A DNA stretch of 64,000 bases, taken from positions 1-64,000 of IMG/VR virus record IMGVR_UViG_3300045922_000293; one strand, 5' to 3'. The position numbers and the translations under genes are program-made. Positions within the stretch are counted from its first letter, which is position 1, and every line of letters begins with the position of its first letter. The notes beneath the pieces were generated by a model. That model made no database searches. It was not told where the DNA came from and saw nothing but the letters and a program-made list of their open reading frames with translations. Source of the stretch: a virus. Shown one piece after another: positions 1-64,000 of this stretch.

Positions 1-580
1 GGCTGGGACGATTTCTAAGGACTACAAAAGCATGTCTGTTTAGATTGTCATGGCGATGGATCAGCGGGCGTGCATCGTAAGATCGGTGCTGCATGTCAAA
101 AAGATCTGAATCCTATGATTACAAAAGGATGGCAACCCGCATGTTCTTGTGATGTAGGGGAGAATGCTCCCGTATCAGGCACCGTGATGGACCCGTTTGC
201 GGGTTCCTGCACTACGGGCGATGTGGCTTCTGGAAATGGCTATCGATCAGTGTGACCGATCACAAAATGATGGCAAGAGTGCTTATGGGGATAGTCATAC
301 GATTTGGGATGTCACGGAACCAGCTTCGCCTGAAGTTCAAGATGTTCTGAAGTCCGCACCCGCGCCTGTAACGGGAGCACGTAAGTTTTCGTATGAGGGG
401 TTTGATTTTGTGGGTTGCGATCTGAATGAATCTTATGTGAATATAGCTTGCGCACGCATTGACACGGAAGCCGTGACACTCAAGAAAAAACAGACAAAAA
501 AAGCACAAGCAAAAACTGAAGCAAAGCCTCAAGAAGCCCCCCTAAATTATTTGACTTCTTTTGATCAGATTGAAATATGA
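1..580 (+). pseudogene. DNA methyltransferase, C-terminal part, frameshifted and cut by window start
   Basis: The methylase signal is spread over two frames. Frame 1 carries DPFAGSCTTG (from base 190), the SAM-binding motif I of amino-methyltransferases that place it near the C-terminus, then hits a stop at 253. Frame 2 carries the continuation: LEM from about 230 and FVGCDLNESYV from 407, the usual strand after motif I, ending at 580. Removing one base near 228-229 joins them. A second frame change is needed between about 19 and 43, where frames 1 and 2 both meet stops. Roughly 50 residues separate LEM and FVGCDLN, more than usual. The C-terminus is a Lys/Ala-rich tail, and its stop overlaps the next ATG. 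It would methylate adenine or cytosine in DNA, possibly as protection from host restriction. Either a decayed gene or sequencing errors explain the shifts. The motif I Gly is Cys here. Confidence 0.6.
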
Positions 581-2796
581 CAACACAAACATGTGACATC
601 AAGATCAAGCGCATTAAATATCAGGATACGGGTACGGGCTTTGCGATTGTGGAAGCACAGCCTAGTCAAGCCACGATGGTATGCAATGTATTCAAGGGCT
701 ATTTTCATCAGATGCGGATCGCAACCGGTATGACTTTGCATGTCACCGCTAAACTGGCATCTCATCCTAAATGGGGAACCTTTTGGGAAGTAACTCAGGC
801 ATCCATCCCGATTATGCGTCAGAATGCGAGACATACTTTCAAGATGCATATGGAAGCCTACCTTCAGGATATGGTCAGATCGCGTGTAGTAGACACGGTA
901 TCCAAATGCATCCCCTTGGATGATGATACTTTTTGGGATAATTTTACACACGATCCTGAAATACTCTACACGCTATGCCCTTCACATATGCACGAGGATG
1001 TAAAGAGCTTGATCGCTGCATGGCTTGATTTCAGGCAGCATCATAATGTGTTTGAAGGTTTGATTAAGATCGGCATCACTCCATCTCAAATTGCGAAAAT
1101 ATTTGAAACACTTGGTGAGGAGAATGCAATACAGAAGATTGAGGAGAATCCTTATTGCCTACTGTGGGTAGATACGATTAAGTTCAGTCAAGCGGACGCT
1201 TATGCTACGGAGATAAAAGGGTACACGAAAGATAATCCTCGCTGCATCACGTACATGCTTTATGCGATCTTTGTGAAGATATTGATCAGCCAAGGCCACA
1301 TTTATCTCACAATTCAAGAGTTAGAAAAAGAATCGCGTGAAATTTTAGAGAGAGAAGGTCAAGATGCTTTTTACTTAGATTATTTGCCTGAATGTTTGAA
1401 AACATGGCAAGATGATCATTGGATTCATGTTACACCCGAAGGTCATATTTATGAATCTATGACGTATGGTCACGAGTTGGCTATTGTGGATTATATCACA
1501 GATCGTCTTAGGACCCCGATCACAGATACTCTTGAGGTTTCGCAGATTTTAGACCTTGAGACACGCCACGGAATTGAGTTATCAGATACCCAGCGTGATG
1601 CCGTATACGGGATGCTTACGAACAGGATGTATCTTTTGACGGGGTTGCCCGGTACAGGTAAGAGCACCGTGATGAAGATCGCCTATGCTGCGTTTAGGCA
1701 AAAAAATCTTCATATTGTGATGCTCGCACCTACGGGCATTGCGGCCCAGCGTCTTTCGTATACCAGCGGGGCGGATGCTCTGACGGTCCATGCCTTCTTA
1801 GGGTATAAGGGACAGGATAGTTGGACGCATGGTGAATCACATCCCGTTCGCGCTGATGTCGTGATCGTGGATGAAGTGTCGATGATGGGTCAAAATTTGC
1901 TCTACCGTCTCTTGAGTGCCTTGCCCCTTGATTGTCAAGTGATTCTGACGGGTGATTCCGAGCAGTTACCGAGCGTAGATCAGGGCTATGTATTGCATGA
2001 CCTAATTTCATCTGGCGTGATCCCCCGTTCGCACTTTACAGAGATCTTTAGGCAGGAGCACACGAGCGCTATCGTGACCGCCGCCCATGCGATTAGCAAC
2101 GGGACATTGCCCCCCCTTGATCAGCCTAAGTCTGATTTTGTGTTCATTCAAGAAAATGATGCTTTCAAGGCACAAGTCATGATTCTTGAGGCGGCCTCAA
2201 AGCTGTATCAGCTCTCTCAGAAAACTGATGTGAGCTATCAAGTGATCGCGCCTTTGTATGCGGGCCCGTTGGGTGTGGACGCCTTAAATACAAAATTAAG
2301 AGATATGCTCAACCCCCCTCATCCCTCACATGCAGAAAAAACTTTCGGCTTCATTTCATTAAGGGAAGGCGATCGTGTCATGTGTGTGAGAAATGACTCG
2401 GCATTAGGGGTCTATAACGGGGAGATCGGGAAAGTTGCGGTGTTAGATGGGAAGGCGAAAGAATTGCGCTTGAAAATGTATGGGCTCACCCCGCAAGATC
2501 ATCGCGTCGTCAGTATTCCGTACAATCAAGTCACTCGCATGATCCGCCCCGCCATGTGCGTGACAACTCATAAATCACAGGGTCAGGAATGGGATATTGT
2601 GGTGTTGGCCTTGCACCCGCAACATGGCAAGATGCTTCAGCGTCAGTTAGTGTATACCGCGATCACGCGCGCGCGTAAGCGTGTGATCGTGATAGGCTCG
2701 TGGCAGTCCCTTCATAAGGCGATTCAGGTCACGGGTGCCTCGAATCGGAATACACAGCTAGGATCGAGGCTAAAAGCCTCTTGCCATTCCGTTTGA
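577..2796 (+). CDS. recD2: RecD2-type 5'-3' DNA helicase (SF1B)
   Basis: This 739-residue protein has the RecD2 layout and length (family about 700-800). The N-terminal 80 or so residues resemble the OB-like domain. A helix-hairpin-helix stretch follows around 150-190 (LIKIGITPSQIAKIF). The ATPase core has Walker A GLPGTGKST (K362), Walker B VIVDE (D432-E433), motif III with GDSEQLPSV, and the C-terminal ITRARKRV motif VI. RecD2 enzymes unwind DNA 5' to 3' using ATP. In phage recombination blocks they probably help strand exchange, branch migration or replication restart. The ATG overlaps the upstream stop (ATGA), so translation is likely coupled to the methylase remnant. Conventional helicase motifs all look intact. 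T4 Dda-like helicases are shorter and lack the N-terminal extension. Confidence 0.9.
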   Translation: MTTQTCDIKIKRIKYQDTGTGFAIVEAQPSQATMVCNVFKGYFHQMRIATGMTLHVTAKLASHPKWGTFWEVTQASIPIMRQNARHTFKMHMEAYLQDMVRSRVVDTVSKCIPLDDDTFWDNFTHDPEILYTLCPSHMHEDVKSLIAAWLDFRQHHNVFEGLIKIGITPSQIAKIFETLGEENAIQKIEENPYCLLWVDTIKFSQADAYATEIKGYTKDNPRCITYMLYAIFVKILISQGHIYLTIQELEKESREILEREGQDAFYLDYLPECLKTWQDDHWIHVTPEGHIYESMTYGHELAIVDYITDRLRTPITDTLEVSQILDLETRHGIELSDTQRDAVYGMLTNRMYLLTGLPGTGKSTVMKIAYAAFRQKNLHIVMLAPTGIAAQRLSYTSGADALTVHAFLGYKGQDSWTHGESHPVRADVVIVDEVSMMGQNLLYRLLSALPLDCQVILTGDSEQLPSVDQGYVLHDLISSGVIPRSHFTEIFRQEHTSAIVTAAHAISNGTLPPLDQPKSDFVFIQENDAFKAQVMILEAASKLYQLSQKTDVSYQVIAPLYAGPLGVDALNTKLRDMLNPPHPSHAEKTFGFISLREGDRVMCVRNDSALGVYNGEIGKVAVLDGKAKELRLKMYGLTPQDHRVVSIPYNQVTRMIRPAMCVTTHKSQGQEWDIVVLALHPQHGKMLQRQLVYTAITRARKRVIVIGSWQSLHKAIQVTGASNRNTQLGSRLKASCHSV

Positions 2797-2866
2797 CCCG
2801 TGATAGTTATCAGCCCAAGAGGGTGGACCCTAACGAAGCCTACAAAACACAAAGATCATACAAAAC

Positions 2867-3202
2867 ATGAAGATCACGAGCATCACGTCCACCTTTACGT
2901 TCACTGCCCCTGATACTGTGAGCGGTGCCAAGTCAGAGATGAGCCTCACGATGACTGCCGAGCCTGATGATCCGTTTAATTTCCCGTGGACGTTGGACCA
3001 GGCGAAGGAGGCGCACATCATTCTTGCGCGGACGGTTGTGTCAGATGTTTACCTTGCCATGTGTGCGCAGGGCTCCGTTGATCCCGCCGTCTCAAAGCCT
3101 TATCTGGATAAGATGCAAGCCCGTTTTAGTTCTGTGCAAGCCAAGCGCAGCGCCATGGTGGCAGAAGCGAAGGCTCAAGAAGAGGTGCCCGATGTTATCT
3201 GA
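2867..3202 (+). CDS. Hypothetical protein, 111 aa
   Basis: I do not recognise this protein. The first 35 residues are rich in Thr and Ser with beta-like alternation, and the rest looks alpha-helical and charged, with an Ala/Lys/Glu-rich C-terminal helix. It follows the RecD2 gene by 70 nt and overlaps the next gene by 11 nt, so it probably belongs to the same transcription unit. There is no strong Shine-Dalgarno before the ATG at 2867. Its support is an open frame in the coding direction, a tight overlap downstream, and codon use like its neighbours. Confidence 0.6.
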   Translation: MKITSITSTFTFTAPDTVSGAKSEMSLTMTAEPDDPFNFPWTLDQAKEAHIILARTVVSDVYLAMCAQGSVDPAVSKPYLDKMQARFSSVQAKRSAMVAEAKAQEEVPDVI

Positions 3203-3866
3203 TGTTCAGGTTCAACAGATCCTAGACGCCGTGGCGGAGATGCGTGTAGATCTGCCCCTCGCGGTGGATTTTCTCACAGCGGAGTTACTTCAAGAGAAGA
3301 TTCTTGAGGTGAGAAATCATGATAATAATGTGCAGTATTATTATCGCCAGATCATCTCTTCCAAACGTGTTGTGGAGGCCGCCTATCAATGCGCGCAGCT
3401 AGAATATGATGTGCTCTATGATGAGACCTTAGTGTCCGATGCCGTGTTAAGGTATAGCAGTGCGAAGGATCGTGAGTCTAAGACGAAGACGATCTTGAAA
3501 GATCACAAGAGGGCTTTGGACAAACATAAACGTGATCTGACCGACTTGAAGCATCTTGAGACAATTACGAAGGCCAAGATCAATGAGCTGAAGAGTGTAT
3601 CTCAAGATATTCAAAAATTGCGATCGTTGATGCGCGATGGTAACGAGTCGAAGAGTTATTACGGATCTGAGTATACGGATAGCATCCGATCTGAGCCCAA
3701 AGATCTGAAGGTTTCAGATGAGGTCTTGTTAGAGGGGGTTCGTCAAAAACCTGACCCCATAAAGTTTGATGATCTTCATGTAGTATCCGCGACGGATCAC
3801 GTCCCCGTTCCTAGTCAACATAAATCTGAAGCCTCTTTTGAGGACTATTTTGACGATCTTTCTTGA
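3192..3866 (+). CDS. Predicted coiled-coil protein, 224 aa
   Basis: Function unknown. I start it at ATG 3192, inside the end of the previous gene, because residues upstream in this frame are Arg/Trp/Pro-rich out-of-frame shadow. Residues from roughly 50 to 150 are rich in Lys, Glu, Asp and Leu with heptad-like spacing (KDHKRALDKHKRDL), predicting a coiled coil. The C-terminal third is acidic and probably disordered, ending in EDYFDDLS. Acidic tails of this kind are common on phage DNA-metabolism proteins and can act as protein-docking peptides. It closes the short operon; a gap of about 200 nt follows. Confidence 0.65.
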   Translation: MLSDVQVQQILDAVAEMRVDLPLAVDFLTAELLQEKILEVRNHDNNVQYYYRQIISSKRVVEAAYQCAQLEYDVLYDETLVSDAVLRYSSAKDRESKTKTILKDHKRALDKHKRDLTDLKHLETITKAKINELKSVSQDIQKLRSLMRDGNESKSYYGSEYTDSIRSEPKDLKVSDEVLLEGVRQKPDPIKFDDLHVVSATDHVPVPSQHKSEASFEDYFDDLS

Positions 3867-4068
3867 TCAGGGCCTCTCCTCTGTCAAATAAATAAAAAAG
3901 ATGTAAACAGACCACTTTCTGGGGGCTATACATCATAGTGAAGATTGAGGTGACACCAACACGCACGAGGGCAGGCGTCAATCATCTTAACTCAAGGCCA
4001 GCGTCCATAAGACTAAGCCTTTCAATCCCGAAACAAAAGCCCCTCGCCTAATAGGAGCGCGTAAGACC
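3867..4068. other. Intergenic gap before candidate SSB gene
   Basis: About 200 nt without a convincing gene. It separates the RecD2 operon from the SSB/RuvC/RecA group and ends in a ribosome-binding stretch (AGGAGCG at about 4051) ahead of the ATG at 4069. A promoter is expected here, but I see no clear sigma-70 boxes, and the CTTTT motif found upstream of structural genes is absent. Confidence 0.4.
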
Positions 4069-4758
4069 ATGAGTGATTTTATAGGTTTTGGTGTGAATGA
4101 TGAGGTTCTTAGCCGTGGTGATCTTGAGTATTATCGTGGCAAGCAGGGCATTGTGGATCGCATCGCGTTGTGCTGGCTCAATCGTGATGCAGACGGCAAG
4201 CCGCTTATCAGTGACTTCCGTGATCCAGATCCCAAGATCACCCCGCGCTTCAAGCTGGAGATGCACCACTATGTGCAAGGCTTGGGGTATATTAAGCCCG
4301 TGGATCCGTACACCACTGAGAAGTTTGGCCCTCCCAAGACGATGATCACGACGTTTATCGTCAAGTATGCGACGGACCGCCTTGGGCAGATTCATGGTGA
4401 TCTTGATATCTCTAAGGTCTCTGTTCACCCTTGGAAGGTGAGCCCTGACAAGTTCAACCGTATGAAGGTCATGCACGGGGAGTTCAATCTCACCTGCACC
4501 GACATTAAGGTCTCTTGTAAAGAAGAGAAGTTTCAGAACATGGATATGACTCAGTGCAACGGCCTTGCGTTGTGGATCAAAGACCCTGAGATCCGCAAGT
4601 TTGTTTTGAAGCAGGTTGAGCAGATGGAGCGCAAGCTCAAGGGTGTCCGTGAGTTGACGGTCGCCGAGATTAAAGAGAAGCTGGGGGAGTCTGAGGTGGC
4701 GGTCCCCGCAACGGCGGATGCCTCTAACTTTGATGATCTGATGGACACCTTGGGCTAG
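4069..4758 (+). CDS. Probable single-stranded DNA-binding protein
   Basis: Assigned by architecture and neighbourhood rather than clear homology. The 229-residue protein has a mixed alpha/beta N-terminal body of about 190 residues, with Cys and aromatic residues around 140-155 (TCTDIKVSCKEE). A flexible segment follows, ending in an acidic amphipathic tip, NFDDLMDTLG. Phage and bacterial SSBs carry such acidic C-terminal tips to recruit partners; T4 gp32 is one example. It is followed by a strong terminator and then by RuvC-like and RecA-like genes, a usual setting for an SSB. It has its own upstream gap and RBS and is tightly terminated, which would fit high-level independent expression. A structural protein is the main alternative. 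Confidence 0.5.
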   Translation: MSDFIGFGVNDEVLSRGDLEYYRGKQGIVDRIALCWLNRDADGKPLISDFRDPDPKITPRFKLEMHHYVQGLGYIKPVDPYTTEKFGPPKTMITTFIVKYATDRLGQIHGDLDISKVSVHPWKVSPDKFNRMKVMHGEFNLTCTDIKVSCKEEKFQNMDMTQCNGLALWIKDPEIRKFVLKQVEQMERKLKGVRELTVAEIKEKLGESEVAVPATADASNFDDLMDTLG

Positions 4759-4763
4759 CCAAC

Positions 4764-4797
4764 AAAATATCCCCCCTTTCAAAAGGGGGGATATTTT
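4764..4797 (+). terminator. Rho-independent terminator after candidate SSB gene
   Basis: A near-perfect hairpin with six C (4771-4776) pairing to six G (4785-4790), extended by AAAATAT/ATATTTT on the outside and closed by a T/A-rich loop. The 3' arm ends in a run of T. It sits 6 nt after the stop codon. The A-rich 5' flank also makes it terminator-like on the minus strand. Confidence 0.85.
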
Positions 4798-4858
4798 TGC
4801 GTGAAGATACATGACGCCCCTTCATAGGGGCGTGGAAGGGCACAAGGATGACGCGGAA

Positions 4859-5599
4859 ATGAAATACATAGGTCTTGACCCGAGTTTGGCGGGGTTTGGG
4901 TATAGTGTGATCACGCATACGATCAATGAGGAGGGTCAAGAAGTCAATCAACCGTTAGATCATGGCGTATGGAAGACTCCATCTTCTATGCTTTACGTTA
5001 AGCGTTATATGACGTTAGCCGCGCATATGGATCGCCTTGTGGCCGATCACCCTGATGCTGTGATAGGTATGGAAATCCCGCCCCCTCAAGCCTCATGGTT
5101 CGGAGGCTTGTATGCATTACATGTAAAATTGATGGAGATTGCCTTAGTCCATAGACGTTTTACAGTATTGTGGTCCCCCTCTACGGTGAAGAGTGTCTCT
5201 CAGGGGTTTTTGGGATATAAAGGCACCCTATCTAAGCATGAAATGGTGAAGACGGCGGCGAAGATATTTGGTAACTACGAAGGTAAGAAGACTTATAACC
5301 ATAATGCGGCGGATGCCCTTATCGTGGCTTATACGACGGCCAGATTCAACGCATACCGCTTAAATCTATTGCCCGCCTCCTCCTTATCCATCTATGAAAC
5401 GCATTCTTTTATTAAGAATGCTCGGGGTGTGAAGGGGCACATAACGAAAGAAGATGAGTATTTTTTCTCATTTAATACCGAGAAATGGGCTCATATTTTA
5501 GATGATATAGATGTGCTGCCCTCCCCAAGGGGTTCCACACACCCCATTCTCCCAAAATTTGAAACTCCCGTGAAGAAAACACGAAAGAAAAAGGCATAA
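4859..5599 (+). CDS. RuvC-like Holliday junction resolvase
   Basis: The N-terminus MKYIGLDPSLAGFGYSVI is the first strand of the RNase H-like RuvC fold, with the catalytic Asp at position 7. A second acidic site lies in GMEIPPPQ (about residue 80), and the C-terminal acidic pair in NHNAADALIVAY (about 160) is the RuvC HNxADAL signature. I choose ATG 4859 (246 aa) rather than the longer ATG at 4811: it opens exactly at the conserved strand and has AAGGA 11 nt upstream. The extra 70 or so C-terminal residues, Lys-rich at the end (KKTRKKKA), exceed bacterial RuvC length. It should cut four-way junctions made during recombination or before packaging. The gene lies 4 nt before the RecA-like gene. 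Confidence 0.85.
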   Translation: MKYIGLDPSLAGFGYSVITHTINEEGQEVNQPLDHGVWKTPSSMLYVKRYMTLAAHMDRLVADHPDAVIGMEIPPPQASWFGGLYALHVKLMEIALVHRRFTVLWSPSTVKSVSQGFLGYKGTLSKHEMVKTAAKIFGNYEGKKTYNHNAADALIVAYTTARFNAYRLNLLPASSLSIYETHSFIKNARGVKGHITKEDEYFFSFNTEKWAHILDDIDVLPSPRGSTHPILPKFETPVKKTRKKKA

Positions 5600-5603
5600 T
5601 AAC

Positions 5604-6830
5604 ATGACATCAAAGTTTTCGGTCATCATGTCCTCTCTCAGAAAGTCTAAAGGGGGGATCATTGACATCAATAACAAGGTCAATACAAGCATTCACAGTG
5701 CTAGCCTCCCCCATATTTCTACAAACTGCATCTTGATTGATCACTTGATCGGGGGCACCCCCACGGCATCAGGAGAGTTGCTCTGTCCGGGATTCCCCAA
5801 GGGCCGCATTGTGGAGGTGTACGGAGGAGAGGGGTCGGGTAAGACAAGCCTTTGTCTTCAGGCAGCGGCTATGTGTCAGAAGAACGGCGGATCGGTTCTC
5901 TATCTGGACTATGAAAACGCGATCTCATTGCCTTATGCGACGGCGTTAGGTCTCGATATCAATGATGAAGACTCGTTTGTGATCTGGCAACCTCAACACT
6001 TTGAGGAAGGCGCAGAGCTGATCAAGAAGTGTGTGGAGGGTGGTATCGATCTCATTATTGTAGATAGCGTGAGCGCGATGGTGCCCCAGAAGCTTCTTGA
6101 ATCCGCCTCGGATCTTGGTCAGATCGGCATCTTGGCCCGTAGCATGTCTGCCTTCTTGCCCAAAGTGGTCAAAGAATGTCATAAAATGGGCACAACGATC
6201 GTCTTCATTAATCAGGTCCGCAACCGCATCAAGGCATCTAAGTATGATGCAGGGCCTGACGAGGATACAAGCGGGGGTAAGGCGCTTAAGTATTATGCGA
6301 GCCTTCGTCTTAAGTTGGCGGCCCGCACGAAGCTCAAGCGTCAGATCGTGAACCATCTCACAGGTGCAAAAGAAGAACAGGATTATGCAACGGTTGTGCG
6401 TGTGACGGGCATCAAGAATAAGCTCGCGCCGCTACAAGGGAATAAAGTGGATGTCACGGTACGCTTCGGCATGGGCTTTGACAACTTTCAAAGCATCATT
6501 GATATCGCGATGGCTAGAAATATCATCAAGAAGGCTGGGGCTTGGATGCGGTTTGAAGGCGCGGATGGTGAACCAGTGAGCTTGCAAGGGGCGGATAAGC
6601 TCTATACCTACCTAAAAGAGCACCCAGCGGATTATCAAGCTATTTTAGGCAAGATCACGGAATTCTTCGAGGCGATCGATAGCATGGCCGCGATCCGTGA
6701 TGCTTCGGATGGTTCAGAAGATAAAGATATGTCCGTCACTTATGTGGAGGAAAAGATATCTGACGATGATGACCTGTTTGATGATGACGATCTTGAGGTG
6801 GATGAAGAAGGGTTTATAGACTTCAGCTGA
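5604..6830 (+). CDS. recA: RecA-family recombinase
   Basis: The ATPase core has Walker A GGEGSGKTS (K80), Walker B DLIIVDSVSAMVP, and an L2/motif segment INQVRNRI followed by SGGKALKYYASLRL, all typical of RecA and phage UvsX-like proteins. The last 25 residues are very acidic (DDDLFDDDDLEV), as in bacterial RecA, where the tail restrains DNA binding. At 408 residues it is slightly longer than E. coli RecA (353). It forms filaments on ssDNA and drives strand exchange, probably with the upstream SSB and RuvC-like proteins and the downstream SbcCD-like nuclease. The Walker A is closer to RecA (GPESSGKT) than to UvsX, so I use the recA label. Confidence 0.92.
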   Translation: MTSKFSVIMSSLRKSKGGIIDINNKVNTSIHSASLPHISTNCILIDHLIGGTPTASGELLCPGFPKGRIVEVYGGEGSGKTSLCLQAAAMCQKNGGSVLYLDYENAISLPYATALGLDINDEDSFVIWQPQHFEEGAELIKKCVEGGIDLIIVDSVSAMVPQKLLESASDLGQIGILARSMSAFLPKVVKECHKMGTTIVFINQVRNRIKASKYDAGPDEDTSGGKALKYYASLRLKLAARTKLKRQIVNHLTGAKEEQDYATVVRVTGIKNKLAPLQGNKVDVTVRFGMGFDNFQSIIDIAMARNIIKKAGAWMRFEGADGEPVSLQGADKLYTYLKEHPADYQAILGKITEFFEAIDSMAAIRDASDGSEDKDMSVTYVEEKISDDDDLFDDDDLEVDEEGFIDFS

Positions 6831-6910
6831 TGTTATTTGAAAACCTAGTGTGAAGCGCGTTTAGGGTGTTTCTTGGCATGAGGCTAAGCAGTACCCTAGT
6901 AAGGATAAGG

Positions 6911-9900
6911 ATGCAAGCATATTATACTCGTGCGATTCTCGCAGAAGCCATTATGGCTTACGTGAGCATGCAGCTATTCATTCCGAAGAATGTCAGTATA
7001 TTAGACATGTGCGCGGGCTCAGGGAGGTTAGCCATTCCTTTGTTGAAGCTCCATAGCCTCAAAGCTAAGAAATCTTCTATAAAGGACGCCTCAAGGCACA
7101 TCACCCTTATCGATACGGATGGGGAGGCGCTTCTGGAGGCCAAAAAAGGCGTCAAAGATATCTCGGATGTCTGTGAGGCATTCTCGATGTCAGTCGAAGA
7201 GTGGGCGAGCACGTTCCCCTCTCAAAATGATCACAATTTGATCATTTGTAATCCGCCCTTTGGTCCCCGCATGGGTCGAAGCGCGCTGGGTGAGCAGTTG
7301 CGCGATATGCACTTACCTGAGATTGAATACTTTGAGAGGTATTTTCTCACGGTCGCTGCGGGGTTGAATAAGCGAGATAGCAATGCAATGCTCATCTTCT
7401 TGATCCCCGATAACTTCTGGCTAGGTTCGGAGGGGTTGGTAACAGGTCAGTATCTTGAAAATTTAGGGTGGGTGCCCGTCGTGCGTACTTTACCTATTGA
7501 CGGGTATGAGCATTCAAAGGTCAAAACGTGCCTTTGGATTTTCAATCGACCTCACCAGTACGGGTCTAAACTTATGAGGTGGTCGGATCAGATCAAGAGA
7601 TTGTTAGACAACGCACCTCCTTTGATTGTGGACCCTGAGTACGTCACAATCAAAGACGCGTATCAGCGCGATTTGACGGGGTGGACCTGTGCTTCCTTGA
7701 AGAAAGGCGCACAGTTCACGTCCCATTGTGTTGATTTGGTAGTGCTACAAGAGAAAAATCTTGAGCCTTCTTATCAATACATGTGGACGCCATCACCTAA
7801 GCCCATTGGGGATCTTTGGCTGCGTCAAGGTGTGATGTATCAGCTTGATTATCTAGGTTGGGTTCCCGCACAAACTAAGGGGTTTGTGGATGGGCTCGCG
7901 GCCAATGATCACTTTCAGATCGCACAAGACGCTTTCAAGCTCATGAAGCAAGGTGCTGTGAATACCGCCGCCCATTTTATGAGCTTGGTGGATGTAAAAG
8001 CTCTCCAAGAGTTGTATGGCAAGCTCTCGAATGCATCATTCTTGAAGATCCTTCCTTCCGCTAAGGCGGATTCCGATGCGCTCCTCAAAGACCTTAGCAA
8101 GATCGGTAAGATTCATATCAAAGACTTTCAAGGGAAGATGAATTGGGGTGATACCCTGAGCCTTGAAGGGGTACTTCAAACCGATTCGTATATTTATACA
8201 CGTGAATCTTTGAAAGTCTCGGATATTGCCCAGATGTATCTTGAGGGTGTGCTTTTATCTCAAGATCTTCAAAATAAGTTGAATGAGGCGATTGTGCATC
8301 AAATCATTCCAGATACGATGCTAGAGCTGCGCTCGGCTTGGATTCCAAAACCGTTGATCGCATCTTATCTACGTCTTAATTATGATGAAAAGGAAGGTCT
8401 TTATGCCCATTCAAGACATGCCACAGTTGAGGCTTATCGCATGGTTCCTTGGCTTAATTACAGTCAAGGTCGCGGCGGGCGGATTCGAGATGGGGATGAG
8501 GATCGATATCAGGAACTGAACCTGATCTTTGTGCGGGATATGCACGCATGGCATGATGAGGAGTCAGCATATGTGCGCAAGAGGGTTCATTGCCACTGGT
8601 TTGTATACAATGCCAAGAAGGCCCTTCTTCATCCCAAGGCTACCCAAGAAGGCGTGCATACAAATCAAGCTGCGCGTCCTCTCCATTGGTGGCAGACACA
8701 AGATATCCCGTTTGCGCTCAAGGGGGAAGCATTCGTGTGTTGGGATGTAGGCTTGGGTAAGACAGCGGGGGCGTTAGCGGCGGGAATGGAACATGTCGGA
8801 CAGGTCTTGATCGCGGTGCCTAAAAGTGTTCTCACAAAATGGCTCTGTGAAATGCAAAGGTTCTATCCTCAAGCGAGCGTCGGGGTCTTGGGCTATGAGA
8901 AGACTAGAAAAGGTACGTGGGTACCCAAGTATAAGGATCTCATCGCGCACACGCAAAAATATTTCTTTGACAGCCCTACGAAATTCATTCTTACGACACA
9001 TCAAGTCATCGCACGTCTTGAAGTGTCAGACGCGATCAAGCAGTCCTATGATGTGGAGCGAGCGATCGCGGCGGTACAAGGCACAGGGCAACGAGCTAAA
9101 AAATATCGCGAGGCTGCGATCACACGAGCGGCGGCGCTGAATTTTAGACAGGGTGGCGAGCTGACATATACGGACCTGCCCCTTGCCCAGATGTTGTTCA
9201 TTATTGACGAGGCTCATGCGTTTAAAAGTCTGGAGACGATGCCCTCAAGCGGGTGGGGCGACCAGCTTATTCAAGCGGGTTCTTGTGGTCAAAGCAAGCG
9301 CTCGCGCGACATGTACATGAAGATGGATCTTCTGCGGAAGCAGGGTGGACTAACTCTCGCACTTACTGCCACGCCAGTCATGAATAGCGTTGTAGAGATC
9401 TTTAATATGCTATCGATCTTTGCGCCGTCTACTTTGCGTGCGCGCGGCATCACAACGCCAGCACAGTTTATTGATACATATTGCGTCCGCCAAGCCATCA
9501 CGACCCTTAGCGTCAAGGGTGAGGTGCTACAGGGCCAGACGATATCGGGCTTTAGAAATCTTCACGACTTGAAGGCACTTTTTGATGAATGCATGATCAC
9601 AAGAACTGCGTCAGATGTGGATCTTCCTGTTCCCGAGGGCCGCGAGCACATCATTAAGATCACACCTACACCTAAACTCTCAAGGTTCATCCGCGAGCAA
9701 CAGCAGCAGATTGACGATCGGATTGAGGCAAACACCAAACGCGATCAAGACCCGGGTCAAGATGATCACATCTTCACGATCATCTCACGGATAGACTCCG
9801 CTGCGATTCATCCGCCTCTTGTTGACATCCATGATGAGCATCCGAAGGCAGATGCTTTGTTAGATCGTGTTCTGCCTCTCTACAAGGAAGGTAAGGGCCA

Positions 9901-10891
9901 GATCATATTCTCAGATCGCATTGAATCCCATAGTGGTCTCGTCAAGATCATGGCGGCGGCGGGGATCGATCCAAAACATATTGCTTGCATCAATGGTGAG
10001 GACACGGCCTCGGCCTCGGATCGCTTGAAGGTGCAGGACAGGTTTAATGAGGGTGAAGTGAAGATCGTGATCGGAGGCAAAATGGCAAGCGAGGGCATTG
10101 ACCTTCAGAAGCAGTGCTCCGCTATTCACTTTCTCACAATTGCTTGGGAAGACCAGACCATGCATCAACGCAAGGGTCGCGGCTTGCGTCAAGGTAATGA
10201 TGCTGATTTAGTGGATATCTACTATTATCTTCTTGAGTCCAGTACGGATATCTACCGCTTTGCAACATGTCAAAACAAGTCACACTGGTGGACGGCGCTC
10301 CGCTCTGCTCATACGGATCATATCACCGCGAGCGTCTTTCATGATCCTATGGACGTTGACATGATCGCTTCCTTGTCCGCAAAACCTGAAAAGATGCTTG
10401 AGCTTTTGCAAGGCGCACGTTTAGCGGGTGAGATCCATTCACATATGAAGAAAGTGCAACGCTATGCGTATCCCATCTTCAAGATCATGCTGGATGTCGA
10501 TGGTGATGTCCAGCGTAGGTTGATTGATAAGATGGTGACCACGCTGAGAGATCTTGAGCATATTCCGGGATCGGTGATTGACCTCCTCTTAGAAGGGCTG
10601 GATCGGGTCACTGCGATGTTGCGCGAGCGGGGATATAATCATCTCTCTGATAACTATCAGATCAGAAATTTTAGGGATCTGATCCCCCGCGGCAATATGT
10701 CTTATCATGAGTATTATAAGATTCCGGGTTCGCTCTCTGAGCTTTGCCGCTTGACATGTCATGAGGATACGGGTGAGGTGAGGCTTTGTCATGATGCCAG
10801 AGCCTATTTCAAGGCACACAAGGATCAGAGGCGTTATGTCAGCGTCGAACACCTGCCCCTTGTAGAAGATCACATGAACCTCAGTGCATAA
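6911..10891 (+). CDS. N6-adenine methyltransferase / SNF2-type helicase fusion
   Basis: A 1326-residue fusion. The N-terminal domain binds SAM (DMCAGSGRL, about residues 35-43) and has the catalytic NPPFG motif (about 114-118) of N6-adenine methyltransferases. The C-terminal half is an SF2/SNF2 motor: Walker A WDVGLGKTAG (K617), DEAH at 766-769, a later SDRIESH segment, and motifs V-VI in GGKMASEGIDLQ and QRKGRGLRQG. The middle 300 residues are unassigned. I start at ATG 6911, which has AAGGA 5 nt upstream, instead of GTG 6866. Phage P1 DarB has a comparable methylase-helicase layout and acts in antirestriction. Here the fusion sits among recombination genes, so an antirestriction or DNA-translocating modification role is inference. 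It follows RecA by 80 nt. Confidence 0.85.
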   Translation: MQAYYTRAILAEAIMAYVSMQLFIPKNVSILDMCAGSGRLAIPLLKLHSLKAKKSSIKDASRHITLIDTDGEALLEAKKGVKDISDVCEAFSMSVEEWASTFPSQNDHNLIICNPPFGPRMGRSALGEQLRDMHLPEIEYFERYFLTVAAGLNKRDSNAMLIFLIPDNFWLGSEGLVTGQYLENLGWVPVVRTLPIDGYEHSKVKTCLWIFNRPHQYGSKLMRWSDQIKRLLDNAPPLIVDPEYVTIKDAYQRDLTGWTCASLKKGAQFTSHCVDLVVLQEKNLEPSYQYMWTPSPKPIGDLWLRQGVMYQLDYLGWVPAQTKGFVDGLAANDHFQIAQDAFKLMKQGAVNTAAHFMSLVDVKALQELYGKLSNASFLKILPSAKADSDALLKDLSKIGKIHIKDFQGKMNWGDTLSLEGVLQTDSYIYTRESLKVSDIAQMYLEGVLLSQDLQNKLNEAIVHQIIPDTMLELRSAWIPKPLIASYLRLNYDEKEGLYAHSRHATVEAYRMVPWLNYSQGRGGRIRDGDEDRYQELNLIFVRDMHAWHDEESAYVRKRVHCHWFVYNAKKALLHPKATQEGVHTNQAARPLHWWQTQDIPFALKGEAFVCWDVGLGKTAGALAAGMEHVGQVLIAVPKSVLTKWLCEMQRFYPQASVGVLGYEKTRKGTWVPKYKDLIAHTQKYFFDSPTKFILTTHQVIARLEVSDAIKQSYDVERAIAAVQGTGQRAKKYREAAITRAAALNFRQGGELTYTDLPLAQMLFIIDEAHAFKSLETMPSSGWGDQLIQAGSCGQSKRSRDMYMKMDLLRKQGGLTLALTATPVMNSVVEIFNMLSIFAPSTLRARGITTPAQFIDTYCVRQAITTLSVKGEVLQGQTISGFRNLHDLKALFDECMITRTASDVDLPVPEGREHIIKITPTPKLSRFIREQQQQIDDRIEANTKRDQDPGQDDHIFTIISRIDSAAIHPPLVDIHDEHPKADALLDRVLPLYKEGKGQIIFSDRIESHSGLVKIMAAAGIDPKHIACINGEDTASASDRLKVQDRFNEGEVKIVIGGKMASEGIDLQKQCSAIHFLTIAWEDQTMHQRKGRGLRQGNDADLVDIYYYLLESSTDIYRFATCQNKSHWWTALRSAHTDHITASVFHDPMDVDMIASLSAKPEKMLELLQGARLAGEIHSHMKKVQRYAYPIFKIMLDVDGDVQRRLIDKMVTTLRDLEHIPGSVIDLLLEGLDRVTAMLRERGYNHLSDNYQIRNFRDLIPRGNMSYHEYYKIPGSLSELCRLTCHEDTGEVRLCHDARAYFKAHKDQRRYVSVEHLPLVEDHMNLSA

Positions 10892-10897
10892 GCAATC

Positions 10898-10921
10898 TAG
10901 CACACTCCCTTGGTTGTGCTA
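10898..10921 (+). terminator. Hairpin after methylase-helicase gene, weak terminator
   Basis: TAGCACA (10898-10904) and TGTGCTA (10915-10921) form a 7-bp stem around a 10-nt loop, 6 nt after the stop codon. No T tract follows directly, so termination may be partial or the hairpin may act as an mRNA end-protecting or processing structure. Confidence 0.4.
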
Positions 10922-10950
10922 TAAGTCTTTCAACATCTGACGAGATCCAC

Positions 10951-12111
10951 ATGAAAATATCCATTGAGAACATGCAATCGCTCAAGAGCGCCGAGTTAGA
11001 GGTGGATGGATTTTGCGTGGTGGTAGGGCGTTCTAATTTAGGTAAATCAGCGGTGATCCGAGCCGTGGAGGGTGCGATCTATAATCATCCCGTTCAGGCA
11101 TACGTCAGATCCGGAGCCCCCTTTCTAAGGGTGACATTAGAGGGTCCTGATTATTCTGTACAATGGAAGAAAGGCCCCCATCATAACGATTATGTGATCA
11201 ATGGCGTGACCTATGAGTCTGTAGGGCGTGATGCTCCCCCTAAGATCAAAGAGCTTGGTTTTAAAGATGTTGAATTAAATAAATCAAAGCTACGTGTTCA
11301 AATTTCAGATCAATTTCATCCCCTATTTCTTATTTCTGAGAGTGGTTCTGATATAGCTCAGGCGATTGCGGATGTCTCCAGAATTTATGAAATACAAGCG
11401 GCTCAGGACGCCGCTGATAAAGATAAGCGCGCGAATCAAGCTACCTTGAAGGTCAGGGAGCAAGATAGTGTCTATCACACTCAAAGACTCAAAGAATTGG
11501 AATCCTTTTCGGATAAAATTAAGATTCTTGAGGATTGTGTTGAAGAATCTAAAGTCATTGAAAATCAGCAAAAATATTTAAAAGTTACCGCTTCTATTTT
11601 AGCACAGAAGACCTATGCACAAGCGAAAATTGAAAATTTGTGCAATCTTCCTGAGGTACCTTCTGGTGATGTACTTGACACAACTAAAATCCACCTCATG
11701 ACAGGGTATGTGAAGAGTTACCACGCGTTGGTTAAGGTGAGAGACATAGATGTGATCATCCCATCTGCCCTTGACCTTGATACGCTTAGGGATCAGGCGA
11801 TCCGGTCAAGAGGTTATATCAAGACGTATCATGATGTACGGCGAAGACTAGAGAGTCTCACATCTCTTGAGACCCTTGACATCCCCCCTATCGATGCGCT
11901 AACCTCTTTAGACCTAAGGGGTATGGCTCAACATCTACAACATATGAAGAATCTTGTCACAATGCTTCGATCCATTCAATCGGAGGTGGAAGATTCTGCC
12001 AAAGACTTGAAAAATATTGAATCAGAAATTCAACAGGCACATGATCGGCTTGGTGTTTGCCCCACATGTGGTCAAATGATCCCCCATTCCACTCATGGAC
12101 GCCGCCTGTGA
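10951..12111 (+). CDS. SbcC/Rad50-like ATPase, N-terminal half with zinc hook
   Basis: The protein opens with an ABC-type ATPase N-lobe: strand MKISIENMQSLKSAEL and Walker A GRSNLGKSA (K32). It then runs through a long helical, coiled-coil region (about 150-360) and stops 12 residues after CPTCG (C370, C373), the CxxC zinc hook at the tip of SbcC/Rad50 arms. The signature motif, Walker B and returning coiled coil are absent. They occur in a separate gene at 15576-16199. So this looks like one half of an SbcC split at the hook, and the two chains would have to associate to form the ATPase. The likely partner nuclease, SbcD-like, is the next gene. At 386 residues it is far shorter than SbcC (about 1000). 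Confidence 0.8.
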   Translation: MKISIENMQSLKSAELEVDGFCVVVGRSNLGKSAVIRAVEGAIYNHPVQAYVRSGAPFLRVTLEGPDYSVQWKKGPHHNDYVINGVTYESVGRDAPPKIKELGFKDVELNKSKLRVQISDQFHPLFLISESGSDIAQAIADVSRIYEIQAAQDAADKDKRANQATLKVREQDSVYHTQRLKELESFSDKIKILEDCVEESKVIENQQKYLKVTASILAQKTYAQAKIENLCNLPEVPSGDVLDTTKIHLMTGYVKSYHALVKVRDIDVIIPSALDLDTLRDQAIRSRGYIKTYHDVRRRLESLTSLETLDIPPIDALTSLDLRGMAQHLQHMKNLVTMLRSIQSEVEDSAKDLKNIESEIQQAHDRLGVCPTCGQMIPHSTHGRRL

Positions 12112-12137
12112 TTCAAGCTCACACAAGATAAAATAAC

Positions 12138-13112
12138 ATGATGCATTTTATTATCAGAACAGATTGCCACACGGCGCATACCGCGCCCCGTAGCCGTCGG
12201 GATGATTATGAGGCGACGTGTCTGAATAAGCTCAGGCAGATTGGGGATCTCGCCACACAGTATAACGCCGTTGCGGTACTGGATAACGGTGATTTTTTCC
12301 ATCACAAGAGCCCACAGCGGACTCCTCACTCCTTGATTCAAAAGGTGACGGCTATCCATCGGGACACGTATCCTTGCCCCGTGTATATCAATCCCGGCAA
12401 TCATGATTTCTCTTATGCTCATCTTGGCACCTTACAAGATCAGCCGTTGGGTGTGCTGTTAGAGACGGGTGTATTCAAGCTGATGTCGGATGTGACGTTC
12501 ACGCGTGGTCATCAACGCGTGCGTGTCGTGGGCCTGCCTTACAAAATTGAATTTAGTGCTCAAGATTTTGATATTAAGAAAGGGGAAGAGGATCTTCTGA
12601 TCGTCGCCGCGCACACGTTTGCATCCCTTCAAGGGGGTGAAACTTTTGGACGTGAAAGAGCTGTGTCTTATCTTGATATTGTAGACTTTGATCCGGACTG
12701 CTATGTATTTGGCCACTGGCACGTGGATCAAGGCATTCAGGTCGTGAAGAATAAGCCTTTTTTTAATTTAGGTTCTATGACGAGAGGCTCCCTCACACAA
12801 GATGAAATCAAGAGAACACCGCGTGTCGGCTTATTAACCTTCCATGAGGATAACACGGTCACGACACAAGCGATCCCTTTGAAGGTTGCCCCTGCCACTG
12901 AAATTTTTGATGTGAAAGCCTATGAGTCTTCTAAGCTAGAAGAATCGCGCATGAATGCTTATTTGGGGGATCTTGCGTTAGCTTTTCAGGAACAAGACAA
13001 CGATCCTAGTGATGTGAAATCTGTTGTACAGTCTTCTGGGTACTTACCGCAAGAAGTCAAAGATCGCGCCCTCTATTATCTAGAGATTACGGGCAAAGCA
13101 ACGAAGACATGA
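12138..13112 (+). CDS. SbcD/Mre11-like metallophosphoesterase nuclease
   Basis: Calcineurin-type phosphoesterase motifs appear in order: DCHTAH near residue 9 (the metal-binding DxH variant), GDFFHH near 50, GNHD near 95, AAHTF near 170 and GHWHVD near 195. This is the Mre11/SbcD/T4 gp47 set for two-metal nuclease activity. At 324 residues it matches phage gp47-like proteins. It should trim or open DNA ends together with the split SbcC-like ATPase encoded on both sides, feeding RecA-mediated recombination. The start could be either of two adjacent ATGs (12138 or 12141). It lies 26 nt after the SbcC N-half and 18 nt before the next gene. Confidence 0.88.
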   Translation: MMHFIIRTDCHTAHTAPRSRRDDYEATCLNKLRQIGDLATQYNAVAVLDNGDFFHHKSPQRTPHSLIQKVTAIHRDTYPCPVYINPGNHDFSYAHLGTLQDQPLGVLLETGVFKLMSDVTFTRGHQRVRVVGLPYKIEFSAQDFDIKKGEEDLLIVAAHTFASLQGGETFGRERAVSYLDIVDFDPDCYVFGHWHVDQGIQVVKNKPFFNLGSMTRGSLTQDEIKRTPRVGLLTFHEDNTVTTQAIPLKVAPATEIFDVKAYESSKLEESRMNAYLGDLALAFQEQDNDPSDVKSVVQSSGYLPQEVKDRALYYLEITGKATKT

Positions 13113-13130
13113 TCGTAGAACGAGAGATCC

Positions 13131-14021
13131 ATGCTTATGGCGTATCTTGAAAGACCCTTGAGAATTTCTTATTCTTCCCTGAAGCAATACGAGTCCTGCC
13201 CTCAGCAGTATAAGTGGCAGCGCCTTGACAAGAAGCCCGTTCCCGTACAGGAATCCAGACATCATGCTTTGATGGGCACCGTGATTCAGCAGACCTTTGA
13301 GACCTTCTACAAAAATGAGATCTGGCGTCTTCGTGAGAACGCGAGTGCTTATCTTAAAGATGTAGCTGCGGACCACCTAGCGAACTTTTTAAGTCACAAT
13401 AAAGTTGACTGGAATTCCCCTACATGTAACTTCACGCTAGCGGATGTAACGGATGAATTGAATCGTATTATTCCCGCAATGGTCAAGACGATCGCCCGCG
13501 AGAAGCTCTTAGGTCCGTATGCCCAATCTGAGGTGTCTGTGGAGGTTTTTCTTGACAAGGATATTATTCTAGGTAATATCGACTTCTTGATTGTCACCTC
13601 GGACGATCAGGTATTGATTCTTGACGGTAAAGCAACAAAGAAGCGTGAGAAGAATGTGGATCCCGATCAGCTTCACTTTTATGCGATGCTTTACTTCATG
13701 AGGTATCAGGTGAGGCCGAACAAGCTCGGCTTTATTTTCTATCATTTTGCGGATGACCCCGAACAGGTCATGATGTGGCACGAAGTCAGTGATCTCAAGA
13801 TTCAAGAGATGCGTGATCGTGTGAGGGCAATGGTTCGTGCTATGGTGAGCAATCAATTTGAGCCTACCCCTAAGCCTTCCTTTTGTCAGTACTGTCCTTG
13901 GGAACAGCAGTGCCAAGATCGAATGATCCAAAAACAAGTGAACAGTGCAAAGCATAACAAAAACAGATCAAGAGATAAAGCCTTACCTCCCCCTGATAAT
14001 AATGGGATGATAGGGTTTTAG
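13131..14021 (+). CDS. PD-(D/E)XK nuclease with Fe-S cluster, Cas4/RecB-like
   Basis: A RecB-family nuclease of 296 residues. Early SYSSLKQYESCPQQY contains Cys23. The catalytic core has D151 in GNIDFL, D165-G-K167 in ILDGKATK, and a following Gln/Tyr helix (DPDQLHFYAMLY). Near the C-terminus, CQYCPWEQQC gives the C-x2-C-x5-C pattern. With Cys23 it makes the four-cysteine [4Fe-4S] site typical of Cas4 and AddB. Cas4-like phage proteins are single-strand exonucleases. Here the enzyme lies in an SbcCD/RecA neighbourhood with no CRISPR array, so a recombination or end-resection role is more likely than adaptation. The last 40 residues are basic and probably disordered. The start could be ATG 13137. 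Confidence 0.87.
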   Translation: MLMAYLERPLRISYSSLKQYESCPQQYKWQRLDKKPVPVQESRHHALMGTVIQQTFETFYKNEIWRLRENASAYLKDVAADHLANFLSHNKVDWNSPTCNFTLADVTDELNRIIPAMVKTIAREKLLGPYAQSEVSVEVFLDKDIILGNIDFLIVTSDDQVLILDGKATKKREKNVDPDQLHFYAMLYFMRYQVRPNKLGFIFYHFADDPEQVMMWHEVSDLKIQEMRDRVRAMVRAMVSNQFEPTPKPSFCQYCPWEQQCQDRMIQKQVNSAKHNKNRSRDKALPPPDNNGMIGF

Positions 14022-14041
14022 TTCAAAGGAGCCTAAAAGCC

Positions 14042-14320
14042 ATGCAAGATGAGTTGTCAGCCCTGAAGCAAAAGCGCGAGAAACTTCTACAATGGCAAGC
14101 TGAGAAGAAGGCGGAGTATAAGTCTGCTCAAGATGAGTTAAAACGTCTTGCTGATATCGTGATGGTAGAATATGGCGTTGAGTTAAAAGACCTTGAAGCC
14201 TTGCATTTGAAGAAGCTAGAAGAGTATAAGGATAAAGTCGCTGCGTTTAAGCGGGACCTTGAGCGTGCTGAAGCCGTGCGCCAAGAGATTGAAACTTCAC
14301 TCACCTCTCATCACCCATAA
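14042..14320 (+). CDS. Small coiled-coil protein, 92 aa
   Basis: Almost the whole chain is predicted helix with heptad pattern and Lys/Glu richness (LKQKREKLLQWQ near the start, KLEEYKDKVAAFK in the middle). AAAGGAG about 10 nt upstream of the ATG is a good ribosome-binding site. It sits between the two halves of the split SbcC-like ATPase and after its nuclease partners. One inference is that it supplies or stabilises part of the coiled-coil arm. No catalytic motif or cysteine pair is present. Confidence 0.7.
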   Translation: MQDELSALKQKREKLLQWQAEKKAEYKSAQDELKRLADIVMVEYGVELKDLEALHLKKLEEYKDKVAAFKRDLERAEAVRQEIETSLTSHHP

Positions 14321-14334
14321 GAACAGGAAAGATT

Positions 14335-15516
14335 ATGAGCAGTCAGACATGGACCTTCGAGCGCGCTGACCTTACCCTCGCCGCCCAACTTGCATCCCTG
14401 AGCGCCGTGAAAGACGGTGCTAGCATCTTCTCACACATGCTCGCCTCCCCCGACGCTGATGGGAACGCGGTCGTGAATTGGATCAGTACGGATCAGCGCA
14501 CGTTTGTGCGAACCCCTGTACGGGCGTTGACCTCGCCCGAAAATCCTAGCAAATTCACGATTGAGGTAGACTCTTTCTTGAAATGGGTATCCCAGATGAC
14601 GGCGGATAGCGTGGAGCTGACGGTATTGCCGGATAGCGTTCAGGCGAAGTGCGGCAAAGCCAAATCATTCTTCCGTACCATGAAGCCTGAAAACTTCCCC
14701 ATTCCTACCCGTGACGTGACGAAGCAGATCGCTGTGGTGAACGCCTACGGCTTTAGTCAGCTTCTGGATACGGTTCGACACGGGTTGCCCGATGGGGGGA
14801 CGGGTGTTGAGGCAGAGATGTTTAAGATCGTCCGATTCAAGCAGATGAGCGCGGTGGCGACGGATAATCATAAGTGTGTTTATATGCATACCACATCGCT
14901 CAAGATGGATGGCGCGCTTGATGATCCCAACCTTGATCTCAAGGTGGGAGGAAATGAGGCTGCACCCCTCATGCAGTATCTCAAGAAGGTCGGTCAGGCT
15001 TCGGTGAAGATTCAGCGCGATAAGTCCCGCATCTTTGTTGAGGCGGCGGATGGCTCCGCGTTCGGCTTTACGGAGCCTAATGCGGATCATGTGCAAGATC
15101 CTCGTCAGTATATTAGCTTTTCAACTGAGAATGCGGCGTATCTTCTGAATGTTGAGATAAAAGAGATCGCACACGCGTTGAAAACCATTAGTGCCTCTGC
15201 TTCCGCCACGTCTAAGGACGTGACCTGCAATCTTGACCGTGCTCAAGAAATACTCCGCCTCTCCCGTGAAGGCACCTCATCACGTAGCTTGAATGAGGAT
15301 TATGCTCCCTGTAAGATCGACCGAGCGCAGGACGATCTTGCTTTTAAGCTCAATGTCGATACAATCGCCCGCATCACAAGTGTGTTCAGCGGCACCATCA
15401 CCCTCGTGCTATCCCCCAATGAGTCACGGGGCTCAATCCTCGTCACGGTGATGCAATCCGATAAGGATGACAGCATGCGTGTGCTCCTCGCCCAAGGTTT
15501 TCTTGTGAAGTCCTGA
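14335..15516 (+). CDS. DnaN-like sliding clamp
   Basis: The 393-residue length and pattern fit a bacterial-type beta clamp. Features are a helix before VDSFLKWVSQM (about 80), MKPENFPIP (about 120; the ExFP turn seen at the domain I/II junction in DnaN), and SAVATDNHKCVYMHT (about 180), which corresponds to the conserved ATDGHRLA loop of domain II. The C-terminus is longer than the canonical MPMRL end. The protein would encircle DNA and tether a polymerase. A DnaX-type clamp loader is encoded at 18585, supporting the call. Start context is AGGAAAG before ATG 14335. Sequence divergence is large, so the call rests on motif spacing and the neighbouring loader. Confidence 0.72.
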   Translation: MSSQTWTFERADLTLAAQLASLSAVKDGASIFSHMLASPDADGNAVVNWISTDQRTFVRTPVRALTSPENPSKFTIEVDSFLKWVSQMTADSVELTVLPDSVQAKCGKAKSFFRTMKPENFPIPTRDVTKQIAVVNAYGFSQLLDTVRHGLPDGGTGVEAEMFKIVRFKQMSAVATDNHKCVYMHTTSLKMDGALDDPNLDLKVGGNEAAPLMQYLKKVGQASVKIQRDKSRIFVEAADGSAFGFTEPNADHVQDPRQYISFSTENAAYLLNVEIKEIAHALKTISASASATSKDVTCNLDRAQEILRLSREGTSSRSLNEDYAPCKIDRAQDDLAFKLNVDTIARITSVFSGTITLVLSPNESRGSILVTVMQSDKDDSMRVLLAQGFLVKS

Positions 15517-15532
15517 TCCCCCCCCTTATTTT

Positions 15533-15558
15533 ACCCCCGTAGGGAATATGACGGGGGT
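15533..15558 (+). terminator. GC-rich hairpin after clamp gene
   Basis: ACCCCCGT (15533-15540) and ACGGGGGT (15551-15558) make an 8-bp perfect stem with a 10-nt loop, 17 nt after the clamp stop. No U-run follows, so it may only attenuate. It also lies just before the SbcC C-half start and could influence its translation. Confidence 0.5.
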
Positions 15559-15575
15559 ATCTCTATGTGACATCC

Positions 15576-16199
15576 ATGAATATTGAATCTTTACAAAAAA
15601 CAATCACGCGATATTACGTCACAAAAGATCAAACTAAAAATGAAATTTTACGCATTGAATCTGAAATTAAAGCGTTGAAGCATGATCAGCTCGTTTTAGA
15701 ACAAGTTGTCACCCTTTTTAGACATTTGATCAAGCGCGAGGTGTATGACCATGCGGAACGATTCTCTGAGATCGTTGAGCAGGGGATGCGCGCCATTTTT
15801 CATGATCAAGAATTGGGTTTTCGTTTTGATGTGGAGGAAAAGCGAGGTAAAGTTAGTATCCAGTGTGTGACCACATCACAGGAAGGTCATGAGGGGGATC
15901 CTCTCAAGGCTTTCGGGGGCGGCGTCGCCAGCATTCAATCCTTGATCTTGCGGGTCTTAGTGCTCAAGCGAAAGAAACTAGCTCCGTATTTGTTTCTAGA
16001 TGAAAGTTTGGCCGCATTGTCAGAAGAATATGTGCAACAAGCGGCATTATTCTTAAAAGAGGTTTGTAAACGCTTTGAGGTCAATATCTTGCTTATCACG
16101 CATAATAAGACCTTTCAAGAGTATGCTGATCATGTCTACAGGGTTGTGCCCAAGGTCGAGGGGGAAGAGACATATACTGAAATTGAGAAGGTGAGGTGA
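15576..16199 (+). CDS. SbcC/Rad50-like ATPase, C-terminal half
   Basis: This 207-residue protein has the parts missing from the gene at 10951: a returning coiled coil (about 5-50), an ABC signature region AFGGGVASIQS (about 112-122), Walker B YLFLDES (D142, E143), and the switch His in LLITHN (H176). There is no Walker A. SbcC-like proteins join these two ATPase lobes through one long chain, so this is best read as the C-terminal half of a split enzyme. I choose ATG 15576 over GTG 15567. The halves are about 3.5 kb apart and enclose the SbcD-like, Cas4-like, coiled-coil and clamp genes, so co-expression is expected. The next gene begins 3 nt later. Confidence 0.8.
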   Translation: MNIESLQKTITRYYVTKDQTKNEILRIESEIKALKHDQLVLEQVVTLFRHLIKREVYDHAERFSEIVEQGMRAIFHDQELGFRFDVEEKRGKVSIQCVTTSQEGHEGDPLKAFGGGVASIQSLILRVLVLKRKKLAPYLFLDESLAALSEEYVQQAALFLKEVCKRFEVNILLITHNKTFQEYADHVYRVVPKVEGEETYTEIEKVR

Positions 16200-16202
16200 T
16201 GC

Positions 16203-16637
16203 ATGCAGGATGAAAAGGCAATCAAGCGGAGAATTAAACTTCTGCGCGATCAGTACATTCAAGAGACTCTTGACCATGCTAGAACAAAGCTGCCGCATCA
16301 TTGTAAATTTAATTACGATCATGCATTAGAAGGAGGTGAGACGATTGGCTTGTGTATGTACGGGGCTCAAGACCCGGAATCATGGCCAGGGGATATCTGT
16401 GACAGTGAAGACGTATCACGTATTTGCCCTAAATTTGAGATGCTGGTGAGTTCAAAAGACCTTGCTTCCATTTTAGATAAGAAAATGCTGGACCCTGATT
16501 TTTTAGCAGATCATGTACCTGAAATTCCAGCGCTTCTTTGGGTGTTATCGGGGGAAGACACTTGCCTCCCCGTTATTTACAATCAGGATGAGTCATGGTG
16601 GATAAAACTGCTGAGAAAGATCGGGATCAAGTCCTAA
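16203..16637 (+). CDS. Hypothetical cysteine-motif protein, 144 aa
   Basis: Function unknown. An N-terminal helix is followed by four spaced cysteines: HHCKFNYD, GLCMYG, GDICDSED and RICPKF, all between residues 33 and 78. A Trp-Pro (SWPGDIC) lies next to the third. The pattern could bind zinc or an Fe-S cluster. Translation is likely coupled to the preceding SbcC half (3-nt gap, GGTGAGGTG as RBS), and its end overlaps the next gene by 43 nt. The final 15 residues, rich in Trp, Lys and Ile, are encoded in that overlap. Confidence 0.65.
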   Translation: MQDEKAIKRRIKLLRDQYIQETLDHARTKLPHHCKFNYDHALEGGETIGLCMYGAQDPESWPGDICDSEDVSRICPKFEMLVSSKDLASILDKKMLDPDFLADHVPEIPALLWVLSGEDTCLPVIYNQDESWWIKLLRKIGIKS

Positions 16638-17293
16638 TTGATGAGACGCCGCCCGCGCTCTTTTCTCTCTTAAATTACTGGCTTGTGATAGAGCGCCATC
16701 CCCCCCGCTTAGGGAAACATGGTCGTCTTGACACACCTTTCGTTTTATCGATCGCGACAGACCCCTTGCCAATTGAGGTCGCGGATCATTACATCGTGAC
16801 AGCGCCTCGCAATAAAATGGCATGTGTTCAAAACCGCTTGAAGCCTGAAATTCTCACGGCGATGCATGCTTGCATGGTGGCGGATGAGCATCATCTTATG
16901 AAAAACATCATGGATTTTTATGTCACACAGATTGTTGAGCGTGAATGGGGCAATTATGCGGTGATTAAGAATAATATCGGTGTGACGCACTTAGATGACG
17001 CTTTAGACTTTCTTAAAGAATACACGTTAGACTGTGTATCGATCTTTATGGGTGAAGATGCCTTGAAGGCTTGTGATGCGTTTCTTTCAAATAAGAAGGC
17101 CCCCGATAATCCCCTCATCGCCCAGCCCATAGCCTTCTATCAACATCGTCCCGTGTTTCTATTACCTGATCAGCCGCGCCGTATCGTATTCAACACGAGT
17201 CCTGATTGTACGGGACTTGTGACCCGTGTAGGGGATTACGTCTCCGTCTATATGCACAATCCCGCCCGTTCCTGCGTGGTCTATGATCTATGA
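16595..17293 (+). CDS. Hypothetical protein, 232 aa
   Basis: I do not recognise this protein. It is mixed alpha/beta with no transmembrane segment and no obvious catalytic motif. Its neighbours suggest a role in replication: it lies between the SbcC C-half cluster and a TOPRIM primase and overlaps the primase start by 4 nt (ATGA). It could be an accessory or degenerate primase-associated domain, but nothing in the sequence proves this. Confidence 0.65.
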   Translation: MVDKTAEKDRDQVLIDETPPALFSLLNYWLVIERHPPRLGKHGRLDTPFVLSIATDPLPIEVADHYIVTAPRNKMACVQNRLKPEILTAMHACMVADEHHLMKNIMDFYVTQIVEREWGNYAVIKNNIGVTHLDDALDFLKEYTLDCVSIFMGEDALKACDAFLSNKKAPDNPLIAQPIAFYQHRPVFLLPDQPRRIVFNTSPDCTGLVTRVGDYVSVYMHNPARSCVVYDL

Positions 17294-17973
17294 TGACCCG
17301 CGCAGAGATGTCGGTGTTCATGCAGTCCTGTTGGGCGCAGGATCTTACCCCTTTATATGCGTATGCCACCGAGCGGGGCACCACGGAGGATCAGGTCCGT
17401 GATTTCCGATTAGGAGTCACAACCCCGCATGTCACCTTATCAAGACATGCGAGGGATACGTTGATTTATTATGATTTGTTAGATGGGGCATTGTGCATCC
17501 CCTATACTTCCCCGTTGGGTGAGATTGAAGGCTTGACGTTAAGGTCGTTGAAGACGAAGACCTTTTTGAAGATTTTTGCCACAGATCGTCGCCCCAATCA
17601 ACCTTTATTATTGGGCTGGCAACAGGCTTCGTCTCACATAGCTCGCACAAAACACGTCTACCTTACAGAAGGTATTTTTGATTTTTTCGTCTTCCAGCGG
17701 CTGGCCCCCAACACGCTATGTACCTCGGGTGCTAGTTTTTCTCGTGAGATCTTAGTGATGCTGAAGCGTTTAAGTGACATGGGCATCGGCGTCACCTGCC
17801 TGTTTGATATGGATGAGTCTGGTGCGGGTGCGTACAGAAAAGTATCACGTTACCTCCAACCCGCTGAAGTGCGGCGTTGGACGTACCCCCACAAAGACCT
17901 TGCTGACTTCTATAAGCATGTCGGGGCCGAAGCGTTTAGGGATTTTTGGGACCTTATGCTCACATTGGGATGA
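17290..17973 (+). CDS. DnaG-type primase fragment with TOPRIM domain
   Basis: The 227-residue protein contains a TOPRIM core: the Glu strand VYLTEGIFDFF (about residues 118-128) and the DxD strand VTCLFDMDESG (about 161-171). Upstream, ATERGTTEDQVRDFRLG (26-42) resembles the DnaG segment just before the catalytic core, and ALCIPYTSPLGEIEGLTLRS (67-86) matches the DnaG N-terminal half of the RNA polymerase domain. There is no zinc finger and no helicase-binding domain, so it is a minimal primase or TOPRIM enzyme. It would make RNA primers for the phage replication fork. It overlaps the preceding gene by 4 nt. Confidence 0.75.
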   Translation: MMTRAEMSVFMQSCWAQDLTPLYAYATERGTTEDQVRDFRLGVTTPHVTLSRHARDTLIYYDLLDGALCIPYTSPLGEIEGLTLRSLKTKTFLKIFATDRRPNQPLLLGWQQASSHIARTKHVYLTEGIFDFFVFQRLAPNTLCTSGASFSREILVMLKRLSDMGIGVTCLFDMDESGAGAYRKVSRYLQPAEVRRWTYPHKDLADFYKHVGAEAFRDFWDLMLTLG

Positions 17974-18089
17974 AAAAGATGTTGTAAAATTCATCGCATG
18001 CGGGTATGAACATTTAGCATGTCCTGTAGACCTTATCCTGAGGTCTGCAAAGACATCATGAACTCCTAAAAACGATAGAGAGTAAAAGC

Positions 18090-18554
18090 ATGTCAACTAT
18101 GTGGAAAAGCGACCCGAACGTCCCCGACTCTCCAGACAAGATTATTGGGGAGTATATTAAGTACTATCCCGATATTGTGGATGTTCGCATCTTGGTGGTC
18201 TTCAAAGAGAAGGCATCTAAGTTAGGGAATGATCGTCTTCTTGTGGGCAAGGTCAGCCGAGTGAGCCCTTTGGTCAAGGCGTTGATCTATGACCCCAGCG
18301 TCGATGAACCCGAGGCGGAGTTTCTGATGACGATCGGGGCTGATGCATGGCAAGGGCTCACGCGATCTCAGAAGGAAGCATGGGTGGATCATCTTCTCGC
18401 GCAATGTGGTGCGGAAGAGGATGAGAAGAATGGTACGATGAAGTACAAGGTCCGTCCCCCTACGATATCGACCATGCCCGAGATCATTGAGCGTCATGGA
18501 GTTGATTGGGATACGGAGCTTTATAAGCTGACAACGTTCGATCTCAGCCCATAA
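18090..18554 (+). CDS. Phage metallopeptidase-like protein with degenerate active site
   Basis: The layout fits the small phage proteins annotated as putative metallopeptidases: a strand ending near FLMTIGADAWQGLT, a helix SQKEAWVDHLLAQC, then a Lys/Arg strand and EIIERHGVDW near the C-terminus. In active members the helix carries HExxH. Here it reads H-L-L-A-Q, so the catalytic Glu and second zinc His are replaced. It may be a non-enzymatic binder that keeps the fold. It sits between primase and DnaX genes with its own RBS and short flanking gaps. The assignment is from remembered family pattern, not a search. Confidence 0.55.
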   Translation: MSTMWKSDPNVPDSPDKIIGEYIKYYPDIVDVRILVVFKEKASKLGNDRLLVGKVSRVSPLVKALIYDPSVDEPEAEFLMTIGADAWQGLTRSQKEAWVDHLLAQCGAEEDEKNGTMKYKVRPPTISTMPEIIERHGVDWDTELYKLTTFDLSP

Positions 18555-18584
18555 CAGTCGAGAACAAGAGAGGATAGAAACGTT

Positions 18585-19967
18585 ATGGGTTTTGATACGC
18601 TTTATCGCCCTCGCAGATTTGATGAGGTAGTCGGCCAAAAACACGCCATTGCCCTGCTGAAGCGTCTTCTTGAGCGTAATGAGGCGTGTCAAAGTTCTTA
18701 TGTTTTTGCGGGCCTCTCGGGATCGGGCAAGACCACCCTTGCCCGTATCTATGCAAGAGCCATTGTGTGCGGGGATCGTGACCCGCACACAATGGAGCCT
18801 TGCAATGTATGTGATCCATGCAGATCCATTCTTGATCAGGCTTCTTCTGATTGTTTTGTGGAGCTTGATGCTGCGAATCATAGCGGTGCGGAAGCTATGC
18901 GCCAGATTATTGAGTCCTTGAGCTACATGACACTTGGAGGGTCATCACGCAAGATCTATCTGTTTGATGAGGCTCACCGCCTGAGCACACAAGCGCAGGA
19001 TGCGCTTTTAAAGCCAATGGAAGATGTGATTCCTCAAACAAAAGATCGTCGCATGGTGGCGTTCTTCTGTACGACAGAGCTTGAGAAGATTCGCACCGCG
19101 ATCCGTAGCCGATCCCACACCATTAAAATTCAAACCCCAAGTGTGGAAGAAATCGTGGCTCGTCTGGCCTTGATTTGTACGCAGGAAGGGGTGAGCTATG
19201 ATCGAGACGCGCTGACATTGATCGTAGAGCAGGGGCGCGGTCACATCCGTGATATGATCAAGACTCTTGAGCGCGTGGTTCAAATGAGCGGGGATGTGAG
19301 TCGTGAGGCGTCACAAGAGATTTTAGGGGTAGATGTTCATCCTGTATTGTTTGATGCTTTGACCATGACGATGCAAGGCGGTCTGAAACAGGCTTTTATG
19401 CTTTTACAAGAGAAGGTGCTCTCGAAAAAAAGCGGGATGCAAGTTCTTGATGGATTGAAATGGGCGCTGTTAGAGACCTACAAAGCCACGGCGCTCACCC
19501 TACCCTCTGCTTATGAAGGTCATGCCGCTGCGTTATTGAATGCCTTGGAGGATAAAAATAAAAATATTTTACGTGTAGCACATGTGTTAGATCAGGAGAT
19601 GGATCGTCTCTCTTTACAAGATGAAATAAATGATCTAACGCTTTTGTACGTTTTAGGGAGACTGTCCGAATCTCTCACGGTTCCCGAGGAGGTCGCGGTA
19701 CAGCATGTGCATCCTCAATCCGGATCTTTGCCCCCCTCAAAGTCTTCTGTTCAAAAAGTTGATCGTCCTGATTTATCAAGTAAGTATACCCCTAAGTCGA
19801 ATTTGGACGTTTTGGATGACAACTCTGTTCGGTACGCGAATCGAAGAATGATGGTGAAAGATGCAAAGGATCTTCATGATGGCTTACAGCCGTCACTAAA
19901 AAAGGTTCAAATCCCCAGTTTTAAGGTTGTGGGTTGGAGTTCCTCTAAAAGCAGTGAGGGGCCTTGA
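18585..19967 (+). CDS. dnaX: DnaX-like clamp loader subunit (gamma/tau)
   Basis: The N-terminus MGFDTLYRPRRFDEVVGQ is the DnaX hallmark. It is followed by Walker A GLSGSGKTT (K49), a four-cysteine zinc module (C62, C73, C76, C79 in CNVCDPC context), Walker B with DEAH (128-131), sensor 1 FFCTTEL, and SRS in place of the SRC arginine-finger motif. Residues 200-370 match the lid and collar region. The last 90 residues are low-complexity. At 460 residues it is close to the gamma form (E. coli gamma 431). It should load the DnaN-like clamp from 14335 onto primed DNA. Other loader subunits are not seen in this window, so it may use host delta subunits. RBS GAGAGGA. Confidence 0.9.
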   Translation: MGFDTLYRPRRFDEVVGQKHAIALLKRLLERNEACQSSYVFAGLSGSGKTTLARIYARAIVCGDRDPHTMEPCNVCDPCRSILDQASSDCFVELDAANHSGAEAMRQIIESLSYMTLGGSSRKIYLFDEAHRLSTQAQDALLKPMEDVIPQTKDRRMVAFFCTTELEKIRTAIRSRSHTIKIQTPSVEEIVARLALICTQEGVSYDRDALTLIVEQGRGHIRDMIKTLERVVQMSGDVSREASQEILGVDVHPVLFDALTMTMQGGLKQAFMLLQEKVLSKKSGMQVLDGLKWALLETYKATALTLPSAYEGHAAALLNALEDKNKNILRVAHVLDQEMDRLSLQDEINDLTLLYVLGRLSESLTVPEEVAVQHVHPQSGSLPPSKSSVQKVDRPDLSSKYTPKSNLDVLDDNSVRYANRRMMVKDAKDLHDGLQPSLKKVQIPSFKVVGWSSSKSSEGP

Positions 19968-19969
19968 AT

Positions 19970-20638
19970 ATGTCATCTATAGAGTCATTACAATTAACAC
20001 TCCCCTTTTTCATGGCTTCCCAGATGAAGGCCCCCGTATCCTCGCCCACCCCCTTACATGTCAAGCCTGACTCTGATCCCCCCCTAGAGTCGAAATATTG
20101 GGTGATCCTTGAATTGAGCCCACAGGGGGAGCAGGCAACTCCTAAGCAGATAGATAAGTCGTTGAGGAAGCGTCTTCAAGGGAAATGTGATGTGTTCATC
20201 CCGGGCATCACTTATAAGCGCAGGGGGAAAGATGTCACGATTCACTATATGCAGGGGTATGTTTTTGTGGAGGCTGGGTTGCCTTCAAGCATGTATTTTG
20301 ACTTAGTACATCATCCTTTTATAGCTTCTGTGCTCTATCATTTTGACGATCTTACATCTGCTAATCCACGTATGATCTTGAGCCTGCTCCCCGATTCTGA
20401 GATTGAGAAGATGCGCGAGGAGCTGGAGAATTTAACACGTGTGAAGTTTGAAGTGGGGGATGAGGTATTGATCACGGAGGGCATCTATAAAAATATGAAG
20501 GCTACGATCAAGAGTGTTCATGAGGACTCAGTGAACGTTGAGATTAAGATGCGCAGCATGATGACCCTGATCGATATGCCCGTAGCCATGATGCGTTATT
20601 TGACGGAAGAAGATGAAGCAATGTTTCTTGACGTCTAG
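19970..20638 (+). CDS. NusG-like transcription factor with KOW domain
   Basis: Residues around 28-120 match an NGN domain (KYWVILEL start; later GYVFVEAG, the typical strand before the C-terminal helix). A KOW-type segment follows (KFEVGDEVLITEGIYKNMKA, about 160-180). The protein ends with an acidic helix. NusG paralogs bind RNA polymerase and control pausing, termination or antitermination. In a phage this suggests control of late operons. I start at ATG 19970, preceded by GTGAGGGG, instead of the TTG at 19964. The next gene encodes a sigma-like HTH protein, 14 nt downstream, so the two may act together. Confidence 0.78.
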   Translation: MSSIESLQLTLPFFMASQMKAPVSSPTPLHVKPDSDPPLESKYWVILELSPQGEQATPKQIDKSLRKRLQGKCDVFIPGITYKRRGKDVTIHYMQGYVFVEAGLPSSMYFDLVHHPFIASVLYHFDDLTSANPRMILSLLPDSEIEKMREELENLTRVKFEVGDEVLITEGIYKNMKATIKSVHEDSVNVEIKMRSMMTLIDMPVAMMRYLTEEDEAMFLDV

Positions 20639-20652
20639 AGGAGATAGAGATC

Positions 20653-21438
20653 ATGGCGCATTATTTCATTCAGAATATGGACCCTAGTGATATGTCCGCG
20701 ATGTTTTCTACAGAAGACGCGATGGATCCTTTTGAAGACCCCATTGGTTATGATCAAAAAGAAGAGTACCGCGCTCGGATCTATGTCATGCTTCCCCGTA
20801 TCCCTGATCAGGAGGCTGATATGCTAGAGCTGTATTTTTTCAGAAATAAAACGCAGATGGAGATAGCCAAAATCTTCGGGGTCACGCAAGCCGCTGTGAG
20901 CTACAGGATCAAACGATCTTTACAGCGCTTGAGGTTCTTGATGGATATGCCTATTTTAACACGTGAACAGATCGCTCACGACATGCAATTCTTCAGTGAC
21001 TTTGAAATCGCTGTGTTACAAGAGATGTATGATTGTACGTGTCAAAGCTCTGTATCTGAGCGTCTTGGTAAATCACAGAACAAGGTCAGGTATCATTTTC
21101 AGCGTTGTATCCTCTATCTCCTCTCTAAAGTAAAAGATCCCGTGATTCAAGATGTTCGCTTTGATCCTTATGGTCAAATTCTCAAGAACATCTCAACGCT
21201 CCAGCATGTGGATGATGACGCATACTGTGAGTTTGCCCATGCTCCGCTAGAGTACGTCTATAAGATGATCCGTAATGATAAAGTATCTGACGAACCTGAG
21301 TTTTCGGATCTTTCTGAAGAATTCGTCACGCATTTGACTTATTTTTGGATGTTTGAGAGGATTAAGATTCATTTTAATATCCTTCAGGAGATTAAGCTGC
21401 CTAAATGGCATGGAAGGTCTACGCGCATCTTAGGGTAA
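20653..21438 (+). CDS. Sigma-region-4-like HTH protein
   Basis: Residues about 55-96 form a sigma-70 region 4-like helix-turn-helix (DMLELYFFRNKTQMEIAK then GVTQAAVSYRIKRSLQRL). A second similar HTH may lie at about 117-158 (IAVLQEMYDC and RLGKSQNKVRYHF). The C-terminal 100 residues are unassigned and contain several Trp and Phe. Two tandem region-4-like domains without region 2 suggest an anti-35 or promoter-specificity factor, not a full sigma. The gene has a strong RBS (GAGGAGA) and follows the NusG-like gene. It stands at the boundary between DNA-metabolism and structural genes, so it is a candidate late-gene activator. Confidence 0.65.
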   Translation: MAHYFIQNMDPSDMSAMFSTEDAMDPFEDPIGYDQKEEYRARIYVMLPRIPDQEADMLELYFFRNKTQMEIAKIFGVTQAAVSYRIKRSLQRLRFLMDMPILTREQIAHDMQFFSDFEIAVLQEMYDCTCQSSVSERLGKSQNKVRYHFQRCILYLLSKVKDPVIQDVRFDPYGQILKNISTLQHVDDDAYCEFAHAPLEYVYKMIRNDKVSDEPEFSDLSEEFVTHLTYFWMFERIKIHFNILQEIKLPKWHGRSTRILG

Positions 21439-21441
21439 TCT

Positions 21442-21462
21442 TCAACTTTTAATAAAAGTGTG
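21442..21462 (+). promoter_or_regulatory. CTTTTAAT motif, candidate phage promoter element
   Basis: The sequence has ACTTTTAATA followed by AGTGTG. Similar AT-rich cores appear upstream of many structural genes. This copy lies 53-73 nt upstream of the next gene but only 8 nt before a hairpin with a T-run, so it could instead be part of the terminator region. Confidence 0.3.
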
Positions 21463-21469
21463 AGAAGAG

Positions 21470-21492
21470 GTATGTATCTACATACTTTTTTT
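21470..21492 (+). terminator. Hairpin plus T-run after sigma-like gene
   Basis: GTATGT (21470-21475) pairs with ACATAC (21480-21485) around ATCT, followed at once by seven T. It is short and AT-rich but has the correct terminator layout and lies about 30 nt after the stop. Confidence 0.55.
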
Positions 21493-21514
21493 CATTTTGA
21501 GCGTATGAAAATTC

Positions 21515-21847
21515 ATGGAGGGGGATCTCTACGAGGGGCATAAGCGATGGCGTGTTATAGATATGGATAAGAAGGACAAAGCGAATGTAATTATGAGTAA
21601 GGACGTGGCGAGACTCTTCTTGGCGAAGATAGCTTCCCAATCCGTATGTTTGACTGTGTTTTTTATTGGGGGGGATCAATCCAAGGCGTACAAGCGATTT
21701 CTTGAGTTTGTAGTGACGCTGTATGCTGATATGATCAAGTTACGTCAAGAAGGTGAACAGATTACGGTGATCTGTCTTGATCCCGATGTGGCAGATGAGA
21801 TTCGTGATTATTGCGTCAAGCATGATCTAGACTGTACGGATATGTGA
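21515..21847 (+). CDS. Hypothetical protein, 110 aa
   Basis: Unknown. The sequence looks like a small alpha/beta fold: a hydrophobic strand (VCLTVFFIGG) near 45, a helix (KRFLEFVVTLYADMIK), and a second strand (QITVICLDPD) near 85, ending in an acidic, Cys-containing helix. The start is uncertain. ATG 21515 gives the longest form; ATG 21563 and ATG 21593 are alternatives, and none has a strong RBS. Its end overlaps the GTG at 21844 that opens the next frame. Confidence 0.55.
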   Translation: MEGDLYEGHKRWRVIDMDKKDKANVIMSKDVARLFLAKIASQSVCLTVFFIGGDQSKAYKRFLEFVVTLYADMIKLRQEGEQITVICLDPDVADEIRDYCVKHDLDCTDM

Positions 21848-21855
21848 GGATTCTT

Positions 21856-22212
21856 ATGTTTAACTTTGATTATGAGGATTTTGAGCTAGGCGGGATGTTC
21901 GATGATTTTGACACGATGAGCATCGATGAGAAGTTGGGAGACGTGCCTAATGTCTTCTCTGCCCGTGATCTTGCTCTTTTAAATCGATTGCATCAGGCAT
22001 CCCGCCCCAGGACGGTGGGCAAGAAGCTCCCCCCAAGGTTCAGGGTCAAGCACGCATCGACGCTCGTCAGGCACGGGTTTGTGCGCGTCGCCAATAGCCC
22101 AAATAAGCTGGTACGTTTGAGTGAGAAAGATTTTTGGGAGATCGAGGATAAAGATGGGGAGCTGATCGTCAAGCGCCTCTTTGATCCCAACGCGGGTCCG
22201 GTCAAAGCATAA
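21856..22212 (+). CDS. Hypothetical protein, 118 aa
   Basis: Unknown. The N-terminal 30 residues are acidic and aromatic (FDYEDFELGGMFDDFD). The remainder is basic with a possible winged-helix-like pattern (LLNRLHQ, STLVRHGFVRV). I prefer ATG 21856, which has GAGGA 5 nt upstream, over the in-frame GTG 21844. It ends one base into the next ATG. Confidence 0.6.
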   Translation: MFNFDYEDFELGGMFDDFDTMSIDEKLGDVPNVFSARDLALLNRLHQASRPRTVGKKLPPRFRVKHASTLVRHGFVRVANSPNKLVRLSEKDFWEIEDKDGELIVKRLFDPNAGPVKA

Positions 22213-22709
22213 TGAGCACACAGCATGAACGCGCGATGGCGCACCGCATAGCGTGTGCGATGCACGCTATACGGATGAAGCGGACGGCGGGTGAGGTAAG
22301 GTTCGTGAAAGATGATGGCAGCATCAAGCGAGCCATCCCCCCCGACTTTACTTTCAGCCCGAAGGCAATCAAACCCCTCACGAAAGTGATCTGGAGTCTA
22401 TCCGTGGCGTTGGGGCACATGATTAATGGGTCGAATCGCTTTAATCGTATTAAGAGCATTAGCATTAGTCCTGATGGCCTTGTCGGGGGGAAAGGCTATG
22501 TTCAGAAGATCCCTGACATGCGTAAACATTTGTCGGATGCGATTGAGACGGTGACCGCGATCATTGACACATTGCATGATGAAATCACGGCGGATCATTG
22601 GCAGGATATGAAGAAGCAAACTCTCTCGGATAAAGATCGCAAGGAAGTTCAAGATATGCTGTCTGATTCTGAGGATATTTTGATGGATCCCGATTCCTTA
22701 GGGGATTAA
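22212..22709 (+). CDS. Hypothetical protein, 165 aa
   Basis: Unknown. The N-terminal helix is rich in His, Ala and Arg. The middle has Ser/Ile-rich beta-like strands, and the C-terminus is acidic (SEDILMDPDSLGD). The TAATG overlap with the preceding stop implies translational coupling. No cysteine cluster, membrane segment or enzyme motif is visible. Confidence 0.6.
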   Translation: MSTQHERAMAHRIACAMHAIRMKRTAGEVRFVKDDGSIKRAIPPDFTFSPKAIKPLTKVIWSLSVALGHMINGSNRFNRIKSISISPDGLVGGKGYVQKIPDMRKHLSDAIETVTAIIDTLHDEITADHWQDMKKQTLSDKDRKEVQDMLSDSEDILMDPDSLGD

Positions 22710-22720
22710 TCTTTTTTTAA
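22707..22720 (+). promoter_or_regulatory. AATCTTTTTTTAA motif, candidate promoter element
   Basis: It overlaps the last codon of the previous gene and lies about 70 nt before the ATG at 22791. It shares the A(A/T)TCTTTT core with copies before the genes at 33609, 37369 and 41363. A TTGACA at 22741 is also present, but no good -10 lies 17 nt after it. Confidence 0.4.
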
Positions 22721-22790
22721 ACTTACATGTCTGTGTCTTGTTGACATGGCCTCCAGCTTGAAACACCCTAAAGATTAAAGAGAGTTGATA

Positions 22791-23465
22791 ATGCGCAACC
22801 ACCGTACCGCCCGTCCCCGTAAACACATCCGCCGTGCTTCACATGTGGAAGTACCATGTCTTACATGTGGTCAATGTGAAATGCTGGCAAAGTGCCTCAC
22901 GGATCTTGTCGGGGAGAAGAAGATTGTTGAGGCTGATTTGCGTCAGCTTGTGAGTGATCTTGCGCCCCGCAAGGATGAGTTGTCAGATGCCGTGACGGTC
23001 ATTCAGGGGGAATTCTCAAAGAATATGGACCCCGCTAGCAAGAAGCTCAATGATTTGTGTGATGCGCTCTTGGCCCATGCGGCGCATGACCGCAACCTGC
23101 CCTTCAATTATAAAGTGGCCTTGAGCGACGTGGATATTGAGAATCTGGGCACCTTGACCGACAATGTTTGCCTAGCAATGGAGCAGATTGAGGAGGATAC
23201 GCATGATAGTCTTGCTGCGATGGCGGACATCATGCTTGAGTTGCGTGCTCTTGATAGCATGAGCGGCACCGCTCGCACGCGTCGCGCGAGCGCGCTGGCG
23301 TCTCTTGTGGATGCATTCGAGGCTCTTGACCCTCAAGTTCAGCGCACGCTTCAGATGATTCGTCTAGCGCGCCGCCGTGTTGCGGAGAATGTTGCTGCGG
23401 CGATGGAGGACCTTGAGAAGTTGCGTGAGATGCAGAATGAGGCGAAGGCTGAGCTGGATGTCTGA
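22791..23465 (+). CDS. Helical protein with N-terminal cysteine cluster, 224 aa
   Basis: Function unknown. After a basic N-terminus, CLTCGQCEMLAKC (about residues 24-36) gives C-x2-C-x2-C-x5-C, which could bind zinc or an Fe-S cluster. The rest is almost all alpha-helical, rich in Ala, Glu, Asp and Leu, and likely coiled coil or a helical bundle. I choose ATG 22791 (AGAGAG upstream) instead of TTG 22785. It is followed by two hairpins, the second a strong terminator, so it ends a unit. Confidence 0.65.
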   Translation: MRNHRTARPRKHIRRASHVEVPCLTCGQCEMLAKCLTDLVGEKKIVEADLRQLVSDLAPRKDELSDAVTVIQGEFSKNMDPASKKLNDLCDALLAHAAHDRNLPFNYKVALSDVDIENLGTLTDNVCLAMEQIEEDTHDSLAAMADIMLELRALDSMSGTARTRRASALASLVDAFEALDPQVQRTLQMIRLARRRVAENVAAAMEDLEKLREMQNEAKAELDV

Positions 23466-23492
23466 TCAAGGCACGAGAAGAGCCTCACATGA

Positions 23493-23522
23493 ACGCTAAA
23501 AACAAAGCGCAGTTTTTAGCGT
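23493..23522 (+). repeat. 11-bp perfect inverted repeat
   Basis: ACGCTAAAAAC (23493-23503) and GTTTTTAGCGT (23512-23522) form a perfect stem with an 8-nt loop, 27 nt after the stop of the cysteine-cluster gene. No T-run follows. It precedes a true terminator by 45 nt and may be an mRNA-stability hairpin or a DNA operator. Confidence 0.5.
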
Positions 23523-23566
23523 CAAGCCCTTTTAGGCCGCGCTATCAAGAGGTTTCAAGGTTTGCG

Positions 23567-23598
23567 CTCCCCCGAATTTCATCGGGGGAGTTTTTTTT
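23567..23598 (+). terminator. Strong Rho-independent terminator
   Basis: CTCCCCCGA (23567-23575) pairs perfectly with TCGGGGGAG (23582-23590), loop ATTTCA, followed by eight T. It separates the 22791 gene from the 972-residue protein gene. Confidence 0.93.
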
Positions 23599-23622
23599 AG
23601 AATAAAGGCAAGGTGAGATAAA

Positions 23623-26541
23623 ATGGGTAAAATGAATGATTTAACCGATTTTTTTGGAATGGTTCAGCCCGAGGTGCCGGAGCGTTTGCGCTGGCTCACG
23701 GAGAAGAGCACCGCTCCCTTGCCAAAACAGACCATGATCATTCCCGAGCTGGAAGCCGCTTGGAGCTTCGTGGGTGAGGAGAGCCCGTACACGCTAAGCT
23801 CTGAGCACTTCACGCCCACACGTGAGCAGCCCTTTTGGTCTGAGATCAAGCCCGTGGCCTTGAGCGATCGTGATCTGCGCGAAGTTTTGGTTGAGTTTGT
23901 CAAGACGCATCTCATGCGTGGAATGACACCAAAAGACGTAGATAAAGCCATTGCGGCGCAATTTCCCGTGGATGCCCGCACCGCTTCGATTATCAAAAAG
24001 GATATCAAGCCTTTGATTCAGCGTGAGGCAGGGCTATTGGGTGTCGTGTACGCGCCCGCATCTCTCTACCCCGCCTGCGGAACAAAAGGTCAAGGTAAAG
24101 AAGAAGTCCGTCAAGCAAATCCACTTTACGTTGCTGCCAAGCCATCATGCCACAGTTGTATTCACCGCTTAGAGGATATTGTAGAGGGGGGCTCCAAATG
24201 CTTGGTTTTTGATAAGACGCTTGTGTTTGATTTAGATTATGATGAAGATGTTTGGGATGCCCTAGAGAGCCGTTTTATCCACCTGAGTGACAAGTTTGCA
24301 TCACTGAAAACCCTTCCTGTTAAAGAACGTATCCGTAAGGCTTCTTTGATGGCGGGGGCACGTAAGAGTGCGTCTTGGGAATTTAAGCCCATAATTGCGG
24401 CCCCCGCTCCTATTACAACGGAAGGCGCTCAGGCATTTTTGAGAATTCAGGAAGGTTCCGCGATCTTAGATAACATCCGCGCGCGTCATAAATGTAAAGC
24501 GTTAGCGTGCTATATGATGGATCACGGCACGGATGCTCGGGTGTTGATCTTATTGGATCAAGATGAGGATGTTGCCCCCTTGAAAGATCATGCGTACATG
24601 CTGGGCAGTCTGTACAATGATATTTCATTTTTTGAGACGTACGCGGAGGCGAAGAGTTGGTGTGATGCGCATGCTGAGGTGATTGCCAAGGTGCCTTATC
24701 TTGTGGGCACCCCTTATGGTGAGGCGGCATCAGACGCGCGTGATCAAAGCCTCGAATGGTCAAGTGATGATGTGTTGGGGACATTGTGTGCGCGTGCGGT
24801 ACTCATTCAAGGTCATACAAGGCGCGCGAGTGCGTTGTGGAAAAAGCTCAGAGCTTCAAGTGCTGAGCACATCAAGAAGTTTGCCCAAGAGCTGTACCGC
24901 CATCCCGTACCCTCTAAAGTAGCAAAATACAAGAACCTCGCCTTACAGACCTATCACATCAAGACAGGGTTGACGGTCAAAGAGGCCAAGAAGCATCTAC
25001 GTCTGAATCATCATTATGCAACGGATGGAGGAAAAGCTAAGAGGGAGCTGCGTGAGGTCGCGGCGGTCTTAGCCTCAGGAGATCACAGCCAGCGTGTGCA
25101 GGATACCATAAAGAAGCACGCGCATTTATCCCCGCTCAAGCATCATGTGTACGGGCACGGGGTCTATTACATTTATGAAGGGTTTTTTAAAGATGGGGCG
25201 GCAAAAGATGCCTTCTTCACGAAGCACTCATCTAAGCGATCTTTACCCCTGATCCCGCGGGGACAAAATCCATGGGAGGATGATCGCGTTGTAGCTAGCC
25301 TTATGCATAATGCATTGATCTCAGGTGTGAAGCTAGCGTCTAAGCTGCCCCCTTTGAAGTCGCGTTATGCCCTTGCAAAGCGTTTGGCTTCCATGGGTGT
25401 GGTTCACCACGTGATTCAAGAGGGTGAGTCCCAGCGTTTGGATGCGAAGGAAGCCGCATGGATTGATACGCCGCTCACGCGTGATCAGATCAAGGATGCT
25501 ATGGTGCGCATGAAAAACCTGAGACATAAGCAGGTCGTGTTCCATGCAGAACGTTACTCCAGCGCGTCATGGTATAAGACCTTTGCCCCGCGTCTTCCTA
25601 AGACGGCAGCGGCGATCAAGGCTGCATTGATCAAACATCATAAGCATAGCCTCTCACCTGATTCACTTGTCATCCATGAGGAAGAGGTCTTCCGATTTGA
25701 TAATGTTCGCCGTCTTGTTCAAGCCATTTTTCAAGGAAAGCGTGTTCGGGATTATGTTGAGAATCTTGAAGGATCAGAAATCGAGTCACTAGCTCCTATT
25801 CTAGCCGTGATGAAGAGCGAGGAGGGCTTGCATGGTTATGAATATGGTTACGCGGGTGCATTTGAGGATTGTAAAAAAGGCGCATCCAAGGTGCAGCCCC
25901 GTATGATCGTGAAGGCGTCTAAGTGTGAAGGGTGTATGTATCAGAAACAGGCTGGGCATTGTATGTTATATCATGCTGCGTTAGTGGATACCCCTCAGTA
26001 TACGGTAGAAGCTACCAAGGCTGCCGTCGCCCATGCAATCAAGCAAGGGCGCATGGATAGGTCTACAGCCCAGCCGATCCTTGCATCCCTTGAGCACGGC
26101 CCTCATGAAAGAGCATTGCGATCGATCATTCGTGCAGCTAACCTTGCCATCCCTGCGGTCCTTGCAAGGAAGAGTCAATTTAGTGGTCCTGATATTTTTA
26201 CACAGCATATGAGTTTTGAAGGGTCGGATACGGATTCAAAGGTGGATGCTTCTCAAGCTATCAAGGCGGCTTCCGTGTGGGTCTCACAAGGGTTTAGTCG
26301 ATCTGAGGTGTGCTCAAAGCTCAAGCATGCTTTCCACCCCGAGGTGCTCAAGACTGCAAAGAAGGGTCTCAAAAATGTGCTTCGCAAGTGCGCCCATGAT
26401 CATGCACAAGATGAGCTGACCACGTATGATTCACGCTTAAGCGGCGATGCACATGATGAAATTGCGGCGTATGATATGGACTTTTACGGGAACAGTGCCT
26501 CAAGCATGGATGAAGAACTTTTAATGAATAGGAAGGTATAA
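23623..26541 (+). CDS. Large unknown protein with two cysteine clusters, 972 aa
   Basis: I do not recognise this gene. It begins the structural side of the map, just before the terminase genes, with its own start after a strong terminator. It has two similar cysteine groups. The first is C176-x2-C179-x13-C193, preceded by C152 and reading CHSCIHR...KCLVF. The second is C768-x2-C771-x8-C780, reading CEGCMYQ...HCMLYH. They look like a duplicated small metal site. Residues 380-560 are basic and helical. The repeated Lys-His segments (IKKHAHLSPLKHH) suggest nucleic-acid contact. No ATPase, nuclease or membrane motif is clear. A virion-associated or injected protein is possible but unproven. Confidence 0.7.
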   Translation: MGKMNDLTDFFGMVQPEVPERLRWLTEKSTAPLPKQTMIIPELEAAWSFVGEESPYTLSSEHFTPTREQPFWSEIKPVALSDRDLREVLVEFVKTHLMRGMTPKDVDKAIAAQFPVDARTASIIKKDIKPLIQREAGLLGVVYAPASLYPACGTKGQGKEEVRQANPLYVAAKPSCHSCIHRLEDIVEGGSKCLVFDKTLVFDLDYDEDVWDALESRFIHLSDKFASLKTLPVKERIRKASLMAGARKSASWEFKPIIAAPAPITTEGAQAFLRIQEGSAILDNIRARHKCKALACYMMDHGTDARVLILLDQDEDVAPLKDHAYMLGSLYNDISFFETYAEAKSWCDAHAEVIAKVPYLVGTPYGEAASDARDQSLEWSSDDVLGTLCARAVLIQGHTRRASALWKKLRASSAEHIKKFAQELYRHPVPSKVAKYKNLALQTYHIKTGLTVKEAKKHLRLNHHYATDGGKAKRELREVAAVLASGDHSQRVQDTIKKHAHLSPLKHHVYGHGVYYIYEGFFKDGAAKDAFFTKHSSKRSLPLIPRGQNPWEDDRVVASLMHNALISGVKLASKLPPLKSRYALAKRLASMGVVHHVIQEGESQRLDAKEAAWIDTPLTRDQIKDAMVRMKNLRHKQVVFHAERYSSASWYKTFAPRLPKTAAAIKAALIKHHKHSLSPDSLVIHEEEVFRFDNVRRLVQAIFQGKRVRDYVENLEGSEIESLAPILAVMKSEEGLHGYEYGYAGAFEDCKKGASKVQPRMIVKASKCEGCMYQKQAGHCMLYHAALVDTPQYTVEATKAAVAHAIKQGRMDRSTAQPILASLEHGPHERALRSIIRAANLAIPAVLARKSQFSGPDIFTQHMSFEGSDTDSKVDASQAIKAASVWVSQGFSRSEVCSKLKHAFHPEVLKTAKKGLKNVLRKCAHDHAQDELTTYDSRLSGDAHDEIAAYDMDFYGNSASSMDEELLMNRKV

Positions 26542-26569
26542 GGGGGCAGTACAAAGAATAACACCCCAT

Positions 26570-26622
26570 ACAGGGCTTGCTAACTAGACGGCAAAAGATA
26601 CTAGGATGCAAGCCCTGTTTTA
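26570..26622 (+). terminator. Hairpin with 11-bp stem before small terminase candidate
   Basis: ACAGGGCTTGC (26570-26580) pairs perfectly with GCAAGCCCTGT (26608-26618), and TTTT follows. The 27-nt loop is long for a terminator. It lies 28 nt after the 972-residue gene, and could terminate or act as an attenuator in the terminase leader. Confidence 0.5.
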
Positions 26623-26639
26623 TGAGGAGAAGAAGAAGT

Positions 26640-27206
26640 ATGGCCACACTCATGCCTTTCGGCGCTTTATACGTCGTGAAAGAAACTCGTAAACGCGGCC
26701 GAGGTCGTCCTTCACTCCGTGAAAAAATGATGACGGAGGATCAGGATGAACAAGATATCATTAACAATGCGCTTGATGAAGCGGATATAGAGCGAAGAAT
26801 ATCGAATTCAAAGCTTGTTAAAAACATTCGATCGAACCCCAATAACACTAAAATTGCAGACATGCTTCTTGAAGAATTTGCAAAGGAGGCTGCTTCTTTA
26901 GAGATTGATCGCATACGTTTACAGGCTGACGGGAAAGATACGAGCGGCGTTGCACAAAAGCGCCTCACAGCGTTACGTCTTACCATGGATGGTTATTACC
27001 GTAAGATTGACATGATGAAGGGCGGTGCGTTGGATTTAAAGCATCCTGATGTGGCGCGCTTGATTGAATATCTGATTCATGTGTTCATGCAGGCGATGTC
27101 GGACACGAAGGTTCCTCATGATATGATTACGGTGGTCATGGATAAACTGACGCATGTGTTGGAGGACGAGACCCGTATGCGGGCATTTATTCAAGGTAAG
27201 AAATAA
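26640..27206 (+). CDS. Candidate terminase small subunit
   Basis: The case is mostly positional: this 188-residue protein ends one base into the ATG of the large terminase. The N-terminal part has a basic GRGRPSLREK stretch, an AT-hook-like or DNA-contact element, and the rest is helical (a long helix about 70-120, then VARLIEYLIHVFMQAM). Small terminases are helical, DNA-binding oligomers that select the packaging site. I start at ATG 26640 with GAGGAG 10 nt upstream; ATG 26622 is possible. Another helical regulator upstream of terL cannot be excluded. Confidence 0.45.
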   Translation: MATLMPFGALYVVKETRKRGRGRPSLREKMMTEDQDEQDIINNALDEADIERRISNSKLVKNIRSNPNNTKIADMLLEEFAKEAASLEIDRIRLQADGKDTSGVAQKRLTALRLTMDGYYRKIDMMKGGALDLKHPDVARLIEYLIHVFMQAMSDTKVPHDMITVVMDKLTHVLEDETRMRAFIQGKK

Positions 27207-29122
27207 TGTCTTTTGCGGACATAGCACGTCGCGTCAGTCGTCAGATCTTAGAGGATGACACGAAGAAGCCTGTCCTCTCAATTATTGATTTCATTGAGAG
27301 CCCTATCGGGTTGCAGTTTACGGTAGATCAGCAAGGTGCCAGCCTGTTTCCCGTTCAGAAGTTTATTCTCAAGGCGTATTATGGGAATGAGCTTGATACT
27401 ACCCATCAATATATCAACATTCCTAAATCATGGCGGTATGCGGGGTCTTCGCGACCTGATCATTTTTACAAATTTACTGAACAAGAATACCTTGCTTACT
27501 TGCATTCTGAAGGCCGCTGTAATATTAAGCATCTTGATCACCCCCGCCGAGAATTAGCTTTAGCCGTGGGCCGCCGTAGTGGTAAGAGCGCGATCAGTGC
27601 GATGATCGCGGCTTATGAGCTATATAAGCTCTTGAACAAGAGTAACCCTCAGCGTTACTTCGGCCTGAAGCCCCATGATACGATTAAGATTTGTAGCGTC
27701 GCCCCTAGTGTGGATCAGGCCAAGCTCATCTATACGGAGTTGAGAAAGCACAGTAAGAATTGTGAGTACATCAAATCACATTTAGCTAAAGATACACAAT
27801 CTGAGATGCTTTTTCAGGCTCCCTTTGACCTTGAAGAGACGGGTAAGTTTAAGGACGGGGGTTTAGCTTCATTAGGCATTTCATTTCACAGCGCAAATGC
27901 GGGGTCATTGCGTGGTCATAATAACTATGTCATTATTCTTGATGAGTTTGCATTCTTCCCTTATGATGGTGTGACAAGTGATCGTGAGGTGTATCAATCG
28001 ATCACACCGTCTACGGCGGCCTTCTCCCCTAAAGATCCGAATATTCCTACGCAATCCATCGGGGAGGTGGAGAGCCGCATCATTATGATCAGCTCCCCGT
28101 TTGGTAAATCTGGTCTGTTTTATGAGAAGTTTCAGGTTGCCATGGGGGGCCTGATCGGATCGGATGATATTCTCATGATTCAAGCCCCTACATGGGAGGT
28201 GAATCCTACGGTTCCCGCGAGCTATCTTCAGAAAGAGTATGCGAAGAACCCTGAAAATTTCACGTGTGAGTTTGGCGCTCAGTTTTCAGACAGCATTAAA
28301 TCATGGATTGAAGATCGGGACAAATTTATCAAATGCATTCAACCTGATCTGAGGGCGGAGGAGAGGGGGAGGCCGAGGCAGGCGCACTTCTTGGGCCTTG
28401 ACGTAGCGATCAAGGATGACCGCACAGCCGTGGTGTTGACGCGTCCTGAAGATGGCCGCATCAAGTTAGTCTATCATGAGCAATGGCAGGCAGGTGTCCC
28501 TTGGGAAGAATTAAATGCTCATTTGAAGGCCCCGCTGGTGGAGTATGCGATGGGCTTAGAAGGCGTGACGATGCTTGACTTTGATGCTATTGCGGATTGG
28601 ATTGAAGAGTTATCAAGACGCTTTTACATTAAAAGAGGCATCTTCGATCAGTGGAACGGTTATGCTTTAGAGCAAACCTTAAAGAAACGCGGCCTACTTG
28701 AAATCATTACGCAAAATTTTACGAATATTGAGAAAACTACCATGTTTGAGGCTTGGAAGCAGATGATGTACTATGAGAAGCATATAATGTATAACTATCC
28801 GATCCCGCCGGATAAGAAATATGCGGAGTATATTCAAGAGTTACTTGAATTGGAGGCTAGAAAGGTTAGTAAGCACATTACGGATGTACAAGCCCCGAAA
28901 ATTCAAGGCAAGCACGATGATTTTTCGGATGCTTATATCAGGTCTTCTTGGCTTTGCATGGAGCACATAGACACAAGCAAAAAGTATTTTGCGGGCCGAC
29001 CTTCAGGGAATGCCGCGGGTCTCAGCGCGCAACAGGCGTCAGCGCGGCATCCCATGTTTCAGTATGGCATGGCAGCGGATCCCCGCCGTCGTCAGATTCC
29101 TAAACCCCGCCGTCGTAGGTGA
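27206..29122 (+). CDS. terL: Terminase large subunit
   Basis: The packaging motor of 638 residues. The ATPase domain has Walker A GRRSGKSA (K127) and Walker B YVIILDEF (D246, E247). The C-terminal RNase H-like nuclease has FLGLDVAIKDD (about 399), a middle acidic strand MLDFDAIADW, and DDFSDAY near 580 as the last acidic group. TerL binds the portal, pumps DNA into the prohead with ATP and cuts concatemers. No intein is inserted in it. The start follows the candidate small subunit with a TAATG overlap. The C-terminus ends in Arg-rich residues. Confidence 0.95.
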   Translation: MSFADIARRVSRQILEDDTKKPVLSIIDFIESPIGLQFTVDQQGASLFPVQKFILKAYYGNELDTTHQYINIPKSWRYAGSSRPDHFYKFTEQEYLAYLHSEGRCNIKHLDHPRRELALAVGRRSGKSAISAMIAAYELYKLLNKSNPQRYFGLKPHDTIKICSVAPSVDQAKLIYTELRKHSKNCEYIKSHLAKDTQSEMLFQAPFDLEETGKFKDGGLASLGISFHSANAGSLRGHNNYVIILDEFAFFPYDGVTSDREVYQSITPSTAAFSPKDPNIPTQSIGEVESRIIMISSPFGKSGLFYEKFQVAMGGLIGSDDILMIQAPTWEVNPTVPASYLQKEYAKNPENFTCEFGAQFSDSIKSWIEDRDKFIKCIQPDLRAEERGRPRQAHFLGLDVAIKDDRTAVVLTRPEDGRIKLVYHEQWQAGVPWEELNAHLKAPLVEYAMGLEGVTMLDFDAIADWIEELSRRFYIKRGIFDQWNGYALEQTLKKRGLLEIITQNFTNIEKTTMFEAWKQMMYYEKHIMYNYPIPPDKKYAEYIQELLELEARKVSKHITDVQAPKIQGKHDDFSDAYIRSSWLCMEHIDTSKKYFAGRPSGNAAGLSAQQASARHPMFQYGMAADPRRRQIPKPRRRR

Positions 29123-29127
29123 GCATC

Positions 29128-29337
29128 ATGTCTTTTTGGAAGGATATTGTATCTGTCTATTTGAAGGATTTTGGCTATGATTCCGACTTGACTCAGGAGG
29201 ACTTGGCTCTTCTGAAGCAGACGTTTGAAAAAGCAAAAGGCTCATGGAAAGGCTTGGCGGAGGGTTCCACGGGGGATGTATCGATTCTCAAGCGCCTGTG
29301 TAAAGCCTTTATCAAACGAAGAGAGAAGAAAGATTGA
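29128..29337 (+). CDS. Small hypothetical protein, 69 aa
   Basis: A short helical protein rich in Lys and Asp, basic at the C-terminus (KRREKKD). ATG 29128 has AGGTGA about 6 nt upstream and is preferred to the GTG at 29119. The stop overlaps the TTG start of the next gene. It lies between terL and the portal gene, so a head-assembly role is possible, but nothing shows what it does. Confidence 0.6.
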   Translation: MSFWKDIVSVYLKDFGYDSDLTQEDLALLKQTFEKAKGSWKGLAEGSTGDVSILKRLCKAFIKRREKKD

Positions 29338-29861
29338 CACCTTATGAGCATAGGCTTTTGACGAGTGTGCTTGATGCATGGAGGGCGGATAACGGCCCTA
29401 GGATCCTGGAGCAGGCCGTGGATCACACGTCTAAATTCTTAGGGCGCGTGCGGGCGTGTTATAGGATCATGCATCGAAACGCGCCCAAGACGCTCAAAAT
29501 TACAAAAGATGCAAGCGCGGTGTTAGCGGTGTTGCGTGACATGAACGCGGATCTCTTATCAACTCGTCATGTACAGGGGCAAGCTCAAGGTATGGATGCG
29601 GTGTCTCAGGGGATCGCCCGTATTCATGTGTTGTTAGAAGCGTTGATCAAGGAGTATGTGGATCTAGCTAAGCATACATCTGATATGGATGCGGATCTCT
29701 ATGCTAAGAAGGTATCCTATCAGATTGAGGATTTTGAACATATTGCACAAAATTTAACCCGTCTTCAACGTCTAGAAGCTTTGTTAACTGCCGTGTTGGT
29801 AAAGGGTGTTGAAGAAGAAGACGGGGATGAGGTGAGACCCGCTCATGGCAACACGAAGTAA
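29334..29861 (+). CDS. Helical hypothetical protein upstream of portal, 175 aa
   Basis: Unknown. The protein is mostly alpha-helical with no cysteine cluster. It probably starts at TTG 29334, which overlaps the preceding stop (TTGA), as in coupled phage genes. A downstream GTG would shorten it slightly. It overlaps the portal gene by 17 nt, which supports it being real. The end of the protein is acidic (EEEDGDEV). Confidence 0.6.
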   Translation: MTPYEHRLLTSVLDAWRADNGPRILEQAVDHTSKFLGRVRACYRIMHRNAPKTLKITKDASAVLAVLRDMNADLLSTRHVQGQAQGMDAVSQGIARIHVLLEALIKEYVDLAKHTSDMDADLYAKKVSYQIEDFEHIAQNLTRLQRLEALLTAVLVKGVEEEDGDEVRPAHGNTK

Positions 29862-31596
29862 TCCAGATGCGCGTATAATAGGGACCGTAGAGAGTATTAG
29901 TCAATCACGCCTGAAGACGAGGAATGCACAGATCAAGTTTGGGGCTGAGGCGATCTCGATCAAGAAGCGTGCGAATGTGTGTTTTGGTGTCAGTGGAAGC
30001 GGCATTGATGGGGCTTTCGGGAATGGTGGCGCTGTGGGTATGGGCTATGCAAACAATGTCTATAGCCCGCATCTTTCGACCGATTTTTTGGAGCTTCCCC
30101 AGAATTTGACGGAGAAGCGATCTTATTACCGTCATTTCTATAACTTTCATCCTTATGTCGGGAGGGCGATCGATCTTCATACTGAGCTGCCCTTATCCAA
30201 GATCCGTTTAGCACCCCCGAAAGGGTCTGATCCTAAGAAAAATCGCTATATCTTGAAGTTCTTTCAGACCATGGTGAAGGATCTGAATCTATTAAAGACC
30301 CTTGTAGATGCGACACGTGAATATTATGTGATTGGGGACGCGTTCCTGTTCGCTGAAGATAGTGAAGTGAAATACCCCGATAGTATCTTTTATGATGTTC
30401 GATCTGAGCTGGATGAAGAGGGTCAGGCCCGGCAAGTCAAGATTCCGATTCAAGATGAGTACGTTTTAGAGACAAGAAAGCGCGCTTACTTTCAAAAGCA
30501 CTATAAGGGCTGGCAGAGTCTCACCTTGTTGCCACCTGAGCAGGTCAATGTGACTCACTATCAATTTGCGAACAAGGTCCGCTATGAGCTGCTTGTGGAT
30601 AGTAAGACCCGAGAGTTGGTATCACAGGCGGAGGCCGGAGATGAAGAAGCTCTTGAATATGTGGCGACGATGCCGGAAGATATTTTAAAATATATTCAAG
30701 AGGGCCGCGATTTACCCTTAGACACTGATCCGATGGAGGGGAGCTTTGTCTATCAGTTAAGCCGCAACAAGCCCCCCTATGTGCCCTATGGTGTCTCGAT
30801 TATCGAGAGGTGTTTACGCGATCTTGTGTATCAAGACAAGCTACGTCAGAGCCAGACAAGCATTGCTAGCAGGGCGATGACTCCTAAGCGGCTCATCTAT
30901 ATGGAGGATGGTGACGAGGCGGATGTGGAGAATTTGCGCGATCAGATTGATCAGGCGTTGATGGACCCTGATTATAGTATTGTGACAAACTTTCAAGTGA
31001 ATTGGGAGGAGATCAGCGCGCGCGATCGTCTTCTTGACTTGGGCACCGAGTACGATATCGTAGATCGGCGTCTCCAGGCGGGCTTGAGCGTCACGGAGTC
31101 GATGTTAACGGGAGAGTCCAGCTATTCAGGCGAGCGCACGAATCTTGAGATCATGAACACCTTATATTCATTGTACCGTGAGACGATTCAAACGTATGTA
31201 GAGGAGTTTTTGTTCAAGCCTGTCGCTATAAAGAAGGGTTTTGTGGAGAATGATGAATTCGGTGAAGAAGTCGTCCTCTACCCCTCCTTGTCTTTCACAC
31301 GTCTTGCGCTGCGTGACAATCGTGATACGTTTGATACGATGTTCAACCTGTATAGCAAAGGCTCCTTGTCTATTGATTTTATTTTAGAGTTATTTGGTCT
31401 AGACCCTGAGATGGTCCATGAGCGAGTCAAGCGGGATCTCTTGACCGTGAAAGACCCCGTGTTCAATGATATGATGCGCACGGTCTATTCTGATGTAGGG
31501 CGTCTTGTCGTGGAAAATACGGATGCCGCCCAGCGTATTTTTGCTGAGATGGGCCTTGTGCATACACCCCCGGTAGCGGGCGATGACAGGTTTTAA
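29845..31596 (+). CDS. Portal protein
   Basis: A 583-residue protein two genes after terL with features of large-phage portals. These include YYRHFYNFHPYVGRAIDLHT (about 90-109), a wing region around VIGDAFLFAED, PYVPYGVSIIERCLRDL (about 310-326), and a long helix followed by RDRLLDLGTEYDIVDRRL and GLSVTESMLTGESSYSGERT (about 410-430), typical of the crown-proximal part of portals that lead into the helical barrel. It forms the dodecameric DNA gate at one capsid vertex and docks TerL. The first 60 residues are Gly-rich and probably flexible. Confidence 0.85.
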   Translation: MATRSNPDARIIGTVESISQSRLKTRNAQIKFGAEAISIKKRANVCFGVSGSGIDGAFGNGGAVGMGYANNVYSPHLSTDFLELPQNLTEKRSYYRHFYNFHPYVGRAIDLHTELPLSKIRLAPPKGSDPKKNRYILKFFQTMVKDLNLLKTLVDATREYYVIGDAFLFAEDSEVKYPDSIFYDVRSELDEEGQARQVKIPIQDEYVLETRKRAYFQKHYKGWQSLTLLPPEQVNVTHYQFANKVRYELLVDSKTRELVSQAEAGDEEALEYVATMPEDILKYIQEGRDLPLDTDPMEGSFVYQLSRNKPPYVPYGVSIIERCLRDLVYQDKLRQSQTSIASRAMTPKRLIYMEDGDEADVENLRDQIDQALMDPDYSIVTNFQVNWEEISARDRLLDLGTEYDIVDRRLQAGLSVTESMLTGESSYSGERTNLEIMNTLYSLYRETIQTYVEEFLFKPVAIKKGFVENDEFGEEVVLYPSLSFTRLALRDNRDTFDTMFNLYSKGSLSIDFILELFGLDPEMVHERVKRDLLTVKDPVFNDMMRTVYSDVGRLVVENTDAAQRIFAEMGLVHTPPVAGDDRF

Positions 31597-31599
31597 GTT

Positions 31600-33486
31600 A
31601 TGAAACGCTCTGCTGTGAAGACAAAAGACCCCGTGAGGGCGGAAGAACGTGAAGTTGAACGCCTTGTGAGACCCGCGCCTAAGATAAAGCCCCCCCGCGC
31701 GGATCGCGCGCGTGAAATTGTACGTGAGCATGATCCGGATCTGGATGAAAAAGATCCTGATCTTTCCTTGAATTATAAGGACATAGGGGGTAAGGCCGTG
31801 AAGGCGAATACCCCTACCCCGTTTAAGATTGAACCCCCTAGCGCCGAACGTGATACGTTTAGGGTGCATGATCAGGATGGAAAGCCTTATTATTTCATGA
31901 CAAAGCTAAAGGCGGAGGAATGGCTAGCACAGAAGATCAAGATGCAGGATCAGGCGGAGAAGGCGAAAACCTTAGAAGAGCTTGAAGCTGATGTGTTAGC
32001 GGATGAAAAGGCCAAAACCCCTTTAAAGGTGCTTGTCCCAACTTCATTGCGTAAAGAATTTTTGGTCTTTGATGCAAAAGGAAAGTCTAAGACTTTTGAG
32101 ACTCTTGAGGAAGCCGAGGATTTTGTAAGATTTGAATCTTTTAAGATGGAGACTGACAAGAAAAAACAGCCCTTTAAGATCAATAAAAAAGAGCGCGAGG
32201 AGAAGCGACTTGAATGGACTCCCGAAACGGATGAGACCCTTGTGAAGCTGAAGCATAAGATCAGCGCCACGACGCCGGAGATCCTTGCATGGGCAAAAGA
32301 CCCTTCAAAGATCAACCCTGCCTCGATTGATGCTCATTTTGCTGAGTTAAGCGCCTCGGACTTGATTCAGGCTAAAGGTCAGCTCGCGCGTTTAAATCAG
32401 TATTTGATGTTTGAGGAAGGCGCGGACAGTATTCCGCTTAGTAAGGATGAGGCCGCCCGTGTAGTGAATGTGGTGGAGGCCGCGATAGCCAAGGCTCAGA
32501 AAGCTCAAGGTGATGCCCCCGTATTGAATGAAGAGACGATTGAGGATGCGATTGAAATCGCGAAGAATCACGGCGTGGCATCTCTGATCCCCAGTGTGAA
32601 GAAGTTGTCTTCTGACGCGGTTTCTGATGTGCGTGACGCCGTGGATAGATACTATCTTGAGACAGGTGATGACACGGCCAAGGATCTGCGTGATGTGTTA
32701 GAAATACGCCTTTGTCAAGAGTCTTCAGAATCTACGATCTCAGCAGATATTGCTTTGAAGACCTTATATAAAGAACGAGTGGTGAATCCCTCAGAATTTG
32801 ATCTAGGCGATGATGAAGATCGCGGGGAATTTATGCAGAGCTTATCACAGCTTTCTGATAGAGACCTGATAGAAAAGTTTCAAAAGATCCCCATCTATGC
32901 ACTGATCATGGGTGTTGATGATCAAACACAGCCTGAATCCCATTTTCTAAGACCCGATCAGAAAGATAGGCTCTTGTTGAAATTGGAGCAGGATATCAGA
33001 AGGCGAGCGTTTTTTAATGATTTGCAGTTAAGGGCGGGTAATCCAGATAAATTATCAGAATTGATTCACCGCACTCGCGAAAATAGTCTCAAAGATCGTG
33101 AAAAGAAGGTCTTTGAAGAAAGAGTGCCTAAAGGCGAGAGCTTTTTTGATTTTTTGATGAAGTTATTGAAGCAGCCTAGTATGAAATGGAAGAGAAGAGC
33201 CATGAGGAAATCTTCATCGTTGAAAATTGCGCATCTTTATATGCTGGGTGTACCTAAGAACACACGCCAGATAAGGCTTCAGGATGTGCTCGCCCTCTTG
33301 TCCTTAGCTTTAGCATGGTATGATAGGGATCAGATGTCCCTTCAGAGTGAGGCATCACGCCGTCGTATGGCGTTAGACTACGCGATTCATACCTACGGCG
33401 GAGGTGAGTATCAAAGGGCTGTGGATGACCCCTTTTATGTGACCCTATGGGATGCTTTATGTGCTTTTTTAGATGAAAACGCTTAA
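31600..33486 (+). CDS. Large unknown structural-cluster protein, 628 aa
   Basis: No family recognised. The N-terminal 50 residues are highly charged and probably disordered. Two short repeats follow: one near 85-110 (FRVHDQDGKPYYF then AEEWLAQK) and one near 148-175 (FLVFDAKGKSKTF then AEDFVRFE). They share F-x-V-x-D-x-x-G-K followed by a helix that starts AE. The rest is helical. The C-terminal 130 residues contain basic helices (KWKRRAMRKSSS). Its place between portal and prohead genes suggests an internal head or neck role. It starts 4 nt after the portal stop. Confidence 0.65.
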   Translation: MKRSAVKTKDPVRAEEREVERLVRPAPKIKPPRADRAREIVREHDPDLDEKDPDLSLNYKDIGGKAVKANTPTPFKIEPPSAERDTFRVHDQDGKPYYFMTKLKAEEWLAQKIKMQDQAEKAKTLEELEADVLADEKAKTPLKVLVPTSLRKEFLVFDAKGKSKTFETLEEAEDFVRFESFKMETDKKKQPFKINKKEREEKRLEWTPETDETLVKLKHKISATTPEILAWAKDPSKINPASIDAHFAELSASDLIQAKGQLARLNQYLMFEEGADSIPLSKDEAARVVNVVEAAIAKAQKAQGDAPVLNEETIEDAIEIAKNHGVASLIPSVKKLSSDAVSDVRDAVDRYYLETGDDTAKDLRDVLEIRLCQESSESTISADIALKTLYKERVVNPSEFDLGDDEDRGEFMQSLSQLSDRDLIEKFQKIPIYALIMGVDDQTQPESHFLRPDQKDRLLLKLEQDIRRRAFFNDLQLRAGNPDKLSELIHRTRENSLKDREKKVFEERVPKGESFFDFLMKLLKQPSMKWKRRAMRKSSSLKIAHLYMLGVPKNTRQIRLQDVLALLSLALAWYDRDQMSLQSEASRRRMALDYAIHTYGGGEYQRAVDDPFYVTLWDALCAFLDENA

Positions 33487-33493
33487 ATTTACA

Positions 33494-33509
33494 AAAATCT
33501 TTTAATGTG
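33494..33509 (+). promoter_or_regulatory. AATCTTTTAATGTG motif, candidate late promoter
   Basis: It occurs 100 nt before the ATG at 33609, just after the previous gene ends. The core matches copies before the genes at 38879, 44127 and 59408. An 8-bp hairpin follows (33519-33552), which would be in the leader RNA. Confidence 0.45.
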
Positions 33510-33518
33510 TTGTCTTTT

Positions 33519-33552
33519 CTATGAGGCTTTATACCCTTTTAAAACCTCATAG
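33519..33552 (+). other. Leader hairpin upstream of charged repeat protein
   Basis: CTATGAGG (33519-33526) pairs with CCTCATAG (33545-33552); TTTA/TAAA pairing inside the loop may extend it. No T-run follows, so it is more likely a leader structure or end-stabiliser than a terminator. Confidence 0.4.
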
Positions 33553-33608
33553 CAGTCTTAAAAAATTCCTGTTGGCCGTGAACCCGTTATCTACGGAGAC
33601 CTACTATT

Positions 33609-34439
33609 ATGAAGCGTACCTCTTATCAGCGCCGCCGACCCATGCGCCGTACCTCCTCAGCTAAGGTTCTGTCATCACGACTTGACCGCGTAGCGAATAT
33701 TATTGAGTCCCACCATCGCAAGCTTGGTCTCACCCGCAAGCAGGCGCATCAATTCTGTTTCTCATTGGATCGTCTCGCGGATGTCCTTGATCAGAGCGAT
33801 ATTCAGCAGTGGGATGTTGCGTATGAAGACCCCGAACTCACTTCGGATGAGGAGAGTTTTGATGATGAGCTGATGTTGCAAGAGGATGAGCCTTATATGG
33901 AGACGTTCCATGCTCCATCTAGGCTTCATGAGGGTGATGAGGACGAGGATTCTTACATGCATCATTTTCAAGGAAGCGATTTCGCTAACGTGAATAAGTA
34001 CATGCAAGATGGCCGCCGATCAGCGTTGCGCAAGCCCGCGCGTAAGCTAGCCCGCCGCAAGTTGTCTTATCATTTTGCGGACATGGAAGATGATTGTGAT
34101 GAGGATTTTGACCATGATCATGACGCATATGCTGATATGGATTGTGACGCCGATGATGATTATGGGTCTGACTGTGATGTAATGATGGACGAGGTGGAGT
34201 CTTATCATTTTGCGGATGAAGATGATGAAGAGGCAGAAGATGATATGAACGAAGAAGATGATGTAGAGGCGCGCCGCCGTATGGCGCGCCGCCGTCGATC
34301 AACTGCCTATCTGAATCCTCGTTATGCTCGCCTCCGCCAACGATGGGCTTCCGAAGATGATGTAGAGGCAGAAGATGATATGGAGGAAGAAGATGATGTA
34401 GAGGCGCGCCGCCGTATGGCGCGCCGCAACCGTCGTTAA
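33609..34439 (+). CDS. Charge-block repeat protein, 276 aa
   Basis: The first 100 residues are basic then helical (LTRKQAHQFCFSLDRLADVL). The rest alternates very acidic blocks with Arg blocks. EEDDVEARRRMARR occurs twice (about 214-227 and 259-272) in copies identical at DNA level, and SYHFAD also occurs twice. The alternation of acid run, VEA and Arg run is shared with the 443-residue protein at 37369. Position beside the prohead protease suggests a scaffold or core protein, or a protein packaged in the head, but no homology is visible. RBS CGGAG is upstream. Confidence 0.65.
   Translation: MKRTSYQRRRPMRRTSSAKVLSSRLDRVANIIESHHRKLGLTRKQAHQFCFSLDRLADVLDQSDIQQWDVAYEDPELTSDEESFDDELMLQEDEPYMETFHAPSRLHEGDEDEDSYMHHFQGSDFANVNKYMQDGRRSALRKPARKLARRKLSYHFADMEDDCDEDFDHDHDAYADMDCDADDDYGSDCDVMMDEVESYHFADEDDEEAEDDMNEEDDVEARRRMARRRRSTAYLNPRYARLRQRWASEDDVEAEDDMEEEDDVEARRRMARRNRR
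34251..34427 (+). repeat. Pair of identical 42-bp direct repeats in coding sequence
   Basis: The copies at 34251-34292 and 34386-34427 are identical and in frame, each encoding EEDDVEARRRMARR. Each includes the small palindrome GGCGCGCC twice. They probably arose by duplication within the gene. Confidence 0.8.
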
Positions 34440-34445
34440 TCCATT

Positions 34446-34489
34446 ATAGCGGATTGGTCATGGTGTAACAAAAGAGGCCAATCCGCTAT
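34446..34489 (+). terminator. 12-bp stem hairpin after charge-block gene
   Basis: ATAGCGGATTGG (34446-34457) pairs perfectly with CCAATCCGCTAT (34478-34489) around a 20-nt loop, then GCTTTTGC. It lies 6 nt after the stop codon. The short T-run makes termination plausible. Confidence 0.55.
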
Positions 34490-34759
34490 GCTTTTGCATG
34501 ACGTGCATCATAACGCATAAAAATTCTTCTCCTTGAGGCCCCCCGATCTTATTGTAACCCCGAGTAGATGTTGAAGGCGGCTTATGGGGTGATCAAGAAG
34601 AATCACGCTGTGAAAATTTATGTATGGTGATGGTGTCGAGACTCTTGAAGCCATTTTCACATCGTAAGGGAGAAAGCGCCAAAGGTCTATCTAATAAACT
34701 TTTTTAAAATAAGGGGGGGATAAGACTATCTTCACGCATTTTATTTAAAGGTGATCAGG
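34490..34759. other. Gap between charge-block gene and SH3/Zn-ribbon gene
   Basis: With the hairpin at 34446 this makes a gap of about 320 nt. I see no convincing gene; the longest ATG frame is about 20 codons. An AAACTTTTTTAAAA stretch (about 34696-34709) resembles the candidate promoter motif and is followed by GGGGGG and by the AAGGTGA RBS at 34748 for the next gene. Confidence 0.4.
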
Positions 34760-35746
34760 ATGAGGTTTTTACCCGAAGACAGTGAATCTCTGGCGCGTCA
34801 TATTTTGAATAACGGCGCAGAGTATGTGAAGAGCCGTGTACAAGGCGCTGAATATGTGTCTGTAAGGCTTGAAAAGGGTTTGCGCGCCTCCGATCCCCCT
34901 ATTTTGAGATTGGATATTAGCTTAGATGATAAAAGTGAGTGGATTAATAATATTTTTGAGAATTCAAACCTTTTTAAAGTTATATTAAATTCTTATGATG
35001 GGTCACTAGAAGTCTTTTGTAGGGGATATCAAAATTCTGTAAAATTCAGAAAATTACGAGTTAAGACCTTACAAGATGCTGTAAATGAGATTAATGCCTA
35101 CATTGCTCAAATCATCCCTGAGTTAAAGATGAGCAAGCGGATCGCGACCAAGTGCGCTTATATAGATTGGCAGAGCGTAGGAAGATCTTTACAGACGGGG
35201 GATCGTGTGCGAGTGTTCAACTCCGTCGATGGTAGGTTCTCCCCGTGGGAGGGTCATATCACGGCGGTCATGGCGCATTTAGGCATGGTGGATGTGCAGA
35301 CCCCCTTTGGTAATGTCCGTCTCCCCGTTGAAGACGTGACCGTTGTGAGCCGTGATCCTGTGTTAGAGGATACAGGCTATAAGGGGTATGATAACACACG
35401 CAATAAGGATGACCTCACGTTGCAGTACACGCCTGAAAAAGTGAAGACGGCATTGTATTGGAAGGCCAAGGGGCGTAAGTATATGCCGACTAGGTCTGAA
35501 GAGGAGAGTGGTAATTATGTCTGCCCTAAATGCGACAGCCCGTTGAAAAATTCAATTTACAAGAAGCGTACAAAGCTGTTTGTGTGTACAAACAATGAGT
35601 GCAATTTCTGCATCCGCCCCGTGGATATCATCCATGCGGAGACGTGTGATGGAGAGGATAAACCTTTGCTTGATGACACGAATCCGCGATCTCAGGTGTT
35701 GCGTATTGTGAAGGCTTATCTAAGCACGGGGGGATATGTGTCATGA
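34760..35746 (+). CDS. Unknown protein with SH3-like and zinc-ribbon segments, 328 aa
   Basis: ATG 34760 has AAGGTGA 5 nt upstream and is preferred over GTG 34751. The central part reads like a small beta barrel (TGDRVRVFNSVDGRF, then DVQTPFGNVRLPVEDVTVV, about 140-190). The C-terminal region has CPKC (about 256-259) and C-x6-C-x2-C (FVCTNNECNFC), a likely zinc ribbon. Its stop overlaps the start of the prohead protease gene (ATGA), so it likely belongs to the prohead assembly operon. The actual role is unknown. Confidence 0.65.
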   Translation: MRFLPEDSESLARHILNNGAEYVKSRVQGAEYVSVRLEKGLRASDPPILRLDISLDDKSEWINNIFENSNLFKVILNSYDGSLEVFCRGYQNSVKFRKLRVKTLQDAVNEINAYIAQIIPELKMSKRIATKCAYIDWQSVGRSLQTGDRVRVFNSVDGRFSPWEGHITAVMAHLGMVDVQTPFGNVRLPVEDVTVVSRDPVLEDTGYKGYDNTRNKDDLTLQYTPEKVKTALYWKAKGRKYMPTRSEEESGNYVCPKCDSPLKNSIYKKRTKLFVCTNNECNFCIRPVDIIHAETCDGEDKPLLDDTNPRSQVLRIVKAYLSTGGYVS

Positions 35747-37233
35747 TACGGTATACAATCGCGAAGGTGTCTACGGTATCCGTGGATAGAGATGTATGGT
35801 CACAATTCAAGAAGGCGCACTCATCCTATTCTACGGGGGTATTCCGTAACAAGCGGACGGCCAAGACCAACAGCTCTAAGGACATCCTCAACCTTTTTGA
35901 TCCTAAGAAGTATATCCTGACACACGCGACAATTATAGCAAGTGTTGACACAGAAGATGTGCCGGGGGTGAAGTTAGGCGAGAACATGTGGGAGGACGGG
36001 CGTAAGATCACCCGTCTATGGTCAGATTACCGTATTAAGAAGGACACAGAGCGTTACATTAACTTTAATAATGATGCATGGGAGCGTCAAAATCTTCTTC
36101 AAACGTTTTGGACATTCATTGGGGGGTACAATTATCAAGAGCACATTCAAGACCCTGAGTTAAGTAAGGGCATTATCTTGGATGCCGTGAGTCGAGATCT
36201 TGGCGACACGGTGTACATTGATATTCTTGTGGCGACGGATCGCTCACATGTTGCGCTTGTGCATGATATTGTCATGAAGAAGATGAAAACGATGTCCATG
36301 GGATGCTCCATTAAGTTTTCAATCTGCACGAAATGTGGGAACATCGCAGCGGATGAAAAAGATATGTGCTCACATATCCGAAGCATGAAGGGCGATACGT
36401 TCAGTGATGCGAACGGAGTTGAGCGTAAGATCGCGGAGCTGTGTGGGCATAGGGAGGTGCCTGAGAGCGTCACATTCTTTGAGGGGTCATGGGTGGAGGT
36501 ACCCGCTTTTGAGGGCGCAGAGGTACGCGCGGTCCTCTACACGCCTGAAGACCTTGATCTGAATGCGGCGGTCCATACCGCACATATCATTCGATTCCCG
36601 TCACAAGTGCCATCCTTTTCTGATTGGACGCAAGCCTTTATAACCTCGCGTGAGGCATCTTTTCGGGATCGTGTAAGTTTTTCTTTTGATGACGATGATG
36701 ATGAAGACGGTGACGGGGATGTGAAGGATGATAAGAATTATTATGAGACGGTTTTAGAAGAGGCTAAAGATCTGGTACAAAATAAGCTCAAGACGGATCT
36801 AAAACGTGAGGTGATGGATAGCCTACGCAAGGATGATGAGAAGACGGAAGCTCCCCTTACCATGGCAGAAGACATGAATGATACGGTCATTGAGTCACGG
36901 CGTCTGGCTCATATTATCAAGGGGATCAAAACGGCTTCTTGCACAAAGGCTGAGATATTTTTAGCCGCCCTCAATCTCTTAGGGAACACCCGCACCGCAT
37001 CGTCATCTCGGCTCCCTATGGAGGCCCGTATTCTCGGTATGTATGCTGTTGCAAAATACAAGAATGCAAACACTTCTTTTTCCAAAAAGTTTCATGGCCT
37101 TTTGACTTTGACCAAACATGCTTCAAATGTGTCTAAGTTTTTAAAGCTCGCTGAAATTCACGCCAAGCGTACTTTAACCCCCTCAGAGCGGGCATATTTA
37201 AGTGATGCATATGTGAAATTGAAGGAATTTTAA
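35743..37233 (+). CDS. Prohead protease-like protein with zinc-like insert
   Basis: The segment YQEHIQDPELSKGIILDA (H134) followed by VYIDILVATD and MKTMSMGCSIKF (S185) matches the strand-helix layout and candidate His-Ser residues of prohead maturation proteases. A CTKCG...CSHI group (C195, C198, C209, H211) lies just after the Ser, and SWVEVPAFEGAEVRAVLY (about 249-266) is the conserved strand seen in such enzymes. From 310 on there is an acidic linker (DDDDDEDGDGD) and a helical C-terminal domain, perhaps scaffold-like. The protease should process head proteins during maturation. It stands between portal and capsid genes, as expected. The active-site assignment is inference. Confidence 0.62.
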   Translation: MIRYTIAKVSTVSVDRDVWSQFKKAHSSYSTGVFRNKRTAKTNSSKDILNLFDPKKYILTHATIIASVDTEDVPGVKLGENMWEDGRKITRLWSDYRIKKDTERYINFNNDAWERQNLLQTFWTFIGGYNYQEHIQDPELSKGIILDAVSRDLGDTVYIDILVATDRSHVALVHDIVMKKMKTMSMGCSIKFSICTKCGNIAADEKDMCSHIRSMKGDTFSDANGVERKIAELCGHREVPESVTFFEGSWVEVPAFEGAEVRAVLYTPEDLDLNAAVHTAHIIRFPSQVPSFSDWTQAFITSREASFRDRVSFSFDDDDDEDGDGDVKDDKNYYETVLEEAKDLVQNKLKTDLKREVMDSLRKDDEKTEAPLTMAEDMNDTVIESRRLAHIIKGIKTASCTKAEIFLAALNLLGNTRTASSSRLPMEARILGMYAVAKYKNANTSFSKKFHGLLTLTKHASNVSKFLKLAEIHAKRTLTPSERAYLSDAYVKLKEF

Positions 37234-37247
37234 CGCTAAAATTCCTT
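37222..37247 (+). terminator. 11-bp hairpin spanning protease stop codon
   Basis: AAGGAATTTTA (37222-37232) pairs perfectly with TAAAATTCCTT (37237-37247) around ACGC. The stop codon is in the stem. The T-run is weak, so it may serve as an mRNA 3' end structure. Confidence 0.5.
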
Positions 37248-37255
37248 ATCTTAGA

Positions 37256-37275
37256 AAATCTTTTTATAAACACAT
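37256..37275 (+). promoter_or_regulatory. AAATCTTTTTATAAACACAT motif, candidate late promoter
   Basis: Nearly identical over 18 nt to the copy at 41292 (AATCTTTTTATAAAAACAT). It lies about 95 nt before the ATG at 37369. It contains TATAAA, as T4 late promoters do, but the flank is different. Confidence 0.5.
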
Positions 37276-37368
37276 TTTAGGGTAGGTGTCTTCCTTTTTC
37301 GTGTTGTGAATAGGAAGCACAAAAGACTGATCCTATGTGCCCTTGATAGAACATAAGGAGTTCCAAAA

Positions 37369-38700
37369 ATGAATCGTCGTAATCGTCTGACTCAGCGTAA
37401 AGTGGGTATGCGCCGCAAGGCCGATCCTTATACCATGCACCAGGAGCGTGTCAATCCTCCCGTTGAGAAGTATATGAATGGTGATCCTAGTGCATGGGCT
37501 GAGGATCTGCATCCTATCCCTCCCTATGGCACCCCCCGTAATCAGATCGGCCTCCCCGAATTTATGGAGACGACGTGGACACATAAGGGTACGGAGGATT
37601 GGTCGGAGAACAGCCAAGCCTATGATAACGGCTTTACCTTTGATCGTGAAGACGATCAGGCCCGCCGTCTACAGTCAAGCCACCAGCGTCGCGTGATCGC
37701 GAAGCTGGAGGTGAAGGCTTCTAAGTGCATCCGTATCGCTAAGGCGCTTCTGGTCAATGCATCTGCGGACGTGATCGAGGAACAGGCGATGGCTTTCATG
37801 TCTTTGTCCGATCGTGCTATTCAGGCGACGCTTGTCCGTTTGGCGGAGGACGAGCATGCTTCTGAGGAGGAGGAGGAGGAGGAGGACGAGGTGGAGTCCC
37901 GACGTCTCGCTCGCTATTTGCAGGCGAAGCGCAAGGCGAAGAAGAAGGCGGAAGAGGAAGTCGAGTCTAAGAAGTCCAAGAAGTCCAAATCCAAGAAGGC
38001 CGATGAGGACGACGATGAGGATGAGGACGATTATGAGGACGACGACGACGACGATGATTCCGAAGAGGAAGACGAGGTTGAGGCCAAGAAGTCAAAGAGG
38101 TCCAGAAAGTCTGAAGAGGAAGACGAGGTTGAGGCCAAGAAGTCGAAGAGGTCCAGAAAGTCTGAAGAGGAAGACGAGGTTGAGGCCAAGAAGTCGAAGA
38201 GGTCCAGAAAGTCTGAAGAGGAAGACGAGGTTGAGGCCAAGAAGTCGAAGAAGCGCTCGAAGAAAGCTATGTCTGAAGAGGAGATGGACGCAGAGGTTGA
38301 GGCTATGCTTGCGAGCATGGATGAAGATCTTGATGACATCGTATCGGAAGAGGATGTAGATTCTGAAGAGGAAGATGAGGATCTTGACGCTTCTCTAGAG
38401 GATCTTCTTGACGATGAAGACGCTATGATGGATGACATGGTGGATGATTCTACCATCGACGATATGGTTCTTGAGCATGAGGTAGATCCTCTCATGGAAA
38501 TGACCCTGGATGATGACATTTATTCACGTCTCATGAGCCGTTCAGCCAAGGGCAAGACATCGGCTCAAAAGTCCGCGCAAAAGGGCGTCAAGCGTCTTGG
38601 CCGTGTCACGACCGCCTCTGTTAAGGACAACAGTGAGGTGAATGACCTTAGTAAGCTATGGACCACTGAGCCGGATGTCTCTAAGGTGTTCAAGCGTTGA
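37369..38700 (+). CDS. Charge-block repeat protein, candidate scaffold, 443 aa
   Basis: The N-terminal 100 residues are basic and polar. A helical part follows (VIAKLEVKASKCIRIAKALL). Residues about 165-300 are extreme alternations of Glu/Asp runs and Lys/Ser/Arg runs. They include four tandem 17-residue repeats, SEEEDEVEAKKSKRSRK (residues 231-298), and a long acidic C-terminal stretch. The last 50 residues are basic again. It lies between protease and capsid genes, where scaffolds usually are, and the charged, low-complexity make-up fits a scaffold or core protein. RBS AAGGAG precedes ATG 37369. The repeated VEA between blocks could be a processing site (inference). Confidence 0.65.
   Translation: MNRRNRLTQRKVGMRRKADPYTMHQERVNPPVEKYMNGDPSAWAEDLHPIPPYGTPRNQIGLPEFMETTWTHKGTEDWSENSQAYDNGFTFDREDDQARRLQSSHQRRVIAKLEVKASKCIRIAKALLVNASADVIEEQAMAFMSLSDRAIQATLVRLAEDEHASEEEEEEEDEVESRRLARYLQAKRKAKKKAEEEVESKKSKKSKSKKADEDDDEDEDDYEDDDDDDDSEEEDEVEAKKSKRSRKSEEEDEVEAKKSKRSRKSEEEDEVEAKKSKRSRKSEEEDEVEAKKSKKRSKKAMSEEEMDAEVEAMLASMDEDLDDIVSEEDVDSEEEDEDLDASLEDLLDDEDAMMDDMVDDSTIDDMVLEHEVDPLMEMTLDDDIYSRLMSRSAKGKTSAQKSAQKGVKRLGRVTTASVKDNSEVNDLSKLWTTEPDVSKVFKR
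38059..38262 (+). repeat. Four tandem 51-bp in-frame repeats
   Basis: Units start at 38059, 38110, 38161 and 38212. Units 2 and 3 are identical. Unit 1 differs at two bases, and unit 4 diverges in its last 12 bases. Such near-identical copies imply recent expansion and probable length variation. Confidence 0.9.
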
Positions 38701-38707
38701 TTTCAAC

Positions 38708-38755
38708 TTTTGAGCTTGGCAAGATGAGAAAAGTGTTGTCGGGCTCAAAATTTTT
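38708..38755 (+). terminator. Rho-independent terminator before capsid cluster
   Basis: TTTTGAGC (38708-38715) pairs with GCTCAAAA (38743-38750). Further G-U and Watson-Crick pairs extend the stem inward, and five T follow. It ends the charge-block gene transcript and is followed by a candidate promoter motif. Confidence 0.75.
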
Positions 38756-38770
38756 CCATGTTTTTTTTAT

Positions 38771-38785
38771 GGATCTTTTAATATT
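38771..38785 (+). promoter_or_regulatory. GATCTTTTAATATTA motif, candidate late promoter
   Basis: It lies just downstream of a terminator and about 95 nt before the candidate decoration protein gene and the capsid gene. The leader between is AT-rich. The core GATCTTTTAAT is the same as at 44032. Confidence 0.5.
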
Positions 38786-38878
38786 AAGTTAAATTGTAGA
38801 ATTCTGACTTAATATCAGATATTCTTAACCTAATGTGTAGTGTTCTAATTTCAGTCACGTTATGTCAGGAGACACACA

Positions 38879-39490
38879 ATGGCTATTCCAGGTCAGGCTA
38901 GCGGTGATTTCACCGAGTCACAATCCGCCCTACGTATCCTTTATATTGGGCATCGGAATACGTTCTCAGCGACGCTGACAACGGATTCTTTCATTCAAAC
39001 CAATCCTCCCGTTGTCGTGACCCCCGCGTCTGTTTCACAGACGCTCGGTCCCGCCCCTAAGCGCGGCGTTCTCTCGGGCTCCGTTGCCTTCACTCGCCCC
39101 GATGCTGGTAATGGTTTCATTGGTGGCCCCCTCGCGACTGCACCCGCCGCAGGTGCGCTCCGCCCCCTTGGTTTTTTCATCAATGATGCCGCGGGTTATT
39201 CTTTTCTGAATACCCCCGCCGCTGCCTCGGGTCAAGGTCCTTACACTTCGGCTCAGGGTACGATTGGGACTCAACTTTATGAGACCCAAAATCTCAACAC
39301 CAACGCTGCGTTGACGTATCAAGTGGGTGACTTTGTGTATGCTTCTCTCAATGGATATCTGACGAATGTTGCGGATGCAGATAATGCAATTGAGCTTGCT
39401 CATGCTCTGGCTTCCGCGACGGTGATGGGTGTCGTAAAGATCGTCCCAGATGCCGTGCTTGCAGAACTCTTGTTGGATCAGCGCATTTAA
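38879..39490 (+). CDS. Candidate capsid decoration or head protein, 203 aa
   Basis: A beta-rich, Ala/Gly/Pro/Thr-rich chain with no cysteine. The C-terminal part YQVGDFVYASLNGYLT then DADNAIELAHALASATVMGVVKI resembles the small beta-barrel end of capsid decoration proteins that sit beside capsid genes. It has a strong RBS (CAGGAGA) and is 69 nt upstream of the major capsid gene, so it is likely expressed in quantity. Alternative: another head-stabilising or minor capsid protein. Confidence 0.5.
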   Translation: MAIPGQASGDFTESQSALRILYIGHRNTFSATLTTDSFIQTNPPVVVTPASVSQTLGPAPKRGVLSGSVAFTRPDAGNGFIGGPLATAPAAGALRPLGFFINDAAGYSFLNTPAAASGQGPYTSAQGTIGTQLYETQNLNTNAALTYQVGDFVYASLNGYLTNVADADNAIELAHALASATVMGVVKIVPDAVLAELLLDQRI

Positions 39491-39559
39491 TGTTCATTAC
39501 CCCCGTGTTTGGGGGAATTGATGCAAATCGTAGAGAGATATTGAGAGGAGATATACATA

Positions 39560-40435
39560 ATGTCTAACATCGACAACAAAGTGAAGCAGCAGATCATTGC
39601 AAAGTACATCGGTACTGCGCAAGGTCGTCAGAAGCTGGCAGCGTCCATGACGAAGCCTCTACGTCAACGTCGTGACTATTCTTCAGTCGCCCGTAAGACC
39701 TTCCTCGTGGAGGATCTGCCGGACGGTGCGCTCCCTATCTATGACAAGGACCCCGATGTCGCGGCCTATGTCGTGGGGGAAGAAGGCGAAAGTATCATGA
39801 GCGTGATCAAGCCCCGCCGTGTGATCATCCCCCTGTTTGAGATCGCGTGTCTGCCTGAGATTCCTCTCACGCAAGTTAAGGAGCGCCGCTTTGATCTGAT
39901 TCAGCGTTCACAGGATCTTGGGCGCGCCCAGATTCAGGCGGCTGAGGATGAGCGCAGTTTTGCTATCATGGATGCGGTTGCGGTCAACGGTTTTGACAGC
40001 CTCCCCGGCCAGACAAACCCTGACATTCCCGTTGCGGCTCCCGTCACCTCTTCGATCCTCGCGGATGGTTTTTCCGAGATCGAGAAGCATGACCTCCGTG
40101 TTGCCCGCATTTATATGAATGCGAAGGATTACGCAGATGTCCGTAAGTTCGGCCAAGAGATCCTTGACATCCAGAGCCAAGCAGATCTTCTCAAGACGGG
40201 TCTGCAAGCCACCCTCTGGGGTGCTCAGATCATCGTCAGCCGTCTGGTGCCTATTGGCACCTTGTACATCTGTTGTGACCCTGAGATGTTTGGTCGCATC
40301 CCCGTCCGCACTGAGCTGACCGTCCTCTCCGCGGACGATCCCCGTGCCCGCACGATTGGTTTCAGTATCTTCGAGCAGCTCGGAATCGGCGCGACTAACC
40401 CCCGTGGCCTTCAGCGTTTGATCGTGAGCCGCTGA
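39560..40435 (+). CDS. Major capsid protein (HK97-like fold)
   Basis: A 291-residue protein with strong RBS (GAGGAGA), located after scaffold-like and decoration-like genes. Its pattern matches HK97-type capsid proteins of large myophages: an N-terminal helical arm, the extended loop region (EEGESIMSVIKPRRV), a spine-helix region (DRAQ/AEDERSFAIMDAVAVNG area), and the C-terminal strands ATLWGAQIIVSRLVPIGTLYICC followed by FGRIPVRTELTVLSAD. It assembles the icosahedral shell and may be matured by the prohead protease. Codon use is even and C-ending codons are common, as often seen for highly expressed genes. Confidence 0.85.
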   Translation: MSNIDNKVKQQIIAKYIGTAQGRQKLAASMTKPLRQRRDYSSVARKTFLVEDLPDGALPIYDKDPDVAAYVVGEEGESIMSVIKPRRVIIPLFEIACLPEIPLTQVKERRFDLIQRSQDLGRAQIQAAEDERSFAIMDAVAVNGFDSLPGQTNPDIPVAAPVTSSILADGFSEIEKHDLRVARIYMNAKDYADVRKFGQEILDIQSQADLLKTGLQATLWGAQIIVSRLVPIGTLYICCDPEMFGRIPVRTELTVLSADDPRARTIGFSIFEQLGIGATNPRGLQRLIVSR

Positions 40436-40445
40436 TAACAGATTA

Positions 40446-40473
40446 GCTTCCCCTGACACAGTGTCGGGGAAGC
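40446..40473 (+). terminator. Hairpin 1 of three after capsid gene
   Basis: GCTTCCCC-T-GACAC pairs with GTGTCGGGGAAGC, 13 bp with one bulge and a minimal loop, 10 nt after the capsid stop. No T-run follows. It may protect the abundant capsid mRNA 3' end or terminate together with the next two hairpins. Confidence 0.6.
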
Positions 40474-40477
40474 GTCA

Positions 40478-40502
40478 GGATAGGGCTATGTATGCCCTAT
40501 CC
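40478..40502 (+). terminator. Hairpin 2 of three after capsid gene
   Basis: GGATAGGGC (40478-40486) pairs perfectly with GCCCTATCC (40494-40502), loop TATGTAT. It follows hairpin 1 by 4 nt. Confidence 0.55.
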
Positions 40503-40510
40503 CCCCGCCA

Positions 40511-40554
40511 GAGAATAAGGTCTATATGGAGCAAACCATATAGACCTTATTCTC
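40511..40554. terminator. 19-bp perfect hairpin between convergent units
   Basis: GAGAATAAGGTCTATATGG (40511-40529) pairs perfectly with CCATATAGACCTTATTCTC (40536-40554), loop AGCAAA. It lies between the + strand capsid unit and the minus-strand Dps cassette, where its arm also encodes the last residues of the frameshifted minus-strand gene. A bidirectional transcription barrier is likely. Confidence 0.65.
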
Positions 40555-40831
40555 ATTTAAAGAGGTGAAAATTTCACAGGACCGCATCAAGGCTTCACCC
40601 GTGATCTTGAAATCCGCAGGCTTGGTGTAACCCCCGCTCTTGAAGGTTGTTTTGATATGCTTAATAATCACATCAAGCGGGGGCAACACTCCTGCTTCCA
40701 AGGGGATGAATCAGGGGATGAATCAGGGGATTAGGTTTATTATCACTCTGCTTGTACAATGGCTGTACAGCGTCGGCTAGCGTCGTCAAATGATCCACCG
40801 TATAGGCTTTCGCCACCTTTTTCTCAAACAT
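40522..40831 (-). pseudogene. Frameshifted small gene downstream of Dps-like gene
   Basis: On the minus strand, ATG at 40831 overlaps the Dps-like stop by 8 nt (ATGTTTGA) and reads MFEKKVAKAYTVDHL for 52 codons to a stop at 40673. The +1 frame continues as a convincing second half from TTG 40701 (LEAGVLPPLDVIIKHIKTTF to FKITGEALMRSCEIF) and ends at 40522. One extra C in a CCCC run near 40702-40705, next to a 12-bp tandem repeat (PLIHPLIHP), would join them into a protein of about 100 residues. Function unknown. It could be a real mutation, a sequencing error, or programmed frameshifting. Confidence 0.5.
40702..40733. repeat. 12-bp tandem repeat in minus-strand gene
   Basis: GGGGATGAATCA occurs twice in tandem (40702-40713, 40714-40725) followed by a partial third GGGGATTA. 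It encodes PLIH repeats on the minus strand and sits exactly where the reading frame breaks. Confidence 0.8.
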
Positions 40832-41261
40832 TTAAACGTTGCTTAATCAGATACATATGATTTTCGTGTGAGTTGACAAGCCCCATGAGGTAGTCATCCC
40901 ATCCCATAGACAACAGCTCACAGTCATCAAGACAATTATAACAGTCTTCAATTAAATACATGGTGCCCCGCTCAAGAATCATCGCCCCCTTCAAGACCCC
41001 TTTACCCTCAGTGTGCATGAGAATATGTGAAGTTTTGCGCATCAAGGCCCTAGGCACGATGATGTTGCCGCAAAGTTCTACGATTTTCTCAGCAAGGGTA
41101 TCAATTTCTTTGCGCTCCTCCTTATAAAGCTTCTCAAAGAGGAGATGATCGCTATAACTTGATGGCCCCGTACATTGCCAATGGGCGGCACGGTAATGTG
41201 ACGAAAGTGCCTCAAGGGCGGCGAGGAGATTGAGGAGATAAGTTTGATGGAGGGGGGTCAT
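40824..41261 (-). CDS. Dps/ferritin-like protein
   Basis: A 145-residue helical protein matching the Dps pattern: the A-helix LLNLLAALEALSSHYRAAHWQCTGP (H and W as in Dps ferroxidase site ligand HW), then a B-helix with FEKLYKEERKEIDTLAEKI. The A helix His and the acidic residues of the B helix are the positions that form the inter-subunit ferroxidase site in Dps. Dps proteins oxidise and store iron and protect DNA. The gene is the only convincing one on the minus strand, inserted between capsid and neck genes. It has AAGGA 7 nt before its ATG. It looks like an accessory (moron-type) cassette. Iron-site completeness needs structural checking. Confidence 0.65.
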   Translation of the reverse strand: MTPLHQTYLLNLLAALEALSSHYRAAHWQCTGPSSYSDHLLFEKLYKEERKEIDTLAEKIVELCGNIIVPRALMRKTSHILMHTEGKGVLKGAMILERGTMYLIEDCYNCLDDCELLSMGWDDYLMGLVNSHENHMYLIKQRLNV

Positions 41262-41290
41262 TTTGATGTCCTTGTGTTAAAGGGAGGCAA

Positions 41291-41310
41291 TTAATCTTTT
41301 TATAAAAACA
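41291..41310 (+). promoter_or_regulatory. TTAATCTTTTTATAAAAACA motif, candidate late promoter
   Basis: It lies in the divergent gap between the minus-strand Dps gene and the + strand gene at 41363, about 53 nt before that ATG. It is the closest match to the copy at 37256. Two GTGTATAC direct repeats (41312 and 41340) follow it. Confidence 0.5.
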
Positions 41311-41362
41311 TGTGTATACGGGGATAACCTATCATCACAGTGTATACTAGAAGGTGAAGACC

Positions 41363-42391
41363 ATGAAGAACGAAGCGAGTGGATTTCAGGAGTATGTTGT
41401 AAAGCTCAAGTTTTTGATTCAAGACTTGGGGGTTTTAAATGAAGGATCCATTGTCTATTACAACCCTAAAACGGGAGCCGCAGAGTACAATGGTAATTCT
41501 GTTGAGCGCCTTCCCTCTCTTCGGACCGCGATTGCTTCCGGCTGGCTCTGCGAGAAGAGTAAAGCTAATCTCCCCACTCAGGTTGTGCATGTGGGTGCGA
41601 ACGGGGAGCAGTATAAGGTCCATCGTGAGCATCAGCGGGTAGGGTCAACCCGCCGAGAGACCCGCGTGAAGAATGGGGTGGAGGAGCAGGATCTTCAAGA
41701 GGTTCAGGGCGTGCAAATCTTCTCGAAGGCGAACGCGGGCAATATCAATCTGGCCGACTCTGGGATGTCAACGTTCAAACGCGATCAGGCCAACGCCGCT
41801 GCCGCCCGTTTGAAGAATGCCCAACCGCCCATTCCCAAGATTATTTATACTGAGGGCGTGTCGATTGAGGATACGAGCAATGTTCGCAATCTTCAAAAAG
41901 ATGCGACTTATGTGGAGGGTGTGACGATTCATAACACCTCGGGCACGATGCGCCGCTCTGCTGCGCCGTCCAGCCCTGATTATTGGGATGGAGGCAGCGC
42001 CCGTGATGTCGTAGGTACCGTATCTAGGGGAAAGTTTACCCCTAAGTATGCGGTAGAAGCCCCCCCTGAAGACGATCAAGAAGACAAAGGTTCTTTTGAG
42101 GAAGAGATAAAGGCCCCTGAGCCATCTTCTTATCTCAGCTCTGAAGATCTTGAAGACAGGATGGGGATCATTCTCGCCGCGCTCCCGAATGCACATCTTG
42201 AGGATGTGAAGCTCAAGGTGGCTATTTTGCGCGCTCTTGTGCCCGGCTTCCCCGAGTGGGATGCAAGGGTTCACTGGAAGACGAAGGTGAAGGAGTATCA
42301 TAACTCAATTGAGGGGTATCCCGAGCGCGTTGCCGCGCTGCGGGTGATTGAGCCCGCGAAGTTTTGGGACAAGGTCGAAAAGGGATTTTAA
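41363..42391 (+). CDS. Unknown virion-cluster protein, 342 aa
   Basis: ATG 41363 has AAGGTGA 5 nt upstream and is preferred over GTG 41354. The first 70 residues look globular (VKLKFLIQDLGVL, NPKTGAAEYNG). The middle 150 residues are Gly/Ser/Asn-rich and low-complexity, with two similar segments: IYTEGVSIEDTSN (about 169-181) and TYVEGVTIHNTSG (about 190-202). The C-terminal 90 residues form a helical domain with several Trp. Position after the capsid suggests a head-completion or neck protein. No family recognised. Confidence 0.65.
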   Translation: MKNEASGFQEYVVKLKFLIQDLGVLNEGSIVYYNPKTGAAEYNGNSVERLPSLRTAIASGWLCEKSKANLPTQVVHVGANGEQYKVHREHQRVGSTRRETRVKNGVEEQDLQEVQGVQIFSKANAGNINLADSGMSTFKRDQANAAAARLKNAQPPIPKIIYTEGVSIEDTSNVRNLQKDATYVEGVTIHNTSGTMRRSAAPSSPDYWDGGSARDVVGTVSRGKFTPKYAVEAPPEDDQEDKGSFEEEIKAPEPSSYLSSEDLEDRMGIILAALPNAHLEDVKLKVAILRALVPGFPEWDARVHWKTKVKEYHNSIEGYPERVAALRVIEPAKFWDKVEKGF

Positions 42392-42394
42392 AGG

Positions 42395-43000
42395 ATGAAA
42401 AAGCGTTCACGTGTTATTGACGCGCCTGTTGAGCGTCAGAAATTAGAGATGATGTTGCAGATCATCTTAGATGCTCATGAACACACGGTTCAGTTGATGA
42501 ATCATGTGGACGCTATTTCAGATAAGATCGAGAAGAGTGACCACAAAGATCATTTTTATGCTGAAGCGGGGGATGTGATCGTACAGAGCCCCCGTTTTCT
42601 GCAAGATCTTCGTGGATGTATTAGCGCCCTTGAAGTCATGATTCTTGACACCCTTCGCCCCCATGCCCGCGAGTCCATGCCAAGATTACACAGGGATCGA
42701 TGGAAAAAGCTACATAATAAAAAATCACATTCACATCTGCCCGGGGATCCATTCAAATCAAATCAACTCCCAAATAACAGGACAGTTGCGGAGAAATTCT
42801 ATTTCAACACGCTTAATGACGGGGGGTCATCTGTACAGGATGAATCCATGCGGTCCCCCGATGAATCCATTTATGAACAGTCAAGCGCCTATAGTTTAGC
42901 TAAAGACCAATCACGATCCCATTCAGATTGGCGTGACTGGTCAGAATTGAACGTGTCTTATAATCCATCCACCTCTATCCCAAAGAATATAAGACGATGA
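42395..43000 (+). CDS. Hypothetical structural-cluster protein, 201 aa
   Basis: Unknown. Helical over the first 110 residues (MMLQIILDAHEHTVQLM), then basic (RDRWKKLHNKKSHSH), then a Ser/Asp-rich tail without clear structure. It begins 3 nt after the preceding stop and overlaps the next gene by 4 nt, which supports an operon running through 44030. Confidence 0.6.
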   Translation: MKKRSRVIDAPVERQKLEMMLQIILDAHEHTVQLMNHVDAISDKIEKSDHKDHFYAEAGDVIVQSPRFLQDLRGCISALEVMILDTLRPHARESMPRLHRDRWKKLHNKKSHSHLPGDPFKSNQLPNNRTVAEKFYFNTLNDGGSSVQDESMRSPDESIYEQSSAYSLAKDQSRSHSDWRDWSELNVSYNPSTSIPKNIRR

Positions 43001-43392
43001 AGCATACTTTAGCCTGTACCTTTTGTGGGTCTTCTCAAACCCTTCATATGAGGGTACAAGAATTTAATGAGGTCAAAGAATCCGGCATTCCGTGTGTGGC
43101 CTGCCAAGCAGGTAGATGCTACCCCGTATTTAAGCCTCGCGCTTTGAGCATAGGCATGGTGGGCGATGCATGGTCGGATAAGAATTTAAAAGAGAAGGAA
43201 TATAGAGCACAACGATCATCTTATCTGGGAAAGAAGCAGCGGGATAGTCATTTTGTGCCTACGCTACAGCCTAATTATAACGGTGAAGAGACGGGAACCT
43301 GGCGTGATGCAATGGAAGTTGCTTCAAAAGACGATAAAGATATCACGGGTTATGTGCCGCTTGTAGCGAAAGAGGGGGATGCATCATCATGA
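42997..43392 (+). CDS. Zinc-ribbon protein, 131 aa
   Basis: The N-terminal CTFCGS (C7, C10) and CVACQAG (C33, C36) make a C-x2-C...C-x2-C zinc ribbon, followed by a disordered, polar C-terminal 80 residues. Both flanks overlap by ATGA. A related layout is found at 57790. In phage neck clusters such small proteins may be virion parts or transcription-associated factors; no function can be assigned. Confidence 0.65.
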   Translation: MKHTLACTFCGSSQTLHMRVQEFNEVKESGIPCVACQAGRCYPVFKPRALSIGMVGDAWSDKNLKEKEYRAQRSSYLGKKQRDSHFVPTLQPNYNGEETGTWRDAMEVASKDDKDITGYVPLVAKEGDASS

Positions 43393-44030
43393 CACAGCAG
43401 CGTTTCATGAGCCTGTACAGACGATCCGAGGGCTTAATAGACTTACTAATTCCTGATCGTCTTGATCTCACAACGGGAACAGAATACGCCGAATCTTATG
43501 ATATTCTTCATGCTCCTAATTGGGATCAAGCTTTTGTACCATTAGAGCAGGGGGTCATATGCGGGATCGGGTTCACATCCCCAAGTGTCCCCTATGCCCA
43601 ACGTCTTACGGCGGGGGGTGGTGCTCCTTTTCGCGGGAAGACGCGTGTGGTCTTGGTTTTAGAGGATTATGCACTTTTAGAGAATGATCTTCAATTTTTT
43701 CAAATCCAAGCAAATTACCCTACACAACCCCCTGATTTAAGTCCTATTCATGTGATTGCTACGTCTAATCAGTATAGGGTCAGAAATGCGGGGCTTGTGT
43801 TAAGTGGTGCCGTCTCCGCCCCCACGGTTTTGGAATTGCCTGCATTGTGCTCAGGGGGTCAGTTTCTCGTGACCGCCGGAACGGCTTTGGCTCAATTTGG
43901 TAAGGGGGCTGGCGTGGTCACCATTTCATCGGGGGTGTTTTATAGTAATTTCGGGGGTCAATTCTCTCAAATGACTTTAGACGGGGGTGCGACTTTATCC
44001 GCATCACTTGTGATGAATCCTTTAAAGTGA
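43389..44030 (+). CDS. Beta-rich structural-cluster protein, 213 aa
   Basis: Predicted mostly beta (VVLVLEDYALLE, TVLELPALCSGG, AGVVTISSGVFYS). It has no membrane segment; its composition is like tail or head-tail joining proteins. It overlaps the zinc-ribbon gene by 4 nt and is followed by a candidate promoter motif. Function unknown. Confidence 0.6.
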   Translation: MTQQRFMSLYRRSEGLIDLLIPDRLDLTTGTEYAESYDILHAPNWDQAFVPLEQGVICGIGFTSPSVPYAQRLTAGGGAPFRGKTRVVLVLEDYALLENDLQFFQIQANYPTQPPDLSPIHVIATSNQYRVRNAGLVLSGAVSAPTVLELPALCSGGQFLVTAGTALAQFGKGAGVVTISSGVFYSNFGGQFSQMTLDGGATLSASLVMNPLK

Positions 44031-44050
44031 GGATCTTTTAATTTAGTGTG
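44031..44050 (+). promoter_or_regulatory. GATCTTTTAATTTAGTGTG motif, candidate late promoter
   Basis: Immediately after the stop of the preceding gene and about 80 nt before ATG 44127. Core as at 38771. Confidence 0.45.
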
Positions 44051-44126
44051 AGTAAAAGATCGTGATTTCTTTAAGTAGACTTGTTTTGTAGACGCGTTCT
44101 ATAACGTTCCTAAAGAGAGTGGTATC

Positions 44127-44753
44127 ATGGCAAAGCTCAGGCTTATTCACACCCGCACTTCCCCAAGCGTGGTTTATTTGACAGACGTGGACAGCGGGCT
44201 CTCGAATGAGTCGATGCCTGCTCGTCTTTTGAAGCAAGATGTGTACATCCCGTTTAATCTTACAAATCTTGTAGGCACAGGACCTGTTCTGCGTGTTATG
44301 GATCCCACGACCCCTGGGTTTGTGGATCTTGTTCTGTCTGATAAGGTTGTGTTATCTTACGATCGGGGCGTGATCAGGTCGCATGTCGATAACGGGTTGT
44401 TGCAAGATGTGCTGTTGCCTGAGGGTTTTGATGATACCGTGACTGTTGCAACAGCGACGCATGATACGGATACAGATGCGACAAGCGCCGTGGATGATGG
44501 CCTGATTACGATTACAGGCACAAACTTTGTGTCCACCGCACCTTTTCATACTTCCGTAACCATTGTGGCAGGCACGGTGTCCCAGACGTTTACGCAGGAC
44601 GCCATTGTTCTAGGGGGTGGCACGGTGACGGCGACCCAGATTACGATCCCCGTGGCAGTCCACGGTCTGGCAACGGACGGTACGGAGGACGCTACGAGCG
44701 TGACGGTATCCGCGAATGCTCAGAATGTGACATTAGCTGTGACTGTGATTTAA
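44127..44753 (+). CDS. Structural-cluster protein with Ig/IPT-like C-terminal domain, 208 aa
   Basis: The first 100 residues are similar in layout to the next gene product: MA(K/R)-start, then LSYDRGVIRSHVDNG here against LSFDRGQISKLIEQG there. The C-terminal 100 residues read like an IPT/TIG or Ig-like beta sandwich (GLITITGTNFV, then Thr/Val-rich strands). Ig-like domains are common surface additions on phage head and tail proteins and often bind the host surface or glycans. RBS AGAGAG. It probably arose by duplication with the neighbour followed by domain gain. Confidence 0.6.
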   Translation: MAKLRLIHTRTSPSVVYLTDVDSGLSNESMPARLLKQDVYIPFNLTNLVGTGPVLRVMDPTTPGFVDLVLSDKVVLSYDRGVIRSHVDNGLLQDVLLPEGFDDTVTVATATHDTDTDATSAVDDGLITITGTNFVSTAPFHTSVTIVAGTVSQTFTQDAIVLGGGTVTATQITIPVAVHGLATDGTEDATSVTVSANAQNVTLAVTVI

Positions 44754-44800
44754 CAGGTCTTTGATGTAGGAAAATCGGATAGACAAGAGGAGATTTCAAA

Positions 44801-45214
44801 ATGGCTCGTATTACCGTAATTGATAGTGATGTAAAGGCAAGTATTTATCTTCAGGATCTTGAGCGCAGGCAGCGTCAGACGATCTTCCCCCCGGGGCAGG
44901 ATCAATATATCCGCCCTATTGATCTTGCTGCACTTCAGGCAAAGCTCGATGCGTTGGGCAGTGCAGTGCTAGCAGCGGCCTTTGTTGCTGCGACCGTGGA
45001 TGTGGATGATATCAGTCTTGCGACCCTTGAGGCTGAGGCAGGTGTTGTGTTGACCCCTGAGCAAGCCCAAGAGCTTCAAGATGTGCTCAGTGCTCGCATC
45101 GTTGAGACGGGGAATTTTCTTCTATCCTTTGATCGTGGTCAGATTTCAAAACTCATTGAGCAGGGCACAGTCAAGGTCTTCACCGAGAACGGATCGGGTC
45201 TTTTTGTGCTTTGA
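44801..45214 (+). CDS. Paralog of the preceding gene product, 137 aa
   Basis: MARITVIDSD opening and LSFDRGQISKLIEQG near residue 106 pair it with the 44127 protein, but this one lacks the Ig-like domain and has an Ala/Leu-rich central helix region instead (LAALQAKLDALGSAVLAAAF). Strong RBS AAGAGGAG. The family is unknown. A GC-rich imperfect hairpin (CCCTCCC/GGGAGGG, around 45221-45250) follows the stop. Confidence 0.6.
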   Translation: MARITVIDSDVKASIYLQDLERRQRQTIFPPGQDQYIRPIDLAALQAKLDALGSAVLAAAFVAATVDVDDISLATLEAEAGVVLTPEQAQELQDVLSARIVETGNFLLSFDRGQISKLIEQGTVKVFTENGSGLFVL

Positions 45215-45289
45215 TGACCCTCCCCTCCCGCGATATTCATGAGGGAGGGAATGTGTGCAATCGTATCCCTCTCGCTTTCATACTAGTTC

Positions 45290-45310
45290 CTTAACTTTTT
45301 GCCAATGTGT
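45290..45310 (+). promoter_or_regulatory. TTAACTTTTTGCCAATGTG motif, weak candidate promoter
   Basis: A weaker match to the CTTTT-type motif, about 75 nt before ATG 45379, in an otherwise non-coding 164-nt gap. Confidence 0.3.
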
Positions 45311-45378
45311 CTCTTGATCTTCCCTTGGATATGAAGGCTATAAGGGTAGTCACGTAAGACGATTAAGAGGTTGAAAAG

Positions 45379-45627
45379 ATGTCTATGTCAAAGCGCGTAG
45401 CGCGGTTATATTTGAAGCGTGCTTACGAGGCACGAGGCGCTCTTGAGAAGGTCATCGGCAAAATGGTATCACGCCAATATGGTTTGACGGATCAGCCTCA
45501 GGAATTTTTTGACGATGTGAAGCAGATCGTTTATGATACGCTGGGTACACAAGATATTGATCTATCTGATCCTATGGTGTATGATGATATTCAGCGTGCT
45601 ATTGTTGAAGTGCTTAATCAGGACTGA
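45379..45627 (+). CDS. Small hypothetical protein, 82 aa
   Basis: A helical, charged protein (YLKRAYEARGALEKVIGKMV at the start, acidic later). Function unknown. It stands immediately upstream of the split-intein pair but contains no intein motif, so it is not a missing piece of that system. RBS GAGG about 11 nt upstream. Confidence 0.6.
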   Translation: MSMSKRVARLYLKRAYEARGALEKVIGKMVSRQYGLTDQPQEFFDDVKQIVYDTLGTQDIDLSDPMVYDDIQRAIVEVLNQD

Positions 45628-45678
45628 TTCACCTCCTCAAGAGGCGTCCATGGTGTAGAAAAAACCCGAAAGTGTGAT

Positions 45679-45729
45679 ATAAGGGCGTTTAGGTCAGGGG
45701 GAATAATCCCGAATCCTAAGCGCCCTTAT
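45679..45729 (+). other. Long hairpin upstream of C-intein gene
   Basis: ATAAGGGCGTTTAGG (45679-45693) pairs with CCTAAGCGCCCTTAT (45715-45729), 15 bp with one G-U pair. Inside the loop GGGA/TCCC forms a second small stem. Only TTCG follows, so it is not a clear terminator. It ends 20 nt before ATG 45750 and would sit in the leader of the C-intein mRNA, where it could terminate upstream transcripts or modulate translation. Confidence 0.55.
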
Positions 45730-45749
45730 TTCGATGAGGTCAAACGATC

Positions 45750-46376
45750 ATGAGTCTTACTAAAGAGCAACGTGACAAGATCAACAAGGCTTTTTGGACA
45801 AAGTCTTTGAAGGTCAGATCCGCGACGAAAGACGGCGTGAAATGGATGCTTGTCAAGGATATCATGCGTCATGAAACACTACACAAGCCCCTTGTAAGGG
45901 TGTCCCTACGTGACGGGCGTCGCGTGACCTGTACACACGATCACAGCCTTATTTCACCGGATCTGACACCTCTCCAAGCCTCAACTGCGAGGGTAGGGGA
46001 TTACATTTTAGCGACCATGCCTGATGGTTTTCTGGGCTCGTGTAGGATTGTGAGTGTAGAATCTGTGAATCCGCACTTCTTCACCTATGATCTTTGTGTG
46101 CCGGGTCCAGAGAATTTCATCTTATCCAATGGGATTGTGGCACACAATTCATACTCCATTGGGGGTATTAGTTTAGATTTGAACAAATCTTCTCAATATG
46201 AAAGTTTGAAGGGGAATGCGGAGCAGCAGCTTGATAAGATGCTTGAGTCTAAGAGCCGCACTGTGAAGATCATGCGTGGCTTGAAGCAGAGTCGCTACGG
46301 AATTGGAGTGAGATCAGCTTTTGGCCCCGCGCTCAGTGGAGGCAACATCACCCCAAGAAAGTACTTAGGATTTTAA
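45750..46376 (+). CDS. Split intein C-terminal half plus C-extein
   Basis: Residues 1-133 are a Hint domain lacking block A. Block B is TCTHDHSL (TxxH: T62, H65), block F FFTYDLCVPGPENF, and block G NGIVAHN (H132, N133), followed by Ser134 as the +1 nucleophile. There is no homing endonuclease; only about 45 residues separate blocks B and F. Residues 134-208 are the C-extein, starting SYSIGGISLDL and ending PRKYLGF. It looks like the end of a structural protein and cannot stand alone. The missing N-intein lies at the end of the next gene, 41 nt downstream. Trans-splicing should join its 222-residue extein to this one. RBS GAGG. Confidence 0.87.
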   Translation: MSLTKEQRDKINKAFWTKSLKVRSATKDGVKWMLVKDIMRHETLHKPLVRVSLRDGRRVTCTHDHSLISPDLTPLQASTARVGDYILATMPDGFLGSCRIVSVESVNPHFFTYDLCVPGPENFILSNGIVAHNSYSIGGISLDLNKSSQYESLKGNAEQQLDKMLESKSRTVKIMRGLKQSRYGIGVRSAFGPALSGGNITPRKYLGF

Positions 46377-46391
46377 ACTTTTTATGGCATT
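46374..46391 (+). promoter_or_regulatory. TAAACTTTTTATGGC motif, weak candidate promoter before N-half gene
   Basis: Overlaps the stop of the C-half gene and lies about 30 nt before ATG 46418. If functional it would allow separate transcription of the N-half. Confidence 0.3.
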
Positions 46392-46417
46392 TCTAACAAA
46401 AAGCAAGGTGTGGGGTC

Positions 46418-47188
46418 ATGTCAGCAGTCTTCGTCAGGGGTAGCGCGATAGGCAGGGGGGATTTAGAGTTGTTTACAGTAGACAACGCGAATTTGCCTGC
46501 GAATGTGTTTGAAATCAGCTACGCCATTTATGATGTGACTACGGGGGTTGAGGTCTTGATAGGGTCAAGTGCCCGCACCCCTATCAATCCCGATGTAGGG
46601 GAATATTACGCCGCGCTTGAAATCCCCGCAAATGCGAGGACAGGCCTTTATCGCATAAGGTGGCGTTTGCGTGAAACCGCGACGGCTACAGAGATCGTGG
46701 TCGTGGAAGAATTCACGGTATTAGAAAATCAAACCGTGAATCCTTTAAGTTTGTATTCCCCTATTACCTTGGACATGGTGAGAAGGCTTCGTATTTTGCT
46801 CCGAGATAACTCTCCCGACAGAAATTATCGGTTCAGACCCCCAACGCATGAAGAGACAATCAATCGTTTTAATCGCGTGTTTGGTTATATTTGGGAGGAT
46901 TATGAGCTGGTGGAGTATATGGAGCGCGGGGTTGACTTTGTGAATCTAAGCCCCCCCGAAACACATTTTAATACAATTGATCTTATGGTACAAGCGAAGC
47001 CTGCGTGGCGTCAAATGATCCTCATGGCGGCGATGGCCCATGCCCTGATGGCCTTGAGTATCAATTGGGTATCCGAAGAGTTTTCGTTGATTGGGAGTGA
47101 AGAGATTGACATAGATGTGGACGGGGAGATCATTCGGTGTAGGCTTGATGATCTCTTTGATGCTGTATATTCACATGAAGATGCTTAA
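46418..47188 (+). CDS. N-extein plus 34-residue N-intein of split intein
   Basis: Residues 1-222 are a structural protein body: a beta domain (about 1-105, VRGSAIGRGDLELF at the start), then helical text with LYSPITLDMVRRLRILLRD and PAWRQMILMAAMAHALMALSINW. At VSEEF the protein changes into a short intein N-fragment, residues 223-256: SLIGSEEIDIDVDGEII then RLDDLF. This is the block A pattern with Ser at position 1, ending at a stop. Joining residue 222 to Ser134 of the upstream gene product gives ...NWVSEEF/SYSIGG, a 297-residue protein. Ser1 means N-to-O acyl shift rather than thioester chemistry. RBS AAGGTG. The rebuilt protein is probably a neck or head-tail connector component. Confidence 0.85.
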   Translation: MSAVFVRGSAIGRGDLELFTVDNANLPANVFEISYAIYDVTTGVEVLIGSSARTPINPDVGEYYAALEIPANARTGLYRIRWRLRETATATEIVVVEEFTVLENQTVNPLSLYSPITLDMVRRLRILLRDNSPDRNYRFRPPTHEETINRFNRVFGYIWEDYELVEYMERGVDFVNLSPPETHFNTIDLMVQAKPAWRQMILMAAMAHALMALSINWVSEEFSLIGSEEIDIDVDGEIIRCRLDDLFDAVYSHEDA

Positions 47189-47344
47189 ATGAAGGGTTTA
47201 GATCCCCATGCAAAGATCATCCTAGCTAACATGTTCCATATGAAGATGGCCTCTCTTAGCTCCCCCCTGAATTGGCTCAGCCTTCACGTCCCCTCTCCGC
47301 TCCCGTGGTCCCCGCGCGCATTCTTTCTCTCAAGAGTGAGGTAG
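47189..47344 (+). CDS. Possible small ORF, 51 aa
   Basis: An ATG directly after the N-half stop (TAAATG) opens 51 codons: MKGLDPHAKIILANMF, then Ser/Pro/Leu/Trp-rich text. No separate RBS or recognised motif. It fills the gap before the helicase gene at 47352. It could be a chance frame. Confidence 0.25.
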   Translation: MKGLDPHAKIILANMFHMKMASLSSPLNWLSLHVPSPLPWSPRAFFLSRVR

Positions 47345-47351
47345 TTGTAAG

Positions 47352-50300
47352 ATGGATAAGAAAAAGAACCCCAATTTTGATAAAACCTTGTTGCTTCAAT
47401 TAAGGAGGGCGTTTGGGCCTAGATTCATGCCTTTCTTTGAAATGTACACCAATCTTTATATAATGGGCACGGGCGTAACGCCTGTGCCTGAGAATTTACT
47501 ACAAGAGATGCGTGGCACGTTTAGAAGGCTATCGCGCATGATCGAGAGTGAGATCGCGCGAGACGCAATTCTTGATAGTATTCAACAGATGGGACCTTCT
47601 CTCAAACGTCTTCAGCAGGGACAAGATTTCCCCATGATTTGGCGCACGGTATCACGTCAAATGGGGGCTATTATCTCTGAGGTGGCAAAAGATCGCGGTA
47701 TTTATGTCAAGCCCCGTCGCATCCACCCAGATGGTTGGGTACGTTATCAGCGCATGACAAAAGAGGAGACGTCGCTTGAAAAGCTCAAGGATAGTGATCC
47801 CGAAGCCTATGCGCGTGTTCTTGAGTTGCGTAAATTGCAAAAGGCGATTGCAGAGCAGATTAAGGCCAAGATTGAGGATTCGGGCCTTGTTCCCGTCCGC
47901 AAAAAATATTTAGGCAAGGTCGTTTGGGCCGCTGTGACACCTCAAGGTGAAGAGTTGGTGTACGATGATGACGGCGATGTCCTCCCCGTTGAAGCCTTTC
48001 TGGAGAAGCGTGAGGGTCACCTCAAGAGTATAAAGGCACTGAGCCGCACCGTGAAGGTAGACCTTGAGGATATGCGTTCTATGGATGATGCCGCCTTAGA
48101 GGCTTTAGAGGGTGAGGTCGTGTACACCGCGCTGACGGATGACAAGGCGAAGCAGAACGCGTTGACCCGTATTTATCCTGTCAAAGAGGTAGGATCGCGT
48201 AAGATGATCGTGGAAGGTCGTTTCAAGGGCATTTACCTAGATGAGATGATTAATGTTGTAGGCCGTCAGATTGAGGGTGTAGCCTATGATTTCGATCCCA
48301 AGACGGGTATCCCCCGCGCCCTGGAGTCGAGGGCTTCTGGTCAGCTTGAGATTAGTACGGTCAAGGAGCCTTATGTGACAGTGGGCGATGATGGTAGGCT
48401 CTTTTTGAAGCTCCCCAGCACGCATGAATTCTCTGCCCTCCGTAAGCGCATGACCGAATTGGCCCGTATCAATAGTGGTGTAGAGAAGGTTGCGGGCGTT
48501 CGCAGCTCTCAATTTTTCTTTGAGCCCAAAGATCTAGCCAGCGTGCGTGAGGCTTTGGGGTCTATGGCTTTGAGTACATCTGCGGCGGAGGCGGTGGACC
48601 GTTATTTCCGAACTATTGCACGTCATGAGCTCGCGACAACGGAGGAGAATCTTGCGCGATTTAGTGCAGAGCGTTTGGGTGGTTTTAAAAAGGGTCGTGA
48701 CCTGTATAGCGTTCAAAAGAAGGCTCTCGCTTGGGCTGCCGCCCGTCAGGGATCCGGCGTTTTAGCTTTAGGGACTGGGGTGGGGAAGACAAGCTGCGGG
48801 ATCGCTGCTTTTAAAAGTGCAATGAACGATCAGGAGGAGATGCAAGAGCCCTTTAGGGGCTTGTATGTGTGCCCTACAACGTTGACAGGCAACCTTCCAT
48901 CTGAAGCCTATCAGTTCATGGAGGACCCCAAAGAGTTTCTTGAAAATATTGATGTGTTGAGCTATACACAATTCACCAAGGCAGTCAAGAAAGACCCTAA
49001 CTTTATGCAACGCTATACGATCGTCATTTTTGACGAAGCACAGGAGTTGTCTGGGGGAAGTTCTGAGGCGGCGAAAGCCGCCAGCCGCCCTCACCCTCGT
49101 AAGCTGTTCATGACGGCCTCGCCGATGGAGCGCCGCCCCGCAGAGGTCTACACGTTGGCGGCTTTGGCAAATAATGAGGACGTCACGAGTAAGGAGTTTA
49201 GGCGTAATCGCAGGCTGTTCGAGGCGCGCTTTTGTGAGGAGATCGGCGGACGTTTTGTGTCCGTGAAAAATGATCCTGTGACGCAGAATGATATGCGCAC
49301 ATGGGTACGTCAAAACATCTTCCATACAGATAAGGCACAGGTTGAGGAGTATGTGCTCCCTGATGTTGTTAGAGGCAATACTTCGATTCACATGCACCCT
49401 GATGTGCAGATCGCGTATCGTGAGGTCACATCTAAGATCCGCCTTCATATGCAAGGCCTTGTGGAGAAGTTTAGGGATCAGAAAAGTACCGTGAGATCCC
49501 GTGATAAGATCGTAACTTCTGCCCGCACGAAGTTGGGTCCTGAGTTCAAGAAACTCATGCTTCTTGCGAATCTACCTGATAAAGTCATCCCTGGCGTTCC
49601 GAATCCAAAGATTCAACAGTCAATCCGAATCGTAGAAGAGCGGATTGAGAAGAGTGATCGTGTGATCTTTTTCACCGATCTTCCTGAAATGGCGGAGGAG
49701 AATGCCAAGCGTCTTAGTATGGAGTACCCGGGTACGCTCCATGCGTGCTGTCTCTCAAGCAAGATCTATCTCTATCGTAATGGTGAGATTGATCAGACGT
49801 TTAGGAAAAAAGCCTATAAGTCAAGCACCCGATCCTATGCGGCGGATGAATGGCAAATGTATGTGATGCATGAATACATCAAGCCTAACACGTTTGATGT
49901 GCTTACCGCTAGCCTTACGGCGTCTTATGCGAAGGGTCATAATTTACAGGAGTTCACCACGATCGTTCACCTTGATCGGGATTCTTGGAATGCTGAAATG
50001 ATGCAACAGCGTGAGGCTCGTAGCTGGCGTCAGGGCCAAAAAACATCAGTGGACTGCATCACCCTTGATGTGGTATATAGTGAGACGGCGGATGATTATG
50101 ATCGCACACTGGATGAGATCATGCGATTCAGTCAGGAGATGGAGGAGCAGTTGTTTAATGATATTATCGTCGCAAGTCAGACCCAAGCGCTTGGTGAAGA
50201 GTATTTCACGATGGAGCAGGAGACGACTACGAAGTATCAGGCGCAGCGCAAGATCATGGAGATGTCACTTTCCCCGTATGCGACGAATCATGCTAGGGCC

Positions 50301-50375
50301 GTGGAGGATTCTAACAACGGGGCCATGGTAGAGGAGGAGGATTTCACGGATCTTAACTTTCCTTTATTTGCCTAA
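47352..50375 (+). CDS. Structural-cluster SF2/SNF2-type helicase, 1007 aa
   Basis: The N-terminal 450 residues are unassigned, mostly helical and charged, with no methylase motifs. The C-terminal half is an SF2 motor: a Q-like region (YSVQKKALAWAA), Walker A ALGTGVGKTSCG (K479), DEAQ at 561-564, MTASPM as motif III, and a helicase C domain with ASYAKGHNLQEFTTIVHLDRD and QQREARSWRQGQ (motifs V-VI). It differs from the methylase-helicase at 6911 and lies among neck genes, next to the split intein. Helicases made with virion proteins are sometimes packaged and injected for antirestriction or DNA handling; that role here is inference. RBS GAGGT. Confidence 0.75.
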   Translation: MDKKKNPNFDKTLLLQLRRAFGPRFMPFFEMYTNLYIMGTGVTPVPENLLQEMRGTFRRLSRMIESEIARDAILDSIQQMGPSLKRLQQGQDFPMIWRTVSRQMGAIISEVAKDRGIYVKPRRIHPDGWVRYQRMTKEETSLEKLKDSDPEAYARVLELRKLQKAIAEQIKAKIEDSGLVPVRKKYLGKVVWAAVTPQGEELVYDDDGDVLPVEAFLEKREGHLKSIKALSRTVKVDLEDMRSMDDAALEALEGEVVYTALTDDKAKQNALTRIYPVKEVGSRKMIVEGRFKGIYLDEMINVVGRQIEGVAYDFDPKTGIPRALESRASGQLEISTVKEPYVTVGDDGRLFLKLPSTHEFSALRKRMTELARINSGVEKVAGVRSSQFFFEPKDLASVREALGSMALSTSAAEAVDRYFRTIARHELATTEENLARFSAERLGGFKKGRDLYSVQKKALAWAAARQGSGVLALGTGVGKTSCGIAAFKSAMNDQEEMQEPFRGLYVCPTTLTGNLPSEAYQFMEDPKEFLENIDVLSYTQFTKAVKKDPNFMQRYTIVIFDEAQELSGGSSEAAKAASRPHPRKLFMTASPMERRPAEVYTLAALANNEDVTSKEFRRNRRLFEARFCEEIGGRFVSVKNDPVTQNDMRTWVRQNIFHTDKAQVEEYVLPDVVRGNTSIHMHPDVQIAYREVTSKIRLHMQGLVEKFRDQKSTVRSRDKIVTSARTKLGPEFKKLMLLANLPDKVIPGVPNPKIQQSIRIVEERIEKSDRVIFFTDLPEMAEENAKRLSMEYPGTLHACCLSSKIYLYRNGEIDQTFRKKAYKSSTRSYAADEWQMYVMHEYIKPNTFDVLTASLTASYAKGHNLQEFTTIVHLDRDSWNAEMMQQREARSWRQGQKTSVDCITLDVVYSETADDYDRTLDEIMRFSQEMEEQLFNDIIVASQTQALGEEYFTMEQETTTKYQAQRKIMEMSLSPYATNHARAVEDSNNGAMVEEEDFTDLNFPLFA

Positions 50376-50429
50376 CGCAAAGATGGTGGGGTGAGCCCCA
50401 TCTCACCCTTTGAACGGAGTATGAAGACG

Positions 50430-50726
50430 ATGCGTCGTAGAGCACAACAAACGGTTTTGAATACGCCAGAAGACTGGCAAGTTTATATTAGTGGCTTGTC
50501 AGATGAGGATCTACAGGCTAAGGCACGCGGGGCGAATAGTCTTGAATTCGTCAAACAGCTTAAATCGGAGGCGATGACCCCCGATGTGATTACAGATATT
50601 CTCACGAGATTCGCGCTAGAGCTGCAATCTCGTGGTTTGCTTGTCCCTGAGCGAGGGGATGGGAGCTACTTATCTTATGCCGCCCTCCTTCGGGATACCA
50701 CGCCTGATGAGGATGTGGAGTTATAA
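50430..50726 (+). CDS. Small hypothetical protein, 98 aa
   Basis: Helical and charged (MTPDVITDILTRFALELQ), no recognised motif. Start uncertain: ATG 50430 has GGAG 10 nt upstream, ATG 50421 has the same site too close, and GTG 50391 gives the longest form. It lies between the structural-cluster helicase and the next unknown gene. Confidence 0.55.
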   Translation: MRRRAQQTVLNTPEDWQVYISGLSDEDLQAKARGANSLEFVKQLKSEAMTPDVITDILTRFALELQSRGLLVPERGDGSYLSYAALLRDTTPDEDVEL

Positions 50727-50747
50727 TGGTCTAAAGTAGAGGCTTGC

Positions 50748-51356
50748 ATGAAAGCGTTAGTACAGCTCTATCATAGTGTGGCTTCGGATCCTCTGCATCG
50801 GAATGTGATTGAGACGTTGCATGACCTTTCTCTAGAGAAAGGCTGGCAAAATAAGCCCGTCCGTATGGTGGACCGTATCAATTTAGCTCAATCACAGATG
50901 CTTCAAGATATTGTAGAGGAGTTAGAGGAAGATTATGGGGTAGATGTAGATTCCTTGGGTCTTACCTCTATCTCTGTTCGTAGCTTGAAATCGATGGATG
51001 GTATTTCAGAAAAGATGCTCCGCGAGATCGCCAAGTTTGGGGATATGCATCTTATCCTCCGTGATGATCTTGTGCAAGCGATCTCTCAATTTTGTGAGGG
51101 TCAGGGTCTAGGTAAAGCAAAAGAGACGTCATACTCTTATTCTTCTGGATTATTGACTTTGAATGTTTTGAAGGTCCCTAAGAAGGTGGATGCAGAGTTT
51201 CAAAATCTTTTCATTCGTGCGTTGACGGAGTATTTAATCAAACATGTGCCTAGCGCAGCAAACATGTTGAAGTCTGGCACGTTGATCAAGGCTGCCATTG
51301 AGGACCAGGGGACGTTGAAGATCTCTTGGAGCCCTAAGAGCGTGGAGTTGGTGTAA
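50748..51356 (+). CDS. Hypothetical structural-cluster protein, 202 aa
   Basis: Unknown. A helical N-terminal half with acidic stretches (DIVEELEEDYGVDVDSL) is followed by a C-terminal alpha/beta part. No cysteine cluster or catalytic motif. It ends 2 nt before the next start, so it is in the same operon. Confidence 0.6.
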   Translation: MKALVQLYHSVASDPLHRNVIETLHDLSLEKGWQNKPVRMVDRINLAQSQMLQDIVEELEEDYGVDVDSLGLTSISVRSLKSMDGISEKMLREIAKFGDMHLILRDDLVQAISQFCEGQGLGKAKETSYSYSSGLLTLNVLKVPKKVDAEFQNLFIRALTEYLIKHVPSAANMLKSGTLIKAAIEDQGTLKISWSPKSVELV

Positions 51357-51358
51357 GG

Positions 51359-52723
51359 ATGTCTGGGTATCCTCCCTATAACAAGCGATACCCCCCTTTT
51401 GACGGGTATAAGGATCGCAAGACATCCCCGTTAGAATGGGAGGATACGCAGTACCCGTTGGCCCCGCTCAACGTGAACGTGCAATGGTCGTTTAACTCCA
51501 CGCTCCCCGCGATGGATCTCTACTGGGACCCGCCGCAGTGGCTGATCTTCAATGGTGTGTTCCGCATCATGGGCGTGAATATCTACCGTGCTCTCGATTC
51601 GGAATATGGGCCTTACTTCAGATTAAATACGGCCCCGTTAGGTTCTACTTTTTACAGGGATGAGACGATCAATCAGGACGTGGTAAATGAAGACGTAAGT
51701 TCTCAGTTTTTGGTCCGCCGTCCGGATCGATGTGTGTTCAAGGTTCAAAATTATCCCATTGTGAAAGCACACACCAACAATTTGTTAGCGGATCATCCCC
51801 TCGATGTCGCCGTGACCATAGATGGTGTCCCTGTACAGGTGGCTCGTGTCTGGGGTGAGACGGGTGAGGTGGAGTTGAGGACGGACATTCTCTATGACAG
51901 CTCTTCCAATGAGCGTACTTATCCGATCTTGCCGCGTGAAGATTCAGTTGTAACATGCTCCTATGCCTATAATGTCAACTTTATAACAAATACACTGAAC
52001 CAGCGTATCTTTTACCGAATGACAACGGTCGGTGTTGACGAGTTTACGGGGGAGATGCGGGAGACGCCCTTACATTTAAGTGAAGCCAAATACCATCATC
52101 AAATGGAAAATGTGGATTATATTTGGAAGGAGGCGATTCATCGCAATAAATGGATTTTGTATCAGGGTGGCGAGCGTGTTAAGGTGTTCATCCGTAAATA
52201 TGTTGGGCCTAAATGCTCTTGTTATGATCAGACAATAGGCCAGCCGCGTAATAATTGTCCCGTCTGCTTTGGTACGGGCGTTCGGGGTGGTTATGAAGGT
52301 CCCTTTGAGATCTTGATCGCGCCCCCCGAGGCGGAGAAGACGATCCGGCAGACGGAGATCGGATTGCGCCAGGAGCAACAGTATGAATCATGGACGGGTC
52401 CGTCCCCTTTATTGAATCAGCGTGATTTTTTGGTCAAGTTGAATGGGGACCGCTACTCCATCGGCGCGACACGTCTTCCCACCAATCGCGGAAATGTCTT
52501 GCAGCAACATTTTCAAGTGGGCCTGATTGATAGCCGCGACATCAGACAACAAGTGCCTGTGACGGGAACCTTACCCTTGGCCTATCCTCAAACGCGCACA
52601 AGGGATCATGATGAGGATGAATTGAGCGCCGTCACCTACCCCCAGATGACAGATAAGTGTAATATTGAGGCTGAGCGTGAGCAGCGCGGTAGAACGCCGA
52701 CATTTGAAAATATAGTCTATTAG
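51359..52723 (+). CDS. Virion protein with zinc-binding module, 454 aa
   Basis: The N-terminal region is aromatic and Pro-rich (beta, YPPFDGYKDRKTSPLEW). The middle has beta strands with FN-III-like rhythm (QWSFNSTLPAMDLYWDPP). At about 283-304 CSC...CPVCFGTG forms a four-cysteine zinc site. The C-terminal part has KLNGDRYSIGATRLP. The position between neck genes suggests a neck or head-tail joining protein; the zinc site probably stabilises the fold. AAGGATG overlaps its start. Confidence 0.65.
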   Translation: MSGYPPYNKRYPPFDGYKDRKTSPLEWEDTQYPLAPLNVNVQWSFNSTLPAMDLYWDPPQWLIFNGVFRIMGVNIYRALDSEYGPYFRLNTAPLGSTFYRDETINQDVVNEDVSSQFLVRRPDRCVFKVQNYPIVKAHTNNLLADHPLDVAVTIDGVPVQVARVWGETGEVELRTDILYDSSSNERTYPILPREDSVVTCSYAYNVNFITNTLNQRIFYRMTTVGVDEFTGEMRETPLHLSEAKYHHQMENVDYIWKEAIHRNKWILYQGGERVKVFIRKYVGPKCSCYDQTIGQPRNNCPVCFGTGVRGGYEGPFEILIAPPEAEKTIRQTEIGLRQEQQYESWTGPSPLLNQRDFLVKLNGDRYSIGATRLPTNRGNVLQQHFQVGLIDSRDIRQQVPVTGTLPLAYPQTRTRDHDEDELSAVTYPQMTDKCNIEAEREQRGRTPTFENIVY

Positions 52724-52732
52724 GAGACCCAC

Positions 52733-53299
52733 TTGATTATTACCCCAACATCTCATGCTCATCACGATTTGATCTCGATCTGTTTAAAACATTATCAAGG
52801 CATATGTTTTGCTCATGAGGGTATTCATCAAGACCGTGATGGTTTTCTAGAGGTGCATGTGCCTAGTTTTATCTTGACACATGACTTTTACAAGCAATTC
52901 TTTTCTCAGGTCTATAAAATAGCTTATAGGCATCGGAAAAGTCTTCTTAAAATTGCGGCGGTTGCGCATCCTGTAGATTCTGTGTCTATCGTACAGCCGT
53001 CTATAGATTTTGTGGACATGTTGAAAGTCACCGTAGATACCATGTATCAGGAATTTACTTTGAAATATGATGCGACGTGCCCCCATATAGTGACCGCGGT
53101 GTCGTCCCCTTCATCTTCCCATAAATTTTACCAAGCAATTCAAGCCCCCCAAATTCAGCATGTATTTAGAAAAGCCAAGGCAAAACGGCTTCTTTTCCAC
53201 CTTATAAAGGGGGATGAGACTCTCCCTCAAAAGACATCATGGTCTACACAACCCATTGTATCATTTTTGAGGATTGAAGATCTTTATGAGGAAATATAA
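52733..53299 (+). CDS. Hypothetical tail/neck protein, 188 aa
   Basis: Starts at TTG 52733, supported by GGAG at 52723-52726, 6 nt upstream. No other start fits the RBS. His-rich near the N-terminus (SHAHHDLI), then alpha/beta text, Lys-rich late. It overlaps the following gene by 14 nt. Function unknown. Confidence 0.6.
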   Translation: MIITPTSHAHHDLISICLKHYQGICFAHEGIHQDRDGFLEVHVPSFILTHDFYKQFFSQVYKIAYRHRKSLLKIAAVAHPVDSVSIVQPSIDFVDMLKVTVDTMYQEFTLKYDATCPHIVTAVSSPSSSHKFYQAIQAPQIQHVFRKAKAKRLLFHLIKGDETLPQKTSWSTQPIVSFLRIEDLYEEI

Positions 53300-53777
53300 C
53301 AAAAATCAAAACAGAAAGAGGGGTTTAAGTAACCTTGAGAGTAAGATTCAAGTCAGTAAAAATAAGGCTTTTGAGACTCGTTTGAGAAAGCAATTGCTTC
53401 AAGTGTTTAGGTTAGCAATTTTCCAAAGTAGATTTAAGCGCACTCCTAGGCGTTTTCTCAGGGCTGCGAACATAGAATTCAAAGACAATACAATCTGTGC
53501 GTATATAGATGCTGAGGGCGTCACGGCGCAAGATCAAGGAGTGCGTCGCCACTACATGACCTATCTTCGTGGAGCGGGCCCGGTGATGATCAAGCAGGGG
53601 GTGTTTAGGAAAGCTCCGGCTAAAAACAGCCTCATAGCGGACCAATGGCTTCATAAAGGCTACAAGGGTAAAAAATTCATGCAACGCGCGCGCGCGCGGA
53701 TGTTAGAGGTCCTCAAGAAAGAGCTTGCACAACACACCAAAAAAATGCTATTTGGCCGTCTAAGGGGCCAGAAATAG
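53286..53777 (+). CDS. Basic structural-cluster protein, 163 aa
   Basis: A Lys/Arg-rich protein with a helical N-terminal part and a central beta stretch (NIEFKDNTICAYIDAEG). It could be a tail-completion or neck protein, or bind DNA. ATG 53286 is preferred; TTG 53274 is possible but its RBS is too close. No family recognised. Confidence 0.6.
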   Translation: MRKYNKNQNRKRGLSNLESKIQVSKNKAFETRLRKQLLQVFRLAIFQSRFKRTPRRFLRAANIEFKDNTICAYIDAEGVTAQDQGVRRHYMTYLRGAGPVMIKQGVFRKAPAKNSLIADQWLHKGYKGKKFMQRARARMLEVLKKELAQHTKKMLFGRLRGQK

Positions 53778-53858
53778 CAATGAAGATCACCTATGAAATT
53801 CAGGTTTTTTTTAATTCTGTTCTTAGTGGAGGGATGGATACAGCATAGGATCAACAGG

Positions 53859-54467
53859 ATGCAAGGATCTTTTAATGTTACGGTCTTGTGGCGGATTAAA
53901 AACAAAACGACTGCCACGTTGCACATGAAAGATTTAGGGGTGACATTAGAATCTGGGGGGGAATGTGAGATCGTTCAAGATCGCGCTTCATGGTCCCGTG
54001 ATCTTCAAGACGCGTTGAGGACGGGTCGTGCAGAGCGCGTAGGGATCAGTCATCTTGAAGACCCCTCTTCTATGCCGATTCCAACCCCCGCTCTAAAGCG
54101 CTCACCCCCTAAATCTTTGCAAAGTCCCCGTGAGATCTCCTTACCCCCCACCGTGGATCCGACAACGGAGATGGTTGCGGCGCTGAAGGTCAATAATGAC
54201 CTTTTGACGAAGGTGGTAGACTTGTTATCCCGACCCCAAGCGGTGCCTACTCGTTTTGTGCCAGATAGTGCCCCAACGTATGCTCAAGATCGCATTCCTT
54301 GCCCTCGTGAGGAGGATCATGCGGTGTTTATCCCTAACTTTAAGATCGATGAGTCGAAGATCAGCGTTGAGGGGGATATCGCTCGGGAAGAGAGCGCGAA
54401 CGCGGAAGCATCCAAAGATGCCTCGGCGGCCTTGAAGCGGCTCAAGGCCAAAAATAAAAAGGCATAA
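53859..54467 (+). CDS. Hypothetical structural-cluster protein, 202 aa
   Basis: I choose ATG 53859 (TAGGA 9 nt upstream); a longer start at 53793 would add a hydrophobic peptide that looks like non-coding text. The first 65 residues look like a small beta domain (FNVTVLWRI, ATLHMKDLGV). The rest is Pro/Ser-rich and disordered, ending in a Lys-rich helix. Function unknown. Confidence 0.55.
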   Translation: MQGSFNVTVLWRIKNKTTATLHMKDLGVTLESGGECEIVQDRASWSRDLQDALRTGRAERVGISHLEDPSSMPIPTPALKRSPPKSLQSPREISLPPTVDPTTEMVAALKVNNDLLTKVVDLLSRPQAVPTRFVPDSAPTYAQDRIPCPREEDHAVFIPNFKIDESKISVEGDIAREESANAEASKDASAALKRLKAKNKKA

Positions 54468-54698
54468 GACTCTTTAGGGTATCCCCCGCCTACGCTGAAA
54501 GCGTAGGAAAATAGGTTGTGTTGTGATGATGCTTGTTATAGAGTGTTGTCGTGAGGTTCGCGGGATAGCGATAGCGCAACCTCATACCAAGTCTCCTCCG
54601 CTGAGATGCGAAAGAGCGGATATAAACGTGAGGAAAAGGTGCAAACCCCACATGATTGTGATATTTCTCCTGCCTCACCACGGTGGGGGGATTATGGA
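54468..54698. other. Gap with two hairpins before actin-like gene
   Basis: A 230-nt stretch. CCTACGCT/AGCGTAGG (54489-54507, loop GAA) follows the upstream stop and is a possible terminator without T-run. A second stem, TGAGGTT..GCG/CGC..AACCTCA (54552-54584), has one bulge. No tRNA cloverleaf can be folded around it. A GGGGGA ribosome-binding site at about 54686 precedes ATG 54699. Confidence 0.5.
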
Positions 54699-55781
54699 AT
54701 GGCGGTCAAGCGTAAGCGTGGCCGGCCTAGAAAACACCCACAACAAGAGGAAGGAAGTAGCATGAATAGTGATAGCATTGAGCTGGTCGAAAATGGCGTG
54801 GGTTTGGATATTGGCACAATGAATATTGTGTCTGCCCGCCAACAGGAGGATCGCGTTCTGTTCCGTAAACAGCGCGACGCATTCTTTGATTTGGATATCA
54901 CCGCAAAGCCTATGCTGAGGTTGAATAGGGTTCCGTTCATTCAGCAAGATGATCGCTTGATCATCCTTGGGGATTCGGCACTTGCCTTTGCCAATGTGTT
55001 CAATAGGGAATTGCGTCGCCCCTTATCACAGGGGCTCATCTCGAATACAGATCGTGAGGGGGCGGAGATTCTTCAAATTCTGATCCAAAACACGATCGGG
55101 AAGCCTCAGGGGGATCAAGAAACGTGTTGCTTTAGCGTCCCCGGCAATCCTGTGGATCTGCCGGGCCGTGATAATGTGTATCATCGCGGGGTGTTCTCCA
55201 ACATCCTCAAGGGTCTTGGGTATAAACCTATTGCGTCGAATGAGGCCCTTGCGGTCATCTTCAGCGAGACCGCGCCTGAGATGTTCAGTGGCGTCGCGCT
55301 ATCCTTCGGCGCTGGCATGGTCAACATCTCCTGCGCCTATCAGACTCAGGCGGTGCAAGCTCTTCAGTTTGCGGTTGCGCGGTCGGGTGATTATATTGAT
55401 CAACAATCGGCACAATCCCTAGGCTTAACGGCGGCGAAAATGTGCAAGATCAAAGAGGATGGCATTGATCTTCGTAGCCCTTCTACGCAAGAGGAGAGCG
55501 CGCTTGCGTTCTATTATCAAGAGGTGATTCGCTATGCCTTGGGTCACATCGTAGATCGCTATAAAATGACGGCGGGTCAGAGCATCAGCTTCCCCGAAGC
55601 TGTTCCGATGATTCTAAGTGGCGGCACGACACTCGTGAAGGGATTTCACGAGTTGTTCAGTGCAGAGTTTGAGCGCTGCCGCAAGAAGTTTCCGATCCCA
55701 ATCAGTGAGATTCGCATGGCGACAGACCCCCTCAATGCCGTCGCTAGTGGACTCTTGATTCAAGCGCAGCAGGAAGACTGA
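54699..55781 (+). CDS. Actin-like ATPase with N-terminal AT-hook
   Basis: Residues 4-13, KRKRGRPRKH, are an AT-hook core (RGRP). From residue 34 an actin/Hsp70-type fold follows: phosphate-1 VGLDIGTMN (34-42), phosphate-2 VALSFGAGMVNI (about 200-211), and adenosine motif PMILSGGTTLVKGF (about 314-327). This is the ParM/StbA-like family. At 360 residues it has normal length for that family. Its place is between neck and tail genes, away from replication genes. ParM-like phage filaments may move phage DNA or centre it in the cell. The AT-hook suggests direct DNA binding without a separate adaptor (inference). ATG 54699 is preferred over 54606 because of its RBS and because AT-hook coding begins there. 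Confidence 0.75.
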   Translation: MAVKRKRGRPRKHPQQEEGSSMNSDSIELVENGVGLDIGTMNIVSARQQEDRVLFRKQRDAFFDLDITAKPMLRLNRVPFIQQDDRLIILGDSALAFANVFNRELRRPLSQGLISNTDREGAEILQILIQNTIGKPQGDQETCCFSVPGNPVDLPGRDNVYHRGVFSNILKGLGYKPIASNEALAVIFSETAPEMFSGVALSFGAGMVNISCAYQTQAVQALQFAVARSGDYIDQQSAQSLGLTAAKMCKIKEDGIDLRSPSTQEESALAFYYQEVIRYALGHIVDRYKMTAGQSISFPEAVPMILSGGTTLVKGFHELFSAEFERCRKKFPIPISEIRMATDPLNAVASGLLIQAQQED

Positions 55782-55906
55782 TTAGATACTCAGGGGCAGG
55801 ACCCTCCTTTCAATGGGGGATTCTAAAAAGAGGTCTGAAAATGCGTGAGAAGGATGGGGTTGACTCTCCTCTTAGAACGTCCTAAATGAGACTAAAATTG
55901 ACCGTT

Positions 55907-55944
55907 AAAGCCCTCGTATGCTTCTCAAAGCTAAGAGGGTTTTA
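55907..55944 (+). terminator. Hairpin with T-run before 600-residue protein
   Basis: CCCTC (55911-55915) pairs with GAGGG (55935-55939), flanked by AAAG and TTTT, with an inner GCTT/AAGC pairing. It lies about 130 nt after the actin-like stop. Confidence 0.5.
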
Positions 55945-55984
55945 ATGAGATCGTCCATGGTAAACATAGGTTCCATCTCGCGCC

Positions 55985-57787
55985 ATGAATTATCAATATC
56001 TCACGACATCCATCAAGCGGAGGATGCTTGAAGACCTGAAGCGGCACTTCAGCTACATCCCTCAGCACAAAGATATTGTTGAGCACATCCGCTACAAGTA
56101 CGACTTCAAGGAGAGGCCCCAGAAAGGCATCTTCTTGATGAACGTATCTGCCACCCCCATGAAGCTGTCTACAGATAACTACATGGCGGGATTGCATTCT
56201 TATGTGATGCTCGGAAAACTTGATCTTGGTACATCACGGCCAAGCGGAATGTTCGTGGATTGGGTCAAGGAAGATACGGAATTAATTGAACGTAACAAAG
56301 GCATCCCGCCTGCTTTTGCAGGGCAGTACAATCTTGAAATTCAATCCCGCATCGATCCATCTACGAAAGAAACGGAATGGGATCTGTATGTGGACCCCAT
56401 TTACAAGGTGCTTCAGGAGCCTTTGCTCACATTCGTTACGGGCAATGAAACTTCTGCAAATCTTCAAAACATCCCTGTCTACCCGAATAGCCCGCGCCTG
56501 TATCTCAATGGGCGTACACAACTCCTAAGCGGACCTGTGTTCAGTCTTCAAGCCAATCAAAGTCTCATCATTCATGATCCCCTCTTTGGTTTACCTCAAG
56601 GTCAGATCCGTGTGAGGGCGTTGTCCCCACAGATGGCCCCGTACACTATTGTGGCGGGCGTGAATGATGTGTTGGCTTTTGAAGTGAACGGCACCCCCGT
56701 CACGGTGCTTCTTCCCCCAGGCGTGTATACAGCACAGCAGATGAAACAGGAGATTGACGCTGCCGCTCATGCGGAGAGTCTGTTTGCACCCGAGTATATC
56801 ACGAATGTGGTGGGGGATCAGCTTGAGATCACGGGAATCACGTCTGTATTTTTTGAGGATCATATCTTTTCCCCCGCCTCCCCCACTCTCGGCTTCCCCT
56901 CCGCTAGCTTTATTCCCCCTATTGCGCAGGGGGTGCTTTTCAGGCCCCGTGTATTGGACCATCAAAATGTCATGACCTTGATTCTGGACGGTATTGAGTA
57001 TGCCATCATCTTTGAGCCCGGCATGTATAAAGATGCTGTGGAGATTCGGGATAGGATTCAAGATCAATTGCCCGTTGGGGTAACCTTAGTGTTACAAGAT
57101 GGGGGGGAGTACACAGTGGATAACGTGACGGGTGCGGTGACGTTCCATGTGGCGTTTAGCCCCGGTGATCACGTGATTGCGGATTATTCTTATCACGGGC
57201 CCTCCCGCGGGCCTATAGCCGTAAAGAAGAATCAAGAGGTGCGCCATGCCGTGGAAGGCGCGATGATAGCCCTTGGCGAGTCCTTTGAAGATAAAGATAA
57301 GTGTTTCATCTTGATTTTACCCCATCGTGTTCATACCGCGGATTTGTATGGGGGTAAGACTGAGATAAGTTTGGATTTTGATATTATCGCCCGTGATCCG
57401 ATGGATCGTGAGAGCCTTGTTGACATTCTTACGATGTATTTTCATCATTATGAAAATGAGCGGTTTGCTGAGGAGGGCTTAGGTATTACAAGTGTGAGCG
57501 GGGGTGGTGAGAGTGAAGAGGTCTATGATGATGTGGGGGACGATTATTTCTACAAAAGTAGTGTGAGTGTGTCTCTCCAAAGTGATTGGGAGGTAGCAGT
57601 GCCGCGCCCCCTCACCATTGAAAAGATTTTGCCCGTGACGTATGAGCAGGAGGCTTTATTAGCTGCGCGGGAGCGTGACATTCTCCCTCATGATCAGGTT
57701 TTGCGCCCCGTAGTGTCCGTGACTCAAGAAGAGATAAAAGAGAAGGCACGGCGTGGTTTGACACCCTTTAAAGAGAGAATCCACTGA
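55985..57787 (+). CDS. Tail/neck structural protein with sheath-like repeat domain, 600 aa
   Basis: Function not recognised by family, but it contains one copy (about residues 215-300) of the domain found repeatedly in the sheath-like protein at 59408: YTIVAGVNDVLAFEVNGTPVTVLL, a helix, and PTLGF. The N-terminal 150 residues are helical/beta and the C-terminal part is helical (PVTYEQEALLAARERDI). It precedes the zinc-ribbon and PhoH genes in the tail module. It may be a sheath terminator, baseplate or tail-end protein. Shared DNA with the sheath gene suggests domain exchange. Confidence 0.6.
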   Translation: MNYQYLTTSIKRRMLEDLKRHFSYIPQHKDIVEHIRYKYDFKERPQKGIFLMNVSATPMKLSTDNYMAGLHSYVMLGKLDLGTSRPSGMFVDWVKEDTELIERNKGIPPAFAGQYNLEIQSRIDPSTKETEWDLYVDPIYKVLQEPLLTFVTGNETSANLQNIPVYPNSPRLYLNGRTQLLSGPVFSLQANQSLIIHDPLFGLPQGQIRVRALSPQMAPYTIVAGVNDVLAFEVNGTPVTVLLPPGVYTAQQMKQEIDAAAHAESLFAPEYITNVVGDQLEITGITSVFFEDHIFSPASPTLGFPSASFIPPIAQGVLFRPRVLDHQNVMTLILDGIEYAIIFEPGMYKDAVEIRDRIQDQLPVGVTLVLQDGGEYTVDNVTGAVTFHVAFSPGDHVIADYSYHGPSRGPIAVKKNQEVRHAVEGAMIALGESFEDKDKCFILILPHRVHTADLYGGKTEISLDFDIIARDPMDRESLVDILTMYFHHYENERFAEEGLGITSVSGGGESEEVYDDVGDDYFYKSSVSVSLQSDWEVAVPRPLTIEKILPVTYEQEALLAARERDILPHDQVLRPVVSVTQEEIKEKARRGLTPFKERIH

Positions 57788-57789
57788 TT

Positions 57790-58236
57790 ATGCCTATTTT
57801 TAAGTTTGATTGCCCTGAATGTGGGTTGACGTTTGAAAAATTGGTTCAAAACCGCAACATAAAAGAGATGGAGTGTATTCATTGTGCTTTCACTGCTCAA
57901 AAGCGCCTTAGCGCGTTCAATTCACAGTTTGCGGACGCTAAAAATGCATCACGCGGATTCTCAGGTGTTTATGATCTTGATGTCAATTTAGACAAAAATT
58001 TAGGGCGTGATGCACAAAACCGCTGGGAGATCATTAAGAATCGTGAGTCTCAAAAAGATCGTATGCATGCATCCGTTGCGCAGCAAACAGGGGTGAAAGA
58101 CGCTAGGGTGGCGCTCAAGCGTGATCTTGATTTGAAGGAGCCCGTGTATGAACCCATGACCCGTCAAGAGGTTCTGACGAACGTGAAGTTAAGGCGTGAG
58201 GCCCGGGCTTATGAAGCGGAAATGAAAAAGGGTTAG
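57790..58236 (+). CDS. FmdB-like zinc-ribbon protein, 148 aa
   Basis: MPIFKFDCPECGLTFEKLV begins a CxxC...CxxC ribbon (C8, C11, C29, C32), the N-terminal pattern of FmdB-type small regulatory zinc ribbons. The rest is basic and helical and seems disordered. It is 2 nt after the preceding stop and has no good RBS, so translation is probably coupled. It could be a DNA- or transcription-linked phage protein, or a virion component. Confidence 0.65.
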   Translation: MPIFKFDCPECGLTFEKLVQNRNIKEMECIHCAFTAQKRLSAFNSQFADAKNASRGFSGVYDLDVNLDKNLGRDAQNRWEIIKNRESQKDRMHASVAQQTGVKDARVALKRDLDLKEPVYEPMTRQEVLTNVKLRREARAYEAEMKKG

Positions 58237-58293
58237 AGTTTTTATGTGAGGGGATGTGTGCTCCTACCTTTCACATCTATCTAAAAACAAGGT

Positions 58294-59238
58294 ATGTTTT
58301 ATCCTATGTATCAAAAGCCTGTGAGCGTGCAGAAGAGCTTATCCGTTATATCTGTAGAGTCTACCGCGTTTGATGTGCTGGCTAGTGAGGGTCGTATTGC
58401 CTCGGAAAGATTAACCTCGCAGATGCTTTATCCTAATATGCCTCTCATCGTGATCTGTGAGGAGAACGGGCAGAAGCATTCTTTACTGGCCATTGCGCTG
58501 AAAGAAGAAGATAAGGAAAAGCGTACAATTACGGTACATAAGGTGTCACATGGCAAAGACGGCGGGAGTGTTAACGGGATCAAACCCCGTAATAAAGAGC
58601 AGAGCTTGTTATTAGCTCTGCTCCAAATGATGCATGTGCGAGTGCTTGTCGTCACAGGTCCGGCGGGTACGGGTAAGAGCTTGTGTATTGCAGCGCATGC
58701 TTTTGAGGTGATCAGTAAGACCAAAGATATGAAGTTGGTCTTGACGAAGCCCTTAGAGATCGTGACGGGGACGCGTTTTTGGGGTACCATGCCCGGAAAT
58801 GCAGATGAGAAGTTTGAGCCTTTTCTTAAATCTTTTTCAGTTCTCTTTGAGTCCATCTCGCCAAGGGGTGCGAGTACCCGTGAATATGTGGATGGATTGT
58901 TAAAGAGCAAGCGCATCGAATTCTATCCCTTAGAAGTGATGCGCGGGGTGTCTCACCGAAATAGTTATGTGTGGTATGATGAAGCGCAAAACATGGATTG
59001 TCATGAAATGCTTACATTAGGATCACGCATTGATGATGTGGGACAGAGCCGTCTTGTTTTATCAGGTGATTTGTATCAACAGGATCGTCATATCGCCCGT
59101 CCTGAAACAGGCTTGCACCACCTTGTGACCTCAAAGCATTTCTTGGAGTCCCCTCACACGGCACACATGGATCTCAATAAGATTGAGCGGGGCGTCGTGT
59201 GTCAGCTATTCCATGATATCTTCAGTGGTCTCGCCTAG
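58294..59238 (+). CDS. phoH: PhoH-like ATPase
   Basis: PhoH core: the helix KPRNKEQSLLLALL (about 98-111), Walker A GPAGTGKS (K128), KPLEIVTG, and the downstream YVWYDEAQNM Walker B and LVLSGDLYQQD motif. At 314 residues it fits phage PhoH proteins. PhoH proteins are NTPases linked to RNA or DNA unwinding and found in many phages; the exact job is uncertain. The first 90 residues hold an extra N-terminal domain. It ends in a terminator, and the sheath gene follows. Confidence 0.85.
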   Translation: MFYPMYQKPVSVQKSLSVISVESTAFDVLASEGRIASERLTSQMLYPNMPLIVICEENGQKHSLLAIALKEEDKEKRTITVHKVSHGKDGGSVNGIKPRNKEQSLLLALLQMMHVRVLVVTGPAGTGKSLCIAAHAFEVISKTKDMKLVLTKPLEIVTGTRFWGTMPGNADEKFEPFLKSFSVLFESISPRGASTREYVDGLLKSKRIEFYPLEVMRGVSHRNSYVWYDEAQNMDCHEMLTLGSRIDDVGQSRLVLSGDLYQQDRHIARPETGLHHLVTSKHFLESPHTAHMDLNKIERGVVCQLFHDIFSGLA

Positions 59239-59270
59239 ACATGATCCGATCTTAGATCGTCTTTCGCGAA

Positions 59271-59285
59271 ATTCCTTTTAATACC
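59271..59285 (+). promoter_or_regulatory. ATTCCTTTTAATACC motif, candidate late promoter
   Basis: It lies about 125 nt before the sheath ATG, in a gap after phoH, upstream of the terminator hairpin at 59297. A weaker form of the motif. Confidence 0.35.
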
Positions 59286-59296
59286 CCACCGTGTTT

Positions 59297-59325
59297 AAAG
59301 CCTTCGTGTAAGAAGGTCTTTTTAT
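59297..59325 (+). terminator. Terminator between phoH and sheath-like gene
   Basis: AAAGCCTTC (59297-59305) pairs with GAAGG-T-CTTT (59312-59321) with one bulge, and T-rich sequence follows. A second hairpin, CTTTGCC/GGCAAAG (59337-59354), lies nearby. Confidence 0.6.
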
Positions 59326-59407
59326 CAAGCCGCTATCTTTGCCATACGGCAAAGAATCCGGATATGATTTTAAAAGTGAATAGATAAAAGCGAAGGACTT
59401 GACGCCC

Positions 59408-62400
59408 ATGAGTATTTTCCCTACCTATGCTCCTCCCGGTGTATACACACAGACGCGCGCACAGCAAGATGCGAGTGGCCCTCCCAATGGCCTCCGTCTC
59501 CCCGTGTTTATCGGTACGGGCAAAGAGACGTTGCGTCGCGTCAACCTAGAGCTGATTAGGGGTTCTTCTGTACAAGCGGATCAGCGCATTAATCGTGAGT
59601 CTGTCGCGGAGCGCGCTATTATAGCACAGACGGGCGAGACCACTTTCGTGCTAGGTGCGTTTGATGGTGTCACGAATCGTATTCAGGTTTTGAATTTTCC
59701 GATTACGAATGGGAGCGGCCAGGGCCTTCCGAGCAATAATGTGGCGGATGTGGTTGTGACGGTGAACGGCATCCCCGTCCGTCCCGCCGGAATGCGCGGC
59801 GCGTTAGGTGTGATCACGCTTCAAATTCCCCCGTTGCCCGGTGATGATGTGCGCGTGACGTACTCGTTCAAGCGCACGGACACCCTCATCACAGATGATC
59901 TCAGTGCTCAGGTCACCACCCAACCCGCTCGATTGTTTGGTGCTTTGCCTGAACCTTATACGATTGTATCAGGCGTCAATGACACCCTGATTTTGATCGT
60001 TGATGGTGTGACACATACCCGCACCTTACCTGCTGTGACGGGTATCACGGCTTCGGATCTTGCGGTACAAATCAATGGCTTGCTTATCCCCGGTTTGACG
60101 GTGTTTGCGGATACTGATAATAGGGGTCAGGGCCGTCTTGTGTTCGAGGCAGCGCAGGGGATCCTTATCGGGGCGGGAACCGCAAACGGGGTGCTAGGAT
60201 TCATCACGGGACAGCGTACAAGGCGCAATCAGGTATTCTTCACGAATCAGGGGCCGATTGTGGATGGTCGTAACGGCGGCATCACGACGACGGACCCAAC
60301 AGATGTGAGCGTGCGCGTGGACAACGTGCCTGTCATTCCCCTTGCGGTGGATGGGACAAACTACTCAGTCACGTTGCCCTTTGCACCAGCGCCGGGGGCT
60401 CGGGTTGAAATCACCTATTTCTTTAATGCTTGGCAAGACACGTTTGACTACCTTCCTGATACGGGAGTCACGAATGTGCTTCAGGTGGGAAACATCCCCG
60501 ACAAGCGCGATTATCGTGAAGAGCTTGATTATGTGGTCCTAAATGATCGCATCCTATGGGGTGCCGCGACGAATATCATGTCGGGTGTGAACACGGGGGG
60601 CACGGATCCTTTCGGATCGGAGCAGATCTCAACGCTTCTGATCGATAACCGTATGTATCTAGAGCGCGCGACAAGATTTGTGGATCGTTCCGTAAGCCCC
60701 GCCCGCGAGTCGAATACGACGTTTATTCTTGAAAATATTCCCACGCTAGGTAATGGGCGGGATACGCCACTGAATCTTGACGTCTTTCATGCGGTCGCCA
60801 ACGATCGTATTCAGGTGCCCTCAAATCGAACGGATTTGATTCAAGTCTTTACAGGCCCCAACTTATCGAGTGCTCTGCTTGAAGGCCCGAGAAGCGTTGT
60901 GCGTGTTACGGCGACAAATCGTAGGGTGACATTAGCGGAGCCAATCCCACCTGATCATTTCATTTGGGTGTCTTATTACTATAATCGTCTGCGTGATGAT
61001 CGTTATACGCTAGAGGTGCAGACGCAGACTTCGGGTCTTATTCCGGGCCAGTACACGGTCACGTCACGACTCCAGGGTCAACGCTTGTATGATGTGCGTT
61101 TTGGTACGACAACTTCTAGCGTGCCGATTGCATGGCCCTCCGGTGTTGAGACGGATCCTGACGGGTTCATTGTAGGAGGTCAGGGGCGTAATGAAACCGT
61201 GACGGTCACATTTACGCAGATTCCTGCCACCCCCGCAATTCTCACGAATACGTCAACGGGGCCTTATGACCTGTATGCGACTTTATCAGATCGGCTTTAT
61301 ATCAATGTATCAGGGACGCCGACTACAACGAATTTGAATCAGCCCGCTCCGGGCACCCTTGTGAGCGGCGCGCATCCTTCTGCAACATTGTTCACCTTTA
61401 CCCCTTCAAATAACGTCTTCTCTTTTGAGCTGGATGGGGTGGTGTTCAATGCGAATATTCCCGCAGGTGTGTACACGGGTCCGCAGATTGTTGAGCGTAT
61501 GAATCGCGCCGCGTTGCCCTTATCTACCGTGACGGCGGGCATTGCACAGCCTTATGATATTATCTCACAGGTGCAAGGCACGAATGCCGCGCCGTTTGAT
61601 ATCTTCTCGCAGATCACGGGGTCACAAGTTGGGCCGTTCAATATCTTCGCAGCGGTGCAAGGTACGAACGCGGGGCCTTTTGATATCTTTGCAGAGATTC
61701 TTGGGACGAATGTGGGGCCTTTTGATACGTTCGCGACGCTGACCACGCCTAGCTCCGAGCCTTTTGATACCACACTCGGCAATCATGTTTTTGATCTTAC
61801 GGTCAACGGTGTCCCTGTAAGCGTCAACCTCACGGTGGGCGCGGCAGAGACGGCGGCTACCCTGATCGCGGATATTACCGCCGAGCTGACGCTTCAAGGC
61901 TTAAATGTCGGGCCTTTGACCTTCCCCACTACAAATGATGTGGAGGTCTTGAATCAGGCGGGTGCAATTGAAATACGCGCAACAGATTCAGTGGTCATCG
62001 GCGCAGGTACGGCGAACACACCTTTTGGTTTTGTAGGCGGCGAGACGAGTAACGCTGTGGTGAATTTTGACGTTGAAATTAACGGCACAGGTGTGAATGC
62101 GATTCTACAGGGAGCGGCGGCTGTGCCAACATCAGCGGTGATTACCGCGTTGAGCGCAGCGGCGACCGCAGCGGCATTCAATGTGGGCCCACTCAATGTA
62201 TTGACAAATGATGTGGTGTTTGAAAACATTGCGGGGGCGGTGCGTATCCGATCAACCAACACCGTCGAGATCGGATTGCAGACGATCACTAACACCCTTC
62301 TCGGCTTTGCAGACGCAGATCTTGACCGAGCGGATAATGCACTTGAGTTCAATATTGATGTAAACGCCGCCCCCATCGCTGTCCCTGTAACATTGCGAGG

Positions 62401-64000
62401 TGGTATCGCGATCCCCACAAGCCGTATCGCGGAAGATGTCAATGATGCGATTGCGTTAGCGGGCCTGACTCAGGGACCATTGACGACACTCACGAATCAA
62501 GCCCATGCTCTTGTGGGCCCGGGGCAAACGCTACGCATTGAAGTGAAAGAGTCGATCACTGTGCTTGCGGAGACTGCAAACGGTGCGCTTGGTCTAGTGC
62601 CCGCTACGATCACCGCCCCGAATGTGTTTGACTTCACTGTCAATACCATTCCTGTCACAGCCTCTTTACTTGGGAATGCGGCGGGCCGTCATGTTCCCGC
62701 TGCAAATATTGCGACAGCACTGAACGCTGCCGCAGCTTTGGCGGGTGTGACCGTGGGCGTGCTTACGGTCCCCGGTAATGATTTTGATGCGGCGGTGTTA
62801 GCGGCTTCTATTCTACAGCTTCAGGCCACGCAGAATATCACGATCGGCGCGGGGACCGCTAACCCCGTATTAGGCTTTACCAATCTCGCTACAGCATCCT
62901 CCCCCAATACGTTTGACCTTGAAGTGAACGGCACCCCCGTCACGGTCTTGTTTAACGGGGGGAGGGGTATTGCTGCGTCACAGATTCAAACCGAGATCGA
63001 GGCTGCTTTGATCAGCTCTTTGATTGTGGTAGGGGACGTGAGTGTGAGTGGTAATGAGGCGGATGTGAGTGTTCAGAACGGGCGTGTCCGTATCAGGGCG
63101 AGGGACTCTGTTGAGGTGCTTGCAGGGAATGCCAACCCTGTGTTAGGATTTGCAGACAACACGGCGGTCACCACCTCAGATCAGCTCACCTTTATCATGA
63201 ATGGTGTCCCCGTCAACGTCACATTAAATCGTCTTGCGAATCAAAGTGCCCTCTCTATTGCTGCCCAGATCAATGCTCAAGCGGTCGTGGCAGGTCTCAA
63301 TGTGGGCCCAATCACGACACCGGGATTTGAGGCGCAGGCGGTGAGCGTCAACGGGCGTCTACAGGTGCAAGCGTATCAGGATCTTGAGGTAGTTGCGGCG
63401 TCAGCGAACGGGATTTTTGGTCTTGTGCCTAGTGTGCTGCCCTCCAATGTGGAATTTGCAAAATATCGATCGGGCCTCAATACGGATCGATTCTTGATCC
63501 GATCCCGTGTACTCCCCACCAATCCCTCACAGGTAAGCCGTATCCGTATCCTGAGCGGAACCGCAAATGCAACGCTTCTGTTTACCCCGTTTGCGGATGC
63601 CACGGGAACAGAGCGCGCGGTCAACAAGCCCGCTACGGTGATTGGTACGAATGTGACTCCTTTGCAAATTCAGAATCTTGCACTTCAAAATCCTGTCTTG
63701 CGTGTACGCTTGCAGGGGTCTGAATTTCAAGTCACGGGCTTTACGCTTGTCACGAACTTAGCGGATGTGGCCAACGTCATCAACACCGTGATCGCAGGGG
63801 CGGGCAGTGTGACAGTGGAGGGTCAGCGTTTGCGTGTGACCAGTGCGGTGGATACCCCCGACAGCCTTGTGGAGATCGTGCCTGCTCCCGCCAATAGTTT
63901 CTTAGGATTTACGGGAACGGAGCGCGGGGTGTTGCGACGAGTCGCCGCATCAGAAGTGGCAGCGGTCCTCAATTGGCAGTCTTTAGACTGGCTCGCGCCC
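59408..64000 (+). CDS. Tail sheath-like protein with multiple repeat domains, truncated at window end
   Basis: At least 1531 residues, open to the last base. The N-terminus MSIFPTYAPPGVYTQT followed by PVFIGTG is typical of contractile tail sheath proteins. The body contains several copies of a domain of roughly 90 residues: a strand F-x-x-x-V-N-G-x-x-V, a helix, then AGTAN-x-x-LGF. Five tandem 14-residue repeats, PFDIFSQITGSQVG type, start at 61550. Canonical sheaths are 400-700 residues, so this is enlarged by insertions or is a sheath-like tail-tube-associated protein. The conserved sheath C-terminus must lie beyond the window. RBS GAAGGA. Sheath polymerises around the tube and contracts on injection. 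Confidence 0.75.
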   Translation, partial: MSIFPTYAPPGVYTQTRAQQDASGPPNGLRLPVFIGTGKETLRRVNLELIRGSSVQADQRINRESVAERAIIAQTGETTFVLGAFDGVTNRIQVLNFPITNGSGQGLPSNNVADVVVTVNGIPVRPAGMRGALGVITLQIPPLPGDDVRVTYSFKRTDTLITDDLSAQVTTQPARLFGALPEPYTIVSGVNDTLILIVDGVTHTRTLPAVTGITASDLAVQINGLLIPGLTVFADTDNRGQGRLVFEAAQGILIGAGTANGVLGFITGQRTRRNQVFFTNQGPIVDGRNGGITTTDPTDVSVRVDNVPVIPLAVDGTNYSVTLPFAPAPGARVEITYFFNAWQDTFDYLPDTGVTNVLQVGNIPDKRDYREELDYVVLNDRILWGAATNIMSGVNTGGTDPFGSEQISTLLIDNRMYLERATRFVDRSVSPARESNTTFILENIPTLGNGRDTPLNLDVFHAVANDRIQVPSNRTDLIQVFTGPNLSSALLEGPRSVVRVTATNRRVTLAEPIPPDHFIWVSYYYNRLRDDRYTLEVQTQTSGLIPGQYTVTSRLQGQRLYDVRFGTTTSSVPIAWPSGVETDPDGFIVGGQGRNETVTVTFTQIPATPAILTNTSTGPYDLYATLSDRLYINVSGTPTTTNLNQPAPGTLVSGAHPSATLFTFTPSNNVFSFELDGVVFNANIPAGVYTGPQIVERMNRAALPLSTVTAGIAQPYDIISQVQGTNAAPFDIFSQITGSQVGPFNIFAAVQGTNAGPFDIFAEILGTNVGPFDTFATLTTPSSEPFDTTLGNHVFDLTVNGVPVSVNLTVGAAETAATLIADITAELTLQGLNVGPLTFPTTNDVEVLNQAGAIEIRATDSVVIGAGTANTPFGFVGGETSNAVVNFDVEINGTGVNAILQGAAAVPTSAVITALSAAATAAAFNVGPLNVLTNDVVFENIAGAVRIRSTNTVEIGLQTITNTLLGFADADLDRADNALEFNIDVNAAPIAVPVTLRGGIAIPTSRIAEDVNDAIALAGLTQGPLTTLTNQAHALVGPGQTLRIEVKESITVLAETANGALGLVPATITAPNVFDFTVNTIPVTASLLGNAAGRHVPAANIATALNAAAALAGVTVGVLTVPGNDFDAAVLAASILQLQATQNITIGAGTANPVLGFTNLATASSPNTFDLEVNGTPVTVLFNGGRGIAASQIQTEIEAALISSLIVVGDVSVSGNEADVSVQNGRVRIRARDSVEVLAGNANPVLGFADNTAVTTSDQLTFIMNGVPVNVTLNRLANQSALSIAAQINAQAVVAGLNVGPITTPGFEAQAVSVNGRLQVQAYQDLEVVAASANGIFGLVPSVLPSNVEFAKYRSGLNTDRFLIRSRVLPTNPSQVSRIRILSGTANATLLFTPFADATGTERAVNKPATVIGTNVTPLQIQNLALQNPVLRVRLQGSEFQVTGFTLVTNLADVANVINTVIAGAGSVTVEGQRLRVTSAVDTPDSLVEIVPAPANSFLGFTGTERGVLRRVAASEVAAVLNWQSLDWLAP
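61550..61771 (+). repeat. Tandem 42-bp in-frame repeats in sheath-like gene
   Basis: Five units start at 61550, 61592, 61634, 61676 and 61718, with a partial sixth at 61760. Each encodes a 14-residue unit of the form P-(F/Y)-D-I-(F/I)-S-Q-x-x-G-(T/S)-N/Q. DNA-level similarity is moderate, so the array is older than the 51-bp array at 38059. Confidence 0.85.

What the first reader, a model, noticed from the sequence alone, without database searches (positions are those of the whole stretch)
45750..47188. Split intein with C-half gene upstream of N-half gene, in a phage structural protein
Seen in sequence: the gene at 45750 has intein blocks B, F and G (TCTHDHSL, FFTYDLCV, NGIVAHN then Ser) but no block A. 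The next gene ends with a 34-residue block A-like N-intein, SLIGSEEIDIDVDGEII then RLDDLF, right after VSEEF. Both flanks look like parts of one protein: residue 222 of the N gene joins Ser134 of the C gene, reading NWVSEEF/SYSIGG. Established: split inteins trans-splice; very short N-fragments and Ser1 chemistry are known for some phage inteins. Inference: the two genes are in reversed order relative to the product, like a permuted gene. This needs two translation products for one capsid/neck protein and may regulate assembly. The reversed order in adjacent genes is, as far as I know, unusual.
Basis: partly seen in the sequence, partly recalled or inferred. Interest (0 to 1): 0.95.

Follow-up and report, generated by a model that had tools for sequence, protein, structure and literature searches.

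The report
Phage connector gene split, halves reversed
A phage appears to build one head-tail connector protein from two neighbouring genes that stand in the wrong order (tail half first), joined after translation by a split intein; dozens of related phages carry the same intein, but always with the halves in the normal order or unsplit.

Summary
Window 45750-46376 encodes a 133-aa C-intein plus a 75-aa C-extein; the next gene, 46418-47188, encodes a 222-aa N-extein plus a 34-aa N-intein. A profile of 55 uninterrupted relatives shows the two exteins meeting without gap or overlap (columns 1-221 and 222-296). The protein is a head-tail connector; the intein is a cysteine-less, atypically split class 1 intein with all splicing residues intact.

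The same site is occupied in 32 other contigs: 25 split with the N half upstream, usually with a Vsr-like endonuclease gene in between ("fractured gene"), and 7 contiguous. None has the reversed order. The window is best read as a fractured gene that lost its endonuclease and whose halves were permuted, so that no simple deletion could rejoin them; that the order is derived is inferred.

Splicing was not shown, and the order rests on one metagenomic contig. I found no precedent for adjacent reversed halves, but the literature held is incomplete and the original "fractured genes" paper could not be read. A new variant of a known kind: a protein-level likeness to permuted tRNA genes.

The parts
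45750..46376 (+). C-half gene, 208 aa: C-intein followed by C-extein
45750..46148 (+). C-intein, residues 1-133 (NX His41 at 45870-45872, block B T62..H65, His132-Asn133 at 46143-46148)
   Evidence: PF14890 1.3e-10; 40-50% identical to C-halves of relatives, catalytic positions invariant; Hint-domain model
46149..46373 (+). C-extein, 75 aa, beginning with Ser+1
   Evidence: profile columns 222-296 of uninterrupted connectors
46377..46417 (+). 41-bp gap between the halves; the two frames differ and stops intervene, no endonuclease gene
46418..47188 (+). N-half gene, 256 aa: N-extein followed by N-intein
46418..47083 (+). N-extein, 222 aa
   Evidence: profile columns 1-221
47084..47185 (+). N-intein, 34 aa, beginning with Ser1
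   Evidence: N-intein profile E 6.6e-5, best of 1370 frames; relatives' N-inteins at this site are mostly 31-35 aa
45675..45733 (+). Strong hairpin just upstream of the C-half gene; role unknown (terminator or leader)
   Evidence: RNA fold -37.8 kcal/mol for 45650-45752, z-score -4.8

Best explanation
The connector gene of this phage is split by a cysteine-less (Ser1/Ser+1) class 1 intein cut near its N-terminus, and the two halves are permuted. The C-intein/C-extein and N-extein/N-intein chains are translated separately from adjacent genes, probably on one transcript; the intein halves associate; Ser1, the NX and block B histidines, the C-terminal Asn and Ser+1 carry out trans-splicing, giving a 297-aa head-tail connector. 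Ancestry: a split intein with a Vsr-like endonuclease invaded the connector gene in the normal order (N half, endonuclease, C half), as in most relatives; in this lineage the endonuclease is gone and the halves have changed order, most simply by tandem duplication and reciprocal loss. Shown: the halves, the junction, the residues, the homology, the absence of other reversed cases in the sample. Inferred: splicing, co-transcription and the whole route of the permutation.
For: Exact fit of the two exteins in a profile of 55 uninterrupted relatives. A contiguous relative carries a homologous intein at the same site (L009). All splicing residues conserved, including the Ser1-specific NX Arg/Lys-His. 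The +1 residue is Asp in 58 of 68 uninterrupted relatives but Ser, once Thr, in intein loci. Hint fold. 25 split loci in normal order, mostly with the endonuclease between the halves. Natural split/contiguous pairs show that gain or loss of the endonuclease gene switches the state. The intein is scattered on the connector tree, so it is mobile. Only one copy of each half in the record.
Against: Splicing not demonstrated. One contig only. No remnants of a duplication. The N-intein fits site-b N-inteins better than site-a ones (27.2 against 5.2 bits), so its match to the site-a C-intein is less certain. The C-intein tree supports its placing among split relatives only modestly (SH-aLRT 82).
Confidence: 0.83

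Rival explanations
1. The reversed order is an assembly or template-switch artefact; the real phage has the halves in the normal order.
For: One contig; all 25 other split loci have the normal order; the exact junction was not found in another viral contig.
Against: No repeats at the junctions; even GC; both genes complete, each with its own start and an AGG-type ribosome-site-like stretch, and a break exactly between genes would be needed twice; no endonuclease gene found in the record. Near-identical records may be hidden from the searches.
Confidence: 0.08
2. The intein halves no longer splice: the connector works as two non-covalently associated chains, or the intein only cleaves.
For: No splicing data; the insertion lies between helical parts of the model, where two chains could pack.
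Against: All splicing residues and Ser+1 kept although the C-half is only 40-50% identical to relatives; intein halves kept complete.
Confidence: 0.08
3. The two genes are read as one chain (C-intein, C-extein, N-extein, N-intein) and the product is a cyclic protein, as in engineered intein cyclisation.
For: The order of the parts is the one used for cyclisation.
Against: Stop at 46374-46376, different frames, in-frame stop in the gap, own start for the N-half gene; relatives need only the linear protein.
Confidence: 0.01
4. Variant on origin: the permutation came from a shift of one half or recombination between two split inteins (site-b-like N-intein with site-a C-intein), not from duplication and reciprocal loss.
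For: No duplication remnants; N-intein resembles site-b N-inteins while the C-intein is site-a type; several relatives carry both split inteins in one gene.
Against: Only 34 residues underlie the N-intein comparison; a swap exactly at the splice junction is hard to obtain by ordinary recombination.
Confidence: 0.35

Closest known systems
Fractured genes with split inteins and Vsr-like homing endonucleases (Dassa et al. 2009, doi 10.1093/nar/gkp095; described from memory, paper not held)
   Same: A conserved phage gene broken in two by a split intein; relatives at the same site have the Vsr-like endonuclease gene between the halves
   Different: Here the halves are reversed, the endonuclease is absent, and the host gene is a structural protein, not an enzyme of DNA metabolism
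Split PolB intein with HNH endonuclease in jumbo phage MIJ3 (PMC6892783)
   Same: Ser1 and Ser+1 split intein in a phage gene
   Different: As described, endonuclease orf154 lies between orfs 153 and 155; polymerase gene
Atypically split inteins with short N-fragments: PolB16 (15 aa, Ser1/Ser+1, PMC10189870), AceL TerL, GOS TerL, VidaL
   Same: Short N-intein, long C-intein; PolB16 shares Ser1/Ser+1 and the NX histidine
   Different: Other insertion sites; reversed adjacent order is not described in the papers that I could read
Permuted tRNA genes (PMC3218864) and circularly permuted group II introns (PMC8637638)
   Same: A later part encoded upstream of an earlier part
   Different: RNA level, one transcript; here two polypeptides joined at the protein level

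Membership tests
Class 1 intein (Hint domain) | Nucleophile at position 1, block B T..H, C-terminal His-Asn, Ser/Thr/Cys at +1 | tested here: met
   Ser1, T62/H65, H132-N133, Ser+1; invariant or nearly so in relatives
Class 1 intein (Hint domain) | Profile and fold match | tested here: met
   PF14890 1.3e-10; models hit intein structures in the PDB
Class 1 intein (Hint domain) | Protein splicing activity | not testable with these tools
   needs expression
Cysteine-less (Ser1) inteins | Ser1 and Ser/Thr+1, NX histidine preceded by Arg/Lys | tested here: met
   Arg40-His41, invariant His in 25 sequences
Fractured gene (Dassa type) | Conserved gene broken in two by a split intein | tested here: met
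Fractured gene (Dassa type) | Free-standing endonuclease gene between the halves | tested here: not met
   41-bp gap; none found in the record; present in most relatives
Fractured gene (Dassa type) | N half upstream of C half | tested here: not met
   met in 25 of 25 split relatives at this site
Phage head-tail connector | Sequence match over the joined product | tested here: met
   phrog_17327 3.9e-5 across the junction; Tunturi_5 homologue annotated head-tail connector; no Pfam or PDB sequence match

The most novel reading that the evidence does not exclude
A natural permuted protein gene: the C-terminal half is encoded upstream of the N-terminal half and protein trans-splicing restores the order, so that the split can no longer be undone by losing an insert. 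Possibly assembled from halves of two different split inteins (site-b-like N-intein with site-a C-intein).
Probability: 0.6. Interest if true: 0.8.

Novelty: new variant of a known kind. Interest (0 to 1): 0.7.

Why it matters
Split inteins are thought to arise when an endonuclease gene breaks a contiguous intein, but such a break can be undone. L100 and L106 (flanks 97.6-97.8% identical) differ in just this way: contiguous without, split with the endonuclease gene. The window shows what looks like a later, hard-to-reverse step: endonuclease gone, halves permuted. It makes a concrete question testable: whether the order of gene parts matters at all once protein trans-splicing is in place. It also offers a naturally split, cysteine-less intein with a 34-aa N-fragment and oppositely charged halves, of possible use for protein ligation.

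Tried and rejected
Duplication remnants: tblastn and blastn of both flanks and the gap against exteins, intein halves and nine endonucleases gave only chance-level matches. Endonuclease in the window or record: none found with these queries. A second or intact connector copy in the record: none. Other reversed loci: none among site-a and site-b intein loci. Same junction in another viral contig: none. Rfam on the window: nothing. Repeats at the junctions as a source of misassembly: none. Readthrough into a cyclic product: speaks against it that frames differ and stops intervene. Alignment A4 misplaced the N-intein tails of the N-half genes onto the C-extein, so the N-intein part of the model rests on the three contiguous rows. 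The small gene that precedes the connector in several relatives was not found in this record, so it gives no clue to the rearrangement. Literature: ten searches found no reversed adjacent split-intein genes, but Dassa 2009 and Bachmann-Mootz 2015 were not held.

Full report
OBSERVATION. The window is bases 1-64000 of a 113,160-base virus record. Two genes lie at 45750-46376 (208 aa) and 46418-47188 (256 aa), both on the + strand, 41 bp apart. The first matches Pfam Intein_splicing (PF14890, 1.3e-10) and NCBIfam intein_Cterm. The second ends in a 34-aa stretch that is the best of 1370 six-frame segments of the window for a profile of relatives' N-inteins (E 6.6e-5; next 0.28).

THE EXTEINS ARE ONE PROTEIN. 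Uninterrupted homologues of about 296 aa are common in viral contigs: 218 hits, best 80 listed. A profile of 55 of them, without the window, aligns the joined product as one domain over columns 1-296 with 447.8 bits. If the pieces are placed in genomic order they align as 222-296 and then 1-221: no gap, no overlap. Joined, the exteins match phrog_17327 'head-tail connector' across the junction (3.9e-5), while neither gene alone does. Phage Tunturi_5 has a homologue annotated head-tail connector. The model of the contiguous relative L121 shows a beta-rich domain, then helices, with the intein between the helical parts; its weaker PDB hits include chains of 4v96, described as a viral genome injection device. 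The halves lie in the family's usual neighbourhood: homologues of the genes at 42997-45214 lie upstream and of the gene at 51359 downstream of the connector in relatives.

THE INTEIN. Ser1, His41 (after Arg40), T62 and H65, His132-Asn133 and Ser+1 are present; H41, T62, D64, H65, H132 and N133 are invariant in 25 sequences. Arg/Lys-His at the NX motif is the signature of Ser1 inteins (PMC10189870). In uninterrupted relatives the +1 residue is Asp in 58 of 68 and Ser in 5; in intein loci it is Ser, or Thr in L125/L126. This fits a required nucleophile. The window's C-half models as a Hint domain (intein part mostly above pLDDT 90) and hits inteins in the PDB. The profile of C-halves also hits intein structures by sequence, including the cysteine-less Aes123 PolB1 intein 9hth. 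Net charges are -9 (N-intein) and +5 (C-intein); most relatives' C-inteins are negative: suggestive, but a single case.

RELATIVES AND ORDER. At the same site 32 other contigs hold an intein. In 25 it is split with the N half first; in 7 it is contiguous (L009, L119, L121, L100, L128, L129, L161). Some of these contigs are near-copies of each other. In most split loci an endonuclease gene of about 320 aa lies between the halves; three of these were scanned and match DUF559, MTES_1575 and, weakly to significantly, Vsr. This is the 'fractured gene' layout of Dassa et al. 2009 (from memory; the paper was not held). None has the C half first. L100 and L106 share flanks at 97.6-97.8% identity; L106 has the endonuclease and a split intein, L100 has a contiguous intein and no endonuclease there. 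L128 and L103 make a second such pair. Split inteins are scattered over the connector tree (10 split rows, at least 10 changes forced by well-supported branches), and L106 and L047 have 87% identical connector DNA with and without the intein: the element is mobile. The window's C-intein falls in a group of mostly split relatives with modest support (SH-aLRT 82). Its connector groups with L015, L016, L041 and the split L140 (SH-aLRT 87).

MECHANISM AND ORIGIN. The best-supported account is trans-splicing of two separately translated chains into a 297-aa connector. Order on the DNA does not matter to this chemistry, which is presumably why the permutation is tolerated. The route is not established. 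Tandem duplication with reciprocal loss is the simplest, but no remnants were found. The N-intein resembles site-b N-inteins (27.2 against 5.2 bits) while the C-intein is site-a type (136 against 52 bits), which may mean a mosaic origin or just fast change in 34 residues. The idea that the split regulates assembly has no support here.

LIMITS. The order rests on one contig. Against an artefact: no repeats at the junctions, even GC, complete genes each with its own start, no endonuclease found in the record. Near-identical records may be hidden from the collection searches, so siblings could exist; the exact junction was not found elsewhere. Splicing is untested. Ten literature searches found no reversed adjacent split-intein pair, but key papers were not held, so priority is unproven. 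The nearest analogues are RNA-level: permuted tRNA genes (PMC3218864, title and abstract only) and circularly permuted group II introns (PMC8637638).

VERDICT. Real and well supported at sequence level; a new variant of a known kind. Interest 0.7.

Noticed in passing
L103 3675-6612; also L115, L123, L124, L132, L136: Connector gene in three pieces, broken by two different split inteins (site b near residue 131, mostly Cys1; site a at residue 222, Ser1), some with two endonuclease genes. A natural protein that would need two trans-splicing reactions.
   Followed up: partly
L106 4289-6624 against L100 5305-6705; L103 against L128: Natural pairs in which the same intein is split with an endonuclease gene or contiguous without it, in otherwise closely similar DNA.
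   Followed up: partly
window 47084-47185: The N-intein scores better as a site-b than as a site-a N-intein (27.2 against 5.2 bits), although the C-intein is clearly site-a. Mosaic or fast divergence; unexplained.
   Followed up: partly
G000:C1:108028-111495 (outside the window): A contiguous Cys1 intein (K|CVVGST...NHN|SANFAILYGGG) in a DNA polymerase I-like gene of the same record.
   Followed up: no
window 47352-50375: SNF2-like helicase gene (Pfam SNF2-rel_dom 3.5e-10) between the N-half gene and the structural gene at 51359; no homologue at the relatives' loci.
   Followed up: no
L006 2-1339: A third insertion site (c): a contiguous intein near the end of the connector, GIGL|SITG...TSN|SVHLGPF.
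   Followed up: no
L095 6001-7831 (contig labelled Candidatus Altiarchaeales MAG): N-half gene overlaps, in another frame, an ORF in which an endonuclease-like part is fused to the C-intein and C-extein; may be an intermediate between intein-borne and free-standing endonuclease.
   Followed up: no
window 45675-45733: Strong hairpin just upstream of the C-half gene (z-score -4.8); no Rfam match.
   Followed up: partly
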